Assembly: GCF_026810365.1 (NCBI RefSeq) | Contig: NZ_CP113948.1 | Span: 3,125,001 to 3,189,000, forward strand | Reading direction: 5' to 3' | From: Flavobacterium praedii | GTDB taxonomy: Bacteria; Bacteroidota; Bacteroidia; Flavobacteriales; Flavobacteriaceae | DNA: 64,000 nt | Shown here: positions 1 to 64,000 of the stretch, piece by piece | Layout: every line of letters begins with the position of its first letter | Position numbering within the stretch: the first letter of the stretch is position 1 | Position numbers and translations under genes: made by a program | Notes under the pieces: model-generated | What the model saw: the letters and a program-made list of their open reading frames with translations, nothing else | The model's database searches: none | What the model was told of the DNA's origin: nothing

Positions 1-791
1 CACAAGCCATGGGAATTGAGGTTTTGATGAAAGAAAGTTTTGGACCGTTTTTGCCAAATCCGATTCGTACTATTCAAGATGTGGAGAAAGTGATTGTTCC
101 TAATATTCAGGAAACTTTGGGCTATGTGATGGACGCCATCAAATTAACCAAAGAAATGTTGAATGACGAAGTACCGTTAATTGGTTTTGCTGGTTCACCT
201 TGGACAATCTTTTGTTATGCAGTTGAAGGAAAAGGTTCTAAAAGTTTTGATACCGCCAAAGGATTTTGTTTTACACATCCAGAAGCGGCTCATGTTTTAT
301 TGCAAAAAATCACGGATACCACCATTTTATACCTAAAAGAAAAAGTAAAAGCGGGAGTAGATGCCGTTCAGATTTTTGATTCTTGGGGAGGAATGCTTTC
401 TCCTGTTGATTATCAGGAGTTCTCCTGGAAATACATTAATCAAATCGTTGAAGCCTTGGCCGATGACGCACCAGTAATTGTTTTCGGAAAAGGATGTTGG
501 TTTGCCCTTGGTGAAATGGGTAAAAGTAGAGCTTCAGCATTAGGAGTAGATTGGACGTGTTCCCCACGAAATGCAAGATACCTTTCGGGAGGAGACATCA
601 CTTTACAAGGAAATTTTGACCCAAGTCGTTTGCTTTCTCCAATTCCAGTTATCAAGAAAATGGTCCATGAAATGATTGACGAGTTCGGAAAAGACAAATA
701 CATCGTTAATTTAGGGCACGGAATTTTACCAAATATTCCAGTAGACCACGCCAAAGCATTTATTGATGCGGTGAAGGAATACGGAAATTAG
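1..791 (+). CDS. hemE: Uroporphyrinogen decarboxylase, 5'-truncated by window edge
   Basis: HemE decarboxylates uroporphyrinogen III to coproporphyrinogen III in the cytosol. The visible part (about 262 residues of a family usually near 340) reads in frame from base 3, beginning [15 protein letters not shown]. Seen here are the [14 protein letters not shown] and LGHGI segments typical of UroD. The internal ATG at base 9 is not the start; the N-terminus, with its substrate-binding arginines, lies outside the window. It heads a same-strand block with hemF and hemB, which supports the assignment. Confidence is high. Confidence 0.95.
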
Positions 792-812
792 TTAGAAGTT
801 TTTAGTAAATCT

Positions 813-901
813 CCTGCAAGGTTTTTTCCAAACCTTGTAGGTATGTTTGAGTGCGACTATCAAAAAGTAATACCTACAAGGTTTGAAAAAGACCTTGCAG
901 G
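813..901. repeat. Long inverted repeat between hemE and the next gene
   Basis: Two 31-bp arms (813-843 and 871-901) are inverted copies with two mismatches, separated by 27 bp. Each arm is itself a partial palindrome built around AAGGTTT/AAACCTT. The right arm ends 14 bp before the next ATG. It could act as a transcription attenuator or terminator after hemE, or be a mobile palindromic repeat; the sequence does not decide which. Confidence 0.75.
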
Positions 902-915
902 AAATAAAGGGAAAA

Positions 916-1299
916 ATGCTCAACAAAGGCCTAAGAGACCAAGAAAGTATTCGAATAGACAATCTACTCAAAAAGTTGATGACATTGGTTTATGTGCCTA
1001 AGTTTTGGAATTTGGAAGACCTTCTATTCTTAGAAAATGACTTAAAAGGCTTGGCGATGAATGTCGAAAGTCTTACCGAGTTTACGGAAGAAGAATTAAT
1101 CGTTCATTTACAACGCCTTAATTTTGACTGGAATCAGTTGGAGTTATTTGCTGATTTTTTAGTCGCTTTTTCTAATGAAAGTCAGTTTGATTTTTCTCCA
1201 AAAGCGATTGCCATTTACAATTATGTCCAAGCAGAAAGCAAGACCTTTTCGTTTGGGATTTTTAACAAAATAGCTGTCGCTAGAGCTACTAATGAATAA
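916..1299 (+). CDS. Conserved-looking hypothetical protein (127 aa)
   Basis: I do not recognise the family. The protein is soluble-looking, leucine-rich and probably helical, without cysteine, signal peptide or membrane segment. The frame is open further upstream to a TTG at 883, but that codon lies inside the inverted repeat. ATG 916 is preceded by a purine-rich AAAGGG and gives a natural start (MLNKGLRDQES). It overlaps the following acetyltransferase gene by 8 bp, so the two are probably translationally coupled. Its place inside a haem gene block does not by itself give it a haem role. Confidence 0.7.
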   Translation: MLNKGLRDQESIRIDNLLKKLMTLVYVPKFWNLEDLLFLENDLKGLAMNVESLTEFTEEELIVHLQRLNFDWNQLELFADFLVAFSNESQFDFSPKAIAIYNYVQAESKTFSFGIFNKIAVARATNE

Positions 1300-1828
1300 A
1301 CAAGAAGCTTTCCATATTGCACCATTAGAGACAGGAGACACTAAAAGTCTTAGTAGATTAATGATCACTAATGCCGAAAGATTCAAAAGATATTTTCCTA
1401 AAACGCTTTCCAGTAATTTGACGTTGGAAGCAACCGAAAGATATATTGAAAGTAAAATAATCGAATTTGAAATCAAATCTGGTTTTACATTTGCAATAAA
1501 AGAAAATGAAACCCAGAATATAATGGGACTTGTTATTCTCAAAAAAGTAGATTGGCAAACCAAACAAGCAGAAATAGCTTATTGTATAGGCAAAGAATAT
1601 GAACGCAAAGGTTGGGTTACAAAAGCCGTGAAAGCCATTTCGAATTATGCTTTCAACGAATTAAATTTGGAAATCCTTCAAATCATAGCACACAAAACCA
1701 ATTTGGCAAGTATTAAAGTGGCTGAAAATAATGGTTTTGTTTGGCAAAGAACACTTGTTGATGAATTTACTCCTACCTATGAACTTTCCTTAGATATGGA
1801 ATTATATGAATATACGAATGAAAAATAA
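1292..1828 (+). CDS. GNAT family N-acetyltransferase (RimJ/RimL-like)
   Basis: A 178-residue acetyltransferase of the RimJ/RimL type, which moves an acetyl group from acetyl-CoA to an amine, often a protein N-terminus. The region GKEYERKGWVTKAV (about residues 106-119) matches the acetyl-CoA pyrophosphate-binding loop Q/RxxGxG/A in relaxed form. NLASIKVAENNGF near residue 145 is the usual C-terminal GNAT motif. Its start overlaps the stop of the upstream gene and its end overlaps the start of hemF, so it is embedded in the operon. The substrate is unknown. Confidence 0.85.
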   Translation: MNKQEAFHIAPLETGDTKSLSRLMITNAERFKRYFPKTLSSNLTLEATERYIESKIIEFEIKSGFTFAIKENETQNIMGLVILKKVDWQTKQAEIAYCIGKEYERKGWVTKAVKAISNYAFNELNLEILQIIAHKTNLASIKVAENNGFVWQRTLVDEFTPTYELSLDMELYEYTNEK

Positions 1829-2720
1829 ATTTTACGCATACATACAAAACCTTCAAGACCAAATCTGTGCAGGATTGGAAACCGTTGATGGTCAAGCCAA
1901 ATTCCGTGAAGACCTTTGGGATCGTCCAGAAGGCGGTGGAGGTCGTACTCGTGTAATCGAAAACGGAGCAGTTTTTGAAAAAGGCGGAGTCAACATTTCG
2001 GCAGTACACGGAAAATTGCCCGAAGCGATGCAAAAAATGTTCAATGTAGGCGAAGCCGATTTTTTTGCCTGCGGATTGAGTTTGGTTTTGCATCCAAAAA
2101 ATCCAATGGTGCCAACGGTTCATGCCAATTGGCGCTATTTCGAAATGTACGATGATAATGGAAACGTGATTCAGCAATGGTTTGGTGGTGGTCAGGATTT
2201 AACCCCTTATTACTTGTTTGAAGAAGATGCTATTCATTTTCACCAAACCTGCAAAATGGCTTGTGACAAACACAATCCAGATTTTTATCCAAAATACAAA
2301 AAACAATGTGACGCTTATTTTTGGAATGCGCACAGAAACGAAGCCAGAGGAATTGGCGGTTTATTCTTTGATTATTGCAAAGCAACCGACGAGTTTTCTA
2401 TGGAAAATTGGTTTGACTTTGTTAGTGAAGTCGGGAATAGTTTCCTAGAAGCATACGTTCCGATAGTCGAAAGAAGAAAAAATTTAGACTATACCCCAGA
2501 ACAAAGGACTTGGCAGGAAATCCGTCGTGGCCGTTATGTCGAATTCAATTTGGTACACGACAAAGGCACTTTGTTTGGCTTAAAAACCAACGGTCGAATA
2601 GAAAGTATCTTGATGAGTTTGCCACCGCACGTGCAATGGGTGTACGATCATCATCCAGAAGCGGGAAGTGAAGAAGAGAAATTAATTGTAACTTTAGAAA
2701 ATCCAAAAGAATGGTTGTAA
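1818..2720 (+). CDS. hemF: Oxygen-dependent coproporphyrinogen III oxidase
   Basis: HemF uses O2 to convert coproporphyrinogen III to protoporphyrinogen IX. The 300-residue product carries the family signatures RPEGGGGRTRV, NPMVPTVHANWRYFE, GGGQDLTPYY and GIGGLFFDY, and runs to the usual length. Two in-frame ATGs are present (1806 and 1818). I prefer 1818 (MKNKFYAYIQNLQDQ) because relatives begin there and the extra four residues are unlike the family. The start overlaps the preceding gene by 11 bp. Choice of HemF implies aerobic haem synthesis. Confidence 0.96.
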   Translation: MKNKFYAYIQNLQDQICAGLETVDGQAKFREDLWDRPEGGGGRTRVIENGAVFEKGGVNISAVHGKLPEAMQKMFNVGEADFFACGLSLVLHPKNPMVPTVHANWRYFEMYDDNGNVIQQWFGGGQDLTPYYLFEEDAIHFHQTCKMACDKHNPDFYPKYKKQCDAYFWNAHRNEARGIGGLFFDYCKATDEFSMENWFDFVSEVGNSFLEAYVPIVERRKNLDYTPEQRTWQEIRRGRYVEFNLVHDKGTLFGLKTNGRIESILMSLPPHVQWVYDHHPEAGSEEEKLIVTLENPKEWL

Positions 2721-3655
2721 AAACGTTTTGGTTGATTCTGATTGGCGGTATTCTTGACTGTTATGCTCAAGAAAGTACTGCTCCCAATCCGTATTTCAAA
2801 ACGTATGATGACAAAGTGATTGCCAGTTTGTATTATTTGGATGTTTCTAATAATTTCCAATTCGTAAACACCAATACTGATGGATCCAAAACTACTTTGG
2901 ACTTAATTCCGAATCGGAGAGAACAAATAGGAATGAGTATTTCCTATAAATTTGCCGATATCTCTTATGGATTTTCACCACAGTTTTTTGATGTAAACAA
3001 AGACAACGGCAGTTCAAAACTGTTTAATATCAGTACGCGATTCATCGTAAACCAATGGATGCAGACGCTGAGTTTTATCAATCAAAAAGGGTTTTATGTG
3101 AAGGAAGATAACTTAACAATTCCTTTTCAGAGGTTAAGATCAACAAAAGTTGGTGGAGTAACCTCATATATTTTTAATCCTAATTTTTCATTTAAAACAA
3201 TAGCGAATCAAAAAGAATGGCAAACCAAAAGTTCCGGAAGTTTTATTCCGAATTTTTCATTCTTTTATACCAATCTAGATTTGAATGATGGAAATCCAAA
3301 TTCACAAAGTGACATTTTCGAAATGACACTATCGCCATCCTATTATTATAATTTTGTAATTAATAACAGGGTTTTACTATCGACAGGTTTGTCTATCGGA
3401 GGCGGAATTAGTAATATTGACAGTGATATTTCGGGTATTTTGGAGTCAAGTACTAGTTTTAAAGCAGGATACAATACCGATTCGTTTTTTTCTTTTTTAA
3501 ATGTAAATTATATTGCATTTGTTCAAAATAGTGACGCCAAAATACAATTGAATGATACTGTTTCGACTTTAAATGTTACGGTAGGATATCGTTTTGATCC
3601 TCCAAAGAAAGTAAAAGAAGTGTTCGAAACCATTCATCAAAAAACAGGACTTTAA
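2711..3655 (+). CDS. DUF4421-type predicted outer-membrane protein
   Basis: A 314-residue exported protein. A short N-terminal hydrophobic stretch (about residues 4-16, WLILIGGILDCYA) is followed by QES, consistent with signal cleavage. The remainder alternates short amphipathic strands (ISYKFADISYGFSPQFFD, SPSYYYNFVINNRVLLSTGLSIGGG), as in an outer-membrane beta-barrel, and resembles the Bacteroidetes DUF4421 family. The start overlaps the hemF end by 10 bp, so it is probably cotranscribed with it. No function is established; a link with haem synthesis would be a guess from position only. Confidence 0.7.
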   Translation: MVVKTFWLILIGGILDCYAQESTAPNPYFKTYDDKVIASLYYLDVSNNFQFVNTNTDGSKTTLDLIPNRREQIGMSISYKFADISYGFSPQFFDVNKDNGSSKLFNISTRFIVNQWMQTLSFINQKGFYVKEDNLTIPFQRLRSTKVGGVTSYIFNPNFSFKTIANQKEWQTKSSGSFIPNFSFFYTNLDLNDGNPNSQSDIFEMTLSPSYYYNFVINNRVLLSTGLSIGGGISNIDSDISGILESSTSFKAGYNTDSFFSFLNVNYIAFVQNSDAKIQLNDTVSTLNVTVGYRFDPPKKVKEVFETIHQKTGL

Positions 3656-3713
3656 TATTATAAATCATATAATCTGCTCCCGCTAGCTTTCGGGACTAAA
3701 ACCTAAAATTATT

Positions 3714-4709
3714 ATGTTCCCATTACACAGAAACCGCCGTTTAAGAGTCAACGAATCCATCAGAAGTTTGGTTCGTGAAACTACATTAAGTCCAACCGAT
3801 TTTATGTTCCCGATGTTCATTGCAGAAGGAGAAAATGTAAATGTTGCTATTCCTTCTATGCCAGGAATCTTCCGTCGTTCTATTGATTTGACAGTAAAAG
3901 AAGTCAAAGAAATTTACGATTTAGGAATTCGTGCAGTCAATATTTATGTAAAAGTGAGCGAAGATTTGAAAGACAATGAAGGTGTTGAAGCATGGAATCC
4001 AAACGGTTTGATGCAACAAGCTATTCGTGCTATCAAAGCCGCATGTCCAGAGATGATTGTAATGCCGGATGTGGCTTTGGATCCCTATTCTATTTACGGT
4101 CACGACGGAATTATTGCCAATGGCGATGTCGAAAACGATTCTACTGTTGCAGCTTTGGTAAAAATGGCGGTCTCACATGCACAAGCGGGAGCCGATTTTG
4201 TAGCGCCATCAGACATGATGGACGGACGCGTCATGCGTTTGCGTGAAGGACTAGACGCAGCAGGATTTCATCATGTGGGAATCATGAGTTATTCAGCCAA
4301 ATATGCTTCAGCATTTTACGGACCTTTCCGCGATGCCTTAGACAGTGCACCAAGAGAATCCGAAGTAGCCGTTCCAAAAGACAAGAAAACCTATCAAATG
4401 GATTATGCCAACCGCATCGAAGCCATCAAAGAAGCGTTATCTGATGTCGAAGAAGGAGCCGATATGGTAATGGTAAAACCAGGTATCGCCTATTTGGATA
4501 TCGTTCGCGAAGTAAAAAACGCGGTAAATGTCCCTGTAACTGTTTTCCACGTATCGGGTGAATACGCCATGATCAAAGCCGCTGCCGAAAGAGGTTGGTT
4601 GGATCACGACAAAATTATGATGGAGCAATTGATGTGTATCAAACGTGCAGGAGCCAGTCTAATTTCGACTTATTTTGCCAAAGAAGCTGCCATACTTTTA
4701 AACAAATAA
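3714..4709 (+). CDS. hemB: Delta-aminolevulinic acid dehydratase (porphobilinogen synthase)
   Basis: HemB condenses two 5-aminolevulinate molecules to porphobilinogen. The 331-residue product has the two active-site lysines in context: K196 (SYSAKYASAFYGPFRDA) and the Schiff-base K255 (MVMVKPGIAYLD). The loop at residues 119-132 reads DVALDPYSIYGHDG; the zinc-binding cysteines found there in the E. coli and animal enzymes are replaced by Ala/Asp/Asp. That places this enzyme in the class without the catalytic zinc site, typically Mg-stimulated. It sits 58 bp after the DUF4421 gene. Confidence 0.97.
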   Translation: MFPLHRNRRLRVNESIRSLVRETTLSPTDFMFPMFIAEGENVNVAIPSMPGIFRRSIDLTVKEVKEIYDLGIRAVNIYVKVSEDLKDNEGVEAWNPNGLMQQAIRAIKAACPEMIVMPDVALDPYSIYGHDGIIANGDVENDSTVAALVKMAVSHAQAGADFVAPSDMMDGRVMRLREGLDAAGFHHVGIMSYSAKYASAFYGPFRDALDSAPRESEVAVPKDKKTYQMDYANRIEAIKEALSDVEEGADMVMVKPGIAYLDIVREVKNAVNVPVTVFHVSGEYAMIKAAAERGWLDHDKIMMEQLMCIKRAGASLISTYFAKEAAILLNK

Positions 4710-4769
4710 AAACCATTTAAGCCAAAAGACGATACCCTATTTGACCAATTAAAATAAATTTCACATACT

Positions 4770-5153
4770 ATGAAAAAAGTACTTTTATTATTCGCTATTC
4801 TAACATTCTTCTCTTGTAAAAAAGAAAGTCAGGAGTCATTCGGTAAGCCTGAAACTACTGCAGAAAACCTTAAAACACCCGAAGATTTGGGAAAAGAAAT
4901 TTTTATAACCAAAGGAAATTGCGTTGCCTGCCATTTACCTGATAAAAAACTTGTAGGACCTAGTTTACAAGACATTGCCAAAATATACAAAGATAAAAAA
5001 GGCAATATCGTTACGTTTTTAAAAGGTGACAGTGAACCAATTGTCGATCCTAGCCAATTTGCAGTTATGAAAACCAATTTTGCTATCACCGAAGAAATGT
5101 CAGACGAAGAATTACAAGCATTAGAAGCCTATATTAATTCTTATTTGAAATAG
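4770..5153 (+). CDS. c-type cytochrome lipoprotein
   Basis: A 127-residue small cytochrome. The N-terminus MKKVLLLFAILTFFSC is a lipoprotein signal peptide with the acylated cysteine at residue 16. The haem-attachment motif CVACH is at residues 51-55 and M101 is a likely axial ligand (FAVMKTNF). This is a class I cytochrome c fold anchored to a membrane facing the periplasm, probably an electron carrier. It follows hemB by 60 bp on the same strand. The redox partner cannot be told from the sequence. Confidence 0.88.
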   Translation: MKKVLLLFAILTFFSCKKESQESFGKPETTAENLKTPEDLGKEIFITKGNCVACHLPDKKLVGPSLQDIAKIYKDKKGNIVTFLKGDSEPIVDPSQFAVMKTNFAITEEMSDEELQALEAYINSYLK

Positions 5154-5181
5154 AACTTTAACCTGAACTTTGTCGTCGAAG

Positions 5182-5326
5182 GAGGAGCTCTTTCCTGCTG
5201 TTCATTACAAGCTCTCTGTCATAAACCTTTTTTTCTATTGTGCCGCAAGGAGCTTCCGTTGGTCGCTCTTGCAGCACAAGAAAAAATTGGTTTATTCCAT
5301 CGAGGCTTTCCATTTTCATCAGGGCT
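5182..5326 (-). repeat. Hairpin element, copy 1 (AGCCCTGAT...AGCAGGAA family)
   Basis: Read on the minus strand this starts AGCCCTGAT and ends AGCAGGAA-GAGCTCC, the same ends as copies at 25521-25603 (plus) and 34841-34909 (minus). Between them is a stem whose arms (5238-5253 and 5265-5279, TTGTGCnGCAAG type) pair with one mismatch and one bulge. The stem sequence differs from the other copies. The interval 5154-5470 has no credible gene; the 72-codon minus-strand frame here is made of this element. Confidence 0.65.
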
Positions 5327-5470
5327 AAAAAACAAGAACCATTTGTGTAAACGAGTGGTTTTTTTTTATTTTTCATCCTTTTAAAATCCTTTGCGAACTT
5401 TGCTCTAACTTTACTTCGTTAGTTCGCCTTCGCTCGGGTGTGTACTTTGCAGTTCAATTTATTCAAAATT

Positions 5471-5941
5471 ATGGAAACAGTTTATATCAAAACCCCTTTG
5501 GGAATTGCCACAATTACAGGTGATGAAAACGGAATATCAGTAATTTCTGTTTCCGATGGAGGAATTGTTTCGGCAGATATTCCGACTATTTTACAAGAAG
5601 CCGTTACACAACTTAACGATTATTTCGAAGGAAAACGAACCGATTTTGATTTCAAACTCAATCCAAAAGGAACCGAATTCCAACAAAAAGTATGGAAGGC
5701 ATTAGTAGAGATTCCATTTGGGAAAACCAGAACCTATCTCGAACAATCCAAAATTTTGGGAGATGTAAAGGCAATCCGAGCTGTAGCTTCCGCCAACGGA
5801 AAAAACCCACTCTGGATTGTTGTTCCTTGTCACAGGGTCATTGGCACAGACGGTTCCCTCACGGGTTACGCAGGAGGTTTATGGCGCAAAAAATGGTTGT
5901 TGGAGCACGAGAATCCTAGTACACAGCAAAGTTTGTTTTAA
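5471..5941 (+). CDS. ogt: Methylated-DNA--[protein]-cysteine S-methyltransferase
   Basis: This suicide enzyme repairs O6-methylguanine by moving the alkyl group to its own cysteine. The 156-residue product shows the active-site motif VVPCHRVIG with Cys120, the recognition-helix region GKTRTYLEQS and the arginine finger in AIRAVASANGKNP. The frame is open upstream to a GTG at 5438, but ATG 5471 gives the start expected from the family (METVYIKTPLG). No Ada-type regulatory domain is attached. It is separated from its neighbours by noncoding DNA on both sides. Confidence 0.94.
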   Translation: METVYIKTPLGIATITGDENGISVISVSDGGIVSADIPTILQEAVTQLNDYFEGKRTDFDFKLNPKGTEFQQKVWKALVEIPFGKTRTYLEQSKILGDVKAIRAVASANGKNPLWIVVPCHRVIGTDGSLTGYAGGLWRKKWLLEHENPSTQQSLF

Positions 5942-6102
5942 ACGACACAACACAGATTTTCACAAATTGTTTTTTGTAATAAATTTTAATTATTTTTAAA
6001 TTCATATCTGCATTTTTGTATATTTAAAATCTGTGAAAATTTGTGAATTGAAAATCAGTGATTCAACTGAAAAAAATATTCTGAACTAAATCTGTGATTT
6101 AT

Positions 6103-6816
6103 ATGATTGAAAAAATAAACCTCAACAACATACTCTTCCTCGATATAGAAACCGTTCCGGAAGAAGAAAACTTCAATTCACTAGATTCCGAAATGCAATT
6201 GCTTTGGGAACACAAAACGCAATACCAACGAAAAGACGAGTTTTCTGGAGAAGAATTCTATGACCGCGCCGGAATTTGGGCCGAATTTGGCAAAATCGTT
6301 TGCATTTCAGTGGGTTTTTTTGCCAATAAAGGTGATATTCGAAATTTTAGGGTGACTTCCTTTTTTGGAGACGAAAAGAAAATCCTAAACGACTTTAATA
6401 ATTTAGTGAACAATCACTTCAACCAACCGCAACACGTTTTGTGCGGACACAATGCCAAAGAATTTGACATTCCATTTCTCGCCCGTCGCATGATTATCAA
6501 CCAGATTGCCATTCCCAACAAACTGAATCTATTCGGCAAGAAACCTTGGGAGATTCCACATTTGGATACACTAGAATTATGGAAATTTGGCGATTACAAG
6601 CATTTCACTTCTTTGAAACTAATGTGCAAAGTACTCGGTATTCCATCGCCAAAAGGCGATATTGACGGCAGTCAAGTTGGGCACGTTTTTTATGTAGACA
6701 AAGACATTGACCGCATTGTAACCTATTGCGAAAAAGACACTATTGCCGTAGCCCAGATTTTCCTCCGCCTTCGACGAGAAGATTTATTGATCGAAGAAGA
6801 GATTATTCACGTATAA
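6103..6816 (+). CDS. DnaQ-like 3'-5' exonuclease (PolB-exonuclease-like)
   Basis: A 237-residue predicted 3'-5' exonuclease of the RNase H-like fold. Acidic residues that would bind two metal ions are visible: FLDIETVP near the N-terminus (ExoI DxE), GHNAKEFDIPFLARR (ExoII, N..D) and a C-terminal YCEKDTIAVAQIFLRL (ExoIII-like, with D). It resembles stand-alone proteins similar to the exonuclease domain of B-family DNA polymerases. A GTG at 6094 is a possible earlier start, but ATG 6103 is preferred. Its role is probably in DNA repair or degradation; the substrate is unknown. Confidence 0.85.
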   Translation: MIEKINLNNILFLDIETVPEEENFNSLDSEMQLLWEHKTQYQRKDEFSGEEFYDRAGIWAEFGKIVCISVGFFANKGDIRNFRVTSFFGDEKKILNDFNNLVNNHFNQPQHVLCGHNAKEFDIPFLARRMIINQIAIPNKLNLFGKKPWEIPHLDTLELWKFGDYKHFTSLKLMCKVLGIPSPKGDIDGSQVGHVFYVDKDIDRIVTYCEKDTIAVAQIFLRLRREDLLIEEEIIHV

Positions 6817-6824
6817 ATTTACTA

Positions 6825-6855
6825 GACCTAACAGGTTTTTAAAACCTGTTAGGTC
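6825..6855. repeat. 31-bp perfect palindrome
   Basis: The sequence is a perfect palindrome with 15-bp arms (GACCTAACAGGTTTT and its complement) around one base. It lies 9 bp after the exonuclease stop codon. It could serve as a terminator, but no T-run follows directly. It matches a wider set of 31-33-bp palindromes in this window that have AAGGTTT/AAACCTT-like centres. Confidence 0.7.
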
Positions 6856-6896
6856 ATTTCTTTTATAAATAATTACATTTACAAAAATTTTATATT

Positions 6897-8336
6897 ATGG
6901 TATTAAGTAGATTTTGGCTCACTATTTTCATTTCTTCGATTGTATTTGTTGTAATTAGTTTGTTTACGGGTAATAGTTACACGATAGATTTTATTTTGAA
7001 TGGGAAAAAAGACGACCCCATTTTACTTTCCGAAAAATACATCAATCAAGTTCCGGTTTTCATCAAAGACAGCATCAAAAATGCGCCAGATCAAACAATG
7101 ATAATCAACAGAGATACCATTAATGCGGATACCACTTATGTTTATAAAAACAAAACCGTAAAGATTTACAGTGGTGTTCAAAAATCAGATGGGCTTTTGC
7201 CAACTTGTAAAAGTACGTTGCTCGACTTAATCATACCACTTATTGCTTATTTGGCATTCTTCTGTGGACTGATGGAACTTTTAATCATTTCGGGTGCAAC
7301 AGAAAAACTGGCTAGAGTTTTGAGTCCAGTATTTGTGAAAGTGTTTCCAAGTATTCCCAAAAATCATCCTTCGATTTCCTATATGACATTAAACTTTGCC
7401 GCCAATTTCTTGGGATTGGATTCGGCTGCAACCCCTTTTGGATTAAAAGCCATGGAAAGTTTGCAAGAAATAAACCCAGATAAAGACAAAGCCAGTGATG
7501 CTCAAATCATGTTCATGTGTTTGCATGCCTCGGGACTTACCTTAATTGCAACGTCTATCATTGGTTATCGTGCGGCTGCAAATGCCACCAATCCCGCCGA
7601 TGTTATGTTGCCGTGTATTATCACCTCTTTTATCGGTACAATTGCTGCTTTTTTGATTGTTGGAATTAAACAAAAAATTAATTTCAAAAGCGCCTCTTTG
7701 GTAATCGGTTTAATGACATTGATAGCTGCAATTGTCGGTTTATTAATGTATGTAAACCATTTGGATTTAATTGGTAAAAATTATTTTACATCCAATCTTT
7801 CTGCATTGATATTGGTTGGTATTATAGCTTTTACATTGATCTTATCCTTTATTAAAGAAAAGAAATTCACGGAAGCCAATACAACGGTTTATGAAACCTT
7901 TGTGTCCGGAGCCAATAATGGCGTAAAAACGGGCGTTACCATTTTTCCCTATGTTCTAGGAATGTTAGTGGCTATTTCTTTGTTCAGGAACAGCAGTTTG
8001 TTTGAAATTATTAGTGAATGGATTGCTTATGGATTTTCAAATTTGGGAGTAAGTAAAGAAATCACAGATGCTTTACCGGTAGCATTGCTTAGACCATTTA
8101 GTTCTGCGGGTTCACGAGGATTTTTAATTGATTCTATGAATACTTTTGGTGCTGATTCCTTAACGGGAAGATTAAGCAGTATTTTTCAATGCAGTGCCGA
8201 GAGTACTTTTTATGTGATTGCGGTTTACTTTGGTTCGGTTAACATAAAAAATACCCGATACGCTTTAAGCACTATGCTTCTGGTTGATTTAATTTGTGTA
8301 ATAACCGCTATTTTGGTGGCGAGTTGGTTTTTTTAG
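6897..8336 (+). CDS. SpmA/SpmB-type fused spore maturation (nucleoside recognition domain) membrane protein
   Basis: A 479-residue integral membrane protein with about ten hydrophobic segments. It fuses the two nucleoside-recognition (Gate) domains that Bacillus carries separately as SpmA and SpmB. The first half includes NFAANFLGLDSAATPFGLKAMESLQ and the second includes SGANNGVKTGVTIFPYVLGMLVAISLFR and LLRPFSSAGSRG. Between residues about 30 and 95 is a polar insertion that is probably periplasmic. No sporulation is expected in this organism; the family is thought to transport small molecules, but the substrate is unknown. It is monocistronic and converges on the peptidase gene at 8457. Confidence 0.85.
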   Translation: MVLSRFWLTIFISSIVFVVISLFTGNSYTIDFILNGKKDDPILLSEKYINQVPVFIKDSIKNAPDQTMIINRDTINADTTYVYKNKTVKIYSGVQKSDGLLPTCKSTLLDLIIPLIAYLAFFCGLMELLIISGATEKLARVLSPVFVKVFPSIPKNHPSISYMTLNFAANFLGLDSAATPFGLKAMESLQEINPDKDKASDAQIMFMCLHASGLTLIATSIIGYRAAANATNPADVMLPCIITSFIGTIAAFLIVGIKQKINFKSASLVIGLMTLIAAIVGLLMYVNHLDLIGKNYFTSNLSALILVGIIAFTLILSFIKEKKFTEANTTVYETFVSGANNGVKTGVTIFPYVLGMLVAISLFRNSSLFEIISEWIAYGFSNLGVSKEITDALPVALLRPFSSAGSRGFLIDSMNTFGADSLTGRLSSIFQCSAESTFYVIAVYFGSVNIKNTRYALSTMLLVDLICVITAILVASWFF

Positions 8337-8407
8337 AAATAAATTGTTATTATAAATTCAATAAAATAGGAGTTTTTACTTTGTTTTTAATAAAGTATCA
8401 AACATAA

Positions 8408-8435
8408 AAAAGCCTCACATTTCTGGGAGGCTTTT
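8408..8435. terminator. Bidirectional intrinsic terminator
   Basis: A stem with 9-bp arms (AAAAGCCTC and GAGGCTTTT) and a 10-nt loop is flanked by A-rich sequence before and T-rich sequence after. It lies between two convergent genes, 72 bp after the plus-strand stop and 22 bp after the minus-strand stop, and can serve both. Confidence 0.8.
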
Positions 8436-8456
8436 CATTTTTTTATAAAAAGAAAA

Positions 8457-11240
8457 TTATTTCTTAATCAACTTTTTAGTCATTGTTTTTTGACCATCAT
8501 TTATTTCAACAAAATAAGTACCGGCACTTAATTTGCCAATATTAATAGCATTTTCAGATAATTTTCCTGTATCAACTTGTTGTCCCAAGAAATTCATAAT
8601 CCTATAAGAAGATGCTCTATTGTCTGCTAATTTAACATTTACAAAATTAGAAGAAGGGTTTGGATATAGAGAGAAATCAAAAAGATTGTCTTCATTGCCC
8701 AACTCACTTGCAAAAGTACTAGCCGTAATTCCAGCGATAGCCGCACCTCCTATATTTACAGTATAATCTTCTACTTCTCCATAAGAGAATGTTTCACAAG
8801 CAGTTTGAGCAGCATTGTATTTCATAGACACTCTCATTCTTGTAGTTCCAGCCAAAGCAGTTGTTGGAACAGTAAAAGTGTAGGAAAGATTAGTACTTAG
8901 AGAAGAGGAACCTGCTACCATTTGCTCTGAAGTCTCGAAAGTTCCATTTTTATTAAAATCGATCCAAACTCTCCAATATTCAGTGTAAGCTGTACTCGCA
9001 AACGCCGCACTCAAAATTATTGTATTTGAACCGTACGGCAAGTTACCAGTTAAGTTGGTGAAGTTTCCATAACCTGCATTTGCACCAGTAACATTTGCAA
9101 TACCTCCAATTGCTACATTATCAATATATTCATAAGCAACACTGCTCCCTTTAGAAGTACAATAGGTAATTGTTGATGCCGTTGTAGTTACATTAACTGC
9201 AGTACTTGCAGTAGAAAGATTACCTGCAGCATCTTTGGCTTTTACTGTGAAAGTATAAGCAGTACTTGCTGTTAAACCAGTTACAGTGTACGCTAATCCT
9301 GTAACCGTTGTCACTAACGTAGTACCATTATAAACATTATATCCAGTTACTGCTACATTGTCTGTCGAAGCTGCCCAAGTCAAATTTGTAGTAGTTGATG
9401 TGGTTCCAGCAGCGGCCAAACTTGTTGGTGCTGTTGGTGCAGTAGTATCTGAAGAACCAGAATAGGCTGCTCCAACACCTACTGCATAAAAAGCATTTGT
9501 GGTTGCTATTACTTCTGCAGAACCTGCTCCATAAAGATCTGTAGCTGCTTGGATTCCGTAGGTTCTTGCGTTGGCATACGTTGAGTTTGCCGACAAGTAC
9601 ACACTTTCTAAACGATAGGCTATTTTGGCAGCTTTATCAATTGTTATTCCTGTAACATTATAGGCGCTTCCAATATCATTTGTGCCTGATTTACCAACTG
9701 ATAAAATGTAAAACCAATGGTTTAAAACTCCTGAATTTCTATGTACACCACATTGATCGTTTGCACTTGATGGGGTACAACTTACATTATACCAATTGGT
9801 TCCACCATAAGTATCCGGCTGTCCTTCTGTTTTTGGATTGCTCATGGATCGCAAAGACAAATGTCCTGTTCTTCTTTCGATATCTTCACCAATTAGCCAT
9901 GTTGATTTTGTTGGTGCTGCTCTATATTCAATACAGGCTCCCCAAATATCAGAGAAAGCTTCATTCATAGCCCCAGATTCTTTTTGATAGGCAAGATTTG
10001 CCGTATAGGTACAAACTGCATGTCCTATTTCGTGTCCAGCAACATCCATTGCGGTAAGAATATCAAATCCACCAGTTCCACTTCCATCTCCGTAAGTCAT
10101 AACACTACCATTCCAAAAAGCATTATTATTGTCTGGGTAACCAGCCGCAATTAAATTATAATGGACATAGCTTTTTATTTTTGCACCAGCATTGTCATAA
10201 CTATTTCTTCCATGCACTGCTGTCCAATAATCGTATGTCATTTCAGCTCCCCAATGAGCATCTAAGGCTCCATTGTCTTTGTTAGTGTTATTAAATTCAG
10301 CGGCTGTCCAGTTATTATCAGCATCCGTAAAATTTGTTGTTGGATAGGTTGCAGTTCTTGCAGAATTATACGTTTGAACCCCATTTCCTCTCGTTCCATC
10401 CGATAAAATATAAGACGAACCGCTTAAAGTTGTTTGTAATGTCTGAGTTCCGCTATATCGAGTTGCAGCATTTGCAGCAACAACGGCAAAATTTACATTG
10501 TTCGAATTAGTTCCTTTTTTTTCTGAAGACATTGCTTTTCCTGAATGACTAAATTCTCCCAAATGCTTAATGGTAGCATTATAAAATAACGTTTGTCCCG
10601 TTTCGGCATCAATATAAATATCGCCACGACTTATCGGATTAGTGGCATAGATATCAAATTTGTAAGCCAAACGAACATTGTCTTTTTTTCGTTTAAGACC
10701 TTGCTCTTCCATTGACGGCAACAAAACCAGTTCCCCTTTTGGTTTGGCATAATTCATTACTGCTGCATCTGCTTGATTTTCCCACAAGTAATTTTTTGCC
10801 CCAATTTGATTCAAAGCTTTTTCTAATGCAGCTTCAGCTGAAAGAGTTGGTTTGGTATTTACTTTGTTGATCGCATAATATTCACCACTCATTGATGCTA
10901 TTTTATCATTTTTAGAATGAATACTGTAAGTTGCAAATTCTACTTTAATTCCCTCATGATACAATTGGAATTTTTCATGCGTAAATCCATCTTTATCCGA
11001 TTCCGCTTTTATTTTAGCATAGGTTTGTTTATCAGCTAATTTTAATTGATCCTTTAATGCTTTTTGAAAATCAGATTTTTTATACTCTGATTTTTCATTA
11101 AAAGCTATTAAACTTGGTGAGCCATTATCGGATAGGCTTTTTTGACTAATTCCTTTTTCCGTTTTTTGTCCAAATGACGACAAACTAAACATTGCTGTAA
11201 CTATTGTTAAAGCAATGATTTTGGGTAATTTTTTTTTCAT
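8457..11240 (-). CDS. Secreted M4-family (thermolysin-like) metallopeptidase with FN3, GEVED and T9SS sorting domain
   Basis: A 927-residue exported zinc endopeptidase. In order: signal peptide (about 1-25), FTP and PepSY propeptide domains (about 45-230), M4 catalytic domain with zinc ligands H403, H407 (HEIGH) and E427 (NEAFSD), one fibronectin type III domain (about 600-690), a GEVEDYTV beta-sandwich region, and a C-terminal type A sorting domain ([12 protein letters not shown] ... [10 protein letters not shown] ... KLIKK). The tail directs it to the T9SS for secretion or surface attachment. It is a paralogue of the gene at 13243-16539, which has three FN3 domains. Confidence 0.95.
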
Positions 11241-11561
11241 TTTGGTTTTGTTTGGTTAATTAGTGAATAATTATTTTTTTAACAAAAGCAAATGTATTTG
11301 TTATGATATAATTACAAAAGCGTATAAATACCTGATTAATTAATTGTTATGTTTTGGTTTTTTATCTAAAAAATTAGGGATTAAAATTTAAGTTACAGTA
11401 TGATTTAAGCAATAGAAAGAATGAGATAAGGGTAACAAACCGTTATTTTTTATCAGGTTACATACAATTTTCGAATTATTTAATTAGGAAGCTGATATAA
11501 ATCAGTTATGATTCTTTGAACAATTCTTATATTTGGCTTTCTTTAAAAAAAAAATCATATT
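11241..11561. promoter_or_regulatory. Divergent promoter region between the M4 peptidase and fumarase genes
   Basis: This 321-bp AT-rich interval drives two divergent genes. On the plus strand TATATTTG at 11528-11535 fits the Bacteroidetes -7 consensus TAnnTTTG and lies 26 bp upstream of the fumarase ATG. A well-placed -33 TTTG was not seen. No repeat or coding frame was found here. Confidence 0.4.
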
Positions 11562-13163
11562 ATGGACTTTATATACCAGGATCCTTATCCAATTTTAAAA
11601 GACGATACACAATACCGTAAAATTACTTCCGATTTTGTAAAAGTTGAAAAACTCGGAGATAGAGAAATCTTGACCGTTGACCCAAAAGGGTTGGAATTGT
11701 TGGCTCAAGAAGCGTTGAAAGATGTTTCTTTTATGTTGCGTACAGCACATTTAGAAAAACTTAGATCAATTCTTGACGATCCCGAAGCAACCGATAACGA
11801 CCGTTTTGTAGCCTATAATTTATTACAGAATGCCGTTGTGGCTATCGAAGGAGAGTTACCTTCTTGCCAGGACACCGGTACGGCGATTGTAATGGCCAAA
11901 AAAGGCGAAAACGTATATACAGGCGTTGATGATGCCGAGTGGCTTTCAAAAGGGATTTTTAATACCTATCAGGAAAGAAACCTTCGTTATTCTCAAATTG
12001 TACCGATAAGTATGTTTGAAGAAAAAAATTCAGGTTCAAATCTCCCTGCTCAAATAGATATTTATGCCAAAAAAGGAGCTTCTTATGAGTTTTTGTTTTT
12101 AGCAAAAGGTGGAGGTTCTGCCAACAAAACCTATTTGTACCAACAAACAAAATCGTTGTTGAATGAAAAATCAATGGATGAGTTTATTCGTGCCAAAATT
12201 AGAGACTTAGGAACATCAGCCTGTCCACCGTATCACCTGGCTTTAGTAATCGGAGGAACTTCTGCGGAAGCAAATTTGGCAACTGTTAAAAAAGCATCCG
12301 CTGGATATTTTGATCATTTGCCTACTTCTGGAAACATGGCCGGTCAAGCTTTCCGTGATTTGGAATGGGAAAAAAGAGTACAATTAATTTGTCAAGAAAG
12401 TCAGATTGGAGCACAATTTGGCGGTAAATATTTCACACATGATGTTCGAGTAATTCGTTTGCCACGTCACGCTGCTTCTTGTCCAGTTGGATTGGGAGTT
12501 TCCTGCTCAGCAGATAGAAATATCAAAGGAAAAATTACCAAAGACGGTATTTTTGTAGAACAATTGGAAGTAAATCCAAAACGTTTGTTGCCAGAAACAG
12601 CACCACATTTGGAACCCGCTGTTGAAATTGATTTGAATCAACCAATGGCCGATATTCTTAAAAAATTATCGCAATATCCTATTAAAACCCGTTTGAAACT
12701 TAATGGAACGTTAATCGTAGCTCGTGATATTGCACACGCCAAAATCAAAGAGTTATTGGATGCGGGTAAACCAATGCCAGAATACTTTAAAAATCACCCA
12801 ATCTATTATGCTGGCCCAGCCAAAACACCAGAAGGAATGGCTTCGGGAAGTTTTGGACCAACAACAGCTGGTAGAATGGATGTGTATGTTGAAGAATTCC
12901 AGAAAAATGGTGGAAGTATGGTAATGCTGGCCAAAGGAAACAGAACCAAAGCTGTGATGAACGCTTGTAAAACCTACGGTGGATTCTATTTAGGGTCAAT
13001 TGGAGGTCCAGCGGCTATTTTGGCAAAAGAAAACATACTTTCTGTTGAGGTTGTTGATTTTGAAGAGCTAGGAATGGAAGCAGTACGTAAAATCACAATT
13101 AAAGATTTCCCTGCTTTTATTATCACTGATGATAAAGGGAATGATTTCTTTGAAAATCTTTAG
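11562..13163 (+). CDS. Class I fumarate hydratase (Fe-S)
   Basis: The enzyme interconverts fumarate and malate in the TCA cycle using an oxygen-sensitive 4Fe-4S cluster. The 533-residue, single-chain form fuses the alpha and beta domains, as in E. coli FumA/FumB. Candidate cluster cysteines are visible in [19 protein letters not shown] and [14 protein letters not shown]. The C-terminal half contains the beta domain with GPTTAGRMD and [11 protein letters not shown]. The start ATG 11562 ([19 protein letters not shown]) matches the family. It is flanked by two inverted-orientation peptidase paralogues and appears to be its own transcription unit. Confidence 0.95.
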
Positions 13164-13183
13164 AAAAACTAAATTATAAAACT

Positions 13184-13222
13184 AAAAACCACAATTTCAA
13201 AAAAGCTGAAATTGTGGTTTTT
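13184..13222. terminator. Bidirectional intrinsic terminator
   Basis: Two 16-bp perfectly complementary arms (AAAAACCACAATTTCA type) with a 7-nt loop sit between the fumarase stop (13163) and the stop of the convergent peptidase gene (13243). A-runs before and T-runs after the stem make it usable from both strands. Confidence 0.85.
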
Positions 13223-13242
13223 GATTTTAAAACGGTTTCTTA

Positions 13243-16200
13243 TTATTTTTTCATAAAAGTTTTGGTAAAAGTTTTAATACCATCATTGAGTTCCAGTATA
13301 TAAACTCCTGTTCCTAAATTACTCGTATTAATATTGTTTTCATTAATTTTTCCAGAAGCTATTTGCATTCCAGAACTTGTGATAATGCGATAAGAGAATC
13401 TTTTGTTTTCTGGATTTGTAATATTCAAAATGGAACTCGTTGGATTTGGAAAGATTGCTATAGAATTTACTATTTCACTGTTCTCAGGCGAACCTGACAA
13501 AGCAAATGTTGTTATAGCACTTGCACCAATGTTTACAGTATAATCTTCTACTTCTCCATAATATAAAGCTTCGCATGCTGTTGAAGCAGAAGATCTCTTC
13601 ATTGAAACTCTCATTCTTGTAGGTCCTGCCAAAGCAGTATTTGGCACCGTAAATGTAAACGAATTATTAGCCCCAGTAGTTGTAGATGCATTCACCATTT
13701 TTTCTGAATTCTCGAATGTTCCATTTTGATTAAAGTCAATCCAAACGCCCCAAAATTCTTTAAATGCGGTTGATTTATATCCTGCACTTAAAACAATTGT
13801 ATTTGATCCATAAGGTACATTCCCCGTTTGACTCGTGAAATCGCCATAACCGCCATTGCCTACAGTTGCATTGGCAATTCCACCAATACCCACATAATCG
13901 ATAAATTCATAAACAACACTTCTCCCTTTAGAAGCGCAATAGTTAAGACTATTGACAAGAGTTGTTATAGAAGCAGCATTACTAGCAACGGATAAATTGT
14001 CTTTTGCATCTTTTGCCTTAACCGTAAATGTATAAGCAGTATTTGGACTCAATCCTGTTACGGTATAAGTTGTAGCGCTTACTGTTGTTACTAATGTAGC
14101 TCCATTATAGACATTATAACCTGTAACCGCTACATTATCAGTTGAAGCTGTCCAAGATAAATTGGTTGAAGATGAAGTCGTACCGCTTGCAGTCAATGCT
14201 GATGGAGCAGTTGGAGGAGTGGTGTCTGTTGCTAGTGTGGTAATTGTTGCATCATTACTTGCATCTGAAAGATTACCCGCCGCGTCTTTAGCTTTTACTG
14301 TAAATGTATATGCAGTGCTTGCGCTTAAACCTGTTACTGTAAAAGCGCTACCAGTCACAGTAGTTATTAAAGTGGCACCATTGTATACGTTGTATCCTGT
14401 TACAGCAATATTGTCTGTTGCTGCTGTCCAAGATAATAGGGTTGAAACATCTGTTACTGCAGTAGCAGTAAGAGCTGTTGGAGCTGTAGGTGGCGTATTG
14501 TCTATTGGCGTTGGTAAAGTAGTTATGCTTGCATTATTACTTACTGCTGCCAAATTACCAGCGGCATCTTTTGCTTTTACAGTAAAAGTATAAGCTGTTG
14601 AAGCTGTTAATCCAGTCACATTATAAGTAGTTCCAACCACTGTTGTTACCAAAGTTGCGCCATTGTATACATTGTAGCCTGTTACTGCCACATTATCTGT
14701 CGCTGCAGTCCAAGACAAATTTGTTGTTGTATCTGTGGTACCTGAAGCCGCCAAATCTGTGATAGCTGATGGCGGAGTGGTATCGGATGGACCAACATAA
14801 GCAGCTCCAACACCTACTGCATAAAAAGCATTCGTTGTAGCAATAACCTCAGCGGATCCTGCGCCATAAAGATCTGTAGCCGATTGTATTCCATAAGTTC
14901 TTGCATCTGCATACGTGGAATTGGCTGTAAGATAAATGCTTTCCAGTCTATAGGTTATTTTAGCAGCTTTGTCTATTGTAATTCCTGTTACAGAATAGCT
15001 GTTTCCTTTGTCGTTTGTTCCCGATTTACCTACGGATAGGATATAAAACCAATGATTTAAAACGCCACTGTTTGTGTGCACGCCACAATAGTCATTGAAA
15101 CTAAAAGGAAATCCACAGTTTGGGTTTTTCCAGTTGGTTCCCCCATACGTATCAGGTTGTCCTTCTGCTTTTGGGTTGCTCATCGAACGCAATGACAAAT
15201 GCCCTGCTCTTTTTTCGATATCCTCCCCTATTAACCAAGTCGATTTGGTTGGTGCTGCAAAATATTCTATACAAGCTCCCCAAATATCCGACAACCCTTC
15301 ATTCATTGCGCCAGACTCTTTTTGATAGGCTAAGTTGGCTGTTTTTTCGCAGACAGCATGTCCAATTTCGTGCCCAGCAACATCAAGAGAAGTTAAAATA
15401 TCAAAGTTGGTTCCGCTACCATCTCCGTAGGTCATTACAGATCCGTTCCAATACGCATTGTCATAGGCCACATCATAATGAACATAACTTTTTATGATAG
15501 CACCCGCATTATCAAAACTATTACGACCGTGCACCGTAGACCAATAATCGTATGTTTTTTCGGCTCCCCAATGGGCATCAAAAGCGCCATTATCTTTGTT
15601 GGCATTATTATATTCGGCCGTTGTCCAGTTATTATCAGCATCAGTAAAATTGACGGCATTATTGTAATTGGTGCCTTTCAGCATATTATAAGTATTGATT
15701 CCATTTCCTCTTGTGGCATCGGCTAGGATATAATTTGCTCCACTTAAAGTAGTTTGAATAGTTTGTGAGCCCGAATAACGCGTATCGGCATTGGCAGCGA
15801 CAATTGTTTTTGTTTGATTAGAAATTACAGCATTATTTTTGCCGTGACTGTATTCACCAAGATGTTTTATGGTTGCATTATAAAACAGTGTTTCGCCAGT
15901 TATGGCATCGATATAAATGTCGCCACGACTTACTGGTTTCGTAGCATAAATATCAAATTTATAGGCTAGTCGCAAAGGAGTGTCTTTCGAACTGGAATCA
16001 TCTCCATCTAAAATTGGAAGCCAAACCAATTCTCCAATTGGTTTTCTATAGTTGAACATTTTGGCATCTTCTGGGATTTCCCAAAGGTATTTTTTGGCAT
16101 TAATTTGTTGCAATGCTTTATTAAAAGCTTGGCCTGCTGATAAAGTCGGAATGGCATTCAACAAATCAGTTTTATAAAATTCTCCATTCATTGAATTGAT

Positions 16201-16539
16201 CTTCCCTGCTGAAGAATGCAAGGTGTAAGTAGCAAATTCTACTTTTATACCATTATGGAACAATTGGAATTTTTCGTGGGAAACTCCTAATTTGTCAGTT
16301 TCCGATTTGATTTTTGCAAAATTGGAATTGTCTTTTATTCCCAATTGATCTTTAAAAAGTTGTTGGTAATCTCCAGTTTTATAAGTCGATTTGGAATTAA
16401 AGGTAATCAAGGTGGGAATCCCTTTTTCGTTGGTGGTTTTTTTTAATACATTTTTATCGCCTTCTTGTGCAATTAATATAAATGTAGAAAAGAATAAAAT
16501 GATGGAAATGAAACCCTTTTGAAGTATTGTATTTTTCAT
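13243..16539 (-). CDS. Secreted M4-family metallopeptidase with three FN3 repeats, GEVED and T9SS sorting domain
   Basis: A 1098-residue paralogue of the 8457-11240 protein with the same order of parts: signal peptide, FTP/PepSY propeptide, M4 catalytic domain with H390, H394 (HEIGH) and E414 (NEGLSD), FN3 region, GEVEDYTV sandwich and a T9SS sorting tail (IFPNPTSSILNI ... GVYILELNDG ... FMKK). It has three tandem FN3 copies of about 92-94 residues (roughly DNA 13950-14790) instead of one. This fully accounts for its greater length. It is expected to be a secreted protease. The repeated FN3 DNA is a likely site of unequal recombination. Confidence 0.95.
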   Translation of the reverse strand: MKNTILQKGFISIILFFSTFILIAQEGDKNVLKKTTNEKGIPTLITFNSKSTYKTGDYQQLFKDQLGIKDNSNFAKIKSETDKLGVSHEKFQLFHNGIKVEFATYTLHSSAGKINSMNGEFYKTDLLNAIPTLSAGQAFNKALQQINAKKYLWEIPEDAKMFNYRKPIGELVWLPILDGDDSSSKDTPLRLAYKFDIYATKPVSRGDIYIDAITGETLFYNATIKHLGEYSHGKNNAVISNQTKTIVAANADTRYSGSQTIQTTLSGANYILADATRGNGINTYNMLKGTNYNNAVNFTDADNNWTTAEYNNANKDNGAFDAHWGAEKTYDYWSTVHGRNSFDNAGAIIKSYVHYDVAYDNAYWNGSVMTYGDGSGTNFDILTSLDVAGHEIGHAVCEKTANLAYQKESGAMNEGLSDIWGACIEYFAAPTKSTWLIGEDIEKRAGHLSLRSMSNPKAEGQPDTYGGTNWKNPNCGFPFSFNDYCGVHTNSGVLNHWFYILSVGKSGTNDKGNSYSVTGITIDKAAKITYRLESIYLTANSTYADARTYGIQSATDLYGAGSAEVIATTNAFYAVGVGAAYVGPSDTTPPSAITDLAASGTTDTTTNLSWTAATDNVAVTGYNVYNGATLVTTVVGTTYNVTGLTASTAYTFTVKAKDAAGNLAAVSNNASITTLPTPIDNTPPTAPTALTATAVTDVSTLLSWTAATDNIAVTGYNVYNGATLITTVTGSAFTVTGLSASTAYTFTVKAKDAAGNLSDASNDATITTLATDTTPPTAPSALTASGTTSSSTNLSWTASTDNVAVTGYNVYNGATLVTTVSATTYTVTGLSPNTAYTFTVKAKDAKDNLSVASNAASITTLVNSLNYCASKGRSVVYEFIDYVGIGGIANATVGNGGYGDFTSQTGNVPYGSNTIVLSAGYKSTAFKEFWGVWIDFNQNGTFENSEKMVNASTTTGANNSFTFTVPNTALAGPTRMRVSMKRSSASTACEALYYGEVEDYTVNIGASAITTFALSGSPENSEIVNSIAIFPNPTSSILNITNPENKRFSYRIITSSGMQIASGKINENNINTSNLGTGVYILELNDGIKTFTKTFMKK

Positions 16540-16921
16540 GGAGATATTATTTAAGAAATGAATAATCCTTGTTGAAAAATGGGGTGACCAAAATTAGGGA
16601 TATTTTTTGAATATAAAATGTATTTTAAATTTTTATTTTACTGTATATTAGCAACATACATATTTTTTCTACAATCTATACCGTCAATATAATTATCTTT
16701 TTGACAAAAAAAGCAACCCATATGAGAGTTGCTTTTGACTGATTTTTTTATTTTCTTAGGACTGTCTGCAAAGTGCACCAGAAGTATTTTTTCGCCACTG
16801 ATTACACTAATTTTCACAGATTTTATAAGCATTATTAAAGAAATACGTCTAAATCTTTTTTTAATCTGTGGTTAACTTTTTCGTTTTGGTATTAGTCACG
16901 GATACGCATAATTTTTTAATA
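16540..16921. other. Noncoding interval with a terminator and a degenerate repeat
   Basis: No credible gene was seen in this 382-bp interval. It contains a hairpin terminator at 16709-16736 and, at about 16793-16872, a stretch of the CACTGATTACACTAATTTTC ... AATCTGTGG kind. Similar wording recurs at 5942-6100 (CACAGATTTTCACAAATT ... AATCTGTGAAAATTTGTG). It looks like a decayed intergenic repeat. A 64-codon minus-strand frame spans both features and is rejected as a gene. Confidence 0.5.
16709..16736 (-). terminator. Intrinsic terminator downstream of the outer-membrane protein gene
   Basis: 9-bp arms AAAAGCAAC and GTTGCTTTT with a 10-nt loop. On the minus strand the stem is followed by a run of T. 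It lies about 185 bp beyond the stop of the gene at 16922, so it would end that transcript. Confidence 0.65.
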
Positions 16922-17536
16922 TTATTTAAAGTTAAACCCAAGCACTGCACCTAATCCAAATTGAAAAGAATTAACATAAGTAGCCACTTGAACTGGTCCA
17001 TACCAACCATTCCAATAGGTGTCATATCCTGTATGAATAACCATAGATTGCAATGTAGCTTGGAGACTTAAAGAAACTACGGAAGCCGTTTTGAATTTGA
17101 CTCCACCTTTAATTTCCCAAGCAAAATTGTTGTCACTTCCTTGATTTGGTGTTTCTAAAATTCCAATTCCAATTCCACCACCTAGATATGGCACTGCATT
17201 TCCTCCGTTTTCAAAATAATGGTTTCCACTTAGTAAAATATAGTTAATAGCACCATTGTCATTACCGCTGCTTCTATTGGAACCCAAATAATAGAGTGGC
17301 ATTGAAGTATCAATTCTTAAGTATTTGATCTCTACAGAATTTGATCTATGTGTAAAAAATTCTAAACCTGCACCATATTGTAAACCATCTCCAATAGTTG
17401 TGTATCCTCCATCAAAATCTACACGATCAGAAAAAACGTAACTACCATAAATATCTAGTGCAACGGAGCCTCTCTTTTGAGCCATCATACTTACCGAAAC
17501 TAAAAACGCGATTGCTAATAAATTTAAATTTTTCAT
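16922..17536 (-). CDS. Outer-membrane beta-barrel protein
   Basis: A 204-residue protein with an N-terminal signal peptide (MKNLNLLAIAFLVSVSMMAQ, about 1-20). The rest is a series of amphipathic beta-strands (GSVALDIYGSYVFSD, LQYGAGLEFFTH, AVPYLGGGIGIGI, FAWEIKGGVKF, FQFGLGAVLGFNFK) ending in an aromatic-rich strand with Phe near the C-terminus, as outer-membrane barrels do. It resembles the OmpW/OmpA-like porin fold rather than a known enzyme. The function is not known. It lies 69 bp downstream of the CoA transferase stop codon on the same strand. Confidence 0.75.
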   Translation of the reverse strand: MKNLNLLAIAFLVSVSMMAQKRGSVALDIYGSYVFSDRVDFDGGYTTIGDGLQYGAGLEFFTHRSNSVEIKYLRIDTSMPLYYLGSNRSSGNDNGAINYILLSGNHYFENGGNAVPYLGGGIGIGILETPNQGSDNNFAWEIKGGVKFKTASVVSLSLQATLQSMVIHTGYDTYWNGWYGPVQVATYVNSFQFGLGAVLGFNFK

Positions 17537-17605
17537 ATTTATTTGTTTTGTTGGTTTTTAACAAATTTAGTTGAAAATCATAACATTACAAAAAATATGT
17601 TAAAA

Positions 17606-18265
17606 TTAGTAAATCATCATTTCTGGAATATCTCCTTCTACAATTAAATCAGCTTCGGTAGCTGCGATAATATGTTCTACACTTACGCCCGGTGCTCGTT
17701 CTAATAATTTGAAACCTTTGGGAGTGATTTCTAAGACGGCCAATTCAGTCACTATTTTTTTTACGCAGCCCACGCCCGTTAAAGGTAAAGTGCATTTTTT
17801 TAAAATTTTGGATTCTCCTGCTTTGTTAACATGCATCATAGCCACGATAATATTTTCGGCAGAAGCCACAAGATCCATCGCCCCACCCATTCCTTTCACC
17901 ATTTTTCCAGGGATTTTCCAGTTGGCAATATCGCCATTCTCAGAAACTTCCATGGCGCCGAGTATGGTCAAATCGACGTGTTGCCCGCGAATCATTCCGA
18001 AACTGGTAGCGGAGTCAAAAAAAGAAGCTCCTGGCAGAGTCGTAATGGTTTGTTTTCCGGCATTGATAATATCGGCATCTTCGTCTCCTTCAAAAGGAAA
18101 AGGCCCCATGCCTAGAACACCATTTTCGCTTTGAAATTCGACATCAATTCCTTTCGGAATATAATTAGCTACCAAAGTTGGTATTCCGATGCCTAGATTC
18201 ACGAAATAACGGTCTTTTAATTCTTGTGCAATACGTTTTGCAATTCCTATTTTATCTAATGCCAT
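17606..18265 (-). CDS. scoB: 3-oxoacid CoA-transferase, subunit B
   Basis: The beta subunit of a two-subunit succinyl-CoA:3-ketoacid CoA transferase, which moves CoA between succinyl-CoA and acetoacetate or a related acid. The active-site glutamate that forms the thioester is E47 in [23 protein letters not shown] near residue 25 and GAMDLV near residue 130 are family motifs. The length (219 aa) is normal. Subunit A is encoded 80 bp upstream on the same strand. The natural substrate could differ from acetoacetate. Confidence 0.92.
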
Positions 18266-18345
18266 TTTTTATTATTTAAGAAGTAAAAAAATCTAAAATT
18301 ATAGCGCTGTGAAGACACTATTTTCTAATTTCAAAATCTAAAAAT

Positions 18346-19047
18346 TTATTCTCTTTTCCGAGTCGTTCTTTGTTCAATACGCTTTTCATACTTTTCACCT
18401 TTAAAAATACGTTGCACAAAAATTCCAGGAATGTGAATTTGATTGGGATCCAAAGTTCCTGCTTCGACCAATTCTTCTACTTCAGCCACCGTGATTTTGG
18501 CAGCGCCACACATGCAAGGATTAAAATTTCTGGCCGTTCCTTTGAAAATAAGATTTCCCGCAGTATCCCCTTTCCAAGCTTTCACAATTGCAAAATCAGC
18601 TTTGAAAGCGTGTTCCATAATATGCATTTTACCATTAAATTCACGAACTTCCTTGCCTTCGGCCACTTCGGTTCCGTAACCTGCGGGAGTGAAAAAGGCG
18701 GGAATACCTGCTTGAGCCGCACGACATCTTTCGGCCAAAGTTCCTTGTGGGATAAGGTCTACTTCGAGTTCACCAGAAAGCATTTGACGTTCGAATTCGG
18801 CATTTTCTCCAACATAGGAAGAAATCATTTTTTTGATTTGTTTTTTTTGTAAAAGCAAACCAAGTCCAAAATCATCTACTCCTGCATTGTTAGAAATACA
18901 AGTAAGGTTTGTCGTTTCCTGTTGAACTAATTCGGCTATGGAATTTTCGGGAATGCCACACAATCCAAAACCACCAAGCATAAGGGTCATTCCATTTTCT
19001 ATTCCTTGAAGGGCTTCTTGAACGGTATTTACTTTTTTGTTAATCAT
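18346..19047 (-). CDS. scoA: 3-oxoacid CoA-transferase, subunit A
   Basis: The alpha subunit of the same CoA transferase. The 233-residue protein contains the glycine-rich [13 protein letters not shown] (about residues 22-34), used in CoA binding, and [15 protein letters not shown] in the middle, both typical of the family. It starts [13 protein letters not shown] and precedes scoB in one transcription unit. It works as a heteromer with ScoB, in ketone body or branched-chain acid metabolism. Confidence 0.92.
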
Positions 19048-19255
19048 ATTGTTTTGTTTAGAACTATATCGATTTCTTAATTGATTGTAAAGTTAGGTAT
19101 TTTTTGATTTTCTATGAAAGATTATTATTTAAAGCATTAAAAAAACTACTTCAATTGTATATAATGAATCTATAAAGTGAATTTAGTAAAAGATTCGTAT
19201 TGATTTGGAATTCGAAATTTTGTTAGTTTCCAGCATTTGCGTGAGGTATAGACGG

Positions 19256-19579
19256 CAATGTCATTAAGTTAAGAAAATAGTGCTGATTTTACTAGGATTG
19301 CCGAGTAACTTGTGTGATCTCTCCTTCGTCGAGATGACAAACTAACGCGATATTGGATATCTAAATTATCGCTTTTTGTCATTCCGAGGCACGAGGAATC
19401 ACATAATAAGAGAACTCTAGTAGCTCTCAAGTACTAAAAAAACTCATTAAGTTAAGCTTTTATTTCTCGCCAAGACGCAAAGGCGCAAAGTTTAGAGCCT
19501 ATTTCTTTGCGTCTTCACTTCTTTGCGAGAGTTGTATTATGAAAAAGCGTAGTGAGAAATCCTTAACTTAATAACATTG
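19256..19579 (+). mobile_element. MITE-like element, copy A (interrupted)
   Basis: The 18-bp ends are CAATGTCATTAAGTTAAG (19256-19273) and its inverted copy with one change (19562-19579). Directly outside both ends is an 18-bp direct repeat, TGCGTGAGGnATAGACGG (19238-19255 and 19580-19597, one mismatch), as a target duplication would give. The interior contains CTCGCCAAGACGC ... GCGAGAG and AAAAAGCGTAGTGAGAAA, shared with copies B and C. The copy is 324 bp because a 170-bp sequence is inserted near its left end; without that insert and its 13-bp repeat it is 141 bp. It encodes no protein. Confidence 0.8.
19274..19443. mobile_element. Second insertion nested within MITE-like copy A
   Basis: This 170-bp segment is bounded by a direct repeat of the host element, TCATTAAGTTAAG (19261-19273 and 19444-19456). 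Inside, 19313-19341 (TGTGATCTC ... ATGACAAA) and 19373-19403 (TTTTTGTCAT ... AATCACA) form an imperfect inverted repeat, with a further GCGATA/TATCGC pair at the centre. It looks like a palindromic intergenic element that landed in the left terminal repeat of copy A. Confidence 0.6.
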
Positions 19580-19628
19580 TGCGTGAGGGATAGACGGAAG
19601 CTACCGAAGTAGCCCAGATAGCCCGACC

Positions 19629-19685
19629 GCAATAAAAAAAGGGACAACTAGCACGTTATGCTGAGTTAGTCCCTTTTTTTATTGC
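19629..19685 (-). terminator. Strong hairpin terminator of the ricT-gldH-PBP1A operon
   Basis: Two 17-bp perfectly complementary arms (GCAATAAAAAAAGGGAC and its complement) enclose a partly paired loop. On the minus strand the stem begins about 20 bp after the PBP1A stop and contains an internal T7 run in the descending arm. The surrounding sequence (GCGTGAGGGATAGACGGAAG on one side, GTCACGCCC on the other) looks like part of a larger repeated element. Confidence 0.7.
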
Positions 19686-19704
19686 TGTCACGCCCTACTA
19701 TTTT

Positions 19705-22023
19705 TTACAAAGCAAATTCCTCTGTGTCTTGTTCTGGTGTAGCAGTTGTGTCTATTACTGTTGAAGCTCTACGCGTGTAACAATCTACTTTTATAGAAAG
19801 ATTGGCTGGTCTTTCAAATGGTTCTTTGGATATATTTAAAGTTTTGTCTTCATAACATTTTTTCATATAGTAACCCCATATAGGTAATGCTTCTGCAGCA
19901 CCTTGTCCGTAAGTAAGACTTTTGAAATGTGCTGAACGGTCTTCACAACCTACCCAAACACCTGTAACTAGATTGGGAACCATTCCCATAAACCATCCAT
20001 CAGATTGATTTTGTGAAGTTCCTGTTTTTCCGGCAATTGGGTTGGTAAACATGTATGGATAACCGGTCCAGCGATTGTCACCACTACCGCCACCTTGAGT
20101 TCTAAGTCTTGCCCCAGAACCTGTTTCGGTAACTCCTTCTAAAAGTTTTATAACCGCAAAAGCAATATCTTTATTCAAAACATCATGAGATTCTGGAATT
20201 GGTTCGTAGATAACCTCACCACTTTTGTTTTCTATTTTCGATAAAAATTGAGGTTTGGTGTACACGCCTTGATTGGCGAAAGTACTAAAGGCTGCAACCA
20301 TATCTTCTACCGTAATTTCAACTGCTCCCAAAGCAATAGAAGGCTGATTGATTATTTCGGATTTTACACCTAATTTATGTGTAAGTTCGATTACCGCTTC
20401 TGGACTAACTTTGTCGATTAATTTCGCAGATATGGTATTTATGGATTGTGCCAAAGCTTGTTTTAGCGTTACCATTCCACGGTATTTGTTATCTGAGTTT
20501 CTAGGTTCCCAATCTTCGGTAACATGATGACGCCCTTTTCGTATCATAAATGGTCCGTCAAGAATAGAGTCACAAGGAGACATGTTTAATTGTTCGATTG
20601 CCGTAGCATATACAAAGGGTTTAAAAGTAGAACCTACTTGTCTGGCTCCTTGGCCTACGTGATCGTATTGAAAATATTTGTAATTAATTCCACCGACCCA
20701 AACTTTTATATTTCCAGTTTGTGGCTCCATTGACATTACTCCCGATTGCAAAAAGTGTTTGTAATAGCGAATGGAATCCAGTGGAGTCATAATTGTATCC
20801 CTTTCCCCTTTCCAAGTAAAAACGGTCATTTTTGTTTTTTCACTAAAGGTTTTGATAATTTCATCATCACTTTTGTCTTGCTCCTTCAATGCACTCCATC
20901 TATGGGAAGATTTCATGGCTTGATTGATAATACGTTGCGTTTCTGCTTCCGAAATGTTTACAAAAGGAGCGTTTTTATTGTCTTTATTTTGAATGAAAAA
21001 TTCCTCTTGCATATTAGCCATGTGAGCAGCAACAGCTTCTTCGGCATACGCTTGCATTCTTGAATCAATAGTGGTATAGATTTTAAGACCATCTTTGTAA
21101 ATATCGTAATCTGATCCGTCAGGTTTCTTGTTGTCTTCCACCCATTTTTTCATATAATCACGAAGGTATTCTCTAAAATAAGTTGCGGTTCCTTCTCTAT
21201 GGCTTTCCAATTTAAATTTCAAAGTAATAGGCAAACTTTGCAATTGATGTTTTTGATCTTCGGTAATAATATTTGCTTTTTCCATTTGCGAAAGCACCAC
21301 ATTTCTACGGTTTTTTACGCCAACAGGATTTTTTACAGGATTATAAAGTCCAGAGTTTTTAAACATTCCCACTAAAATAGCAGATTCGTCTATGGTTAAA
21401 TCTTTGGGTTCTTTGGAGAAATACGTTTTTGCTGCTGAGCTAACTCCTACTGAGTAATTACCAAAATCATATACATTACAGTACATGGCGATGATTTCAT
21501 TTTTGGTATATTGTCTTTCCAATCGAATGGCAATGATCCATTCTTTTATTTTTTGTACAATTCTAAAAGGCAAAAATTTAGAACCTTCACCATGAAATAA
21601 TTGTTTGGCAAGTTGTTGAGATAAAGTACTGGCTCCACCGCTGGTTCCTAAACTGGCAATGGCTCTTAAAGTTCCTCTGCCATCAATACCCGAATGTTCA
21701 TAAAAACGAGCGTCTTCTGTTGCAACTAGTGCTTGAACCAAGTTTTTGGGTAGATCAGAATATTTTAATGCCGAACGATTTTGCTTAAAATATTTACCCA
21801 ATACCACTCCATCAGAAGAAATAATTTCGGTAGCCAAATTAGAATCTGGATTTTCTAAATCCTCAAAAGAGGGCATGGAACCAAAAAGCCCCCATGATGC
21901 AAAAAGGAAAAACAAGGCAATACTACCTAATCCATAAAAGAAAATTTTCCAAAATTTCTTGGAATAATATTTAACATCTTTTTCGATGCCTTTTGACTGT
22001 CCGTTATTTTTTTTAATAGCCAT
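19705..22023 (-). CDS. Penicillin-binding protein 1A (bifunctional transglycosylase/transpeptidase)
   Basis: A class A PBP of 772 residues that polymerises and crosslinks peptidoglycan on the outer face of the inner membrane. In order: a cytoplasmic N-terminus, one membrane segment (about 28-48), the GT51 transglycosylase domain with catalytic Glu in ATEDARFYEHSGID, then the transpeptidase domain with the active serine in GSTFKPFVYATAIE, SINT as the SxN-type motif and KTGTSQN as the KTG motif. It is last in an operon with gldH and ricT; its start lies 9 bp beyond the gldH stop. Confidence 0.95.
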   Translation of the reverse strand: MAIKKNNGQSKGIEKDVKYYSKKFWKIFFYGLGSIALFFLFASWGLFGSMPSFEDLENPDSNLATEIISSDGVVLGKYFKQNRSALKYSDLPKNLVQALVATEDARFYEHSGIDGRGTLRAIASLGTSGGASTLSQQLAKQLFHGEGSKFLPFRIVQKIKEWIIAIRLERQYTKNEIIAMYCNVYDFGNYSVGVSSAAKTYFSKEPKDLTIDESAILVGMFKNSGLYNPVKNPVGVKNRRNVVLSQMEKANIITEDQKHQLQSLPITLKFKLESHREGTATYFREYLRDYMKKWVEDNKKPDGSDYDIYKDGLKIYTTIDSRMQAYAEEAVAAHMANMQEEFFIQNKDNKNAPFVNISEAETQRIINQAMKSSHRWSALKEQDKSDDEIIKTFSEKTKMTVFTWKGERDTIMTPLDSIRYYKHFLQSGVMSMEPQTGNIKVWVGGINYKYFQYDHVGQGARQVGSTFKPFVYATAIEQLNMSPCDSILDGPFMIRKGRHHVTEDWEPRNSDNKYRGMVTLKQALAQSINTISAKLIDKVSPEAVIELTHKLGVKSEIINQPSIALGAVEITVEDMVAAFSTFANQGVYTKPQFLSKIENKSGEVIYEPIPESHDVLNKDIAFAVIKLLEGVTETGSGARLRTQGGGSGDNRWTGYPYMFTNPIAGKTGTSQNQSDGWFMGMVPNLVTGVWVGCEDRSAHFKSLTYGQGAAEALPIWGYYMKKCYEDKTLNISKEPFERPANLSIKVDCYTRRASTVIDTTATPEQDTEEFAL

Positions 22024-22032
22024 AATCGTGAT

Positions 22033-22512
22033 CTATTCTTTGTTTTCTATTCTAAAACCTACTTCGGTAATTCCGTCTAAAAAAGCAACACCAGGTACTT
22101 TTCCGTTTTCTCGTACTGCTTGTTTGATGTGCACTTTATATTTTCCTCTAAAACGCACATTTTCTTTGTAATACAATTTACTTTCTTTAATATCAGTAAA
22201 TCCATTGCCTAACAAAGTTCCGTCTGGATTGGCCATTTGATATTCTAAAGTATCCACTTTGGTGTATCCGTTTGGACTTTCTAAGGAAACAATTAAAAAC
22301 AAATTGTTGTATTTGTAATTGCTGTTGTCTCTTAAATTCACAAATAAATCATATCGTTTTGTAGCATCTAAAACTGGCAAATCAAACGTAACAATACTGT
22401 CTTTATTCCAGGCACTTCCTACCGATTTATATTCATCAAAAACTCTTTTTTTGTCACATGAAAAAAGGAGTATTGTTACAAAAACCAGTAAAATACTATT
22501 CTTTATTCTCAT
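22033..22512 (-). CDS. gldH: Gliding motility lipoprotein GldH
   Basis: GldH is one of the lipoproteins needed for flavobacterial gliding. The 159-residue product has a lipoprotein signal peptide ending FSC with the lipidated Cys19, followed by KKRVFDEYKSVGSAWNKDSIVTF and a beta-rich domain ending GITEVGFRIENKE, which fits the family. It overlaps the upstream ricT-like gene by 17 bp and is followed by PBP1A after 9 bp, so the three form an operon. Its presence argues strongly for a gliding Bacteroidetes host. Confidence 0.92.
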   Translation of the reverse strand: MRIKNSILLVFVTILLFSCDKKRVFDEYKSVGSAWNKDSIVTFDLPVLDATKRYDLFVNLRDNSNYKYNNLFLIVSLESPNGYTKVDTLEYQMANPDGTLLGNGFTDIKESKLYYKENVRFRGKYKVHIKQAVRENGKVPGVAFLDGITEVGFRIENKE

Positions 22513-23935
22513 TTTTTTTAATAATTATGGGTTTTCTAGGTTCGTCTGATTTGTTCTCAGTGTTTGCGGGCCGATTGTTGTTCGACTTTTTGCGATTGTT
22601 GTTTTTGTTGCGATTATTGTTCCTATTTGGGTTATTACCATTAGGATTTTCTTTTGCAGGATTTTCTTTTGCAGGATTTTCTTTAATAATAGAATTTACC
22701 TTTGACACAGGATTAATCTTTGTCCCAGGATTTGATTTTATCGGAGGGTTTGATTTTTGAATAGTCGGTTTGCTAGCATTGTTAGAAAGAATTACATTTT
22801 CACCAGCTACTCTAGGTTTTTTGTTTGGTTTTTTCTTTCTTTTGGGTTGGTCAAAACGTGTCAAACTTTCCTGACCCATCGCATTATTAAAGTTTTGCTC
22901 TGGTTCTGCAACTACTTCAATTGCATAATCTTCTAGCGATGAAACTTTGTTTTTTAACTTGTTTTCAGCTATAATTTCTTTGACCTGATCAATTTTTAAA
23001 ATGTGCCAATTTGCAAAATTATTAGTATACGCAAACCACATTAAACCTTTGAAAATATCTTGCTTCTGACAAATGGCATCTCCTTTTTCGGTAACCAATT
23101 TGGTGTCAAATTCAGGAAAATCTTTTAAAGCATCCATATAAGTGTCCAATTCGTAATTCAAACAACACTTCAATTTGCCACACTGACCAGCCAGTTTTTG
23201 AGGGTTTAAAGACAATTGTTGATAGCGAGCTGCAGAGGTGTTAACACTTCTAAAATCCGTTAGCCAAGTCGAGCAACACAATTCTCTACCACACGAACCT
23301 ATTCCGCCTAAACGAGCTGCCTCTTGACGAAAACCCACTTGTTTCATTTCGACTCTGGTACTGAATTCTTTTGCAAAATCTTTGATTAAAAGTCTAAAAT
23401 CGACTCTGTCATTGGCAGTATAGTAGAAAGTAGCTTTGGAACCATCGCCTTGAAATTCAATGTCTGAAATTTTCATTTCCAGTTTTTGGGCAATCGCCAA
23501 TTCTCGTGCACGCACTTTCATTGGTTCTTCCTTATTTCTGGCTACGGTCCAAATATCGATGTCTTTTTGAGTAGCTTTTCGGTACACTTTAGGTACTTCG
23601 TTGCTTAAATGATTGACTCCTTTTTTCTTCATTTGAATTTTTACCAATTCGCCTGTAAGTGTCACAATTCCAATATCGTGTCCTGGAGAAGCAACAGTTG
23701 CTACTATATCTCCCATACTCAAAGTCAATTTATCAGTGTTGCGATAAAACTCTTTTCTTCCGTTTTTGAATCGTACTTCAACACAATCAAATGGAGCTTC
23801 TCCGTTGGGTAAACTCATGTTCGAAAGCCAATCAAAAACCGTTAATTTATTGCAGCTATCGGTGCCGCAAGTCCCATTATTTTTACAACCCTTTGGTGCG
23901 CCACCATCTGAAGTTGAACAACTTGTACATGCCAT
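22496..23935 (-). CDS. ricT: RicT/PSP1 C-terminal-domain protein with Asn/Lys-rich tail
   Basis: A 479-residue PSP1-domain protein related to B. subtilis RicT (YaaT), part of a Fe-S protein complex that affects RNA processing. The N-terminus is cysteine-rich (MACTSCSTSDGG ... CGTDSC). The core (about 50-310) has the PSP1 signature YYTANDRVDFRLLIKDFA and the cysteine cluster GSCGRELCCSTWL ... GQCGKLKCCLNYE, as in RicT. From about residue 360 the chain turns into a disordered Lys/Pro/Asn-rich tail with short repeats (KENPAKENPAKENP, then NNRNKNNNRKK), likely nucleic-acid binding or unstructured. Its role next to gldH is not clear. Confidence 0.85.
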   Translation of the reverse strand: MACTSCSTSDGGAPKGCKNNGTCGTDSCNKLTVFDWLSNMSLPNGEAPFDCVEVRFKNGRKEFYRNTDKLTLSMGDIVATVASPGHDIGIVTLTGELVKIQMKKKGVNHLSNEVPKVYRKATQKDIDIWTVARNKEEPMKVRARELAIAQKLEMKISDIEFQGDGSKATFYYTANDRVDFRLLIKDFAKEFSTRVEMKQVGFRQEAARLGGIGSCGRELCCSTWLTDFRSVNTSAARYQQLSLNPQKLAGQCGKLKCCLNYELDTYMDALKDFPEFDTKLVTEKGDAICQKQDIFKGLMWFAYTNNFANWHILKIDQVKEIIAENKLKNKVSSLEDYAIEVVAEPEQNFNNAMGQESLTRFDQPKRKKKPNKKPRVAGENVILSNNASKPTIQKSNPPIKSNPGTKINPVSKVNSIIKENPAKENPAKENPNGNNPNRNNNRNKNNNRKKSNNNRPANTENKSDEPRKPIIIKKNENKE

Positions 23936-24598
23936 AATGATATATGTAGTATTGCTATTGAAGCAATTTAAGTTCGTATTACGTTTAATGGGTAAAGATA
24001 GTATTTTTTTGGTTTATGTTACAAGGGGTAAAAAAGGCTAAAAATCATAAATTTATATTAAACTCTGATTTGGGATTAGAAATCTACAAAAACTGGATTC
24101 TATTTCAAATCCAGGTATTTATTGCTATTTTAAAATCGAAAGACAGAAGTAATAGTACATTGGTTATTATTTATTTTGGCATTCACTGAACTTCGTTTTC
24201 TTCATTAAAATAGTCCTTCAGCACTTGTTTTTATTGGTTAATCCAACTTCATAACAAAATCTGATGCAGAATCGGGGTAAAAGAATATGATTGATTGACA
24301 AGCTTAAACGTAATTTTAAATGTTTTTTAAAGATGTCATTTTCATAGATAAGAAAAGATTAAATCTCATAAAACTATTTTGAACTAAAAAAAGAGTCTCT
24401 TTCTAAACTGCAGCCAAAAAGTATAATCCTTTTAGCGCAGTCCATTGGAGACTCTTTTTGGAAAATGAATGTTTCTTTTTGAAGGATTGTCAAACTGTTT
24501 TTAAATGCCTACTGTTGAATAAAAGTAAATTTTAAAACAGAATTCTTTTTTTATAAACAATCCTCAAAGATTTATTTCTAGAACTTATTTTTTGGGTT
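23936..24598. other. 663-bp noncoding interval
   Basis: No gene, tRNA or known repeat was recognised in most of this AT-rich stretch. The only clear structure is the hairpin at 24388-24459 downstream of ssb. It also carries the upstream region of the ricT-like operon on the minus strand. Confidence 0.45.
24388..24459 (-). terminator. Inverted repeat downstream of ssb
   Basis: 12-bp arms AAAAAGAGTCTC (24388-24399) and GAGACTCTTTTT (24448-24459) are perfectly complementary and enclose 48 nt with further weak pairing (CTGCAG region). On the minus strand the structure lies 140 bp after the ssb stop and ends in a T-run, so it could terminate ssb transcription. Confidence 0.5.
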
Positions 24599-24922
24599 TT
24601 ATTTCCCTAGTAACATAATTTCGTTTACAACCACTTCGGTGATATAACGTTTTTCACCGTTTTTGTCGTCGTAGCTTCTGTGGGTTAGTTTGCCTTCAAC
24701 GGCAATTTGTTTTCCTTTGGTCACAAATTTTTCGATAATCTCGGCCGTTTTTCCCCAAGCGACTACCGTGTGCCATTCCGTTTGTTCAACGCGTTCTCCT
24801 TTGTCGTTTTTGTAACTGTCATTGGTAGCGATAGTCAAACTGGCTAATTTTTTTCCTCCTTCAAAAGATTTGATGATTGGGTCGTTTCCTACGTTTCCGA
24901 TTAATTGCACTCTGTTTTTCAT
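24599..24922 (-). CDS. ssb: Single-stranded DNA-binding protein (short form)
   Basis: A 107-residue OB-fold SSB that coats single-stranded DNA. It starts MKNRVQLIGNVGNDPIIK and contains TEWHTVVAWGKTAEIIEKFVTKGKQIAVEGKLTHRSYDDKNGEKRYITEVV, the classic SSB core. It stops immediately after the core (NEIMLLGK) and has no glycine-rich linker or acidic C-terminal tip, the part that recruits partner proteins in the full-length type. It may therefore be a secondary SSB. It is a single-gene unit. Confidence 0.93.
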   Translation of the reverse strand: MKNRVQLIGNVGNDPIIKSFEGGKKLASLTIATNDSYKNDKGERVEQTEWHTVVAWGKTAEIIEKFVTKGKQIAVEGKLTHRSYDDKNGEKRYITEVVVNEIMLLGK

Positions 24923-25197
24923 GGCGTGTAAAATTTAAATATTAGTGTGTATATGATAGTTTTTTGAAATTGACATTGCTATTGTTATTGCTCTGTATCA
25001 TTTCGACAGGGCAAAGATGCGACAGCCTCAAAATATTATTCGGTTGCTAACTGCTTACTTTCGGTTGTAAATATTTGTAACCGTTTGTAAATGGAAAATT
25101 TTGAGTATATTTGGGAGTTGGCAAAAAATAAAAATTTACAAATCTTGAATTGCCTCCTGATTTAGCAACTGAGATTAGGCCACAGAACCCGATAGCT

Positions 25198-25337
25198 CAA
25201 TGTCATTAAGTTAAGGGTTTCTCACTACGCTTTTTCAAAATATAACTCTCGCAAAGACGCGAAGACGCCAAGAAATCGACTCTTAACTTTGCGCCTTTGC
25301 GTCTTGGCGAGAAAAAAAGCTTAACTTAATGACATTG
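25198..25337 (-). mobile_element. MITE-like element, copy B
   Basis: 140 bp with perfect 18-bp terminal inverted repeats CAATGTCATTAAGTTAAG / its complement (25198-25215, 25320-25337). A perfect 10-bp direct repeat CCCGATAGCT abuts both ends (25188-25197 and 25338-25347). The interior is the reverse orientation of copies A and C (GAAGACGCCAAG ... GCGTCTTGGCGAG). It lies between ssb and the GNAT-nitrilase gene, in an intergenic gap of 761 bp that also holds hairpin element copy 2. Confidence 0.85.
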
Positions 25338-25520
25338 CCCGATAGCTATCGGGACAGATTAAACGGATTCTACACGGATAAAAAATCGAGCGTATACCAT
25401 GATTAGTGTTTGGAAAGTTTGAAATTAAAAATCTATGCTAATCCGTTTCATCCGTATTATCTCTGGCTAATTTTAAAAGTGTTAGGATGGAAAACAAAAA
25501 CAAAACCATAAATCCTGACT

Positions 25521-25603
25521 AGCCCTGATTGCAGTGAAAATCCTTTTTTGTCTCGTCTTTTTCGAGACAAAAAAGATTGAAACAAAAAGCAGGAACCCAT
25601 GCC
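25521..25603 (+). repeat. Hairpin element, copy 2 (AGCCCTGAT...AGCAGGAA family)
   Basis: It starts AGCCCTGATTGCAGTGAAAA and ends AAAAAGCAGGAACCC. A stem with 12-bp perfect arms (TTTTTTGTCTCG at 25544-25555, CGAGACAAAAAA at 25563-25574) occupies the middle. The ends match copies 1 and 3; the stem sequence does not, yet it is fully paired. It sits 81 bp upstream of the next start codon on the same strand. Confidence 0.7.
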
Positions 25604-25683
25604 TACAAATAAAGCCTATTGATTGGCTCCAAAAAATAAAATGATGTTGCTTTTAACTAATTATTCACCTAAAATTCTCCATT

Positions 25684-27213
25684 ATGCAGGCCAAAATAAA
25701 AAAAGTAGAATTGCGGAATTTAGCTTTTGAGGATTACAAACAACTCAAAAACTCAATGGTGGAATCGTATCCAGAAATGGCCGATTCCTATTGGCGCGCC
25801 AATGATATTGAAAAGTTATTGAGTGTTTTTCCCGAAGGACAATTGGTTATTTTGGTCGACGGAAAAGTGGTGGGTTCTGCTCTATCACTGATTGTCGACG
25901 AAAAACGAGTTGATAAAAACCATAATTATTTGCAAATAATTGGCGATTATACGTTTTCGACTCACAACCCGAATGGGGAAATATTGTACGGAATCGATGT
26001 TTTTATCCATCCCAGTTATCGTGGTTTGCGTTTGGGCAGGCGTTTGTATGATGCCCGCAAAGAATTGTGCGAACAGTTGAACCTCAAAGCGATTGTTTTT
26101 GCCGGCCGGATTCCGAGTTATGGTCAACATGCCGATAAAATGACGCCCAAAAAATACATTGAGAAAGTAAAAAGCAAACAATTGCACGATCCGGTGCTTT
26201 CGTTTCAGTTGAGTAATGATTTTCATGTGCTTCGAATCATAAAAAATTATTTAGAGGGTGATGAAGACTCCAAAGAATTTGCTGTTTTGCTGGAATGGAA
26301 CAACATCTATTTTGACGAAAGTCCAAGACTGATAAATACGGAGAAAAATGTGATTCGGCTAGGGCTAATTCAATGGCAAATGCGTTTACTGGGTAATCTC
26401 GAAGCGTTATTTGAACAATCGGAGTTCTTTATTGATGTGGTTTCGGGCTATACTTGTGATTTTGCGGTGTTTCCCGAATTATTCATTGCACCTTTAATGG
26501 CCGATTACAACCATTTGACCGAAGCGGAAGCGATTCGAGAATTGGCCAAACACTCAGAACCCATTCGGAAACGGTTTCAGGAACTGGCTATTTCGTATAA
26601 TATCAATATTATTTCGGGAAGTATGCCGTATCTGGAAAATGGGGATTTGTATAATGTTGGGTTTCTATGTAAAAGAGATGGAACCTTTGAAATGTATACC
26701 AAAATTCACATTACTCCAAACGAAGCGCAACATTGGGGAATGAAAGGCGGATCCGAAATTAAGACTTTTGACACCGATTGTGGCAAAATTGGAATTATGA
26801 TTTGTTATGATGTCGAGTTTCCCGAAGTGGCGAGAATTATGGCCGATGAAGGCATGAATATTCTATTTGTGCCTTTCTTGACCGATACCCAAAACGCCTA
26901 CATCCGGGTAAAACATTGCGCGCAAGCACGAGCAATAGAAAACGAATGTTATGTTGCTATTGCAGGTTGTGTGGGAAATTTGCCTAAAGTAAATAATATG
27001 GATATACAATATGCACAAGCGGCGGTTTTTACGCCTTCGGATTTTGCGTTTCCAAGCAATGGAATCAAAGCCGAAGCTACTCCGAATACCGAAATGACTT
27101 TGATTGTTGATGTCGATTTGAGATTGCTGAAAGAATTGCACGAACATGGAAGCGTGAGAATCCTAAAAGACAGAAGAACCGACTTGTATGAAATAAAAAA
27201 GATTAAAAATTGA
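25684..27213 (+). CDS. GNAT acetyltransferase - carbon-nitrogen hydrolase (nitrilase superfamily) fusion
   Basis: A 509-residue two-domain enzyme. Residues about 1-215 are a GNAT domain, with HPSYRGLRLGRRLYDARKEL as the acetyl-CoA loop. Residues about 225-505 are a nitrilase-superfamily amidohydrolase with the catalytic triad Glu265 (FPELF), Lys340 (YTKIHITPNE) and Cys374 (ICYDVEFPE). The family would be expected to hydrolyse an amide and possibly acetylate an amine of a related substrate; the substrate is unknown. The gene is monocistronic or leads to the downstream zinc-ribbon gene after a repeat-filled gap. Confidence 0.92.
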   Translation: MQAKIKKVELRNLAFEDYKQLKNSMVESYPEMADSYWRANDIEKLLSVFPEGQLVILVDGKVVGSALSLIVDEKRVDKNHNYLQIIGDYTFSTHNPNGEILYGIDVFIHPSYRGLRLGRRLYDARKELCEQLNLKAIVFAGRIPSYGQHADKMTPKKYIEKVKSKQLHDPVLSFQLSNDFHVLRIIKNYLEGDEDSKEFAVLLEWNNIYFDESPRLINTEKNVIRLGLIQWQMRLLGNLEALFEQSEFFIDVVSGYTCDFAVFPELFIAPLMADYNHLTEAEAIRELAKHSEPIRKRFQELAISYNINIISGSMPYLENGDLYNVGFLCKRDGTFEMYTKIHITPNEAQHWGMKGGSEIKTFDTDCGKIGIMICYDVEFPEVARIMADEGMNILFVPFLTDTQNAYIRVKHCAQARAIENECYVAIAGCVGNLPKVNNMDIQYAQAAVFTPSDFAFPSNGIKAEATPNTEMTLIVDVDLRLLKELHEHGSVRILKDRRTDLYEIKKIKN

Positions 27214-27238
27214 GATTATATTCGAAATTAATTTTAAA

Positions 27239-27402
27239 CATATAAGTCATATAATTTCTTAATTTAAATACAAATAGAGTGAAATTAAAAGTTCATTTAA
27301 GGATAAGAACGAAACTTAACAAAGATGGTTTCCAGCTTATATTCTCTTTTCCCAATCTATTAACGAGCTTATTTTTTATTTAAACTTATATGACTTATAT
27401 GG
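27239..27402. repeat. Palindromic intergenic repeat, CATATAAGTCATATAA family, copy 1
   Basis: The left end CATATAAGTCATATAA (27239-27254) is inverted at the right end as TTATATGACTTATATGG (to 27402). The interior includes AAAGTTCATTTAAG, also found in the copy at 59598-59749. It fills the 240-bp gap between two genes and has no coding potential. Confidence 0.65.
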
Positions 27403-27453
27403 TAAGCATTTTTCCGGATTGATTTAAAAATAATAGCCTTAAAAAATAAAATT

Positions 27454-27801
27454 ATGAAAACCTGCCTCGAATGTGGAGATCCCATTGTAGGTCGTGAAGA
27501 CAAAAAATTCTGCAGCGATGGTTGCCGGAATGCCTACAATAACAAAATAAATAAGGATAGTACGAATTATATGCGCAATATCAACAACAAATTGCGCAAA
27601 AATTACCGAATTTTGTCGGAACTGAATGTGGAGGGAAAATCGAAAACGACTCGTGCCAAGTTGATGAGCAAGGGTTTTGATTTTGAGTTTTTTACCAATG
27701 TTTTGAATACCAAAACGGGTAATACCTACTATTTCCTGTATGACCAAGGCTATATGGTTTTGGACAATGATTTTTATATGCTCGTTAAAAAAGATATTTA
27801 A
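27454..27801 (+). CDS. Small zinc-ribbon protein (hypothetical)
   Basis: A 115-residue protein. The N-terminal treble-clef/zinc-ribbon has four cysteines: C4 and C7 (CLEC), C20 and C24 (FCSDGC), followed by RNAYNNK, like small DUF2116-type zinc-binding proteins. The rest is basic and helical, then beta (NTYYFLYDQGYMVLDNDFYMLVKKD), perhaps nucleic-acid binding. It is 12 bp upstream of the M28 peptidase gene and probably cotranscribed with it. No function is known to me. Confidence 0.75.
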   Translation: MKTCLECGDPIVGREDKKFCSDGCRNAYNNKINKDSTNYMRNINNKLRKNYRILSELNVEGKSKTTRAKLMSKGFDFEFFTNVLNTKTGNTYYFLYDQGYMVLDNDFYMLVKKDI

Positions 27802-27813
27802 TACCTACAAATA

Positions 27814-30207
27814 ATGAAAAAGAATTATTCCTCTATTATAACTGTTGTCATCATCCTTGGGATTTTGGGGTTTTTATTTGCAACCCTTATGCCTTCGTGG
27901 TCACCAAATGAGGACAAAAAAGTTACGGAGTTTTCAACTAGCAGAGCCTTGGAACACATCAATGCGATTGCGAAACAACCGCATTATGTAGGTACCAAAA
28001 ACCATGAAGTTGTGGCCAACTACATCATCAAAGAATTGCAAAAACTGGGGCTGGAAACAACGGTTCAAGAAGGCTTTACGCTGAGCGATTGGGGGAATTT
28101 AGTAAAATCCAAAAACATAATGTGCCGCATCGAAGGCACTAAAAATACCAAAGCATTGCTCCTGCTCTCACATTATGACAGTGCACCACATTCGGTTTCG
28201 CACGGAGCGAGTGACGATGCGTCGGGCGTAGCGACTATTCTGGAAGGCGTTCGTGCCTTTTTGAATGCCAAAACCAAACACCAAAACGACATCATAATTC
28301 TTTTTACCGATGCAGAAGAATTGGGATTGAATGGTGCCGCGCTTTTCGTGACCCAACACCAATGGGCTAAGGAAGTTGGATTGGTATTAAACTTTGAAGC
28401 CCGAGGTTCTTCGGGACCGAGTTATATGCTGATGGAAACCAACAAAGGAAATGCAGGTTTGGTCAAAGAATTTGCCAAAGCAGGCGCTACCTATCCCGTT
28501 TCGAATTCATTGATGTACAGCATTTACAAAATGTTACCGAATGATACCGACTTAACGGTTTTTAGAGAGCAAGGTGACATACAAGGATTTAATTTTGCTT
28601 TTATCGACGACCATTTTAATTATCATACTGCTCAAGATGATGTGGCACATTTGGACAAAAGCACCTTGAAACACCAAGGTTCTTATTTGATGCCATTGTT
28701 GAATTATTTCTCGAATGCCGACTTGAATGCGACAACTTCGACAACCGATGATGTGTATTTCACGATTCCGTTTACGTTTATCAGTTATCCTTTTGACTGG
28801 GTGCTACCAATGACACTGATCGCTGCTGGTTTACTACTGATTTTAGTATTTCTGGGCAAAGCCAAAAGAATGCTAAAGTTGAATGATATTATGAAAGGCT
28901 TCTTTCCGTTTTTGGGTGCTTTGCTTTTTACCGGATTGATCACGTATTATGGATGGCAAGGATTATTGTTGTTGAATCCACAATACAATGATTTACTCAA
29001 TGGCTTTACATACAATGGTCACGATTACATTGCTGCTTTTGTATTATTGAGCCTTTCCATTTGCTTTTTCTTTTATCAAATTGCTTCCAAACCAAAAGTA
29101 ACGATGAACCATTATGTGATTCCACTAGTGTTTTGGATTGTGCTGAATGGTTTTCTGGCCAATAGTTTACGCGGTGCAGGGTTTTTGATTATTCCAGTAT
29201 ATTTTGGGTTGGTTGCTTTTGCAGTTTTTGTCTTTAGCCAAAGATCCAATTGGATTGTAAACCTCATCTGTGGAATTCCAGCGTTGCTCATTATTGCTCC
29301 ATTTATTCAAATGTTTCCAGTAGGTTTGGGATTGAAAGTGTTATTCGGAAGTGCAATTTTGACCGTTTTGGCATTTGCCTTGTTGTTGCCAATTTTTGGT
29401 GCTTTTACCAAAAAAGGAAGCTGGTCTTTATTGTTCTTTTTACTAGCAATTGCCTTTTTGGGCAAAGCACAATACCATTCGGGTTACGAATTGGGGGAGG
29501 CCAAATCCAATAGTTTGGTGTATTTGTATAATGGAGACACGAATAAAGCCTATTGGGTAACTTATGATACTAATCTCGATTCTTGGACAAAAGGTTATTT
29601 GGGTGAAAACCCGAAAAGTGCGAAGACCTTGAATAATTTGAAGTTGTTTAGCAAATACAATTCGGAGTTCACCTATGCTGCTGAAGCGCCAAACAAAGGA
29701 ATTGCCAAACCAACGATTACTTTTTTACAAGATAGCATAGTGGGTTTCAAAAGGTATTTAAAAATTCAAATCACTCCAAACCGAAAGGTAAATCGCTATG
29801 ATATTTTTGCTGATGAAATTATGACATTTTTCAATTTCAAAGCCAATGGAGTAAGTACTTTGGGGCAAAAAGGAACCGAATTGGAACGAAAAGGCAAAAA
29901 ATTATTGAGCTATTATGTAGTCAACAATGAACCACTTGTTTTGCAATTTACCATAAACAGAGCAACGATTCTCAATATGGATGTTATGGAAAGTTCTTTT
30001 GATTTGATGGTCAATCCAATTTTTTCAATGACTCCAAGAGAAGATTGGATGATGCCAACTCCTTTTGTATTGAATAATGCGGTAGTTATTACGCAAAAAA
30101 TTAAGCGAACTCTGAAATACATTGCGCCTATTGCGAATCCAGTTTTAATAAAACCAGAAGTGGCAGATAGTTTGAAAGTGGTCAAGGATAGTTTAAGGGT
30201 GAGATAA
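27814..30207 (+). CDS. M28-family zinc aminopeptidase with C-terminal membrane domain
   Basis: A 797-residue membrane-bound peptidase. A signal anchor (about 7-27) precedes the M28 catalytic domain. Its co-catalytic zinc motifs are SHYDSAPHSVSHGASDDASG, the catalytic Glu pair EELGLNGA, then EARG and a distal His in HFNYHTAQDD. From about residue 325 to 560 there are eight or nine hydrophobic segments, followed by a soluble beta-rich tail. The layout resembles eukaryotic FXNA/ER metallopeptidase-like proteins. The active site faces the periplasm. It likely trims peptides during nutrient uptake. Confidence 0.9.
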   Translation: MKKNYSSIITVVIILGILGFLFATLMPSWSPNEDKKVTEFSTSRALEHINAIAKQPHYVGTKNHEVVANYIIKELQKLGLETTVQEGFTLSDWGNLVKSKNIMCRIEGTKNTKALLLLSHYDSAPHSVSHGASDDASGVATILEGVRAFLNAKTKHQNDIIILFTDAEELGLNGAALFVTQHQWAKEVGLVLNFEARGSSGPSYMLMETNKGNAGLVKEFAKAGATYPVSNSLMYSIYKMLPNDTDLTVFREQGDIQGFNFAFIDDHFNYHTAQDDVAHLDKSTLKHQGSYLMPLLNYFSNADLNATTSTTDDVYFTIPFTFISYPFDWVLPMTLIAAGLLLILVFLGKAKRMLKLNDIMKGFFPFLGALLFTGLITYYGWQGLLLLNPQYNDLLNGFTYNGHDYIAAFVLLSLSICFFFYQIASKPKVTMNHYVIPLVFWIVLNGFLANSLRGAGFLIIPVYFGLVAFAVFVFSQRSNWIVNLICGIPALLIIAPFIQMFPVGLGLKVLFGSAILTVLAFALLLPIFGAFTKKGSWSLLFFLLAIAFLGKAQYHSGYELGEAKSNSLVYLYNGDTNKAYWVTYDTNLDSWTKGYLGENPKSAKTLNNLKLFSKYNSEFTYAAEAPNKGIAKPTITFLQDSIVGFKRYLKIQITPNRKVNRYDIFADEIMTFFNFKANGVSTLGQKGTELERKGKKLLSYYVVNNEPLVLQFTINRATILNMDVMESSFDLMVNPIFSMTPREDWMMPTPFVLNNAVVITQKIKRTLKYIAPIANPVLIKPEVADSLKVVKDSLRVR

Positions 30208-30249
30208 AAGGGATGATGTCACAAATTGTGATTACATACTAATAGACTT

Positions 30250-30282
30250 TTCTCAAAGGTTACAAATTGTGACCTTTGAGAA
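30250..30282. repeat. 33-bp near-perfect palindrome downstream of the M28 peptidase gene
   Basis: 16-bp arms, TTCTCAAAGGTTACAA and its complement, surround one base; one position would be a G-U pair in RNA. It begins 42 bp after the peptidase stop. It can form a strong hairpin and may end transcription, although no long T-run follows. Related words (CACAAATT) recur nearby at 30219 and 30309. Confidence 0.6.
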
Positions 30283-30388
30283 ATTTAAAAATTTAAAAAA
30301 TATGCGGTCACAAATTCTGATTGCTATCAAGCCTAACAAAAAAAGGAATGCATCGAAAACAATTTACTCAAGTTTATAGCAGTTCTAT

Positions 30389-30790
30389 TTATTTTCGAAA
30401 CCAATTTTCCATTTTAATTCCGTCTATATTCTCAAAATCTTTTGTGTTGTCTGTAACTAATGTCAATTTATTTACTACTGAAGTTACTCCAATTAACAAG
30501 TCAAATTCATCATTAATAGGTTTTCCTAATTTTCTTAAACGGACTTTTTCCTTAGCATATTTTTTAACGGAACTGTAGATTGGAATTATGGATATTCCGC
30601 TTACAAATAAGTCTACAGCTTTATGTGATTTTGTTGAATTTTCACTGTTTTCAGCTCCGAACCGAAGCTCAAAAACTGTTATTTCAGAGATGAAGCAGTT
30701 CTCTTTTCCTTTTTGTTTGATAATTTCATCTAAATTAAATTTTCCTCTTAAAAAGAAAACACAAATGTTTGTGTCTAATAAATATTGTAT
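30389..30790 (-). CDS. VapC-like PIN-domain toxin lacking a standard start codon
   Basis: Read on the minus strand from ATA at 30790-30788, this frame gives 133 residues: (M)QYLLDTNICVFFLRG ... CFISEITVFELRFGAE ... PINDEFDLLIGVTSV ... LTLVTDNTKDFENIDGIKMENW. That is a complete PIN domain with acidic residues D6, E41, D97 and D114/D118 expected to bind Mg for RNA cleavage. No ATG, GTG or TTG is available before the first catalytic Asp, and a stop lies just upstream. The expected start overlaps the antitoxin stop as TAATA, where TAATG would be normal. It is either translated from ATA/ATT through coupling, or a toxin silenced by one base change. Confidence 0.8.
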   Translation of the reverse strand: MQYLLDTNICVFFLRGKFNLDEIIKQKGKENCFISEITVFELRFGAENSENSTKSHKAVDLFVSGISIIPIYSSVKKYAKEKVRLRKLGKPINDEFDLLIGVTSVVNKLTLVTDNTKDFENIDGIKMENWFRK

Positions 30791-31029
30791 TAGAATTTAA
30801 TTTCTTTGGTTCTAAATTTTCTACTGGATTTAATTTCTTTTATAATTTCTTCTGCTGGTTTTTCGGAGCCGAAAGCTCCAAAAGATTCAAAAAAGCTATC
30901 TTTCTTGGAAGTTTTTTCTCTTTTTAAAGATCTAGTCAAACTTTCAATTAATTCAATTTTTGTTAATGAATTTAATCCTTCAAATAACATTGAATAGTTT
31001 TCTATAATATTTTTGTCAGTATAACTCAT
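30790..31029 (-). CDS. Presumed antitoxin of the VapC-like toxin
   Basis: A 79-residue, strongly charged small protein (MSYTDKNIIENYSMLFEGLNSLTKIELIESLTRSLKREKT ... KSSRKFRTKEIKF). The first half looks helical and dimer-forming; the second half (FFESFGAFGSEKPAEEIIKEIKSSRKF) is the kind of flexible tail that plugs a PIN active site. It ends exactly where the toxin frame begins (one shared base), the usual antitoxin-first order. The role is inferred from this partner and position; I see no recognised DNA-binding motif. Confidence 0.7.
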   Translation of the reverse strand: MSYTDKNIIENYSMLFEGLNSLTKIELIESLTRSLKREKTSKKDSFFESFGAFGSEKPAEEIIKEIKSSRKFRTKEIKF

Positions 31030-31117
31030 AAATATAATCTTTTTGTAAAGTTATGAATTCTTTTTTGTTTACAGAATTTTTCGGTAATATAACAACTAAC
31101 TGTTAATTTCATTCCAA

Positions 31118-31513
31118 TCAACAAGCACACTCAAATTTCTCTCCGTCTTTTTTCCCGCTCGTTCCCTCAGTTGCGTAACCGTCAAATTTCCACCATTCGA
31201 TTCCGCCTATTAATTCTTTTACTTTAAATCCCAACTTGGTCATATTCAAGGCGCCTTTTGTAGATGCATTACAACCAATTCCATCACAATAAGTCACATA
31301 CAAAACTTCTCTATCTAAATCAGCAGTGGTTTCAGGACTCATTTCGCGATGCGGAATGTTAATCGCATTTGGAATATGTTCCGCTTCAAATCCAAATGCT
31401 TTTCGGGCATCGAGAGCGATAACTTTTTCTCCATTGTTCAACGCATCAAATAAATCCGATGGATCCATTTCGAAGGCTAGTTTGTTTTCATAATGTTTTA
31501 CCTGTGCATCCAT
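31118..31513 (-). CDS. Rhodanese-domain protein
   Basis: A single-domain, 131-residue rhodanese-like protein. The candidate sulfur-carrying cysteine is C76 in VTYCDGIGCNAS, with C81 nearby. VIALDARKAFGFEAEHIPNAINIPHREM is the usual N-terminal rhodanese region, and GGIEWWKFDGY the end. The extra C-terminal tail finishes ECAC. It is transcribed divergently from the LysR regulator gene across a 147-bp gap holding a 33-bp palindrome, so it may be that regulator's target. The physiological sulfur acceptor is unknown. Confidence 0.85.
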   Translation of the reverse strand: MDAQVKHYENKLAFEMDPSDLFDALNNGEKVIALDARKAFGFEAEHIPNAINIPHREMSPETTADLDREVLYVTYCDGIGCNASTKGALNMTKLGFKVKELIGGIEWWKFDGYATEGTSGKKDGEKFECAC

Positions 31514-31577
31514 AATATTTTGTTTTTTAGTGTTATTGACAATCCAAAATTAAGCCAACTAAATTTATCATAAAAAC

Positions 31578-31610
31578 GAAAAGAATTCATGAGATAGATG
31601 AATTCTTTTC
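31578..31610. promoter_or_regulatory. Candidate LysR-type operator between divergent genes
   Basis: A perfect palindrome with 13-bp arms (GAAAAGAATTCAT and its complement) and a 7-bp spacer lies in the gap between the rhodanese gene and the LysR gene, 50 bp before the LysR ATG. LysR regulators commonly bind such sites and autoregulate from divergent promoters. An alternative is that it belongs to the set of 31-33-bp mobile palindromes in this window, though its centre is different from theirs. Confidence 0.5.
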
Positions 31611-31660
31611 ATGCAAATCCAAGTAGAAATTTTGTTCCTTTGTGAAAACAATTCTCAAAA

Positions 31661-32551
31661 ATGGAAATCAGACATTTAAGATTGATAAAAGCAATTGTCG
31701 AAGAAGGGAGCATCACCAAAGCGATTGACAAACTGCATTTGACACAATCGGCCTTGAGCCACCAACTCAAAGAAGCCGAATATCAGCTGGGTACGAAGAT
31801 TTTTTTGAGAACCAATAAAAAACTAATTCTGACCAAAGCTGGCGAGAAATTGTACGAAGTTGCCAATGAGATTCTCGATAAACTTTCGGAAACAGAATTA
31901 CAAATTAAGCAAATGGTTTTCGGTGAATTTGGCGAAATACGAATCAGCACCGAATGCTTTTCGAGTTACCATTGGTTGCCCTCGGTTTTGAAGCAATTTC
32001 ATCATTTGTATCCAAATGTCGAATTAAAAATTGTTACCGAAGCCACCCATTATCCGTTGCAAAAACTGCTGGATAATATAATCGACATTGGAATAGTCAG
32101 CGACCAGATCAAAGATGACAGAATAAAATACTTAGAACTTTTTCAGGATGAAGTCATGATGGTTGTATCTGAAAATCATCCTTGGACCAATAAGAAATAT
32201 GTAGTTCCCGAAGATTTTGCCAATGAACATTTAATCATTCATTCGCTACCGATGGAAACAGTTACGATTCATCAAATGGTTTTGGCTCCGGCAAAAATAA
32301 CGCCGAAAAAAATAACCGCATTGCCTCTTACCGAAGCCTCCATCGAAATGGTTAAGGCTGACATGGGTATAATGTCTATGGCAAAATGGGCGTTGCAGCC
32401 TTATTTAAAAAACAGTTCCATAAAAGCCATCAAAATCGGTAAAAACGGACTGAAAAGAAAACATTTCATCGCTATTAGAACTGAAAAGGAATATCCGGAC
32501 TATTTCAACCATTTTATTGGCTTTTTACAAACCGAAATCAATCTGCAATGA
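31661..32551 (+). CDS. LysR-family transcriptional regulator (MetR-like)
   Basis: A 296-residue LysR protein. The N-terminal winged helix-turn-helix reads EIRHLRLIKAIVEEGSITKAIDKLHLTQSALSHQLKEAEYQLGTKIFLR. The effector domain (about 90-295) contains STECFSSYHWLPSVLKQFHHLYP, close to the IECHSCIQWL region of E. coli MetR, which controls methionine synthesis with homocysteine as effector. I infer a sulfur or methionine link, which fits the divergent rhodanese gene, but this is not proven. Its stop overlaps the next start by 4 bp (ATGA). Confidence 0.88.
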   Translation: MEIRHLRLIKAIVEEGSITKAIDKLHLTQSALSHQLKEAEYQLGTKIFLRTNKKLILTKAGEKLYEVANEILDKLSETELQIKQMVFGEFGEIRISTECFSSYHWLPSVLKQFHHLYPNVELKIVTEATHYPLQKLLDNIIDIGIVSDQIKDDRIKYLELFQDEVMMVVSENHPWTNKKYVVPEDFANEHLIIHSLPMETVTIHQMVLAPAKITPKKITALPLTEASIEMVKADMGIMSMAKWALQPYLKNSSIKAIKIGKNGLKRKHFIAIRTEKEYPDYFNHFIGFLQTEINLQ

Positions 32552-32997
32552 ACTATTTAATTCGAGATTGCCAACCAAAAGATTTGAATGCAGTAGTCCA
32601 ACTATGTCAAAAACATGCTGAATATGAAAGAGCCACTTTTAATCCGATTGGAAAAGAAGATGGACTTAAAAATGCCTTGTTTGCTGAGCAACCCAAATTA
32701 TTTTGTTTGGTTGTCCAAGTCGATGAAACAATCGTTGGCTATGCCACTTATACTTTTGATTTCTCCACTTGGGATGCCACCACTTTTATGTACATGGATT
32801 GTTTGTTTCTTGAAGAAGAAGCCCGCGGTTTTGGGATTGGTGAGGCCTTAATCGAAAAATTAAAACAGATTGCAATAGCAGAAAATTGCATTAACATACA
32901 GTGGCAAACGCCAAAATTCAATGAGCGCGCGATTAAATTCTACCATCGCATTGGCGGGACGGGAAAAGAAAAAGTGCGTTTTTTTCTTGATTTATAA
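32548..32997 (+). CDS. GNAT family N-acetyltransferase
   Basis: A compact 149-residue acetyltransferase with the fold's main features: an acetyl-CoA loop in YMDCLFLEEEARGFGIGEALIEKL (R-G-x-G-I-G) and the C-terminal NERAIKFYHRIG motif. It resembles the single-domain GNATs close to diamine or small-amine acetyltransferases (N-terminus IRDCQPKDLNAVVQLCQKHAEYE). It overlaps both the LysR gene upstream (4 bp) and the next gene (1 bp), which indicates tight coupling. Confidence 0.87.
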   Translation: MNYLIRDCQPKDLNAVVQLCQKHAEYERATFNPIGKEDGLKNALFAEQPKLFCLVVQVDETIVGYATYTFDFSTWDATTFMYMDCLFLEEEARGFGIGEALIEKLKQIAIAENCINIQWQTPKFNERAIKFYHRIGGTGKEKVRFFLDL

Positions 32998-33821
32998 TGG
33001 GTAACAAAAAAAACAAAATGACACAAATAAGCATATTAGGTTGCGGTTGGTTGGGTTTGCCTTTGGCGGAAGACTTACTAGCAAATGAATTTTTAGTGAA
33101 AGGTTCCACTACATCCGAAAGTAAACTCGCAATATTAGAAAAATTAGAAATTAAACCCTTTTTGATTGCTCTTTCAGAAGACAAACCAATTGGAGACTTT
33201 ACTGATTTTCTAAAAGATTCATCAATTTTAATTATTGATATTCCGCCAAAACTCCGCGGTATAGAGAAAGAAAACTTTGTTTCCAAGATTAAAAACACAA
33301 TTCCGTTTATCGAAAAATCGACGATTACCAACGTACTTTTTGTAAGTTCTACTTCAGTTTACGGTGAGGCCAAACAAACCATTTCAGAAAATACCACTCC
33401 AAAACCCGATACCGAAAGTGGCAAACAATTGCTAGAGGTAGAATCGCTTTTGCAAAGTAATCCCCATTTCAAAACCACCATTCTCCGTTTTGGCGGGCTC
33501 ATAGGAGAAGACCGAAATCCAACCAAGTTTATGGCAGGAAAAGTAAATATTGAAAACCCAGAAACCCCAATCAACTTTATTCATCAAGAAGATTGTATTG
33601 GGATCATCTTAAAAATAATAGCTACCGATTCTTGGAACGAAATCTTCAACGGTGTTAGTCCATTTCATCCCTCAAGAGAAAAATATTATACTCAAAAAGC
33701 ATCCGAATTAGGTTTACCTTTGCCTCAATTTGATCACTCCAAACCATCAGTTGGCAAACTGATTCTAAGTGATAAAGTAGAAACAATTTTAGGTTATTCC
33801 TTTATTAAAACCAATTTATAA
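32997..33821 (+). CDS. NAD(P)-binding epimerase/reductase-like protein (YeeZ-type SDR)
   Basis: A 274-residue extended SDR relative. The Rossmann motif GCGWLGLPLAEDLL lies near the N-terminus (a GxGxxG variant), SSTSVYGEA holds the Ser and Tyr usual in this family, and FGGLIGEDRNP follows. It resembles E. coli YeeZ, whose substrate is unknown. ATG 32997 overlaps the previous stop as TAATG; ATG 33018 (MTQISILGCGWLG) is a good alternative start that leaves less N-terminal extension. It belongs to a four-gene operon starting with the LysR gene. Confidence 0.82.
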   Translation: MGNKKNKMTQISILGCGWLGLPLAEDLLANEFLVKGSTTSESKLAILEKLEIKPFLIALSEDKPIGDFTDFLKDSSILIIDIPPKLRGIEKENFVSKIKNTIPFIEKSTITNVLFVSSTSVYGEAKQTISENTTPKPDTESGKQLLEVESLLQSNPHFKTTILRFGGLIGEDRNPTKFMAGKVNIENPETPINFIHQEDCIGIILKIIATDSWNEIFNGVSPFHPSREKYYTQKASELGLPLPQFDHSKPSVGKLILSDKVETILGYSFIKTNL

Positions 33822-33822
33822 A

Positions 33823-34773
33823 TTGAGAACAAAAATACAAAACGCTTTTAAATCAAGAGTTAACGCTATCGGATTGCCCTTTTTGGCTTTGTGTTGGGTA
33901 AGTTTCTTTTGGGGAACGACTTGGCTGGCTTCCAAAGAAGGGGTCAAACACATGCCCGCATTACAACTCGCAGGAATAAGACAATTTATTGGTGGTTCCT
34001 TATATCTTACTTTTTTCCTCTTGAAGAAAACACCTTGGCCTAAAGGAAAACAATGGAAAAGCATTATTATTCTTAGTTTGCTCAATTTTGTTTTAAGCAA
34101 CGGACTCAGCACTTGGGGCGTGAAATACATCAGTAGCGGACTGGGCGCTATCATTGGCGCTATGGTTCCTTTGTGGATTGTGTTCATCAGCTTTTTTAAA
34201 GGCGAAAGAATCACTAGATTAGCCGTTTTAGGAATTATAATCTGTTTTGGTGGCGTTTGTGTTATTTTTTATGAACACCTACTCGATTTTTTAAAATCTG
34301 ATTTTCAATTTGGAATCGTACTTTCGATAGCGGCAACCATAACTTGGGCTTTTGGAACCTTGTACACAAAGAAAAAAGCAGCTAGTTTCAATCCCTATTT
34401 CAGCTTAGGACTGCAAATGTTTATCTCCAGTATTTTCCTGTTTGCTTTTGTTGGAGCAACGGGTTCAAGCATTCCGCTTTCTGAAATTCCATTAAATTCA
34501 TGGTTATCCATTGCCTATTTGGTAATCATTGGTTCCGTTTTAACCTTTATTGCATTTATCTATGCTTTGCAAAACCTACCTACAGAATTGAGTAGTTTGT
34601 ATGCCTATGTCAATCCGATAGTAGCGGTTATTTTGGGTTCTTTTATCTTTGGTGAACCATTAACGACTGCCATCGTCTTTGGCGGAAGCGTAACATTATT
34701 TGGCTTATATCTAATAAATTATGCCATGCGAAAAAAGAAAAACAGCAGTGAACCCATTACTGAGATTAGCTAA
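33823..34773 (+). CDS. EamA/DMT-superfamily transporter (TTG start)
   Basis: A 316-residue inner-membrane protein with ten hydrophobic segments in two EamA repeats, as in RhaT/YdcZ-type drug-metabolite exporters. Signature segments are SFFWGTTWLASKEG in TM1-2 and ATITWAFGTLYTKKKA at the start of the second repeat. There is no ATG before the first membrane span; TTG 33823, one base after the previous stop, is the most likely start. The tail is basic and cytoplasmic. The exported substrate is unknown. Confidence 0.88.
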   Translation: MRTKIQNAFKSRVNAIGLPFLALCWVSFFWGTTWLASKEGVKHMPALQLAGIRQFIGGSLYLTFFLLKKTPWPKGKQWKSIIILSLLNFVLSNGLSTWGVKYISSGLGAIIGAMVPLWIVFISFFKGERITRLAVLGIIICFGGVCVIFYEHLLDFLKSDFQFGIVLSIAATITWAFGTLYTKKKAASFNPYFSLGLQMFISSIFLFAFVGATGSSIPLSEIPLNSWLSIAYLVIIGSVLTFIAFIYALQNLPTELSSLYAYVNPIVAVILGSFIFGEPLTTAIVFGGSVTLFGLYLINYAMRKKKNSSEPITEIS

Positions 34774-34840
34774 ATTAGTGCTAAAAATAAGCGATAAAAA
34801 ATATTAGGAGCGAATGATTGGGCATTTTTAACATACATCG

Positions 34841-34909
34841 TTCCTGCCATTATTCCTAAACTTGCGAGCCGAACCCCGGCTCACAAGGTTTATCCCTTAT
34901 GTCAGGGCT
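34841..34909 (-). repeat. Hairpin element, copy 3 (AGCCCTGAC...GGCAGGAA family)
   Basis: On the minus strand it starts AGCCCTGACATAAGGGATAA and ends GGCAGGAA. The stem arms are 34861-34871 (CTTGCGAGCCG) and 34877-34887 (CGGCTCACAAG), one mismatch. Its ends are homologous with copies 1 and 2; its stem is not. It is in the 437-bp gap after the EamA gene together with MITE-like copy C. Confidence 0.65.
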
Positions 34910-34999
34910 AAAAGAAAACAATAGGCATTTTTGGGAATAATTAATTGTGATCAGTTGATAGTTAAACCCACGTAATTTATTGATTAATTGGCTACAGGC

Positions 35000-35133
35000 C
35001 AATGTCATTAAGTTAAGCTTTGTTTTTTCTCGCAAAGACGCAAAGTTAAGAGCCATTTCTTTGCGTCTTCGCGTCTTTGCGAGAGTTATATTTTGAAAAA
35101 GCGTAGTGAGAAACCCTTAACTTAATGACATTG
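35000..35133 (+). mobile_element. MITE-like element, copy C
   Basis: 134 bp with perfect 18-bp inverted ends CAATGTCATTAAGTTAAG (35000-35017 and 35116-35133). The abutting 10-bp flanks GGCTACAGGC (34990-34999) and AGCTATAGGC (35134-35143) match at eight positions. The interior has the TTTCTCGCAAAGACGC ... GCGTCTTTGCGAGAG palindrome and AAAAAGCGTAGTGAGAAA, in the same orientation as copy A. No protein is encoded. Confidence 0.83.
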
Positions 35134-35153
35134 AGCTATAGGCCTAAAAAAAC

Positions 35154-35185
35154 AAACCTATTCCATTTCAAAACGGAATAGGTTT
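35154..35185 (-). terminator. Intrinsic terminator of the ferredoxin-trhP-trhO group
   Basis: 11-bp perfect arms AAACCTATTCC and GGAATAGGTTT with a 10-nt loop and A/T runs on both sides. It lies 26 bp beyond the ferredoxin stop on the minus strand. Confidence 0.8.
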
Positions 35186-35210
35186 TTTTAGATTTACAGC
35201 AAAGAAAATT

Positions 35211-35441
35211 TTACGTTTCCTTCACCGAAATAATTTTCACAGGACAGGCTTTAGCAGCCAATTCACAACTTTCGACTATAGTGTGGTCAGGTGATTTCAA
35301 GGTATAAAACCCTTTGGCATTTACACTCTTAATCAACACCGATTTTCCGTCTTTTTTAGACATCTGGAATTGAACGGGTGCCATTTCTACACAATAATTG
35401 CACCCAATACATTTGTCTCTTTGCAGTGTTACAATAACCAT
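35211..35441 (-). CDS. Single-cluster 4Fe-4S ferredoxin
   Basis: A 76-residue ferredoxin. Cluster ligands are C11, C14, C17 (CIGCNYC) and C66 in KACPV, giving one 4Fe-4S centre; C59 is extra. Its start codon shares a base with the stop of the U32 protein gene upstream, so the two are translated together. That pairing suggests it supplies electrons to, or supports, the neighbouring Fe-S U32 enzyme, which is inference. It is soluble. Confidence 0.92.
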   Translation of the reverse strand: MVIVTLQRDKCIGCNYCVEMAPVQFQMSKKDGKSVLIKSVNAKGFYTLKSPDHTIVESCELAAKACPVKIISVKET

Positions 35442-36682
35442 TAGGCTTCCACTATTTTATATAATTTGTCGGACATACGAATTCTGAAAGGCAGTTTGAA
35501 AGTACAATCGTCTCCTTTTGTGGCTTTCTCGGCCGTAACGTCATTCACATACATTTCTTCGATGATCATTTCCTGCGCTCCCGTGCTTGGACCCGTCACC
35601 AATATTTTGTCGCCAACTTTGATATCGTAGGCTTCAATTTTGAATTGACCAATGGCTGCTTTTGGAAAAAAATGAGTTCCTTTCCCCACATACACTTTCT
35701 TCTGCGTCGCTACCGATCCCGAAACATCGCTCCACTCTCCCAATTCTTGACCAAGGTAATATCCTGCCCAAAAACCACGATTGTAAACGGTGTTCAATGC
35801 TTCCATCCAAACCGTTACTTTTTCTTTCGAGAAAGTACCTTCGTAATAACTATCAATCGCTTCACGATACGTTTTGATAACCGTTGCCACATATTCTGGA
35901 GCACGTCCGCGGCCTTCAATTTTAAGGACTTGAATACCGGAATCAATTACTTGATCCAGAAAATCCAGTGTACATAAATCTTTTGGCGACATTAGATATT
36001 CGTTGTCCACTTCGATTTCAAAACCAGTTTCCTGATCGATAACCGTGTATTTCTTGCGGCAATTTTGTTTACAAGCGCCTCGGTTTGCAGAGGAATTGTT
36101 GGAATGTAAACTCAAATAACATTTCCCGGAAACTGCCATACACAAAGCACCGTGACCAAAGATTTCAATTTCTACCAAATTCCCGTTAGGCCCTTTGATT
36201 TGTTCTTTTTCGATTTGAGCAGTAATGCTTTTTACTTGTCGTAAACTCAATTCTCGACTCAAAACCATTGTATCGGCAAATAGACTGTAGAACCGAATGG
36301 TTTCAATATTCGTAACGTTCAATTGGGTCGAAATATGTACCTCCATTCCGATTCCCCTTGCCATAGCAATCACAGCTTGATCCGAAGCGATTACAGCCGT
36401 TATATTCGCCTCTTTGGCTTTTGCCAACAATGTCTTTACTACCGATAAATCGTGATCGTAAATGATGGTGTTTAGCGTTAAATAACTTCTAACATTTTTG
36501 GCTTCGCAACGACGGGCGATTTCTGGTAAATCTTCCATCGTGAAATTTACAGTGGCACGAGCGCGCATGTTCAATTGTTCTACACCAAAGTAAACGGAGT
36601 CCGCTCCGTTGTCTAATCCTGCTTGTAACGACTCGAAGTTTCCTGCAGGAGCCATTAATTCTATTTTGTTGTTTGTTGTCAT
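35441..36682 (-). CDS. trhP: U32 family protein, TrhP-like tRNA uridine hydroxylation enzyme
   Basis: A 413-residue U32 protein resembling E. coli TrhP (YegQ), which makes 5-hydroxyuridine at tRNA position 34 by a prephenate-dependent route. The N-terminal barrel contains MAPAGNFESLQAGLDNGADSVYFG. The cysteine set CYLSLHSNNSSANRGACKQNCRKKY plus DLCTLDF fits a 4Fe-4S site of the U32 family. Residues 330-413 are the U32 C-terminal beta domain; the same domain ends the neighbouring TrhO-like protein (51 of 83 positions identical by hand count). The gene directly precedes the ferredoxin. Confidence 0.87.
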   Translation of the reverse strand: MTTNNKIELMAPAGNFESLQAGLDNGADSVYFGVEQLNMRARATVNFTMEDLPEIARRCEAKNVRSYLTLNTIIYDHDLSVVKTLLAKAKEANITAVIASDQAVIAMARGIGMEVHISTQLNVTNIETIRFYSLFADTMVLSRELSLRQVKSITAQIEKEQIKGPNGNLVEIEIFGHGALCMAVSGKCYLSLHSNNSSANRGACKQNCRKKYTVIDQETGFEIEVDNEYLMSPKDLCTLDFLDQVIDSGIQVLKIEGRGRAPEYVATVIKTYREAIDSYYEGTFSKEKVTVWMEALNTVYNRGFWAGYYLGQELGEWSDVSGSVATQKKVYVGKGTHFFPKAAIGQFKIEAYDIKVGDKILVTGPSTGAQEMIIEEMYVNDVTAEKATKGDDCTFKLPFRIRMSDKLYKIVEA

Positions 36683-36696
36683 TTTGTGTGAAATAA

Positions 36697-36792
36697 ACCT
36701 TTGTCAAAGTTTTAAACTTTGACAAAGGTGATGGGTGAATGTAAACCTTTGTCAAAGTTCCAAACTTTGACAAAGGTGAAAGGTGAATGTTT
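36697..36792. repeat. Two tandem 48-bp units, each with a 33-bp palindrome
   Basis: Units 36697-36744 and 36745-36792 are near-identical. Each begins with a 33-bp palindrome: 15-bp arms ACCTTTGTCAAAGTT plus complement around 3 bp. They fill the whole gap between the TrhP and TrhO genes. In RNA each would be a strong hairpin directly upstream of the trhP start, so they may tune its expression after trhO. Confidence 0.8.
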
Positions 36793-36799
36793 GGAAGAA

Positions 36800-38167
36800 C
36801 TATCCAATTATTTTATACAATTTGTCAGACAGCCTAATTCTAAACGGCACTTTGAAAGTACAAGTGTCTCCTGCAACAGCTTTTGCGGAAGCAATTTCAT
36901 TGACAAACATTTCTTCAATAACCAATTGTTGCTCACCAGTTGTTGACCCTTTAATTAGGATTTTGTCGCCAATATTGATTTCGTTTTCTTCAATCAAAAA
37001 CTGGGCAATACTCGGTTTTGGGAAAAAGTGCGTTCCTTTTCCAATGTATTGTTTTTTGATCTTTGGTTCTTTTTTAACAACCGTTTTTGATTTTACTAAA
37101 TCGCTAAGGTTAGGAACATTTGCCAAAAGATCTTGATTGTTCTTGAACGTCAAGACCTCTGATTTTCCTTTTTTGAAGATTTTATTTCCGTTTTTAATCC
37201 CTCTTCGAATGGCTTTTTGTTCTTCTTCCGGAAGATGAATAACCGTTACACATTCGGTTGAGCAGCAGCCTTCCATTTTTTCTTTGCAAGAATCGCACTG
37301 GATGAAAAGCAAATGACAACCTTCGTTGGCGCAATTGGTATGTACGTCACAAGGTTCGCCACATTGATGGCATTGCGAAACGATATCGTCTGTAATTCTT
37401 TCGCCCAAGCGATGGTCAAATACAAAGTTTTTACCAATGAATTTACTTTCCAGTCCTTCGGCTTTAACCTGACGGGTGTATTCAATAATTCCACCTTCGA
37501 GTTGATACACATTTTCAAAACCTTTGTGTTTGAAGTAAGCGCTGGCTTTTTCGCAACGAATTCCGCCCGTGCAATACATCAACAGTTTTTTGTCTTGTTT
37601 GTGTTCGGCTAATTGCTCTTCGATAATTGGTAAGCTTTCGCGAAAGGTATCCACATCAGGTCTGATGGCTTTGGTAAAATGACCAATTTCCGATTCGTAA
37701 TGGTTGCGCATATCAACCAAAATCGTGTTCGGATCTTCGAGTAATTCATTGAATTCCTTTGCTTTTAGGTGAATTCCGATATTGGTGACGTCGAAAGTAT
37801 CATCTTCTAGTCCATCGGCAACAATTTTGTCGCGGACTTTTACGGTGAGTTTCAAAAAGGAATGGTCGTCATGCTCAACGGCAATGTTCAAACGGATTCC
37901 CTTCATGAAATCATATTGTTCAATAGTATTTTTGAATTCGTAAAAATGATCTGCCGGAAGTGATAATTGGGCATTGATTCCTTCATGGGCAACATAAATT
38001 CTTCCTAAAACCTCAAGCGGGTTCCAAGCCAGAAATAATTCGTTACGAAATTGTGTTGGATTTTGAATTTGCGCGTAGGCATAAAAAGACAATGTGAGAC
38101 GTTGCTTTCCGGCATCGTCAATCATAGTGGCTCTTTCCTCTGCGCTTAAAGTGTTGTACAGTTGCAT
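36800..38167 (-). CDS. trhO: TrhO-like rhodanese tRNA uridine hydroxylase with extra C-terminal U32-type domain
   Basis: A 455-residue UPF0176/TrhO protein. E. coli TrhO (YceA, about 350 aa) hydroxylates U34 in tRNA using O2. The N-terminal part (about 1-120) is the TrhO-specific domain, then a rhodanese domain with active cysteine in [12 protein letters not shown], then a cysteine-rich zinc-like region ([19 protein letters not shown] ... [16 protein letters not shown]). After a linker, residues 373-455 duplicate the C-terminal domain of the adjacent U32 protein. That extension is not in the E. coli enzyme. It leads the trhO-trhP-ferredoxin group. Confidence 0.9.
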
Positions 38168-38374
38168 GCTATAAACTAATTTAAGTTGAGAAAATATAAG
38201 ATGATTTTAATTTACGGTTCCAATTATTTGGGAAATGCGTATTTGAAATCGGGCGCAAAATTAGTGAACTTTTGGGATTTTAGGATGCTAATTAGCGGAA
38301 TATTGTGATTTGGCTAGTATCGAATGAGAATGTGTTTCAAAAATTACCCAACGGACATTACGGATCAAACAGAT

Positions 38375-40060
38375 TTAGGACGATTTTTTATCATTGATTC
38401 TAATTGCCTCAACCACTAAATCATCTACCGAAACCGAACGACTAATATGCCCCAGTAGCACTTCAAGTCCTTCGGCCCGACAGGTATCGCGAACTTCGGA
38501 ACGGGCTTCGGCAATTTTTAAGTATATGTTTTTGGCTTTCAAATCGATAAAAAGCTGTTTCAAAAAACGAGCTCCCGCAATATCTATGCGAGGTGATGAA
38601 TTAAGATCTAAGATTATCGTTTTTAAGGTGTCTGATTCGCTATTAATTTTCAGCCATAACTGTTCTTTTATAAATTCGCAATTAAAATACAAAATCGCCG
38701 ATTCAATTCGAACAATTAATACGCCTTCAATTTGTTCATTATCAGGATGTCTGGAAATATCAGTATAGCGTTTAGTACCAGGAATTCTACCCAAGAAAGC
38801 GACTGTTGGTTTTGAGGTTGCCTTTATCATTAACAGCAAGGTCACGATGGCTGCCAATAAAACACCAGTAAGAATTCCCCAAATAAGAACTCCAACAAAT
38901 GCAATCATGGCAACATAAAATTCCTGTTTGTTGATTTTATAAAGATGTTTTATTTCTACAACGTCAAAAAGTCCTCTAATGGCTACTAAGACAATAGCGG
39001 CCAAAACTACTGTGGGCAAATTTTGAAGAAATCCGGTAAAAAAGAGTAGGCAAATCGCTATGGTTGCTGACGCAAATATTAAAGACAAAGGTGTTTTGGC
39101 TCCAGCTGTATCGTTTACAGCAGATTGGGACAAACCTCCTGCCACTGGATATCCTTGACCGAACGCTACAGCAGCATTGGCGATTCCGAGTGCGAGTAAT
39201 TCTTGACGCGGGTCAATGGTGTATTTGTTTTTTTGTGCCAATGTTCTACCGGCCGAAACGCTTTCGATATACGATAATAAAAAACAAGCCAATGCTAAGG
39301 GAAGAACGCCGTCTACGTCTCGAATTTGTAATGAAGGTATATGAAATTCTGGCAAACCAGATGGTATAACTCCAACAGTTTTGAAACCTAGCATACCAAG
39401 CGTTGTTGTCGATAGGAGTATAATCGAAAAGACTACAATAATAATGGCTATGGGTCGACCAGGTGCTTTTTTTTCGCCAAAAATTAAAATGAAAATAGTG
39501 AGTATACCAAATATAAATACGGCAGTTTTGGTGTCTGGTAACTGTTGAATAAGAGAACTAATGCGATCCAAAAAATTTTCACCTCCACCTTTAATACCAA
39601 ATAATTTGGGCAATTGAGTTAAACCAATAGTCAACGCAGCTCCAGCTTTAAAACCAACCAAAACGGTTTCACTGATAAAATTGATAATACCGCTCAGCCG
39701 CAAGATATAGGCCACTATCGCCATTCCTGCAAAAACAAGAGCAGTTAGAGAAGCTATATCGGCCCACCGCTGAATATCTCCGTGCGCCATATCTGCAATT
39801 GTTGTTCCAATTAATAATGAAATTGCTGATGTTGGGCCAATGGCTAATTGCTTACTGCTGCCCAATAAAGCATAAAACAAACCACCAATAAGATATCCAT
39901 AGATTCCGTATTGAGGCGGTAAACCTGCAAGAGTTGCATATGCGAGCGAAACTGGAATTCCATACGCCGCTAAGGTGATTCCTGCTACAAAATCACTTTT
40001 TAAAGTTTTGGTATTGTATTCTTTTAGCCAGAGTACTGGAGGAAAAAAATTAGAGAGCAT
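38375..40060 (-). CDS. SulP family inorganic anion transporter with STAS domain
   Basis: A 561-residue membrane protein of the SLC26/SulP family. The transport domain (about 1-430) has the SulP signature LPPQYGIYGYLIGGLFYALLGSSKQLAIGPTSAISLLIG and GYPVAGGLSQSAVNDTAGAKTPLS. A cytoplasmic STAS domain follows (about 440-550; ILDLNSSPRIDIAGARFLKQL). Substrates in this family include sulfate, bicarbonate and chloride, and cannot be told apart here. It is 22 bp downstream of the PPK2 gene, so both are probably in one transcript. Confidence 0.92.
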   Translation of the reverse strand: MLSNFFPPVLWLKEYNTKTLKSDFVAGITLAAYGIPVSLAYATLAGLPPQYGIYGYLIGGLFYALLGSSKQLAIGPTSAISLLIGTTIADMAHGDIQRWADIASLTALVFAGMAIVAYILRLSGIINFISETVLVGFKAGAALTIGLTQLPKLFGIKGGGENFLDRISSLIQQLPDTKTAVFIFGILTIFILIFGEKKAPGRPIAIIIVVFSIILLSTTTLGMLGFKTVGVIPSGLPEFHIPSLQIRDVDGVLPLALACFLLSYIESVSAGRTLAQKNKYTIDPRQELLALGIANAAVAFGQGYPVAGGLSQSAVNDTAGAKTPLSLIFASATIAICLLFFTGFLQNLPTVVLAAIVLVAIRGLFDVVEIKHLYKINKQEFYVAMIAFVGVLIWGILTGVLLAAIVTLLLMIKATSKPTVAFLGRIPGTKRYTDISRHPDNEQIEGVLIVRIESAILYFNCEFIKEQLWLKINSESDTLKTIILDLNSSPRIDIAGARFLKQLFIDLKAKNIYLKIAEARSEVRDTCRAEGLEVLLGHISRSVSVDDLVVEAIRINDKKSS

Positions 40061-40082
40061 GGTTTGATTTAAATAAAATGCA

Positions 40083-41054
40083 TTAGTCTTTCTCGTCCAG
40101 TAATGTTTGTTTGATTGCTTTTAATTCGGCTCTTTTGGCATCATCCACTTTAGGATATTCCAATTCCATTTCATCCAATGCGTGAATAATTGCAGAAGCT
40201 ATAGCGATTCGGGCATAGGATTTGTTATCAGCGGGAATAACATACCAAGGCGATTTTTTGGTCGAAGTATTTTTGATTAGTTCCTCATAAGCAAACATAT
40301 AATCATCCCAATAACCTCTCTCTTTGGCGTCTGCAGCACTAAATTTCCAGTTTTTATCCGGATCGTCTACACGTTCTATAAAACGTTCTTTTTGTTCATT
40401 TTTAGAGACATTGAGAAAAAATTTGAGAACAATAGTGCCGTTTCTGGATAAGTATTTTTCGAAGTTGCGAATGTCCTGAAAACGTTCTTCCCAGATGTCT
40501 TCGGTAACTAATTTTTCAGGAAGTTTTTGGCCTTTCAAAATTTGTTCGTGAACTCGTACTACCAATACTTCTTCATAATAAGAGCGATTAAAAATTCCGA
40601 TTCGACCTCTTTCTGGCAAATGCTTTTGACAGCGCCACAAAAAATCATGATCTAATTCCTCTGAACTCGGTGCTTTGAACGAGGAAACTTGACATCCTTG
40701 TGGGTTTACTCCAGACATAACATGTTTGATAGCACCATCTTTACCAGCGGCATCCATTGCTTGAAAAATGAGTAATAATGACCATTTGTCTTGAGCATAT
40801 AATACATCCTGCATAGCAGCCAAAGCTTCAACACCCATTTGCAAAGTTTGATTCACCAATGGTTTTCCTTCTTCGCCCAAATTAAAACTCGCTTTTGTTT
40901 CGTAATCATTGAGTTTGAAATTCTCACCATCACCAACCCAATATTGCTTAGAGAATGTTTTTGCTCTTTGAACTAGCTCTTTTTTGCTTAGATTATTTAA
41001 GTTTATTAGTTTATCCTCAAAGTTATTAGATTCTTTTTTGCTTGATTTTGACAT
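40083..41054 (-). CDS. ppk2: Polyphosphate kinase 2 family protein
   Basis: A 323-residue PPK2 enzyme that uses polyphosphate to phosphorylate nucleotides. The Walker A-like loop is AMDAAGKDGAIKHVMSG, followed by NPQGCQVSSFKAPSSEELDHDFLWR and RGRIGIFNRSYYEEVLVVRVH, the family core including the Walker B-like region. The wording is close to class III enzymes, which can act on both AMP and ADP, but class assignment is tentative. It is cytosolic and precedes the SulP transporter gene. Confidence 0.92.
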   Translation of the reverse strand: MSKSSKKESNNFEDKLINLNNLSKKELVQRAKTFSKQYWVGDGENFKLNDYETKASFNLGEEGKPLVNQTLQMGVEALAAMQDVLYAQDKWSLLLIFQAMDAAGKDGAIKHVMSGVNPQGCQVSSFKAPSSEELDHDFLWRCQKHLPERGRIGIFNRSYYEEVLVVRVHEQILKGQKLPEKLVTEDIWEERFQDIRNFEKYLSRNGTIVLKFFLNVSKNEQKERFIERVDDPDKNWKFSAADAKERGYWDDYMFAYEELIKNTSTKKSPWYVIPADNKSYARIAIASAIIHALDEMELEYPKVDDAKRAELKAIKQTLLDEKD

Positions 41055-41339
41055 ATTTACAAATTTAATTTTTATTAAAATCTGATTTCATTTAAAAAAT
41101 TAGAGCAATACGATGTTGAAAATTGAATAATCGAATCCACTAATTTAATAAAAAAAAAGTAACAAGAATTGAACTTAACGAGAATAATTAAAGTATTCGT
41201 AACTTTTACGTAATCTGACGGTTAATTATATTTTATTTTAATAATATTGATGTTTTATTGAGTATTTTTTTTGTAATTTGATTAGTAGTCTTAATAAAAA
41301 TCAATATTTTTGTTAGTATTAATTTTAATAAAACAATGT

Positions 41340-42479
41340 ATGAATGCGCTAAAAAATAGTAAACTATTGTTTTTTGTTATAGCTTTTTCGGCTTTTTGTT
41401 CTTCGTGTAAAAAAGAAGAAAAGCAAGCACCCCCACCAATTCCGGCACCTTTTATTACCGTAGTAGCTAGAGATGTTCCCATTTATAAGGAATTTGCGGC
41501 TCAAACTTTTGGAGATTTAGACATTGTTTTAACAGCAAGAGTGGATGGGATTTTGACAGGCATTCATTTCAAAGAAGGACAACGCGTTCGAAAAGGACAA
41601 TTGCTTTACACCATTGATCCATTAGAATATGAAACAAAAGTGGAGCAAGTAAAAGGGCAAGTGGCTACATCGCAAAGCAATCTTGTCAATGCTGAGGAAG
41701 AACTCAAAAGAATTCGCCCTTTGGCAGATATGAATGCGGTTAGTAAAAGAGAATTAGATGCCGCTGTTGCAAAAGCCAAAGCTGCACGATCTAATTATGA
41801 AAGTACTCAAGCAGCCTTACGAAATCAAGAATTAGAAAGAAGCTATTGCAATATAGTTTCTCCAATCGATGGTATAATTGGAATAAGCCATGCCCGAGTA
41901 GGAGATTATATTTCGAGAATGGGAAGTTCATCTAAGCTAAATACCGTTTCAAAATTAGAAAAAGTGAGAGTTCGCTTTACAATTAGCGAAGCGGAGTTTT
42001 TAGAGTATCGAAAAAAGAAAAGCCTTACATCTGACAATCAATCTAATGATATTGAGCTTTTATTATCAGACGGAAGCGTTCATCCTTACAAAGGAGTTTT
42101 AAACTTTGCTGACGCCAAAATAGATCCTACAACGGGAACCATGACTATTGAAACGACTTTCCCCAATCCAGAAAACAATTTGCGCTCAGGACAATTTTCG
42201 AAAGTGAGAGCTTTGATTCAAAATCAAAAAGGAGCTATCGCTATTCCTCAAAAAGCGGTTACCGAATTGCAAGGGATTTTTCAAGTATTAATCATTGATA
42301 ACGAGAATAAAATTCAAGTTCGTATTGTTGAAGTGGGATCCAAAGTTGGACAAGATTGGGTAATTACAAAAGGACTAAACGTTGGAGATAAAGTAGCCAT
42401 TGTAGGCAGTTTATTTATTCAACCCGGATCAGTTGTTATGCCAGTTCCATATGCATCAGAAGATAAAAAAACAAAATAG
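41340..42479 (+). CDS. RND efflux periplasmic adaptor lipoprotein
   Basis: The membrane-fusion subunit of an AcrAB-TolC-type pump. The 379-residue product has a lipoprotein signal with cysteine near residues 20-23 (AFCSSCKKEEK), a biotinyl-lipoyl-like half (GILTGIHFKEGQRVRKGQLLYTIDP), an alpha-hairpin (about 90-150) and the second lipoyl half CNIVSPIDGIIGISHARVGDYI. ATG 41340 is chosen over the TTG at 41310, as it gives a correct signal peptide. The pump gene follows 2 bp after its stop. Confidence 0.93.
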   Translation: MNALKNSKLLFFVIAFSAFCSSCKKEEKQAPPPIPAPFITVVARDVPIYKEFAAQTFGDLDIVLTARVDGILTGIHFKEGQRVRKGQLLYTIDPLEYETKVEQVKGQVATSQSNLVNAEEELKRIRPLADMNAVSKRELDAAVAKAKAARSNYESTQAALRNQELERSYCNIVSPIDGIIGISHARVGDYISRMGSSSKLNTVSKLEKVRVRFTISEAEFLEYRKKKSLTSDNQSNDIELLLSDGSVHPYKGVLNFADAKIDPTTGTMTIETTFPNPENNLRSGQFSKVRALIQNQKGAIAIPQKAVTELQGIFQVLIIDNENKIQVRIVEVGSKVGQDWVITKGLNVGDKVAIVGSLFIQPGSVVMPVPYASEDKKTK

Positions 42480-42481
42480 TT

Positions 42482-45400
42482 ATGGATAATTTTTTTGTAA
42501 GAAGACCCATCGTTGCAATTGTATTATCCATTTTTATGGTTATAATTGGAGGATTATCCATACTCTCCACACCAATTGCTCAGTATCCAGAAATTGCGCC
42601 TCCAGTAGTACAAATTCAGACCAGTTATAGAGGTGCAAATGCTTTAAATGTAGAACAAGCAGTTGCTACTCCCATCGAACAAAAAGTAAATGGAGTAGAG
42701 AACATGTTGTATATGCAATCCACCAATACGGGAGACGGAAGCATGTCATTATCGGTTACTTTTGATATGGGAACCGATTTGGACAATGCGACAATGCTAA
42801 CCCAAAACCGCGTGGCATCAGCAACCTCAACACTACCCGTTGATGTGAAAAACACAGGGGTTACGACCAAGAAGTCTTTGTCGATGCCGCTACTTTTGTT
42901 CTCTGTATATTCCCCAAACAACACTTATGATTCTGATTTTTTAACCAACTACGCCAACATCAATATGGTTGACGCCCTATCAAGAATCAAAGGAGTTGGT
43001 GAAGTAGTGATTTTTGGTGGAAGTAATTATGCCATGCGAATTTGGGTAAAACCCGACATTTTGGCCAAATATAAGTTGACCATTCCTGACATTATGAATG
43101 CAATCAAGGAGCAAAACTCGATTGCTCCCGGAGGAAAATTTGGTGCGCCTCCAGCCAATGAGGGCAACGAATTTACTTATAATGTTACCTTAAAAGACCG
43201 ATTAATTGATATAGCCGATTTTGAAAACATCATTTTGAAATCAAATATTGACAATCAACAAGTACGATTAAAAGACGTAGCCACAGTAGCATTAGGAACA
43301 GAAAGTTATGCTTCAAAAGGAGGTTTAAATGGAAAACCAGCAGGAACTATCGGTGTAAAACAAATGCCCGGATCCAATGCATTAGAAGTAGCTGCCGAGT
43401 CTAAACGTGTAATGGAAGAATTGAGTAAAAAGTTTCCACAAGACCTAAAATACGCTACCTCTTTAGACACCACTTTGGCAATCACCGAAGGGATAAATGA
43501 AATTATGCATACCCTTTTAGAAGCTATTATTTTAGTAATCATAGTGGTTTTTATCTTCTTACAAAATTGGAGAGCTACAATTATTCCTTTGCTTACCGTA
43601 CCTGTTTCCTTAATTGGAGTTTTTATGCTGTTCCCGCTTTTAGGTTTTTCGGTCAACGTATTGTCATTGTTAGGATTGGTATTAGCAATCGGGATTGTGG
43701 TCGATGATGCTATTGTCGTGGTCGAAGCTGTAATGCATCATATTGAACACGGATTATCGCCACGAGAAGCTACCAATCGTGCCATGAAAGAAGTTTCTGG
43801 ACCAGTTGTCGCTATTGCTGTAGTTTTAACAGCTGTTTTTATTCCAGTTGCTATGACACCAGGAATTACAGGCCGTTTGTACCAACAATTTGCAATCACG
43901 ATAGCCATATCTGTAGTGTTTTCAGCCATAAGTGCACTAACGCTAAGTCCAGCTTTGTGTTCAATTTTATTAAAACCCAATCAAGAAGCGAAAGGCTGGT
44001 TAGGACGTTTTTTTAAGTCATTCAATAAAAAATTTGATGCTTTTACAGGCAAATACACTGGTTTTACAGGTTTTTTAATTAAGAAAACCGTTCGAAGTTT
44101 TATTTTCATAGGCATAATTGTGGGAGCCATTATAGTACTTGGCAGCAAAATTCCTGGAGGATTTGTGCCTGAAGAAGATCAAGGATACATGTTTGTCAAT
44201 GTAGAATTACCTGGAGCTTCTTCATTGCATCGTACAGAGTTGGTTTGTAAAAAAATTGAAGCCATTTTGGGAAAAACAGAAGGAATTGAATATTACACAA
44301 CAGTATCAGGATATAGTTTGTTGAAAAACTCAATGGCTACCAATAATGGTTTTTTCTTTATTTCACTAAAAGAATGGAAAGAACGTAAGCAAGATGTATT
44401 TCAAATTATAAAAGAACTAAACGGAAAATTGGTTTATGCCGTTCCAGAAGCAACGGTTTTTGCTTTTGGACCACCGCCAATTTCTGGAATTGGAAATGCT
44501 GCAGGGTTCACTATAATGCTACAAGATAAAGGAGGGAAATCACCTCAATATTTATTTGAAAATGCCCAACGATTTATGGCTGAAGCCAGGAAACATCCCG
44601 AAATTGGAAGTGTCCGAACGACTTTTAACCCCAATGTTCCCCAAATTAGTTTGGATATTGATCGCGAAAAAGTAACCGAGCTGAATCTGTCCCTCTCCGA
44701 TGTAAATTTAGCCATTGGAGCCAGTTTGGGAGGACAGTATGTAAACGAGTTCAATAGATTTGGGCGGCAATATATAGTTTTGATTCAGGCCGCTCCTAGT
44801 TTTACTTTAAATCCTGAAGACATCAATAAAATTTTTGTTCGAAATAGAGACAATATCATGATTCCTATTTCAAGTATTGCCACTATAAAAAAAGAAAGCG
44901 GTCCTGAGTTTACTACTCGGTTCAATTTGTATCGTGCCGCCGAAATTGGTGGTACACCCGCCGAAGGATACACTTCTGCCGAAGCACGTCAAGCGTTGCA
45001 AGAAACTGCCGAAAAAGTGCTACCTGCGGATATGGGATACGAATGGTCTGCCATGAGTTATCAAGAAAAACAAGCCGAAGGGAAAGGAGCAACTGTTTTT
45101 ATCATGGCTATTTTGTTTGTTTTCTTGATATTGGCTGCCCAATACGAAAGTTGGAAACTACCTTTTAGTGTACTTTTAGGAACACCTTTTGCTGTTTTTG
45201 GAGCTTTTTTAGGACTGTATTTATGTAAATTGTTTAGTCCCGATTATGTAAATAATGTTTTTGCCCAAATTGGGTTAGTAATGCTCATCGGATTGGCGGC
45301 AAAAAATGCCATTCTTATCGTCGAATTTGCTAAGGCTGAATACGAAAAAGGAGTGCCGCTGGTTGAGGCAGCACTAACAGCTGCAAAGTTGAGATTCCGA

Positions 45401-45640
45401 CCTATTTTGATGACTGCATTTGCATTCATTCTTGGTGTTGTTCCTTTATTAACCGCTTCTGGAGCAGGAGCTCAAGCTCGAAAGGTAATGGGAATGACTG
45501 TTTTTAGCGGAATGCTCGTAGCTACTATCCTAGGGGTTTGTTTTATTCCCGTTCTATTTGTGTTCATTGAAGGTATTGGAAAAAAGAAAACTACCGAACA
45601 AAGTGTCGAATCTACTAAATCTATTAGCCATGAGGAATAA
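42482..45640 (+). CDS. RND multidrug efflux permease (AcrB/HAE1 type)
   Basis: A 1052-residue inner-membrane proton antiporter with the twelve-span RND layout: TM1 at residues about 10-30, two large periplasmic loops, and TM blocks at about 335-540 and 870-1035. The proton-relay aspartates lie in LGLVLAIGIVVDDAIVVVEAV (TM4). GGFVPEEDQGYMF and PPPISGIGNAAGF are porter-domain motifs of hydrophobe/amphiphile pumps. It works with the adaptor upstream and the outer-membrane factor downstream. The drug range is unknown. Confidence 0.96.
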   Translation: MDNFFVRRPIVAIVLSIFMVIIGGLSILSTPIAQYPEIAPPVVQIQTSYRGANALNVEQAVATPIEQKVNGVENMLYMQSTNTGDGSMSLSVTFDMGTDLDNATMLTQNRVASATSTLPVDVKNTGVTTKKSLSMPLLLFSVYSPNNTYDSDFLTNYANINMVDALSRIKGVGEVVIFGGSNYAMRIWVKPDILAKYKLTIPDIMNAIKEQNSIAPGGKFGAPPANEGNEFTYNVTLKDRLIDIADFENIILKSNIDNQQVRLKDVATVALGTESYASKGGLNGKPAGTIGVKQMPGSNALEVAAESKRVMEELSKKFPQDLKYATSLDTTLAITEGINEIMHTLLEAIILVIIVVFIFLQNWRATIIPLLTVPVSLIGVFMLFPLLGFSVNVLSLLGLVLAIGIVVDDAIVVVEAVMHHIEHGLSPREATNRAMKEVSGPVVAIAVVLTAVFIPVAMTPGITGRLYQQFAITIAISVVFSAISALTLSPALCSILLKPNQEAKGWLGRFFKSFNKKFDAFTGKYTGFTGFLIKKTVRSFIFIGIIVGAIIVLGSKIPGGFVPEEDQGYMFVNVELPGASSLHRTELVCKKIEAILGKTEGIEYYTTVSGYSLLKNSMATNNGFFFISLKEWKERKQDVFQIIKELNGKLVYAVPEATVFAFGPPPISGIGNAAGFTIMLQDKGGKSPQYLFENAQRFMAEARKHPEIGSVRTTFNPNVPQISLDIDREKVTELNLSLSDVNLAIGASLGGQYVNEFNRFGRQYIVLIQAAPSFTLNPEDINKIFVRNRDNIMIPISSIATIKKESGPEFTTRFNLYRAAEIGGTPAEGYTSAEARQALQETAEKVLPADMGYEWSAMSYQEKQAEGKGATVFIMAILFVFLILAAQYESWKLPFSVLLGTPFAVFGAFLGLYLCKLFSPDYVNNVFAQIGLVMLIGLAAKNAILIVEFAKAEYEKGVPLVEAALTAAKLRFRPILMTAFAFILGVVPLLTASGAGAQARKVMGMTVFSGMLVATILGVCFIPVLFVFIEGIGKKKTTEQSVESTKSISHEE

Positions 45641-46994
45641 ATTTAAAATTGGATTACTTCTGGTAACACTATCCTTTATACCAGTTAGTTGTTTGGTAGG
45701 ACCAAAATATAAAGGACCCGAATTGCAGGAAGCCCGTCAATATCGATTTACTCAAAATGCAGATACTACGGCATCCATTTTGAATGTAAAATGGTTTGAT
45801 ATCTTTAATGATGAAACCCTTAAAAACCTTATAAACAAAGGTATTCAGAACAATTATGATTTGAAAATTGCTATTTCGCGTTTGGATCAAGCCAAAGCTA
45901 ATTTAGGATTTACCAAAGCCAATGTTTTGCCAAGTTTTCAATATTCAGGAGGAGTAAATACAGCAGAAACATTTTTTCAGCCTTCATCTTTGGTTGCTAA
46001 TATGTCTTGGGAAATTGATTTTTGGGGTAAATTAAGACATGAGAACAAAGCCGTTCAAAATGAACTTCTAGCAACTGATGAGGCTAGGAAAACCGTTTTG
46101 GCAGGATTAGTAAGTGATATTGCAACTGCATATTTTCAGTTGCGCGATTTAGATAATCAATTAGAAATCACCAAACAAACACTAAAAACACGTCAGGATT
46201 CTTATGTGATCATAACTGATCGTTTCAAAAGCGGATATACTTCGGAATTGGACAAAGTTCAAATTGAACAACAAGTAGCTATTGCAGAGGCAGCCATTCC
46301 TAATATCAAAAGACAAATCACTGTTTTAGAAAATACCATTTCGATTTTGATAGGAGAAGTTCCCGGCCCGATAGAACGAGGAAAAGCCAACAAAGACCAG
46401 TTAATGGTAACCGATTTGCCAACCGCTATTCCGTCTTCATTGTTACAAAACAGACCCGATGTAAAAAGGGCTGAATTGCAATATATTGCGGCACATGAGC
46501 GCATAGGAGTGGCTCAAGCGATGCGTTTGCCTTCGTTTAACATAGCTGCTGTTGCAGGATTTGCAAGTGCAAAAGTGAGTGATTTATTTTTAGATGGTTC
46601 TTATAACCAAAATGCTTCAGCTGGAGTGGTTGGACCAATTTTTCAATTTGGTAAAAATACAAGAAGAGTAGAAATCAACAGACAAATTGCGGAGCAATCT
46701 AAACTAAATTATCAAAAAACGTATTTGGTAGCCATTGCAGAAGTTGAAAATGCCATTCAAAATGTTGCAACCTACAAAGAAGAATACGAAGCAAGAAGCC
46801 GACAAGTAGCAGCTGCAAAAAAGAATTACGAATTATCGTATGCCAGATATTATAATGGCTATGTTTCTTACTTAGAGGTATTAGATGTTCAACGTTCTTT
46901 ATTTGATGCTGAAATAAATTTATCACAATTATCACAACGTCAGTTAGCGGCAATGGTACAATTGTATAAAGCACTTGGTGGGGGTTGGAACTAA
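45630..46994 (+). CDS. RND efflux outer-membrane factor (TolC/OprM-like lipoprotein)
   Basis: A 454-residue outer-membrane channel of the NodT/OprM type. The signal peptide ends with a lipobox (FIPVSC, Cys21), followed by LVGPKYKGPEL, typical of the family. Two OEP repeats of long helices follow, with LQNRPDVKRAELQYIAAHERIGVAQAMRLPSFN at the start of the second. ATG 45630 is preferred over the open frame to 45558, as it creates the signal peptide; it overlaps the pump gene by 11 bp. It completes a three-gene efflux operon. Confidence 0.93.
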   Translation: MRNKFKIGLLLVTLSFIPVSCLVGPKYKGPELQEARQYRFTQNADTTASILNVKWFDIFNDETLKNLINKGIQNNYDLKIAISRLDQAKANLGFTKANVLPSFQYSGGVNTAETFFQPSSLVANMSWEIDFWGKLRHENKAVQNELLATDEARKTVLAGLVSDIATAYFQLRDLDNQLEITKQTLKTRQDSYVIITDRFKSGYTSELDKVQIEQQVAIAEAAIPNIKRQITVLENTISILIGEVPGPIERGKANKDQLMVTDLPTAIPSSLLQNRPDVKRAELQYIAAHERIGVAQAMRLPSFNIAAVAGFASAKVSDLFLDGSYNQNASAGVVGPIFQFGKNTRRVEINRQIAEQSKLNYQKTYLVAIAEVENAIQNVATYKEEYEARSRQVAAAKKNYELSYARYYNGYVSYLEVLDVQRSLFDAEINLSQLSQRQLAAMVQLYKALGGGWN

Positions 46995-47009
46995 TACGGA
47001 TTAGAAAAA

Positions 47010-47053
47010 TGAAAATGCCGCAAATTCTATTATGAAATTTGCGGCATTTTGTA
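47010..47053. terminator. Bidirectional terminator after the efflux operon
   Basis: Arms AAAATGCCGCAAATT and its near-perfect complement (AAATTTGCGGCATTTT) enclose a short loop. It sits 16 bp after the outer-membrane factor stop and about 70 bp before the stop of the convergent bacilliredoxin gene. Confidence 0.8.
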
Positions 47054-47120
47054 TTAGTATAAAAATAAGAATACTGTTTTTGGAACAAAACGGTTTCTTA
47101 AACTACTGCATTCATGCTAA

Positions 47121-47531
47121 TTAGCAATACTCGTTGAAAGCATCTTTTAAGTTTTCTGCAATTGTTTCTGCTGGACGCCCTTCTATATGATGACGCTCTA
47201 GCATATGAACCAATTCACCATCTTTAAACAAAGCTATACTTGGAGATGAAGGAGGAAATGGGAACATAAATCCTCTTGCTGTTTCTACAGCTTCACGATC
47301 TACTCCTGCAAAAACAGTTACAAGTTTTGAAGGTTTTTTATCATTATCCAAGCTCATAACAACTCCTGGACGTGCATTTCTTGCAGCACAACCACAAACA
47401 GAGTTGACTACTACAAATGTTGTGCCTTCTGACTTAATAGCGCTTTCTACTGCGTCTGAAGTATGTAATTCTTGAAAACCAGCAACAGTTAATTCTGCTT
47501 TCATCGGTTTTACCATTTCTTCTGGATACAT
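47121..47531 (-). CDS. Bacilliredoxin (BrxA/BrxB family)
   Basis: A 136-residue thioredoxin-fold protein. The CGC active site is C46-G47-C48 in VVNSVCGCAARNARPG; GVDREAVETARGFMFPFPPSSPSIALFKDG follows as in BrxA/BrxB. In Firmicutes these remove bacillithiol from oxidised proteins, and several Bacteroidetes also make bacillithiol. It ends EYC, giving a third cysteine. The gene is alone between the efflux operon and the lycopene cyclase gene. Confidence 0.9.
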   Translation of the reverse strand: MYPEEMVKPMKAELTVAGFQELHTSDAVESAIKSEGTTFVVVNSVCGCAARNARPGVVMSLDNDKKPSKLVTVFAGVDREAVETARGFMFPFPPSSPSIALFKDGELVHMLERHHIEGRPAETIAENLKDAFNEYC

Positions 47532-47641
47532 ATTATTTTTGTTTTAAGATTGTAGTTTTAATATTTTAGTACAAATATAAAGAGATTTATAATTTCAGGA
47601 ATGTTTCTTGTATAAAGTTTTGTTATAGTTTGATTGTTATT

Positions 47642-48808
47642 TTATGTGTTAAAAATAACTCGAAATAATGCATTTATAAAAATGCGTTTTGGGCAACTCA
47701 ATATGACATGTAAGTCTTCTAAAAACGAGGTTTCCTCATCCAAAAATTTAAAAATTAATTTGGAATCCCCTTTTTGAAATAAAGAAGAAAAAATAGTAGA
47801 ACCCAATTCATTGTGTTTGTCTAAAATATCCAGCAATAACAAATCATAATACCAGAATTTTGTTTTATTATAAAAAGCTTTCAATTCTTTTCCTGATTGA
47901 AGAAATGCTACTAATTCCGTTGTTTTTTTATCTGAATTTTTAAAAGTATATCCCGTGCTTGCTTTTGTCCAACCACCAGCAGTTCCAATATTCAGAACCC
48001 TTTTGGTGTTTTTTTTCCAAAAAGGAAAACTAGTCATTGGAATACTGCCTTGTTCTTTTTCGATAATTATATAATTTTCAATACCTAATTTATCGAGATA
48101 ATTCTGAATTTCATTTTCATATTCTTCCTTTGAAAGTAAATCTTTTGAAAACAAAGTATATTCCACCAAAGCTTCGGTTTTTGTATTTGGCAACACATAC
48201 ATAAATCGAGTATTCCCTTTTTGCGCTACCGAAAAATCCATGAAAGTTGCTTGTTTTGGATTGAAAATTTCTTTTTCTGTTTTAATAAACCACCCTATAA
48301 AATGTTGTTGCAAAACAGGATATCTATTTTGTGCTTCAACAAGGTTTTTTGTATAAATACTGTTGAATAAGGAATCAGAAGTGAAATTATTGAATTCTGT
48401 TCGTACAAAAACGTGAGTTTCCAACTCATTAATATCAATAACTTTCTCATTCAAAAAAGTTATATTATTTTGTTTTAGAAGCAAATCCAAAACGAAATTA
48501 TAAAAATCCAATCCTAGAATTTGATTGTATTGATAAGGTTTTAATATCAAATTACGCTTAAAATTTTCATCTGCAAACAATGCCGAATCCCACTTTTTAG
48601 CTATTATTGAATTCCAATAACTATCTTTTTTATCCCAAAAACACCAAGTTCTATCATTGTTTTTTTTTGAATCAGAATCTAAAAGTAAGATGGTTTTGTT
48701 TTCGAATTTCTGGGATAAAACCATTTTATAAACTGTCATCAAAGCGGCCAAACCAGCACCGGCAAAAATGTAATCGAAATGTTTGATTTGAGGTGAATTC
48801 ATCTTCAA
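47642..48808 (-). CDS. crtY: Lycopene beta-cyclase (CrtY type)
   Basis: A 388-residue flavoprotein that would cyclise lycopene ends to beta-carotene. The dinucleotide-binding motif near the N-terminus is DYIFAGAGLAALMTVYKM. NDRTWCFWDKKDSYW and QATFMDF followed by FMYVLPNTKTEALVEYTLFS are classical CrtY motifs, and IGTAGGWTKASTGYTF is the C-terminal FAD region. Start is M1 or M3 (48808 or 48802). No other carotenoid gene is in the window. It is 23 bp downstream of the outer-membrane protein gene, perhaps only by chance. Confidence 0.9.
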   Translation of the reverse strand: MKMNSPQIKHFDYIFAGAGLAALMTVYKMVLSQKFENKTILLLDSDSKKNNDRTWCFWDKKDSYWNSIIAKKWDSALFADENFKRNLILKPYQYNQILGLDFYNFVLDLLLKQNNITFLNEKVIDINELETHVFVRTEFNNFTSDSLFNSIYTKNLVEAQNRYPVLQQHFIGWFIKTEKEIFNPKQATFMDFSVAQKGNTRFMYVLPNTKTEALVEYTLFSKDLLSKEEYENEIQNYLDKLGIENYIIIEKEQGSIPMTSFPFWKKNTKRVLNIGTAGGWTKASTGYTFKNSDKKTTELVAFLQSGKELKAFYNKTKFWYYDLLLLDILDKHNELGSTIFSSLFQKGDSKLIFKFLDEETSFLEDLHVILSCPKRIFINALFRVIFNT

Positions 48809-48831
48809 AAATAATCAATTTAGAATATAAT

Positions 48832-49587
48832 TTAGATTTTGAATCGAAAAGAGTATCCGAGTGCAATATAAAAGTCCGGCGAATCTTTAGAAAAACCAAT
48901 CCCCCCTGATACGTCAAATTGGTGATTTGGAGTTATCAAATAGGTTAAACCAGCATCAAAACGATGGTCTGGTTTTTCAAATTGAACTAAAAATCCATAG
49001 AGTTCAAGATACGCTCCCATTTTATCTGTAAAAGAATAACCAGTTGTTAAGGTGTAAATATAAGTTGGATTATTGGACAGACCGTTCCATTCGGCTCCAA
49101 GATTATAACTGAGTGATTGTTTCTCGTTAATAGTATGCTGCATGGTAAAACGGAATTCAGGATAGTAATTGTTTACCTTATAATCAGATGAAGCTGCTTT
49201 TGGAATCCCTAAATGACCAATTAAAGAAGTGTTTGGAATAATTCCATTCTCCTTCAAAAGTCTTGTTTTGAAACCAATCAAAATGGGATTTATTCCTGAA
49301 TATTTGTTTGAATATTCATTAGTATTGACAAATTCTGTTATTAATCGCAACTCAAAAAAATCATTTACCCCAAATCTCGTTAAAAAAGATTGTGCAATTA
49401 TTTCACTGGTATCATCATGTCCTTTTTCATAAGAAAAACCACTTTCAATCTGAAAATAATGTTTTGGCGTTATAAATGGACATTCTGTTTGATCCGGTCG
49501 GTCAGTTTGAATTGAAGTCATATCCTGAGTGTATGAAGGATTGACAAACAGTATAAAAAACGCGAAAAATAGAATATTAGTTTTCAT
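48832..49587 (-). CDS. Predicted outer-membrane beta-barrel (MetA-pathway transporter-like)
   Basis: A 251-residue exported protein. A signal peptide (MKTNILFFAFFILFVNPSYTQ) precedes QTDRPDQTECPFITPKHYFQIESGFSYEK, the hallmark opening of the outer-membrane family related to phenol-degradation MetA, followed by paired beta-strands and a C-terminal ALGYSFRFKI. It is divergent from the Nramp transporter gene across a 93-bp gap with a DtxR-type palindrome, so it may be co-regulated by metal, possibly as an outer-membrane entry route. That role is inference. Confidence 0.75.
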   Translation of the reverse strand: MKTNILFFAFFILFVNPSYTQDMTSIQTDRPDQTECPFITPKHYFQIESGFSYEKGHDDTSEIIAQSFLTRFGVNDFFELRLITEFVNTNEYSNKYSGINPILIGFKTRLLKENGIIPNTSLIGHLGIPKAASSDYKVNNYYPEFRFTMQHTINEKQSLSYNLGAEWNGLSNNPTYIYTLTTGYSFTDKMGAYLELYGFLVQFEKPDHRFDAGLTYLITPNHQFDVSGGIGFSKDSPDFYIALGYSFRFKI

Positions 49588-49602
49588 TTAGTCGGATATT
49601 AC

Positions 49603-49632
49603 ATTTATTTTTAGACAAAACTAAAAATAAAT
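49603..49632. promoter_or_regulatory. Candidate MntR/DtxR operator
   Basis: A 30-bp perfect palindrome: 12-bp arms ATTTATTTTTAG and complement around ACAAAA. The core TTTAG-N6-CTAAA matches the general shape of DtxR/MntR-family sites. It lies in the 93-bp gap between the outer-membrane protein gene (minus) and the Nramp gene (plus), with the DtxR-family gene located in the downstream operon, so it could control both directions and the regulator itself. Confidence 0.65.
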
Positions 49633-49646
49633 TAATTAATATAAAA

Positions 49647-49662
49647 CAAATGTATACATTTG
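49647..49662 (+). promoter_or_regulatory. Promoter -7 box inside a 16-bp palindrome before the Nramp gene
   Basis: CAAATGTATACATTTG is a perfect palindrome. It contains TACATTTG (49655-49662), a match to the Bacteroidetes -7 element TAnnTTTG, 18 bp upstream of the preferred ATG. A regulator bound here would block transcription start. Confidence 0.45.
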
Positions 49663-49680
49663 CTTTTTAAACTATTAAAA

Positions 49681-51552
49681 ATGAGCAAATCTCTAGAAGA
49701 AGTAAACCAATCGGTGTCAACTCAAAATAAAAAAACTGTTTTCAAAAAAATACTGGCCTTTTTCGGGCCTGCTTATCTGGTAAGTGTGGGGTATATGGAT
49801 CCAGGAAATTGGGCTACAGATATAGCAGGTGGAAGTCAGTTTGGGTATGCCTTATTGTGGGTTTTGTTAATGAGTAATTTAATGGCGTTGCTTTTACAAA
49901 GTTTAAGTGCTCGTTTAGGAATCGTTACCCAGCGTGATTTGGCGCAAGCCTCCCGAGAAACGTATTCTAAATTTATTAATTACATTCTTTATATTCTTGC
50001 AGAAATAGCTATTGCCGCTTGTGATCTAGCAGAAGTTTTAGGAATGGCCATCGGGATCAATTTACTATTTAATATTCCGTTAATAGATGCTGTTATTATA
50101 ACGGTACTGGATACTTTTTTATTGCTTTTTTTAATTAATAAAGGTATTCGAAAAATGGAAGCCTTTATCATTGTTTTGGTGTTAATAATTGGACTTTCAT
50201 TCGTATTCGAAATGTTTTTTGCCCAACCAGAGATGGGGAAAGTTCTTTATGGTTTAATTCCTTCGATACCAAATGAACAAGCGCTTTACATCGCTATTGG
50301 AATTATTGGTGCTACGGTAATGCCCCACAATTTGTACCTACATTCCTCATTAGTACAAACTCGAAAATTTAGCCGAAGCGATGTTGGTATCAAACAAGCC
50401 TTAAAATACAATTTTATCGATTCGGCAATTGCTTTAAATTTAGCTTTTTTTGTAAATGCTGCGATTTTGATATTGGCTGCTGCCACATTTTACAAAAACG
50501 GAATGCATGAAGTAGCCGAAATTCAAGATGCGTACCGTTTTCTACAACCTTTACTGGGTACCAAATGGGCTTCAATATTGTTTGCAGTAGCTTTGATTGC
50601 AGCAGGACAAAGTTCAACCGTAACAGGCACACTAGCGGGACAAATTGTTATGGAAGGGTATTTAAATCTTAGAATACAGCCTTGGGTAAGACGCATTATA
50701 ACACGCTTGATTGCGATCGTTCCAGCTGTAGTTATTATTTTAATTTATGGAGAAAGTGTTACTGGAAAATTATTGGTTCTTAGTCAAGTTGTATTGAGTT
50801 TACAATTGGGTTTTGCCATTATTCCATTGATTCATTTTGTCAGTGATAAATCCAAAATGAAAGGATATCACATTGGTAAAGTAACCCAAGTTGCTGCTTG
50901 GCTAATTGCGATTATCATCGTTTCGCTGAATGCTAAACTGGTATATTCAGAAATTCAAGGATGGTTGGAAACCTCTGAAAACCCAATAATTCTGTGGTTA
51001 ACAGTTGTTCCTTTGGCACTTGGTTTTTTATTTTTGTTGCTTTATATTGTAATAAAACCATTCATTTCGAAAGCTAAGTTGAATATTGAGAACCATTCGC
51101 CACATGATATGAATTTAAAATTTACAGAAACTTCTGTTCATGATAACAAAAACATAGCAATTACAGTTGATTTTTCGTTTGCAGATGAAAATGCGATTAA
51201 CTATGCTTTCAAAATGGGAGGAAAAGAGGCAAAATACACCTTAATTCACGTGGTAGAATCAGTTGGTGCTCTGATGTATGGCAAACAAATTGATGATCAT
51301 GAAACAACAATTGACGAAACCTTATTACTCGAATATAAATTGATGTTCCGAGAAAAAGGATTTCATGTCAAAACTTTATTAGGGTTCGGAAAGCCCAATA
51401 AAGTAATTCCGAAATTAGTAAACAAAGGCGATTTTGATATTTTAATTATGGGAACTCACGGGCATACAGGCATGAAAGATTTACTTTTTGGCACAACCGT
51501 TGACCGCTTGAGACACAAGATAACCATACCTTTGTTGATTGTCAAAAATTAA
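49681..51552 (+). CDS. mntH: Nramp-family divalent metal transporter fused to a C-terminal UspA domain
   Basis: A 623-residue fusion. Residues about 20-445 form an eleven-span Nramp transporter for Mn2+/Fe2+. Metal-binding motifs are D40-P-G-N43 (MDPGNW) in TM1 and AT-VMPHNLYLHSS in TM6. Residues about 475-623 are a universal-stress-protein domain (IAITVDFSFADENAINYAFKMG ... GTHGHTGMKDLLFGTTVDRL), probably cytoplasmic and nucleotide-binding. ATG 49681 is preferred over TTG 49660. The regulator gene follows 52 bp after the stop. The fused domain suggests a regulatory input to transport. Confidence 0.93.
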   Translation: MSKSLEEVNQSVSTQNKKTVFKKILAFFGPAYLVSVGYMDPGNWATDIAGGSQFGYALLWVLLMSNLMALLLQSLSARLGIVTQRDLAQASRETYSKFINYILYILAEIAIAACDLAEVLGMAIGINLLFNIPLIDAVIITVLDTFLLLFLINKGIRKMEAFIIVLVLIIGLSFVFEMFFAQPEMGKVLYGLIPSIPNEQALYIAIGIIGATVMPHNLYLHSSLVQTRKFSRSDVGIKQALKYNFIDSAIALNLAFFVNAAILILAAATFYKNGMHEVAEIQDAYRFLQPLLGTKWASILFAVALIAAGQSSTVTGTLAGQIVMEGYLNLRIQPWVRRIITRLIAIVPAVVIILIYGESVTGKLLVLSQVVLSLQLGFAIIPLIHFVSDKSKMKGYHIGKVTQVAAWLIAIIIVSLNAKLVYSEIQGWLETSENPIILWLTVVPLALGFLFLLLYIVIKPFISKAKLNIENHSPHDMNLKFTETSVHDNKNIAITVDFSFADENAINYAFKMGGKEAKYTLIHVVESVGALMYGKQIDDHETTIDETLLLEYKLMFREKGFHVKTLLGFGKPNKVIPKLVNKGDFDILIMGTHGHTGMKDLLFGTTVDRLRHKITIPLLIVKN

Positions 51553-51604
51553 TTTCAATTGCCAATCTGAAATTTAAATTCTAAAATTTTCAATTACAAT
51601 TCAA

Positions 51605-52258
51605 ATGACTTTCTCAGAAGAAAACTATTTAAAATCCATATACCATCTTACCACTAGCGCCAATAGTGAGGTGAGTACCAATGCCATTGCGGAAATGATG
51701 GAAACCAAAGCTTCCTCAGTAACCGATATGTTGAAGAAATTGGCCGAAAAAGATTTAGTTCATTACAAAAAATACCAAGGCGTATCTCTCACAGTTAAGG
51801 GAAAACTTGCCGCCAAAATGATTGTTAGAAAACACCGATTATGGGAAGTATTCTTGGTAGATAAACTGGATTTCTCGTGGGATGAAGTACATGACATAGC
51901 AGAACAATTGGAACATATTAAATCTGAAAAGCTGATCAATAAACTGGATGATTTTTTAGGAAATCCAACCGAAGATCCACACGGCGATCCCATTCCAGAT
52001 GCACATGGACGCATTGTAGCGATCGAAAAACAATTGTTATCGGAACTGCATATTAATCAAACTGGAATTTGTGTAGGAGTCAAAGACAATTCTTCCGATT
52101 TCTTGAAATACCTGGACAAACAACAAATTGGTTTGGGAACAAAAATTGAAATTCTAGCAAAGGAAACTTTTGATTTGTCTTTGAAAATAAAAATAAATGA
52201 AGCAGAAATGACCATTTCGAATAAAATTGCGAGTAATTTGTATGTAAAAGTACTTTAA
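51605..52258 (+). CDS. DtxR/MntR-family metal-dependent transcriptional regulator
   Basis: A 217-residue repressor. The N-terminal winged helix (TFSEENYLKSIYHLTTSANSEVSTNAIAEMMETKASSVTDMLKKL) and the dimerisation/metal region (KHRLWEVFLVDKLDFSWDEVHDIAEQLEH ... NPTEDPHGDPIPDAHG) fit the family, with metal-ligand His and Glu positions such as VHDIAEQLEH visible. A C-terminal SH3-like/FeoA domain follows. It lies behind the Nramp gene and near the palindrome at 49603-49632, its probable target. Mn is the likeliest effector, Fe is possible. Confidence 0.92.
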   Translation: MTFSEENYLKSIYHLTTSANSEVSTNAIAEMMETKASSVTDMLKKLAEKDLVHYKKYQGVSLTVKGKLAAKMIVRKHRLWEVFLVDKLDFSWDEVHDIAEQLEHIKSEKLINKLDDFLGNPTEDPHGDPIPDAHGRIVAIEKQLLSELHINQTGICVGVKDNSSDFLKYLDKQQIGLGTKIEILAKETFDLSLKIKINEAEMTISNKIASNLYVKVL

Positions 52259-52732
52259 GTTAAATTTTGAATACAACGAATTATTCAGATATTCAAAAAA
52301 ATAACATACCCAATATTGTATAAAGTTCACTATCCTAAAAAGCGATATTTTTAAATTTTGAGTTATCGAAGATTAAAAAGTGTTAAAAAAGTTTCATTTT
52401 TATAAAAAAACGGGTTAGAATAGTAAAGAAAATACTTCTTTTTTATTTGTAACAAAACATTTTCAAAACCCTAATTGCAAAGACATCCTTTAGACAATTA
52501 AAAATGCAACAAACCTAAAATATTTTTTAGAAGAGACAACCAACTACTACGAAAATAAATGATATTCAGACAAAATGGGGACTCCCGATGAATGAAAAAA
52601 ATACTTATTGATAATAAAAAAAACAACTTTTGCTACTTCAAAAAAAAGAAGTATTTTTACGAAAATTAAATTAAACCGATCCAATATTTTGAATAAAATA
52701 AAGGAAAACCAGAATAAACAAAAGAAATAGAG
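52259..52732. other. 474-bp noncoding interval upstream of recA
   Basis: This AT-rich interval ends at the recA start. I saw no gene, no strong palindrome and no convincing TAnnTTTG box at a useful distance. An inverted pair AAATACTT / AAGTATTTT (near 52602 and 52649) is too weak to call. No LexA-type site was recognised. Confidence 0.4.
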
Positions 52733-53752
52733 ATGAAAGAAAAAAGCGGTTCAGAAAAAGAAGCTAAGTTAAAAGCATTACAACTTACACTTGACAAGTT
52801 AGATAAAACCTACGGAAAAGGAACTGTAATGAAAATGGGAGATAAAGCCATTGAAGAAGTAGAAACTATCTCTTCAGGGTCTTTAGGAATCGATTTGGCT
52901 TTGGGAGTTGGTGGTTATCCAAAAGGAAGAATTATAGAAATCTATGGACCAGAATCATCTGGTAAAACAACATTAACACTTCACGCAATTGCTGAAGCTC
53001 AAAAAGCAGGCGGAATAGCTGCTTTTATCGATGCGGAACATGCATTTGATAGAAATTATGCTGAAAAATTAGGCGTTGATATCGAAAACCTAATCATTTC
53101 ACAACCGGATAATGGGGAACAAGCACTTGAAATTGCCGAAAACTTAATTCGCTCAGGAGCTATTGATATTGTGGTAATTGACTCGGTTGCTGCATTGACT
53201 CCAAAAAGTGAAATTGAAGGTGAAATGGGAGATTCCAAAATGGGATTACATGCTCGTTTGATGTCACAAGCCTTAAGAAAATTGACTGGAACAATTAGCA
53301 AAACAAACTGTACGGTTTTCTTCATTAACCAATTAAGAGAGAAAATTGGAGTAATGTTTGGAAATCCAGAAACAACTACTGGTGGTAATGCCTTGAAGTT
53401 TTATGCTTCAGTACGTTTAGATATTCGCCGTTCTACTCAAATTAAAGATGGTGAGAATGTATTGGGTAACCGAACTAAAGTAAAAGTGGTTAAAAACAAA
53501 GTAGCTCCACCGTTTAAAGTGGCCGAATTTGACATCATGTATGGTGAAGGAATTTCTAAAACAGGAGAAATACTAGATCTTGCAGTAGAATTTGAAATTA
53601 TCAAAAAAGCGGGTTCTTGGTTCAGTTACGGTGAAACCAAACTGGGACAAGGTCGTGATGCTGTAAAATCATTGATCAAAGACAATCCAGAATTAGCAGA
53701 TGAACTGGAAGTGAAAATTAAAAATCACATTAAAGAATTGGCTAACGCATAA
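52733..53752 (+). CDS. recA: Recombinase RecA
   Basis: The 339-residue RecA core drives homologous recombination and the DNA damage response. Walker A is GPESSGKTT (about residues 66-74), Walker B is [12 protein letters not shown], and the DNA-binding loops are [23 protein letters not shown] and [28 protein letters not shown]. Start ATG 52733 gives [16 protein letters not shown]. The gene is monocistronic, followed by a terminator. Confidence 0.98.
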
Positions 53753-53758
53753 AAACAG

Positions 53759-53783
53759 AAAAGACCGCAAATTGCGGTCTTTT
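53759..53783. terminator. Terminator after recA
   Basis: Perfect 12-bp arms AAAAGACCGCAA and TTGCGGTCTTTT around one base, then a T-run. The tail overlaps the end of the convergent plsC-like gene, which may also use it. Confidence 0.85.
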
Positions 53784-53784
53784 T

Positions 53785-54549
53785 TTATTTATCTCGATTA
53801 TCTAGTTTTTCAAATTCTACTAACTCATTGTAGATTATATTTCGAACTTTTTCTCGCACTTCTTTCCTTTCCAATGGTTCACCAGTTTCAGAAACGGTAG
53901 CTACAGTGGGTAAAATTTTAACCCGCATAATCCCTGGGCTACCACTATAAAACGTATACGACAACCTTTTTTTATTGTCTGGAAAAACAAGCGGAACTAT
54001 TGGCAAATGATGTTCTACCGCCAAACGAAACGCTCCATCTTTGAAGGTGTCTAACAAAATAGACTCATCATGAGGCACTCCTCCTTCGGGAAAAATACAA
54101 ATACTCAATCCACGGTCGATTCTTTTTTGAGCTTCATTGAATACTTCCATTCTACTCTTAGAACAACTTCTATCAACCAATATGCTAGTTCTCTTGTAGA
54201 AAAAACCAAATAACGGAATTTTAGCAAGCGACATTTTTCCAACAAAAACAAAAGGATTATCAACTACTGCAAGCATCAACATAATGTCTGACATAGAAGT
54301 ATGATTGGCCACAAACATATAACTTTTGTTACGATCCAATTTTTGAATCTTCTCTACTTTATAATAAAAACCCATTCCAAACAAAACACATTTTGCCCAA
54401 ATACGAGACATTTTAAAAAAATAAGGATAGCCGCTTTCCGTTAATATAGAAGCCACCAAAAAAGGCAACATAATTAGGATTGGTATGAGCATGACTACAT
54501 AAAACCAAATCCGCCAAACGGCCCAAAATATCTTTTTTATACTTTTCAT
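53785..54549 (-). CDS. plsC: 1-acyl-sn-glycerol-3-phosphate acyltransferase
   Basis: A 254-residue membrane-associated enzyme that acylates lysophosphatidate in phospholipid synthesis. Two hydrophobic segments lie at the N-terminus (about 8-35). The HX4D catalytic motif is NHTSMSDIML, and FPEGGVPHDESIL is the phosphate-binding motif, both characteristic of the PlsC family. It converges on recA and is divergent from trpS. Confidence 0.92.
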   Translation of the reverse strand: MKSIKKIFWAVWRIWFYVVMLIPILIMLPFLVASILTESGYPYFFKMSRIWAKCVLFGMGFYYKVEKIQKLDRNKSYMFVANHTSMSDIMLMLAVVDNPFVFVGKMSLAKIPLFGFFYKRTSILVDRSCSKSRMEVFNEAQKRIDRGLSICIFPEGGVPHDESILLDTFKDGAFRLAVEHHLPIVPLVFPDNKKRLSYTFYSGSPGIMRVKILPTVATVSETGEPLERKEVREKVRNIIYNELVEFEKLDNRDK

Positions 54550-54696
54550 GTGTTGTTTGTAATAGTTATTTATTGGTCACATACAATTGCTTACTTGTTC
54601 CTACTGAAAATTATCAAGTATCTAGTTGCAAAATATAGATAATTGTAATCACCCATTTAAAAATATGCACATTTGATGGAGCCAAAAGTAAGGAAA

Positions 54697-54729
54697 CTTG
54701 CGGAAAATTTAGCAAAAGAATTAACTTTG
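54697..54729 (+). promoter_or_regulatory. Candidate promoter of trpS
   Basis: CTTG at 54697-54700 and TAACTTTG at 54722-54729, 21 bp apart, fit the Bacteroidetes -33 (TTTG/TTG) and -7 (TAnnTTTG) pattern. The ATG is 51 bp further on. Confidence 0.45.
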
Positions 54730-54780
54730 CAATAAAATATTATATTACCTTACAATCATACGAGATTTAAAAAACTAAAA

Positions 54781-55755
54781 ATGGCAAAAATACTTACTGG
54801 CGTTCAAAGTACTGGAACACCGCATTTGGGAAACCTATTGGGCGCAATTATACCTGCAATCGCACTGTCGAATAAACCAGAAAACGAATCTTTCCTTTTT
54901 ATAGCCGATTTACATTCAATTACACAAATAAAAAATGGTGAAACACTAAGAGCCAATACCTATAGTACTGCTGCTGCTTGGTTGGCCTGCGGTTTGGATA
55001 TCGAAAAAGTAGTTTTCTACCGCCAATCAGATGTGGCACAAACTGCTGAGTTGTCTTGGTATTTGAGTTGTTTTTTCCCTTTTCAACGTTTGACGTTGGC
55101 ACACTCGTTCAAAGACAAAGCGGATCGGTTGGAAGATGTTAATGCCGGTTTGTTTTCGTATCCAATGTTAATGGCAGCCGATATTTTGTTATACGATGCC
55201 GAATATGTTCCAGTTGGAAAAGATCAGTTGCAGCATTTGGAAATCACTCGCGATGTAGCTTCCCGTTTCAACCACCAAATGGGAGAAACTTTTGTGATTC
55301 CAGAAGCCAAAATCCAAGAAGACAGTATGCTGATTCCTGGAACTAATGGCGGAAAAATGAGTAAATCTGCTAATAATTTCATCAATATATTTTTGGATGA
55401 TAAAGCTTTGCGCAAACAAATCATGAGCATTGAAACGGACAGCACACCCCTCGAAGCTCCTAAAAATCCGGATACTTGTAATTGTTTTGCTTTGTATAAA
55501 TTATTGGCAGACGAAAGTCAAATCGAAGCGATGAGAGCCAATTATTTAGGCGGTAATTACGGATACGGTCACGCAAAACAAGCGTTGTTTGAATTGATCG
55601 TTGAAAAATTTAAAACCGAAAGAGAAAAATACAACTATTATATCAACAATCTTCCTGAAGTAGATGCTTTATTGAAAAAAGGAGCTGCAAAAGCAAGTAC
55701 TGTTGCCACGGGTGTTTTGAATAGAGTTAGAGAGAAATTGGGATTTGAGGTATAA
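54781..55755 (+). CDS. trpS: Tryptophan--tRNA ligase
   Basis: Class I aminoacyl-tRNA synthetase that charges tRNA-Trp. The 324-residue protein has the HIGH-like TPHLGNLLGA (about residues 12-21) and KMSKS in NGGKMSKSANN (about 189-198), with the tryptophan-pocket region DLHSITQ and YPMLMAADILLYDAEYVPVGKDQLQHLE. Its length and start (MAKILTGVQSTGTPHLGNLLG) are normal. It is monocistronic. Confidence 0.97.
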   Translation: MAKILTGVQSTGTPHLGNLLGAIIPAIALSNKPENESFLFIADLHSITQIKNGETLRANTYSTAAAWLACGLDIEKVVFYRQSDVAQTAELSWYLSCFFPFQRLTLAHSFKDKADRLEDVNAGLFSYPMLMAADILLYDAEYVPVGKDQLQHLEITRDVASRFNHQMGETFVIPEAKIQEDSMLIPGTNGGKMSKSANNFINIFLDDKALRKQIMSIETDSTPLEAPKNPDTCNCFALYKLLADESQIEAMRANYLGGNYGYGHAKQALFELIVEKFKTEREKYNYYINNLPEVDALLKKGAAKASTVATGVLNRVREKLGFEV

Positions 55756-55784
55756 TTGATCACTCACAAAAAGGTTTTTACTGC

Positions 55785-55841
55785 AAAGACACAAAGGCGA
55801 AAAGAGAAGTTTCTGACTATTTTTTGCGCCTTTGTGTCTTT
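55785..55841. terminator. Bidirectional hairpin between trpS and the Lrp gene
   Basis: Arms 55785-55801 (AAAGACACAAAGGCGAAAA type) and 55821-55841 pair over about 17 bp with T/A runs outside. It stands between two convergent stops. The arm wording (AAAGRCRCAAAGGCG) is like the interior palindrome of the MITE-like elements, so it may be a captured fragment used as a terminator. Confidence 0.7.
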
Positions 55842-55848
55842 TCGGTTT

Positions 55849-56322
55849 TTACTGTATCGGCAAGTTTTTCTCAAAAGCTGACCCAAAAGAAATAAAAGAA
55901 TCCGTTCCTCCCACTCCTTCAATAATATGAATTTGTTCGTAGATTATTTTGCGTAGCTCTTCGTTATTTGCCGCTACAATTTTTATAAACAAAGCATATT
56001 TACCCGAAACCCAATGGCATTCCACAATCTCCGGAATCAGTTTTAATTGCTCGGCTATTGAATAGGCAAAACGCGCTTCTTTGGTAGCAATTCCAGTATA
56101 GGTAATGGTTTCAAAACCGTTGGCTTTGGCATTCAATTTTACTGAGAATCCAGCTATCACGCCCGATTCCTGCAATTTTTTTACCCGTAAATGCACCAAC
56201 GAATTGGATACTTTTAATTCTTTGGCCAATTCAGAAAACGGAATTCTACCGTTCTCACTCAACTTTTTGATGATTTCTTGGTCTAAATAATCCGTATTTT
56301 CGTTGTTTTTGGTGTTTACCAT
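55849..56322 (-). CDS. Lrp/AsnC-family transcriptional regulator
   Basis: A 157-residue feast/famine regulator. The N-terminal helix-turn-helix is DYLDQEIIKKLSENGRIPFSELAKELKVSNSLVHLRVKKLQESGVIAGF, and the C-terminal RAM domain binds an amino acid (FAYSIAEQLKLIPEIVECHWVSGKYALFIKIVAAN). It is divergent from the DUF1338 gene across a 189-bp gap with a 23-bp palindrome next to that gene's promoter. A lysine or other amino acid effector is possible but unproven. Confidence 0.92.
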   Translation of the reverse strand: MVNTKNNENTDYLDQEIIKKLSENGRIPFSELAKELKVSNSLVHLRVKKLQESGVIAGFSVKLNAKANGFETITYTGIATKEARFAYSIAEQLKLIPEIVECHWVSGKYALFIKIVAANNEELRKIIYEQIHIIEGVGGTDSFISFGSAFEKNLPIQ

Positions 56323-56442
56323 GATTTAAATAATGGGTTGAAAACTATAACATTGACAATTCTAAAGCCGAAAACGCTTTTTAAAATGTCAAAATTACAT
56401 AATTATTAATCAAAAATGTCTATTTATAAATAATCGAATTAT

Positions 56443-56465
56443 AAATATGTTAGTTTAACATATTT
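56443..56465. promoter_or_regulatory. Candidate Lrp operator
   Basis: A 23-bp palindrome with perfect 10-bp arms AAATATGTTA and complement around GTT. It ends 5 bp before the -7 box TAGTTTTG (56471-56478) of the DUF1338 gene and lies in the divergent gap shared with the Lrp gene. AT-rich palindromes of this kind are usual Lrp/AsnC targets. Confidence 0.45.
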
Positions 56466-56511
56466 ACATCTAGTTTTGTGTCATTATTACAATATAAAAA
56501 TACAGACAGAA

Positions 56512-57321
56512 ATGGACAAAAATCAACTACTTTCGAAACTATGGGAGCAATATGCTGAAATAACCCCATCTGCAAAAAAAATACATGCTTTACTGGAAGA
56601 AAAAGGCGAAACGATTCAAAATGATCATATTGCAATCCGTACTTTTAATGACCCACGCGTTGATATTTCGGTTTTAGAAAAACCGTTTTTGGAAGTTGGT
56701 TACGAAGCGCGTGGAGAATATGTTTTCGAATCCAAAAAACTATATGCCAAACATTACGAACATACTTCAGATACCAATGCACCAAGAATTTTTATCTCCG
56801 AATTGGAGTTGGAAAAATGTTCTCCAGAACTACAGAAAACCGTAAAAACAATTTTGGACGATTGCGACCAAAAAGATTTTACTAATCCCGAACTAGTATT
56901 GAATGGTGTGATTTGGAAATCGAATTCACAAGCGATTTACAAAACGTTATTAGAAGAATCTGAATATGCGGCTTGGATGTACGTGTATGGATTCCGTGCC
57001 AATCACTTTACCATCAATGTCAACGCCTTAAAGCATTTTGAAAAACTGGAAGAATTAAACACTTTCTTGGAAGAAAAAGGGTGGAAATTAAATGCTTCTG
57101 GTGGGAAAATCAAAGGAACTCCTGAGCAATTATTAGAACAATCCAGCACTTTGGCTGATTTATGTACCATAAACTTCGAAGAAGGTTCATTTGAAATTCC
57201 ATCTTGCTATTATGAATTTGCTTTGCGCTATGCATTGCCTGACGGGAATTTATACCAAGGTTTTGTCGCTTCCTCTGCCGATAAAATTTTTGAAAGTACC
57301 GATGTAAAATTGCAAAATTAA
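56512..57321 (+). CDS. DUF1338 protein, HglS-like (2-oxoadipate dioxygenase/decarboxylase family)
   Basis: A 269-residue DUF1338 protein. The family member HglS of Pseudomonas putida converts 2-oxoadipate to D-2-hydroxyglutarate with Fe(II) and O2 in lysine breakdown. The equivalent residues look present: H39 and R43 (DHIAIRTF), H165 (ANHFTINVN) and E235 (YYEFALRY). It is much shorter than HglS (about 460 aa), so substrate identity is uncertain. ATG 56512 is preferred; the frame is open to a TTG at 56476. It is divergent from the Lrp gene and 327 bp upstream of serB-serA. Confidence 0.83.
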   Translation: MDKNQLLSKLWEQYAEITPSAKKIHALLEEKGETIQNDHIAIRTFNDPRVDISVLEKPFLEVGYEARGEYVFESKKLYAKHYEHTSDTNAPRIFISELELEKCSPELQKTVKTILDDCDQKDFTNPELVLNGVIWKSNSQAIYKTLLEESEYAAWMYVYGFRANHFTINVNALKHFEKLEELNTFLEEKGWKLNASGGKIKGTPEQLLEQSSTLADLCTINFEEGSFEIPSCYYEFALRYALPDGNLYQGFVASSADKIFESTDVKLQN

Positions 57322-57337
57322 ACATCCAAAAACAGCT

Positions 57338-57396
57338 CAATAACTTGTCAAATTCTTTGTTTTGCATGAAGAATAATGACAAGTTATTGTTTTTTT
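57338..57396 (+). terminator. Terminator of the DUF1338 gene
   Basis: Perfect 13-bp arms (57338-57350 and 57377-57389) and a T-run at 57390-57396; the loop is 26 nt. Confidence 0.75.
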
Positions 57397-57594
57397 AAGA
57401 AATATCGCTCTATTAATAAGAAAACGCACAAAGCTTTATCAATTTTAAAATAAATAAAACAAAATTTAAAATTGATTTTTGGGGTTTAAATTTAAAATTA
57501 CCCAACTAAAGAGATAATTTATAACAATAATCTCAATTCTCGTTAAACTGGCCAGTATTATACCAATATATTTTCACAAAACCAATAGAGAGGC

Positions 57595-57602
57595 TATCTT
57601 TG
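57595..57602 (+). promoter_or_regulatory. Candidate -7 box of the serB-serA gene
   Basis: TATCTTTG matches TAnnTTTG. A TTTT(C) near 57571 is only a weak -33 candidate. Distance to ATG 57649 is 46 bp. Confidence 0.4.
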
Positions 57603-57648
57603 AAAAAAAATTGACAAATAATTTCTATTTGTGAAAAACAGTAAAAAA

Positions 57649-59544
57649 ATGACAGAAAATCAGGAAACATTTATATTCGATTTTGACAGTACTTTTATGA
57701 AAGTCGAAGCGCTAGATGTATTATGTGAAGTAATTTATAAAGATAGTGCAGCAGGAGTTCAAATATTAAGTGAAATTCAACGATTAACCGACCTTGGGAT
57801 GGAAGGTAAATTGTCCTTGAAAGAATCTTTGACTCAAAGAATCCAATTATTGCAGGCTAATAGAGATCACATAGGTGCAGTAATTGAAGAATTGAAAAAG
57901 AAAGTAACCGCATCGGTGATTCGAAATAGAACTTTTTTCAAACAACACTCCGATCATATTTATATCATTTCAAACGGTTTTAAGGAAATTATTATCCCAA
58001 TTGTTCAAGAATATGGAATCAAACCAGAACATGTTTTGGCCAATACTTTCAAATTTGATCACGATGGAAATATTATTGGATTTGATGAAAAGGATGAATT
58101 GTGCGAAAACCAAGGAAAAGTAAAGAAGATAAAATCCTTAAACCTTAAGGGAGAAGCCATAATGATTGGTGATGGCTATACCGATTATGAAACTTTGGAA
58201 GGTGGCGCCGTTTCTCAATTTTTTGCTTTTACCGAAAATGTAAGTAGAAAAATTGTAATAGAAAAAGCCAGCCAAATAGCTCCGTCATTGGATGAAATTC
58301 TTTATGAACTTTCGTATAAAGCTTCAGTTTCCTATCCAAAAAACAGAATTAATGTTTTGTTATTGGAAAACATACACGAAGATGCAGTTAAAATTTTCGA
58401 ACACGAAGGATACAATGTAGAAACACTTAAAGGCGCTTTGAATGAAGAAGAATTAATTGAAAAAATAAAAGGAGTTTCTATTCTTGGAATTCGTTCCAAA
58501 ACCAATGTAACGGCCAAAGTTTTAGAACATGCTAAAAAATTACATGCTATTGGAACTTTTTGTATTGGTACCAATCAAGTAGATCTTAATGCTTGTAGCA
58601 TGAAAGGGATTTCTGTTTTTAATGCACCTTATAGCAATACGCGCTCTGTTGTAGAATTAGCTTTGGGACAAATTATTATGTTAGTTCGTAATACTTTTGA
58701 AAAAAGCAAATTGATGCACGCTGGTGTTTGGGACAAATCGGCCACCAATAGTGTCGAAATTCGAGGCAAAAAGTTAGGATTAGTTGGGTACGGAAGTATT
58801 GGATCCCAACTTTCAATTATTGCAGAAGCGTTAGGAATGAAAGTCTATTTTTATGACGCTGTAGACAGATTGGCGCTTGGAAATGCTAAAAAATGTTCTT
58901 CTTTGAAAGAATTATTAGCACTTTCGGATGTGGTTTCTCTACACGTAGACGGACGTGCCAGCAATAAGAATCTAATTAATGCAGAAGCATTTGAATACAT
59001 GAAACCTGGTGTTATCTTTTTGAACCTTTCTCGAGGTCATGTTGTAGATATTGAAGCTCTTAGTGCGAACCTAAAAAGTTGCAAAATTCATGGTGCAGCT
59101 GTAGATGTATTCCCTTATGAACCTAAAGACAATACGGAACCTTTTGTGTCTGAATTACAAGGAATGCCAAACGTAATTTTAACACCCCACATTGGAGGAA
59201 GCACGGAAGAAGCGCAAGAAGATATTGGACATTATGTGGCCAACAAAATTATTAATTACATCAATACTGGTACAACTTACGGAAGTGTCAATCTTCCCGA
59301 AATACAGCTTCCTGAACTTCAAAGTGCCCACAGAATCATGCACATTCATGAAAATGTGAAAGGTATATTGGCTCAAATCAACAATATTCTTTTAGAGTAT
59401 GACAACAATATTTTGGGTCAATATCTTAAAACCAATGAAACTTTGGGTTATGTAATTACCGACATTGATAATTTCCATAACAAAGAATTGGAGAAAAAAT
59501 TAAAAAAGATTCCTAATACGATTCGATATAGAATTCTTTATTAA
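57649..59544 (+). CDS. Fused phosphoserine phosphatase (SerB) - D-3-phosphoglycerate dehydrogenase (SerA)
   Basis: A 631-residue bifunctional protein covering the first and last steps of serine synthesis. Residues about 1-210 are a HAD phosphatase: nucleophile D11 and acid D13 (DFDST), SNGF as the conserved Ser motif, and GDGYTD with D175 and D179. Residues about 230-540 are SerA: LGIRSKTNVT, NAD motif LGLVGYGSIGSQL (about 375-385), RGHVVD and catalytic H514 (TPHIGGSTEEAQ). A C-terminal ACT-like domain (about 555-631) likely senses serine. Start ATG 57649 is preferred over GTG 57631. Confidence 0.93.
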   Translation: MTENQETFIFDFDSTFMKVEALDVLCEVIYKDSAAGVQILSEIQRLTDLGMEGKLSLKESLTQRIQLLQANRDHIGAVIEELKKKVTASVIRNRTFFKQHSDHIYIISNGFKEIIIPIVQEYGIKPEHVLANTFKFDHDGNIIGFDEKDELCENQGKVKKIKSLNLKGEAIMIGDGYTDYETLEGGAVSQFFAFTENVSRKIVIEKASQIAPSLDEILYELSYKASVSYPKNRINVLLLENIHEDAVKIFEHEGYNVETLKGALNEEELIEKIKGVSILGIRSKTNVTAKVLEHAKKLHAIGTFCIGTNQVDLNACSMKGISVFNAPYSNTRSVVELALGQIIMLVRNTFEKSKLMHAGVWDKSATNSVEIRGKKLGLVGYGSIGSQLSIIAEALGMKVYFYDAVDRLALGNAKKCSSLKELLALSDVVSLHVDGRASNKNLINAEAFEYMKPGVIFLNLSRGHVVDIEALSANLKSCKIHGAAVDVFPYEPKDNTEPFVSELQGMPNVILTPHIGGSTEEAQEDIGHYVANKIINYINTGTTYGSVNLPEIQLPELQSAHRIMHIHENVKGILAQINNILLEYDNNILGQYLKTNETLGYVITDIDNFHNKELEKKLKKIPNTIRYRILY

Positions 59545-59597
59545 TGATTGTTGATTAATTCATTAGATAACAGCACTTTATTAAATAAAATTATAAA

Positions 59598-59749
59598 CCA
59601 TATAAGTCATATAAGTTTTTATTTAAATTTAAATTAAGTCGAATCAAAGTTCATTTAAGAAAAAATGTTTAATAACATTTTTAAATTATATGAACTTTTT
59701 TAACCACTAATTTTAGCAAAGTATCAAAAAGCTTATATGGCTTAAATTG
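59598..59749. repeat. Palindromic intergenic repeat, CATATAAGTCATATAA family, copy 2
   Basis: The left end CCATATAAGTCATATAAGTT (59598-59617) equals that of copy 1 at 27239; the right end (59730-59749, AGCTTATATGGCTTA) is a degraded inverted copy. AAAGTTCATTTAAG is shared inside. It occupies most of the 306-bp gap between the serB-serA and FAD oxidase genes. Confidence 0.55.
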
Positions 59750-59850
59750 TAAAATTAATTGCTGCTTATTTTTATAATAAAGATATTCGTCACAAGAAAT
59801 CAAAAATCAACCTCGATAACTGTCAGGGTTAATCTAAAATAAAAAATAAA

Positions 59851-62769
59851 ATGAACCTTGAAAATCTTGAAAAGCAATTAGAAGGGAAGTTATTGTACGA
59901 CCATACGATGCGTACACTTTACGCAACTGATGCAAGCGCTTATAAAGAAATGCCATTGGCAGTAGCTATTCCGAAAACAAAGGAAGATATTCAAAAAATT
60001 ATCGCTTTTGCCAGAGAAAACAAAAGCAGTGTTATTCCACGTGCTGCAGGAACTTCTCTTGCGGGACAGGTGGTAGGAAATGGAATCGTGGTAGATATTT
60101 CACAAGAATTCACCAAAATACTTTCGGTTGATTCCGTAGAAAAATCATGTTGGGTAGAACCTGGAGTGATTCGAGATGAACTGAATTTACACTTAAAATC
60201 ATACAAACTATTTTTTGGCCCCGAAACTTCTACCAGTAATCGCTGCATGATTGGCGGAATGGTCGGAAATAACGCTTGTGGTGCGAGATCCGTTATTTAT
60301 GGTTCTACTCGGGAACATTTGCTTGAAATTAAAGGTTTTTTGGCTGATGGAAACGAAGTCACTTTTGGCGCTTTGACCAATGCCGAATTTGAAGACAAAT
60401 GCAACGGAATAAATGTAGTGAGTCCATTAGAGCAAGCCATTTATGTTCAAACTAAAGAAATATTAGGCTCACAAGCAAACAGAGCATTATTCGACGAAAA
60501 TTATCCTAAAAAGTCAATTCCAAGAAGAAATACGGGTTATGCCTTGGATTTATTGGCAGATAGCCAGCCTTTTGGCGATCCAACCGAAAAATTTAATTTT
60601 TGCAAATTAATCGCAGGTTCCGAGGGGACATTGTTCTTTTCGACAGCGATAAAACTGAATTTAGTTGATGCTTTAAAACCTTTCGCTGGTTTGGTCTGTG
60701 TACACCACAATAGCATCAACGAATCGCTAAAAGCCAACTTGGAAGCTTTGAAATTCAAGCCTGACAGTGTTGAGTTAATTGACCATTATATCCTTGAATG
60801 TACTAAAGAAAATATCGAGCAAAGCAAAAATAGATTCTTTGTGGAAGGCGATCCTCAGGCGATTTTGGTTGTTGAATTTTTAAGGGACTCAAAAGAAGAA
60901 ATTATTCAGGCCGCCCAAGAAATGGAAGAACTGATGCGTTCCAAAAACCTTGGTTACCACTTCCCGATTGTTTGGGGAGAAGACACCAATAAAGTTTGGA
61001 ATCTGAGAAAAGCAGGATTGGGATTATTGTCTAATATTCCTGGTGATGCCAAAGCCGTTGCCGTTATTGAGGATACTGCTGTTGATGTTAATGATTTACC
61101 TGATTTTATCGAAGATTTTAATGCCATTTTAAAAGAACGAAATCTAAGTTGTGTGCATTATGCGCATGCTGCCACAGGAGAATTACACCTTCGTCCAATT
61201 ATTGACTTAAAAACCAAAGAAGGCGCAGCTTTATTCAGAACTATTGCGACTGATATCGCCCATTTGGTCAAAAAATACAAAGGTTCTCTAAGTGGGGAAC
61301 ACGGCGACGGAAGACTTCGAGGTGAATTTATTCCGCTAATGTTGGGAGAAGAAATCTACCAAATGTTCATACAAGTAAAAAATACTTGGGATCCTTGGGG
61401 TATTTTTAATCCTGGGAAAGTGGTAAATACGCCACCTATGGACACCAACCTGAGATACAATCCAGGACAGGATACTCCAATGCCAGTCACCTATTTTGAT
61501 TTCTCCGAGCATAATGGAATCGTACGTGCAGCAGAAATGTGCAACGGATCCGGTGATTGTAGAAAAACTGAAAAAAGTGGTGGAACCATGTGTCCAAGTT
61601 ATATGGCAACACGCGATGAGAAACATACTACTCGCGCCAGAGCTAACATTCTGAGGGAAACCATCAACAATTCCACTAAAGAGAACAGATTTGACGATGA
61701 AGGTTTACTTGAAGTATTGGATTTGTGTTTGAGCTGTAAAGGATGTAAATCCGAATGTCCTTCAAATGTGGATATGGCAAAGCTAAAAGCCGAAACCTTA
61801 CAACAATACCATGATAAAAATGGAGTGAAATTCCGTTCCAAATTAATTGGTAACACCCCAAAAATTAATCAATTATTTGCATCGGTACCTTGGTTGTATA
61901 ATTTTGGTTCGAAAGGAATTATAGGAAACTTAATGAAACGTTCGACGGGTTTTGCTACAGAAAGATCCTTGCCTTTAATGCATAAAATTACCTTTCAGAA
62001 ATGGATCAAAAGTTACAGACAAACGGGGAATTTTATTCAGGGGAAAGTCTATTTGTACAACGATGAATTCCTTAATTTCTATGATGTCGAAATAGGTCAA
62101 ACTGCAGTAAAGCTCTTTAATCGTTTGGGTTATGAAGTGGTGGTTCCAGCAATTGGCTTCAGCGGGAGAACCTATCTTTCGAAAGGAATGTTGAAAGAAG
62201 CCCGAGAATTGGCCGAAAAAAATGTTCAGGCTTTCGCCAAAGAAATGCCCGAAAATAGCATTTTGATTGGAATTGAACCTTCGGCTATATTGTCTTTCCG
62301 AGATGAATACCCCGATTTGTGTCGTGGCGAATGGAAAGAAAAAGCCAAAGCATTCTCCAGCAGAGCCATGCTTATCGAAGAATTTTTAGCCAAAGAATTG
62401 GATGAAGGACGCATCACTTCGGATTCATTTACGGAAACTCAAGAAAGAGTTCGTATGCACGGTCACTGTTTCCAAAAAGCCTTGTCTTCATTGGTACCAT
62501 TAAAGAAAATCCTGATGTTGCCCAAAAATTATACTGTTCTCAATATCCCAAGTGGCTGTTGCGGAATGGCAGGATCTTTTGGATATGAAAAAGAGCATTA
62601 CGACATTTCGATGAAAATTGGAGAATTGGTTTTATTCCCAACCATCCGCTCCGAAAAAGAAGCTACGTTAATATCTGCCTCTGGAACCAGCTGTAGACAC
62701 CAAATAAGCGACGGAACAAGCCGAAAAGCATTTCACCCTGTCGAGATCCTTTTTAAGGCTTTAAAATAA
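59851..62769 (+). CDS. FAD-linked oxidase / Fe-S protein fusion (YdiJ-like, candidate D-2-hydroxyglutarate dehydrogenase)
   Basis: A 972-residue flavoprotein. Residues about 35-265 are the FAD-binding PCMH-type domain (PRAAGTSLAGQVVGNGIVVD), about 270-545 the FAD-oxidase C domain (GEHGDGRLRGEF). Fe-S ligands follow: CNGSGDCRKTEKSGGTMCPSY and CLSCKGCKSECPSN, then the CCG-domain end CCGMAGSFGYEKEHYD. The layout is that of E. coli YdiJ (about 1018 aa), a D-2-hydroxyglutarate dehydrogenase; a D-lactate dehydrogenase is the main alternative. Position right after serB-serA fits the first reading, since SerA can make D-2-hydroxyglutarate. Confidence 0.88.
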   Translation: MNLENLEKQLEGKLLYDHTMRTLYATDASAYKEMPLAVAIPKTKEDIQKIIAFARENKSSVIPRAAGTSLAGQVVGNGIVVDISQEFTKILSVDSVEKSCWVEPGVIRDELNLHLKSYKLFFGPETSTSNRCMIGGMVGNNACGARSVIYGSTREHLLEIKGFLADGNEVTFGALTNAEFEDKCNGINVVSPLEQAIYVQTKEILGSQANRALFDENYPKKSIPRRNTGYALDLLADSQPFGDPTEKFNFCKLIAGSEGTLFFSTAIKLNLVDALKPFAGLVCVHHNSINESLKANLEALKFKPDSVELIDHYILECTKENIEQSKNRFFVEGDPQAILVVEFLRDSKEEIIQAAQEMEELMRSKNLGYHFPIVWGEDTNKVWNLRKAGLGLLSNIPGDAKAVAVIEDTAVDVNDLPDFIEDFNAILKERNLSCVHYAHAATGELHLRPIIDLKTKEGAALFRTIATDIAHLVKKYKGSLSGEHGDGRLRGEFIPLMLGEEIYQMFIQVKNTWDPWGIFNPGKVVNTPPMDTNLRYNPGQDTPMPVTYFDFSEHNGIVRAAEMCNGSGDCRKTEKSGGTMCPSYMATRDEKHTTRARANILRETINNSTKENRFDDEGLLEVLDLCLSCKGCKSECPSNVDMAKLKAETLQQYHDKNGVKFRSKLIGNTPKINQLFASVPWLYNFGSKGIIGNLMKRSTGFATERSLPLMHKITFQKWIKSYRQTGNFIQGKVYLYNDEFLNFYDVEIGQTAVKLFNRLGYEVVVPAIGFSGRTYLSKGMLKEARELAEKNVQAFAKEMPENSILIGIEPSAILSFRDEYPDLCRGEWKEKAKAFSSRAMLIEEFLAKELDEGRITSDSFTETQERVRMHGHCFQKALSSLVPLKKILMLPKNYTVLNIPSGCCGMAGSFGYEKEHYDISMKIGELVLFPTIRSEKEATLISASGTSCRHQISDGTSRKAFHPVEILFKALK

Positions 62770-62792
62770 CGATTTTTGATAAACGATTTAAG

Positions 62793-62830
62793 ATTGCAGA
62801 TGTTGTCTAAAACATCTGCAATTTTTTTTT
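62793..62830 (+). terminator. Terminator of the FAD oxidase gene
   Basis: Perfect 12-bp arms ATTGCAGATGTT / its complement with a short loop, followed by a T-run of about nine. Confidence 0.88.
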
Positions 62831-63045
62831 GGCTCTTGAAAGCTGTTTTTATTTAAAGCCAAAGCATTTTAATTGATATACAAACGGGCTCTTTGAAGTC
62901 TCCCGACTTCGAACTTTTTTTAATGTTCTTGTAAAAAAACGCAAAGTCATGAGATTTCGCTCAGCGAGAGGGGCAGCTATACTTTGCCTTTACTTTGGAT
63001 TAGATAAAAACCTTAAATTTATTTAAAGGAAAGCAGAGGTGAACT

Positions 63046-63168
63046 TTAGACTTTGCTAGTATAGGAAACCTTTGCATTCACATTGTCTTTTAATTTCACA
63101 ATGATCTTTCCGGAAGTAAAGCTCGTCAAATCGTGACGTGGATCGCGTTGCTGAGACCAAATAAACCG
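63046..63168 (-). pseudogene. Possible 3' remnant of a protein gene
   Basis: The minus strand reads 40 codons ending in a stop (R-FIWSQQRDPRHDLTSFTSGK-IIVKLKDNVNAKVSYTSKV). The C-terminal half looks like a genuine beta-strand protein end, and local base composition is less AT-rich than its surroundings. There is no start codon, and a stop precedes it. I do not recognise the family. It could be chance. Confidence 0.3.
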
Positions 63169-63588
63169 TTAAATTAATAAGACAGAAGTAAAGTTTTTTT
63201 TATAATTAACGATTATTTAAAAGTAGTGATAGGTCTTGGAAATTTATGGTTCGAATGAGCCCTATATTTTAAATAAATAATTTAAATTTCTTATTAAAAT
63301 ACACACAATTACACAAACATAATCTATTAAAATGCCATTAGCTTACGAGTTACAGAAAAAACTAATAAACTATAACTGTATCGTGATTTTTTAATAAATC
63401 TAAATGCTTTAGTATAGCAAAAACAATATAAAACAGCTAGACTTAAAACAACAAAAAACTTTGTACCTCTCAAGAGTGGGATTTGCAAATGATAAAATTT
63501 AATCTTTAGTTGTTTATTAAATCAATAAATTTTCAATCAGCTTTCTTTTTGCAAACTAAAATAATTAAATAAAAAATTATCAAGAATA

Positions 63589-63596
63589 TATATTTG
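63589..63596 (+). promoter_or_regulatory. Candidate -7 box of the BON lipoprotein gene
   Basis: TATATTTG matches TAnnTTTG, 51 bp before the ATG; no clear -33 element was seen. Confidence 0.35.
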
Positions 63597-63647
63597 CATT
63601 ATTTTTATAACTAATTTAGTATTAATCAATTATAAAATAATATAAAT

Positions 63648-64000
63648 ATGAAAGCAACTAAAATTATGACCATCTTATCGATGGTAACTGTATGTTTATT
63701 TTTATTTTCCTGTGCTCCTAAAGATACAGACATCCAAAAATCAATTTCGGAAAAAATGGCTACCATGCCTGCTATGTCTGGACTTACTACAACGGTTAAA
63801 GAAGGCATTGTTACAATATCGGGGGAATGCAAAGACAATACTTGCAAGACCAGTTGCGAAACTATGGTCAAAGGCATTAAAGGTGTAAAATCTGTTGTAA
63901 ATAATTGTACCATTCCGCCTCCACCTGCTCCTGTTGTAATTAATCCAGATGCGACTTTAATAACTGCCGTTCAAGGTGTTTTGAACAATTACCCTGGTGT
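63648..64000 (+). CDS. BON-domain lipoprotein, 3'-truncated by window edge
   Basis: The visible 117 residues begin with a lipoprotein signal peptide (MKATKIMTILSMVTVCLFLFSC, Cys22). A BON-like domain follows (about 30-88: ISEKMATMPAMSGLTTTVKEGIVTISGECKD ... IKGVKSVVNN), then a proline linker IPPPPAPVVINPDA and the start of what appears to be a second BON domain (LITAVQGVLNNYPGV). BON domains bind phospholipid and are common in envelope-stress proteins. The gene runs beyond the window. Confidence 0.85.
   Translation, partial: MKATKIMTILSMVTVCLFLFSCAPKDTDIQKSISEKMATMPAMSGLTTTVKEGIVTISGECKDNTCKTSCETMVKGIKGVKSVVNNCTIPPPPAPVVINPDATLITAVQGVLNNYPG

Follow-up and report, generated by a model that had tools for sequence, protein, structure and literature searches.

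How a tRNA-modifying enzyme came to carry the C-terminal domain of its neighbour, and what the domain may do there, is the question raised by two minus-strand genes of Flavobacterium praedii, which lie in the stretch of 64,000 nucleotides analysed here (henceforth the window). The trhO gene (36800-38167) encodes a 455-residue TrhO; the gene downstream of it on the minus strand (35441-36682) encodes a 413-residue U32 protein resembling TrhP. TrhO makes 5-hydroxyuridine at position 34 of tRNA (ho5U34) with O2, while TrhP makes it with prephenate.

Two neighbouring proteins with the same C-terminal domain

The TrhO core (residues 1-325, 37193..38167, minus strand) consists of UPF0176_N, rhodanese and Rhodanese_C domains, whose Pfam matches reach residue 306. 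Like known TrhO proteins (UPF0176), it combines these three domains with a score above the cut-off of the curated NCBIfam family NF001133 (265.6 bits, cut-off 170). The rhodanese active loop, whose cysteine is important for TrhO, reads CTGGIRCEK (C199 and C205), and C199 is invariant across 35 aligned proteins. The protein is a putative O2-dependent ho5U34 hydroxylase. It differs from the closest solved TrhO chain (9j5o, 352 residues), which aligns with residues 18-308 only, by about 130 extra C-terminal residues, made up of a linker and a barrel resembling the U32_C domain; no such extension was seen in TrhO of the other families sampled. No TrhO relative was found in viral contigs, and a search for CmoB in G000 (L187) yielded nothing convincing, the one PF08003 match being partial and no better than the cut-off.

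The neighbouring protein has a U32 barrel (residues 1-327, 35702..36682, minus strand; PF01136, E 1.5e-68) and can be aligned with E. coli TrhP along most of the sequence. Its cysteines 181, 188, 204 and 208 align with those of E. coli TrhP, and these four cysteines of the U32 barrel have a metal-cluster role. Its C-terminal domain (residues 328-413, 35444..35701, minus strand) is of the type found on E. coli TrhP, which itself carries a U32_C domain. Since the protein scores 195.9 bits against the curated NCBIfam TrhP family, below the cut-off of 534, its exact activity stays uncertified and we call it TrhP-like; in the genome counts below, TrhP denotes a U32 protein of this type. A single-sequence search with the whole protein returned no convincing solved relative.

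Whole-protein BLASTP gave a single significant match between the two proteins, in which TrhO residues 371-454 align without gaps with U32 residues 328-411 (53 of 84 identical, E 5e-36), nearly the 51 of 83 counted in a preliminary description of the locus. The visible likeness of the DNA mentioned there amounts to 176 identical positions out of 252 in the tail-encoding stretches, with agreement at 44 of 84 third codon positions, and the motif SDKLYKI that it had recorded in both proteins indeed lies close to the end of each tail. As this domain is usual for U32 proteins, the unusual part is the tail on TrhO (residues 371-455, 36803..37057, minus strand). Searching the entire genome with the U32 protein located the tail at just two places, TrhO and U32. 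The third match in this search was a second U32 protein elsewhere in the genome (L001:1279-3138, 1.37 Mb; 619 residues in a 624-residue frame), in which no match to the tail was found; it falls below the cut-offs of all four curated U32-type families that it matched and may, we presume, be an rRNA-hydroxylase-like member.

The intergenic stretch from the trhO stop codon to the beginning of the U32 gene (36683..36799, minus strand) contains two copies of a 31-base palindrome (36698-36728 and 36746-36776). Allowing up to three mismatches, the genome has it at 27 places, seven of them near 3.313-3.315 Mb, as against none in the reversed control; it is a REP-like repeat or terminator.

The tail has the fold of solved Peptidase_U32_C domains (PF16325), which are found at the C terminus of TrhP and further U32 proteins and are here also borne by TrhO, and that of the EF-Tu domain 2 barrel. 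It is just 18-20% identical to the solved domains (4HE5 and 4HE6, Geobacillus thermoleovorans). Neither whole window protein matched the Pfam U32_C or EF-Tu domain 2 families at E up to 5, and PF16325 matched 10 of 47 tails at E up to 10 (best 0.0012). The likeness to EF-Tu domain 2 and IF2 barrels is one of fold only, as Pfam finds no GTPase domain in either protein. In structure prediction, which the preliminary description had proposed, the barrel is predicted to fold by itself; the full-length TrhO model is poor (mean pLDDT 61.8). In that model pLDDT is below 50 for residues 314-367, which take in most of the linker (residues 326-370, 37058..37192, minus strand). The linker is variable in the alignment, basic in the window protein (10 K+R against 4 D+E) and, by this prediction, probably flexible. 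The charge of the window TrhO tail is nearly balanced (12 K+R, 10 D+E). Sixteen columns are invariant in the tails of both hosts (G6, K7, H10, K14, F20, E23, G30, G37, T40, G41, F72, R75, S77, D78, K79 and Y81, tail numbering), which suggests one conserved surface.

Distribution and retention of the tail

Among the TrhO matches listed for 296 genomes of the phylum, those of all 18 same-genus genomes and of all six genomes of a second family, f5, extend through the tail, 12 others from the same family stop at residues 343-369, and none beyond the genus and f5 reaches the tail. We take f5 to be Weeksellaceae, as its sequences group with named Chryseobacterium loci; the window's own genome is placed in Flavobacterium by the named relatives closest to it. 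By contrast, the U32 C-terminal stretch is found phylum-wide, most U32 matches listed extending to query residue 407-413 or thereabouts. In a second sample of 148 Flavobacteriales genomes (thresholds E 1e-30 for TrhO and E 1e-60 for TrhP), TrhO is present in 110, of which 30 are tailed (11 Flavobacterium and 19 f5), 78 untailed and two fragments; one untailed match (G403) continues to residue 398, but through stop codons. Across these 148 genomes, some of them incomplete, both genes co-occur in 18, compared with about 22 expected from their frequencies; a further 12 have a TrhP-like U32 protein without TrhO, 92 have TrhO alone (two as fragments) and 26 have neither.

A tail profile was also run against 149 genomes of the class in search of a third host protein. 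The 48 matches, in 46 genomes, include four known TrhO tails (G000, G040, G044 and G016) and two U32 tails (G000 and G044). The remaining 42 lie in open frames of 412-459 residues, the size of U32 proteins; four of these frames (G056, G118, G249 and G257) coincide with U32 matches, and the 38 others are putative U32 proteins by their size.

Several individual loci stand apart. The TrhO at L084:2641-4017 has a core of the window's clade (92%) with a strongly diverged tail (54%), and no other TrhO branch of the tail tree is as long. In Chryseobacterium sp. E1 (L098:4011-5252), trhO is split across several frames and is either a broken gene or the product of sequencing errors. Three MAGs recorded under the names Klebsiella pneumoniae or Chitinophaga pinensis (L034, L076 and L079) contain a Flavobacterium-type trhO locus and are probably mislabelled or mixed bins.

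Is the tail merely tolerated? It could serve stability or folding, or have been carried along almost neutrally by the fusion, with no role in tRNA handling. Median pairwise pN/pS of the tail exceeds that of the core (0.049-0.142) in every group, the linker is variable, and other Flavobacteriaceae TrhO proteins manage without a tail, all of which favours this reading. However, tail pN/pS remains well below 1 (highest single pair 0.43), the tail is kept in 30 of 30 order-sample genomes of Flavobacterium and f5, and its invariant residues are common to the U32 tails. We consider this reading rather unlikely, if the most serious of the alternatives.

A second possibility is that the twin barrels join TrhO to TrhP, or seat both on a shared platform, so that the two routes would work together, as a single complex, on the same tRNA. 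In its favour, the 16 invariant columns are common to both hosts, the two genes are adjacent in all 13 tailed order-sample genomes that have both (gaps of 2-1688 bases), and TrhP accompanies tailed TrhO in 13 of 30 genomes but untailed TrhO in 5 of 78, some of the untailed ones being incomplete. This excess is small when set against near kin, as 4 of 12 untailed same-family genomes in the phylum sample have TrhP, and adjacency is also seen with untailed TrhO (four of five).

Against docking, TrhP is absent at E 1e-60 from 17 of the 30 tailed genomes, all 17 listed as 99-100% complete, and purifying selection still acts on the tails of genomes that lack TrhP. Their group medians of tail pN/pS are 0.227, 0.257 and 0.155, next to 0.166, 0.187 and 0.222 (the last a single pair) in TrhP-bearing groups, values that are safe as to direction only since synonymous sites are near saturation. 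For six of the 17 TrhP-less rows in this pN/pS comparison (L010, L011, L012, L014, L016 and L020), the absence of TrhP comes from a tail search that turned up one copy, and one of these six belongs to a genome 89% complete. These results speak against the single platform for both routes envisaged in the preliminary description, and we judge docking between the two enzymes to be improbable.

Origin and direction of the copy

In a rooted tree of TrhO cores, from which the tail was excluded, tailed TrhO proteins form one clade (100/98) that is sister to those of other Flavobacteriaceae. A recent copy at this locus is rejected by this single clade and by the presence of the tail in all 18 sampled genus members. 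Equally, the tail did not originate in TrhO and pass to U32, because U32 tails are phylum-wide, E. coli TrhP has a U32_C domain and the sampled TrhO of other families is untailed. The copying from one gene to the other that the preliminary description had proposed is supported, and its direction is very probably from U32 to TrhO.

All 105 TrhO tails form one clade in the tail tree (SH-aLRT 100), as they do in a smaller, more careful tail tree (91/96). There they group, at 86/82, with the U32 tails of Flavobacterium and a three-row group labelled Weeksellaceae (two f5 sequences and one unplaced Flavobacteriales MAG), and this grouping lies within a wider set of Flavobacteriales U32 tails (96/89). 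The alignment has 86 columns and the placement of the donor is loose: AU tests rejected none of three alternatives: TrhO tails that lie outside all 26 U32 tails not used as outgroup (p 0.064), Flavobacterium U32 tails that form a clade excluding the TrhO tails (p 0.524), and two acquisitions, with the window's TrhO tail group joining Flavobacterium U32 and the remaining TrhO tails placed elsewhere (p 0.378). The preliminary description had held that its proposal would fail if the TrhO and U32 versions proved deeply separate and common outside this locus. Common elsewhere the tail is, in 18 of 18 sampled genus members, yet deep separation is not what the best trees give, although a deeper placement survives at the p of 0.064.

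Very improbable, finally, is repeated exchange, whereby gene conversion between the neighbours or a second acquisition made the tails alike or keeps them so. In its favour, the same codon is used at 31 of the 53 identical residues, two acquisitions are not rejected, and identity to the window U32 tail is higher for TrhO tails of the window's clade (about 57-71%, with one at 54%) than for the remaining TrhO tails (about 48-57%). However, a slower rate in one clade accounts for this pattern, the window TrhO tail shares 93% identity with the closest other TrhO tail against 63% with its own U32 tail, and the single clade of all 105 TrhO tails disfavours conversion.

The simplest account suggested by the trees is one event in an ancestor of the Flavobacterium lineage. 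The two genes lie within 1.7 kb of each other in 17 of the 18 order genomes that have both, including four of five with untailed TrhO, one of them in reversed order; therefore the neighbourhood probably predates the tail. Weeksellaceae TrhO falls inside Flavobacterium in the rooted core tree, a clade of Flavobacterium TrhO on its own not being rejected (AU p 0.077). As the U32 cores of Weeksellaceae are not nested within Flavobacterium, trhO may have been transferred there alone.

A candidate tRNA-holding module

We propose that trhO and trhP stood side by side in the Flavobacterium-lineage ancestor and that the 3' end of trhP, the part coding for an EF-Tu domain-2-type barrel, was copied to the end of trhO. 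Perhaps trhP first underwent tandem duplication and a deletion then produced the fusion. The tailed gene would then have been retained throughout sampled Flavobacterium and have reached Weeksellaceae, probably by transfer, where it is found in many genomes without trhP. The variable, basic and probably flexible linker would tether the barrel to the TrhO core. Most likely the barrel is an auxiliary module for RNA binding, which would keep tRNA close to the rhodanese active site with no need of TrhP. We regard this account as a whole as probable, though with clear reservations.

tRNA handling is the likeliest job for the tail, because both enzymes presumably modify U34 of tRNA and the barrel folds like domains of translation factors. 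Against it, barrels of the EF-Tu domain-2 type can bind proteins as well, and the charge of the tail is nearly balanced. Of the tRNA- or partner-docking module that the preliminary description had put forward, the tRNA role is plausible from the fold, while the platform shared with TrhP falls away. More tentatively, and with somewhat less confidence than doubt, the U32 C-terminal barrel might be a portable tRNA-presenting module that an O2-dependent enzyme took from a chemically unrelated, prephenate-dependent one, both placing the same wobble uridine.

Tailed TrhO combines a known enzyme with a known domain in a new architecture, and nature supplies the comparison sets, tailed against untailed TrhO and hosts with against hosts without TrhP. 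If the barrel helps TrhO to handle tRNA without TrhP, it offers a clean way to learn the function of the U32 C-terminal domain, whose job the fusion would expose if it is indeed a portable module; the same module would then serve two enzymes that differ in chemistry but presumably modify one and the same base.
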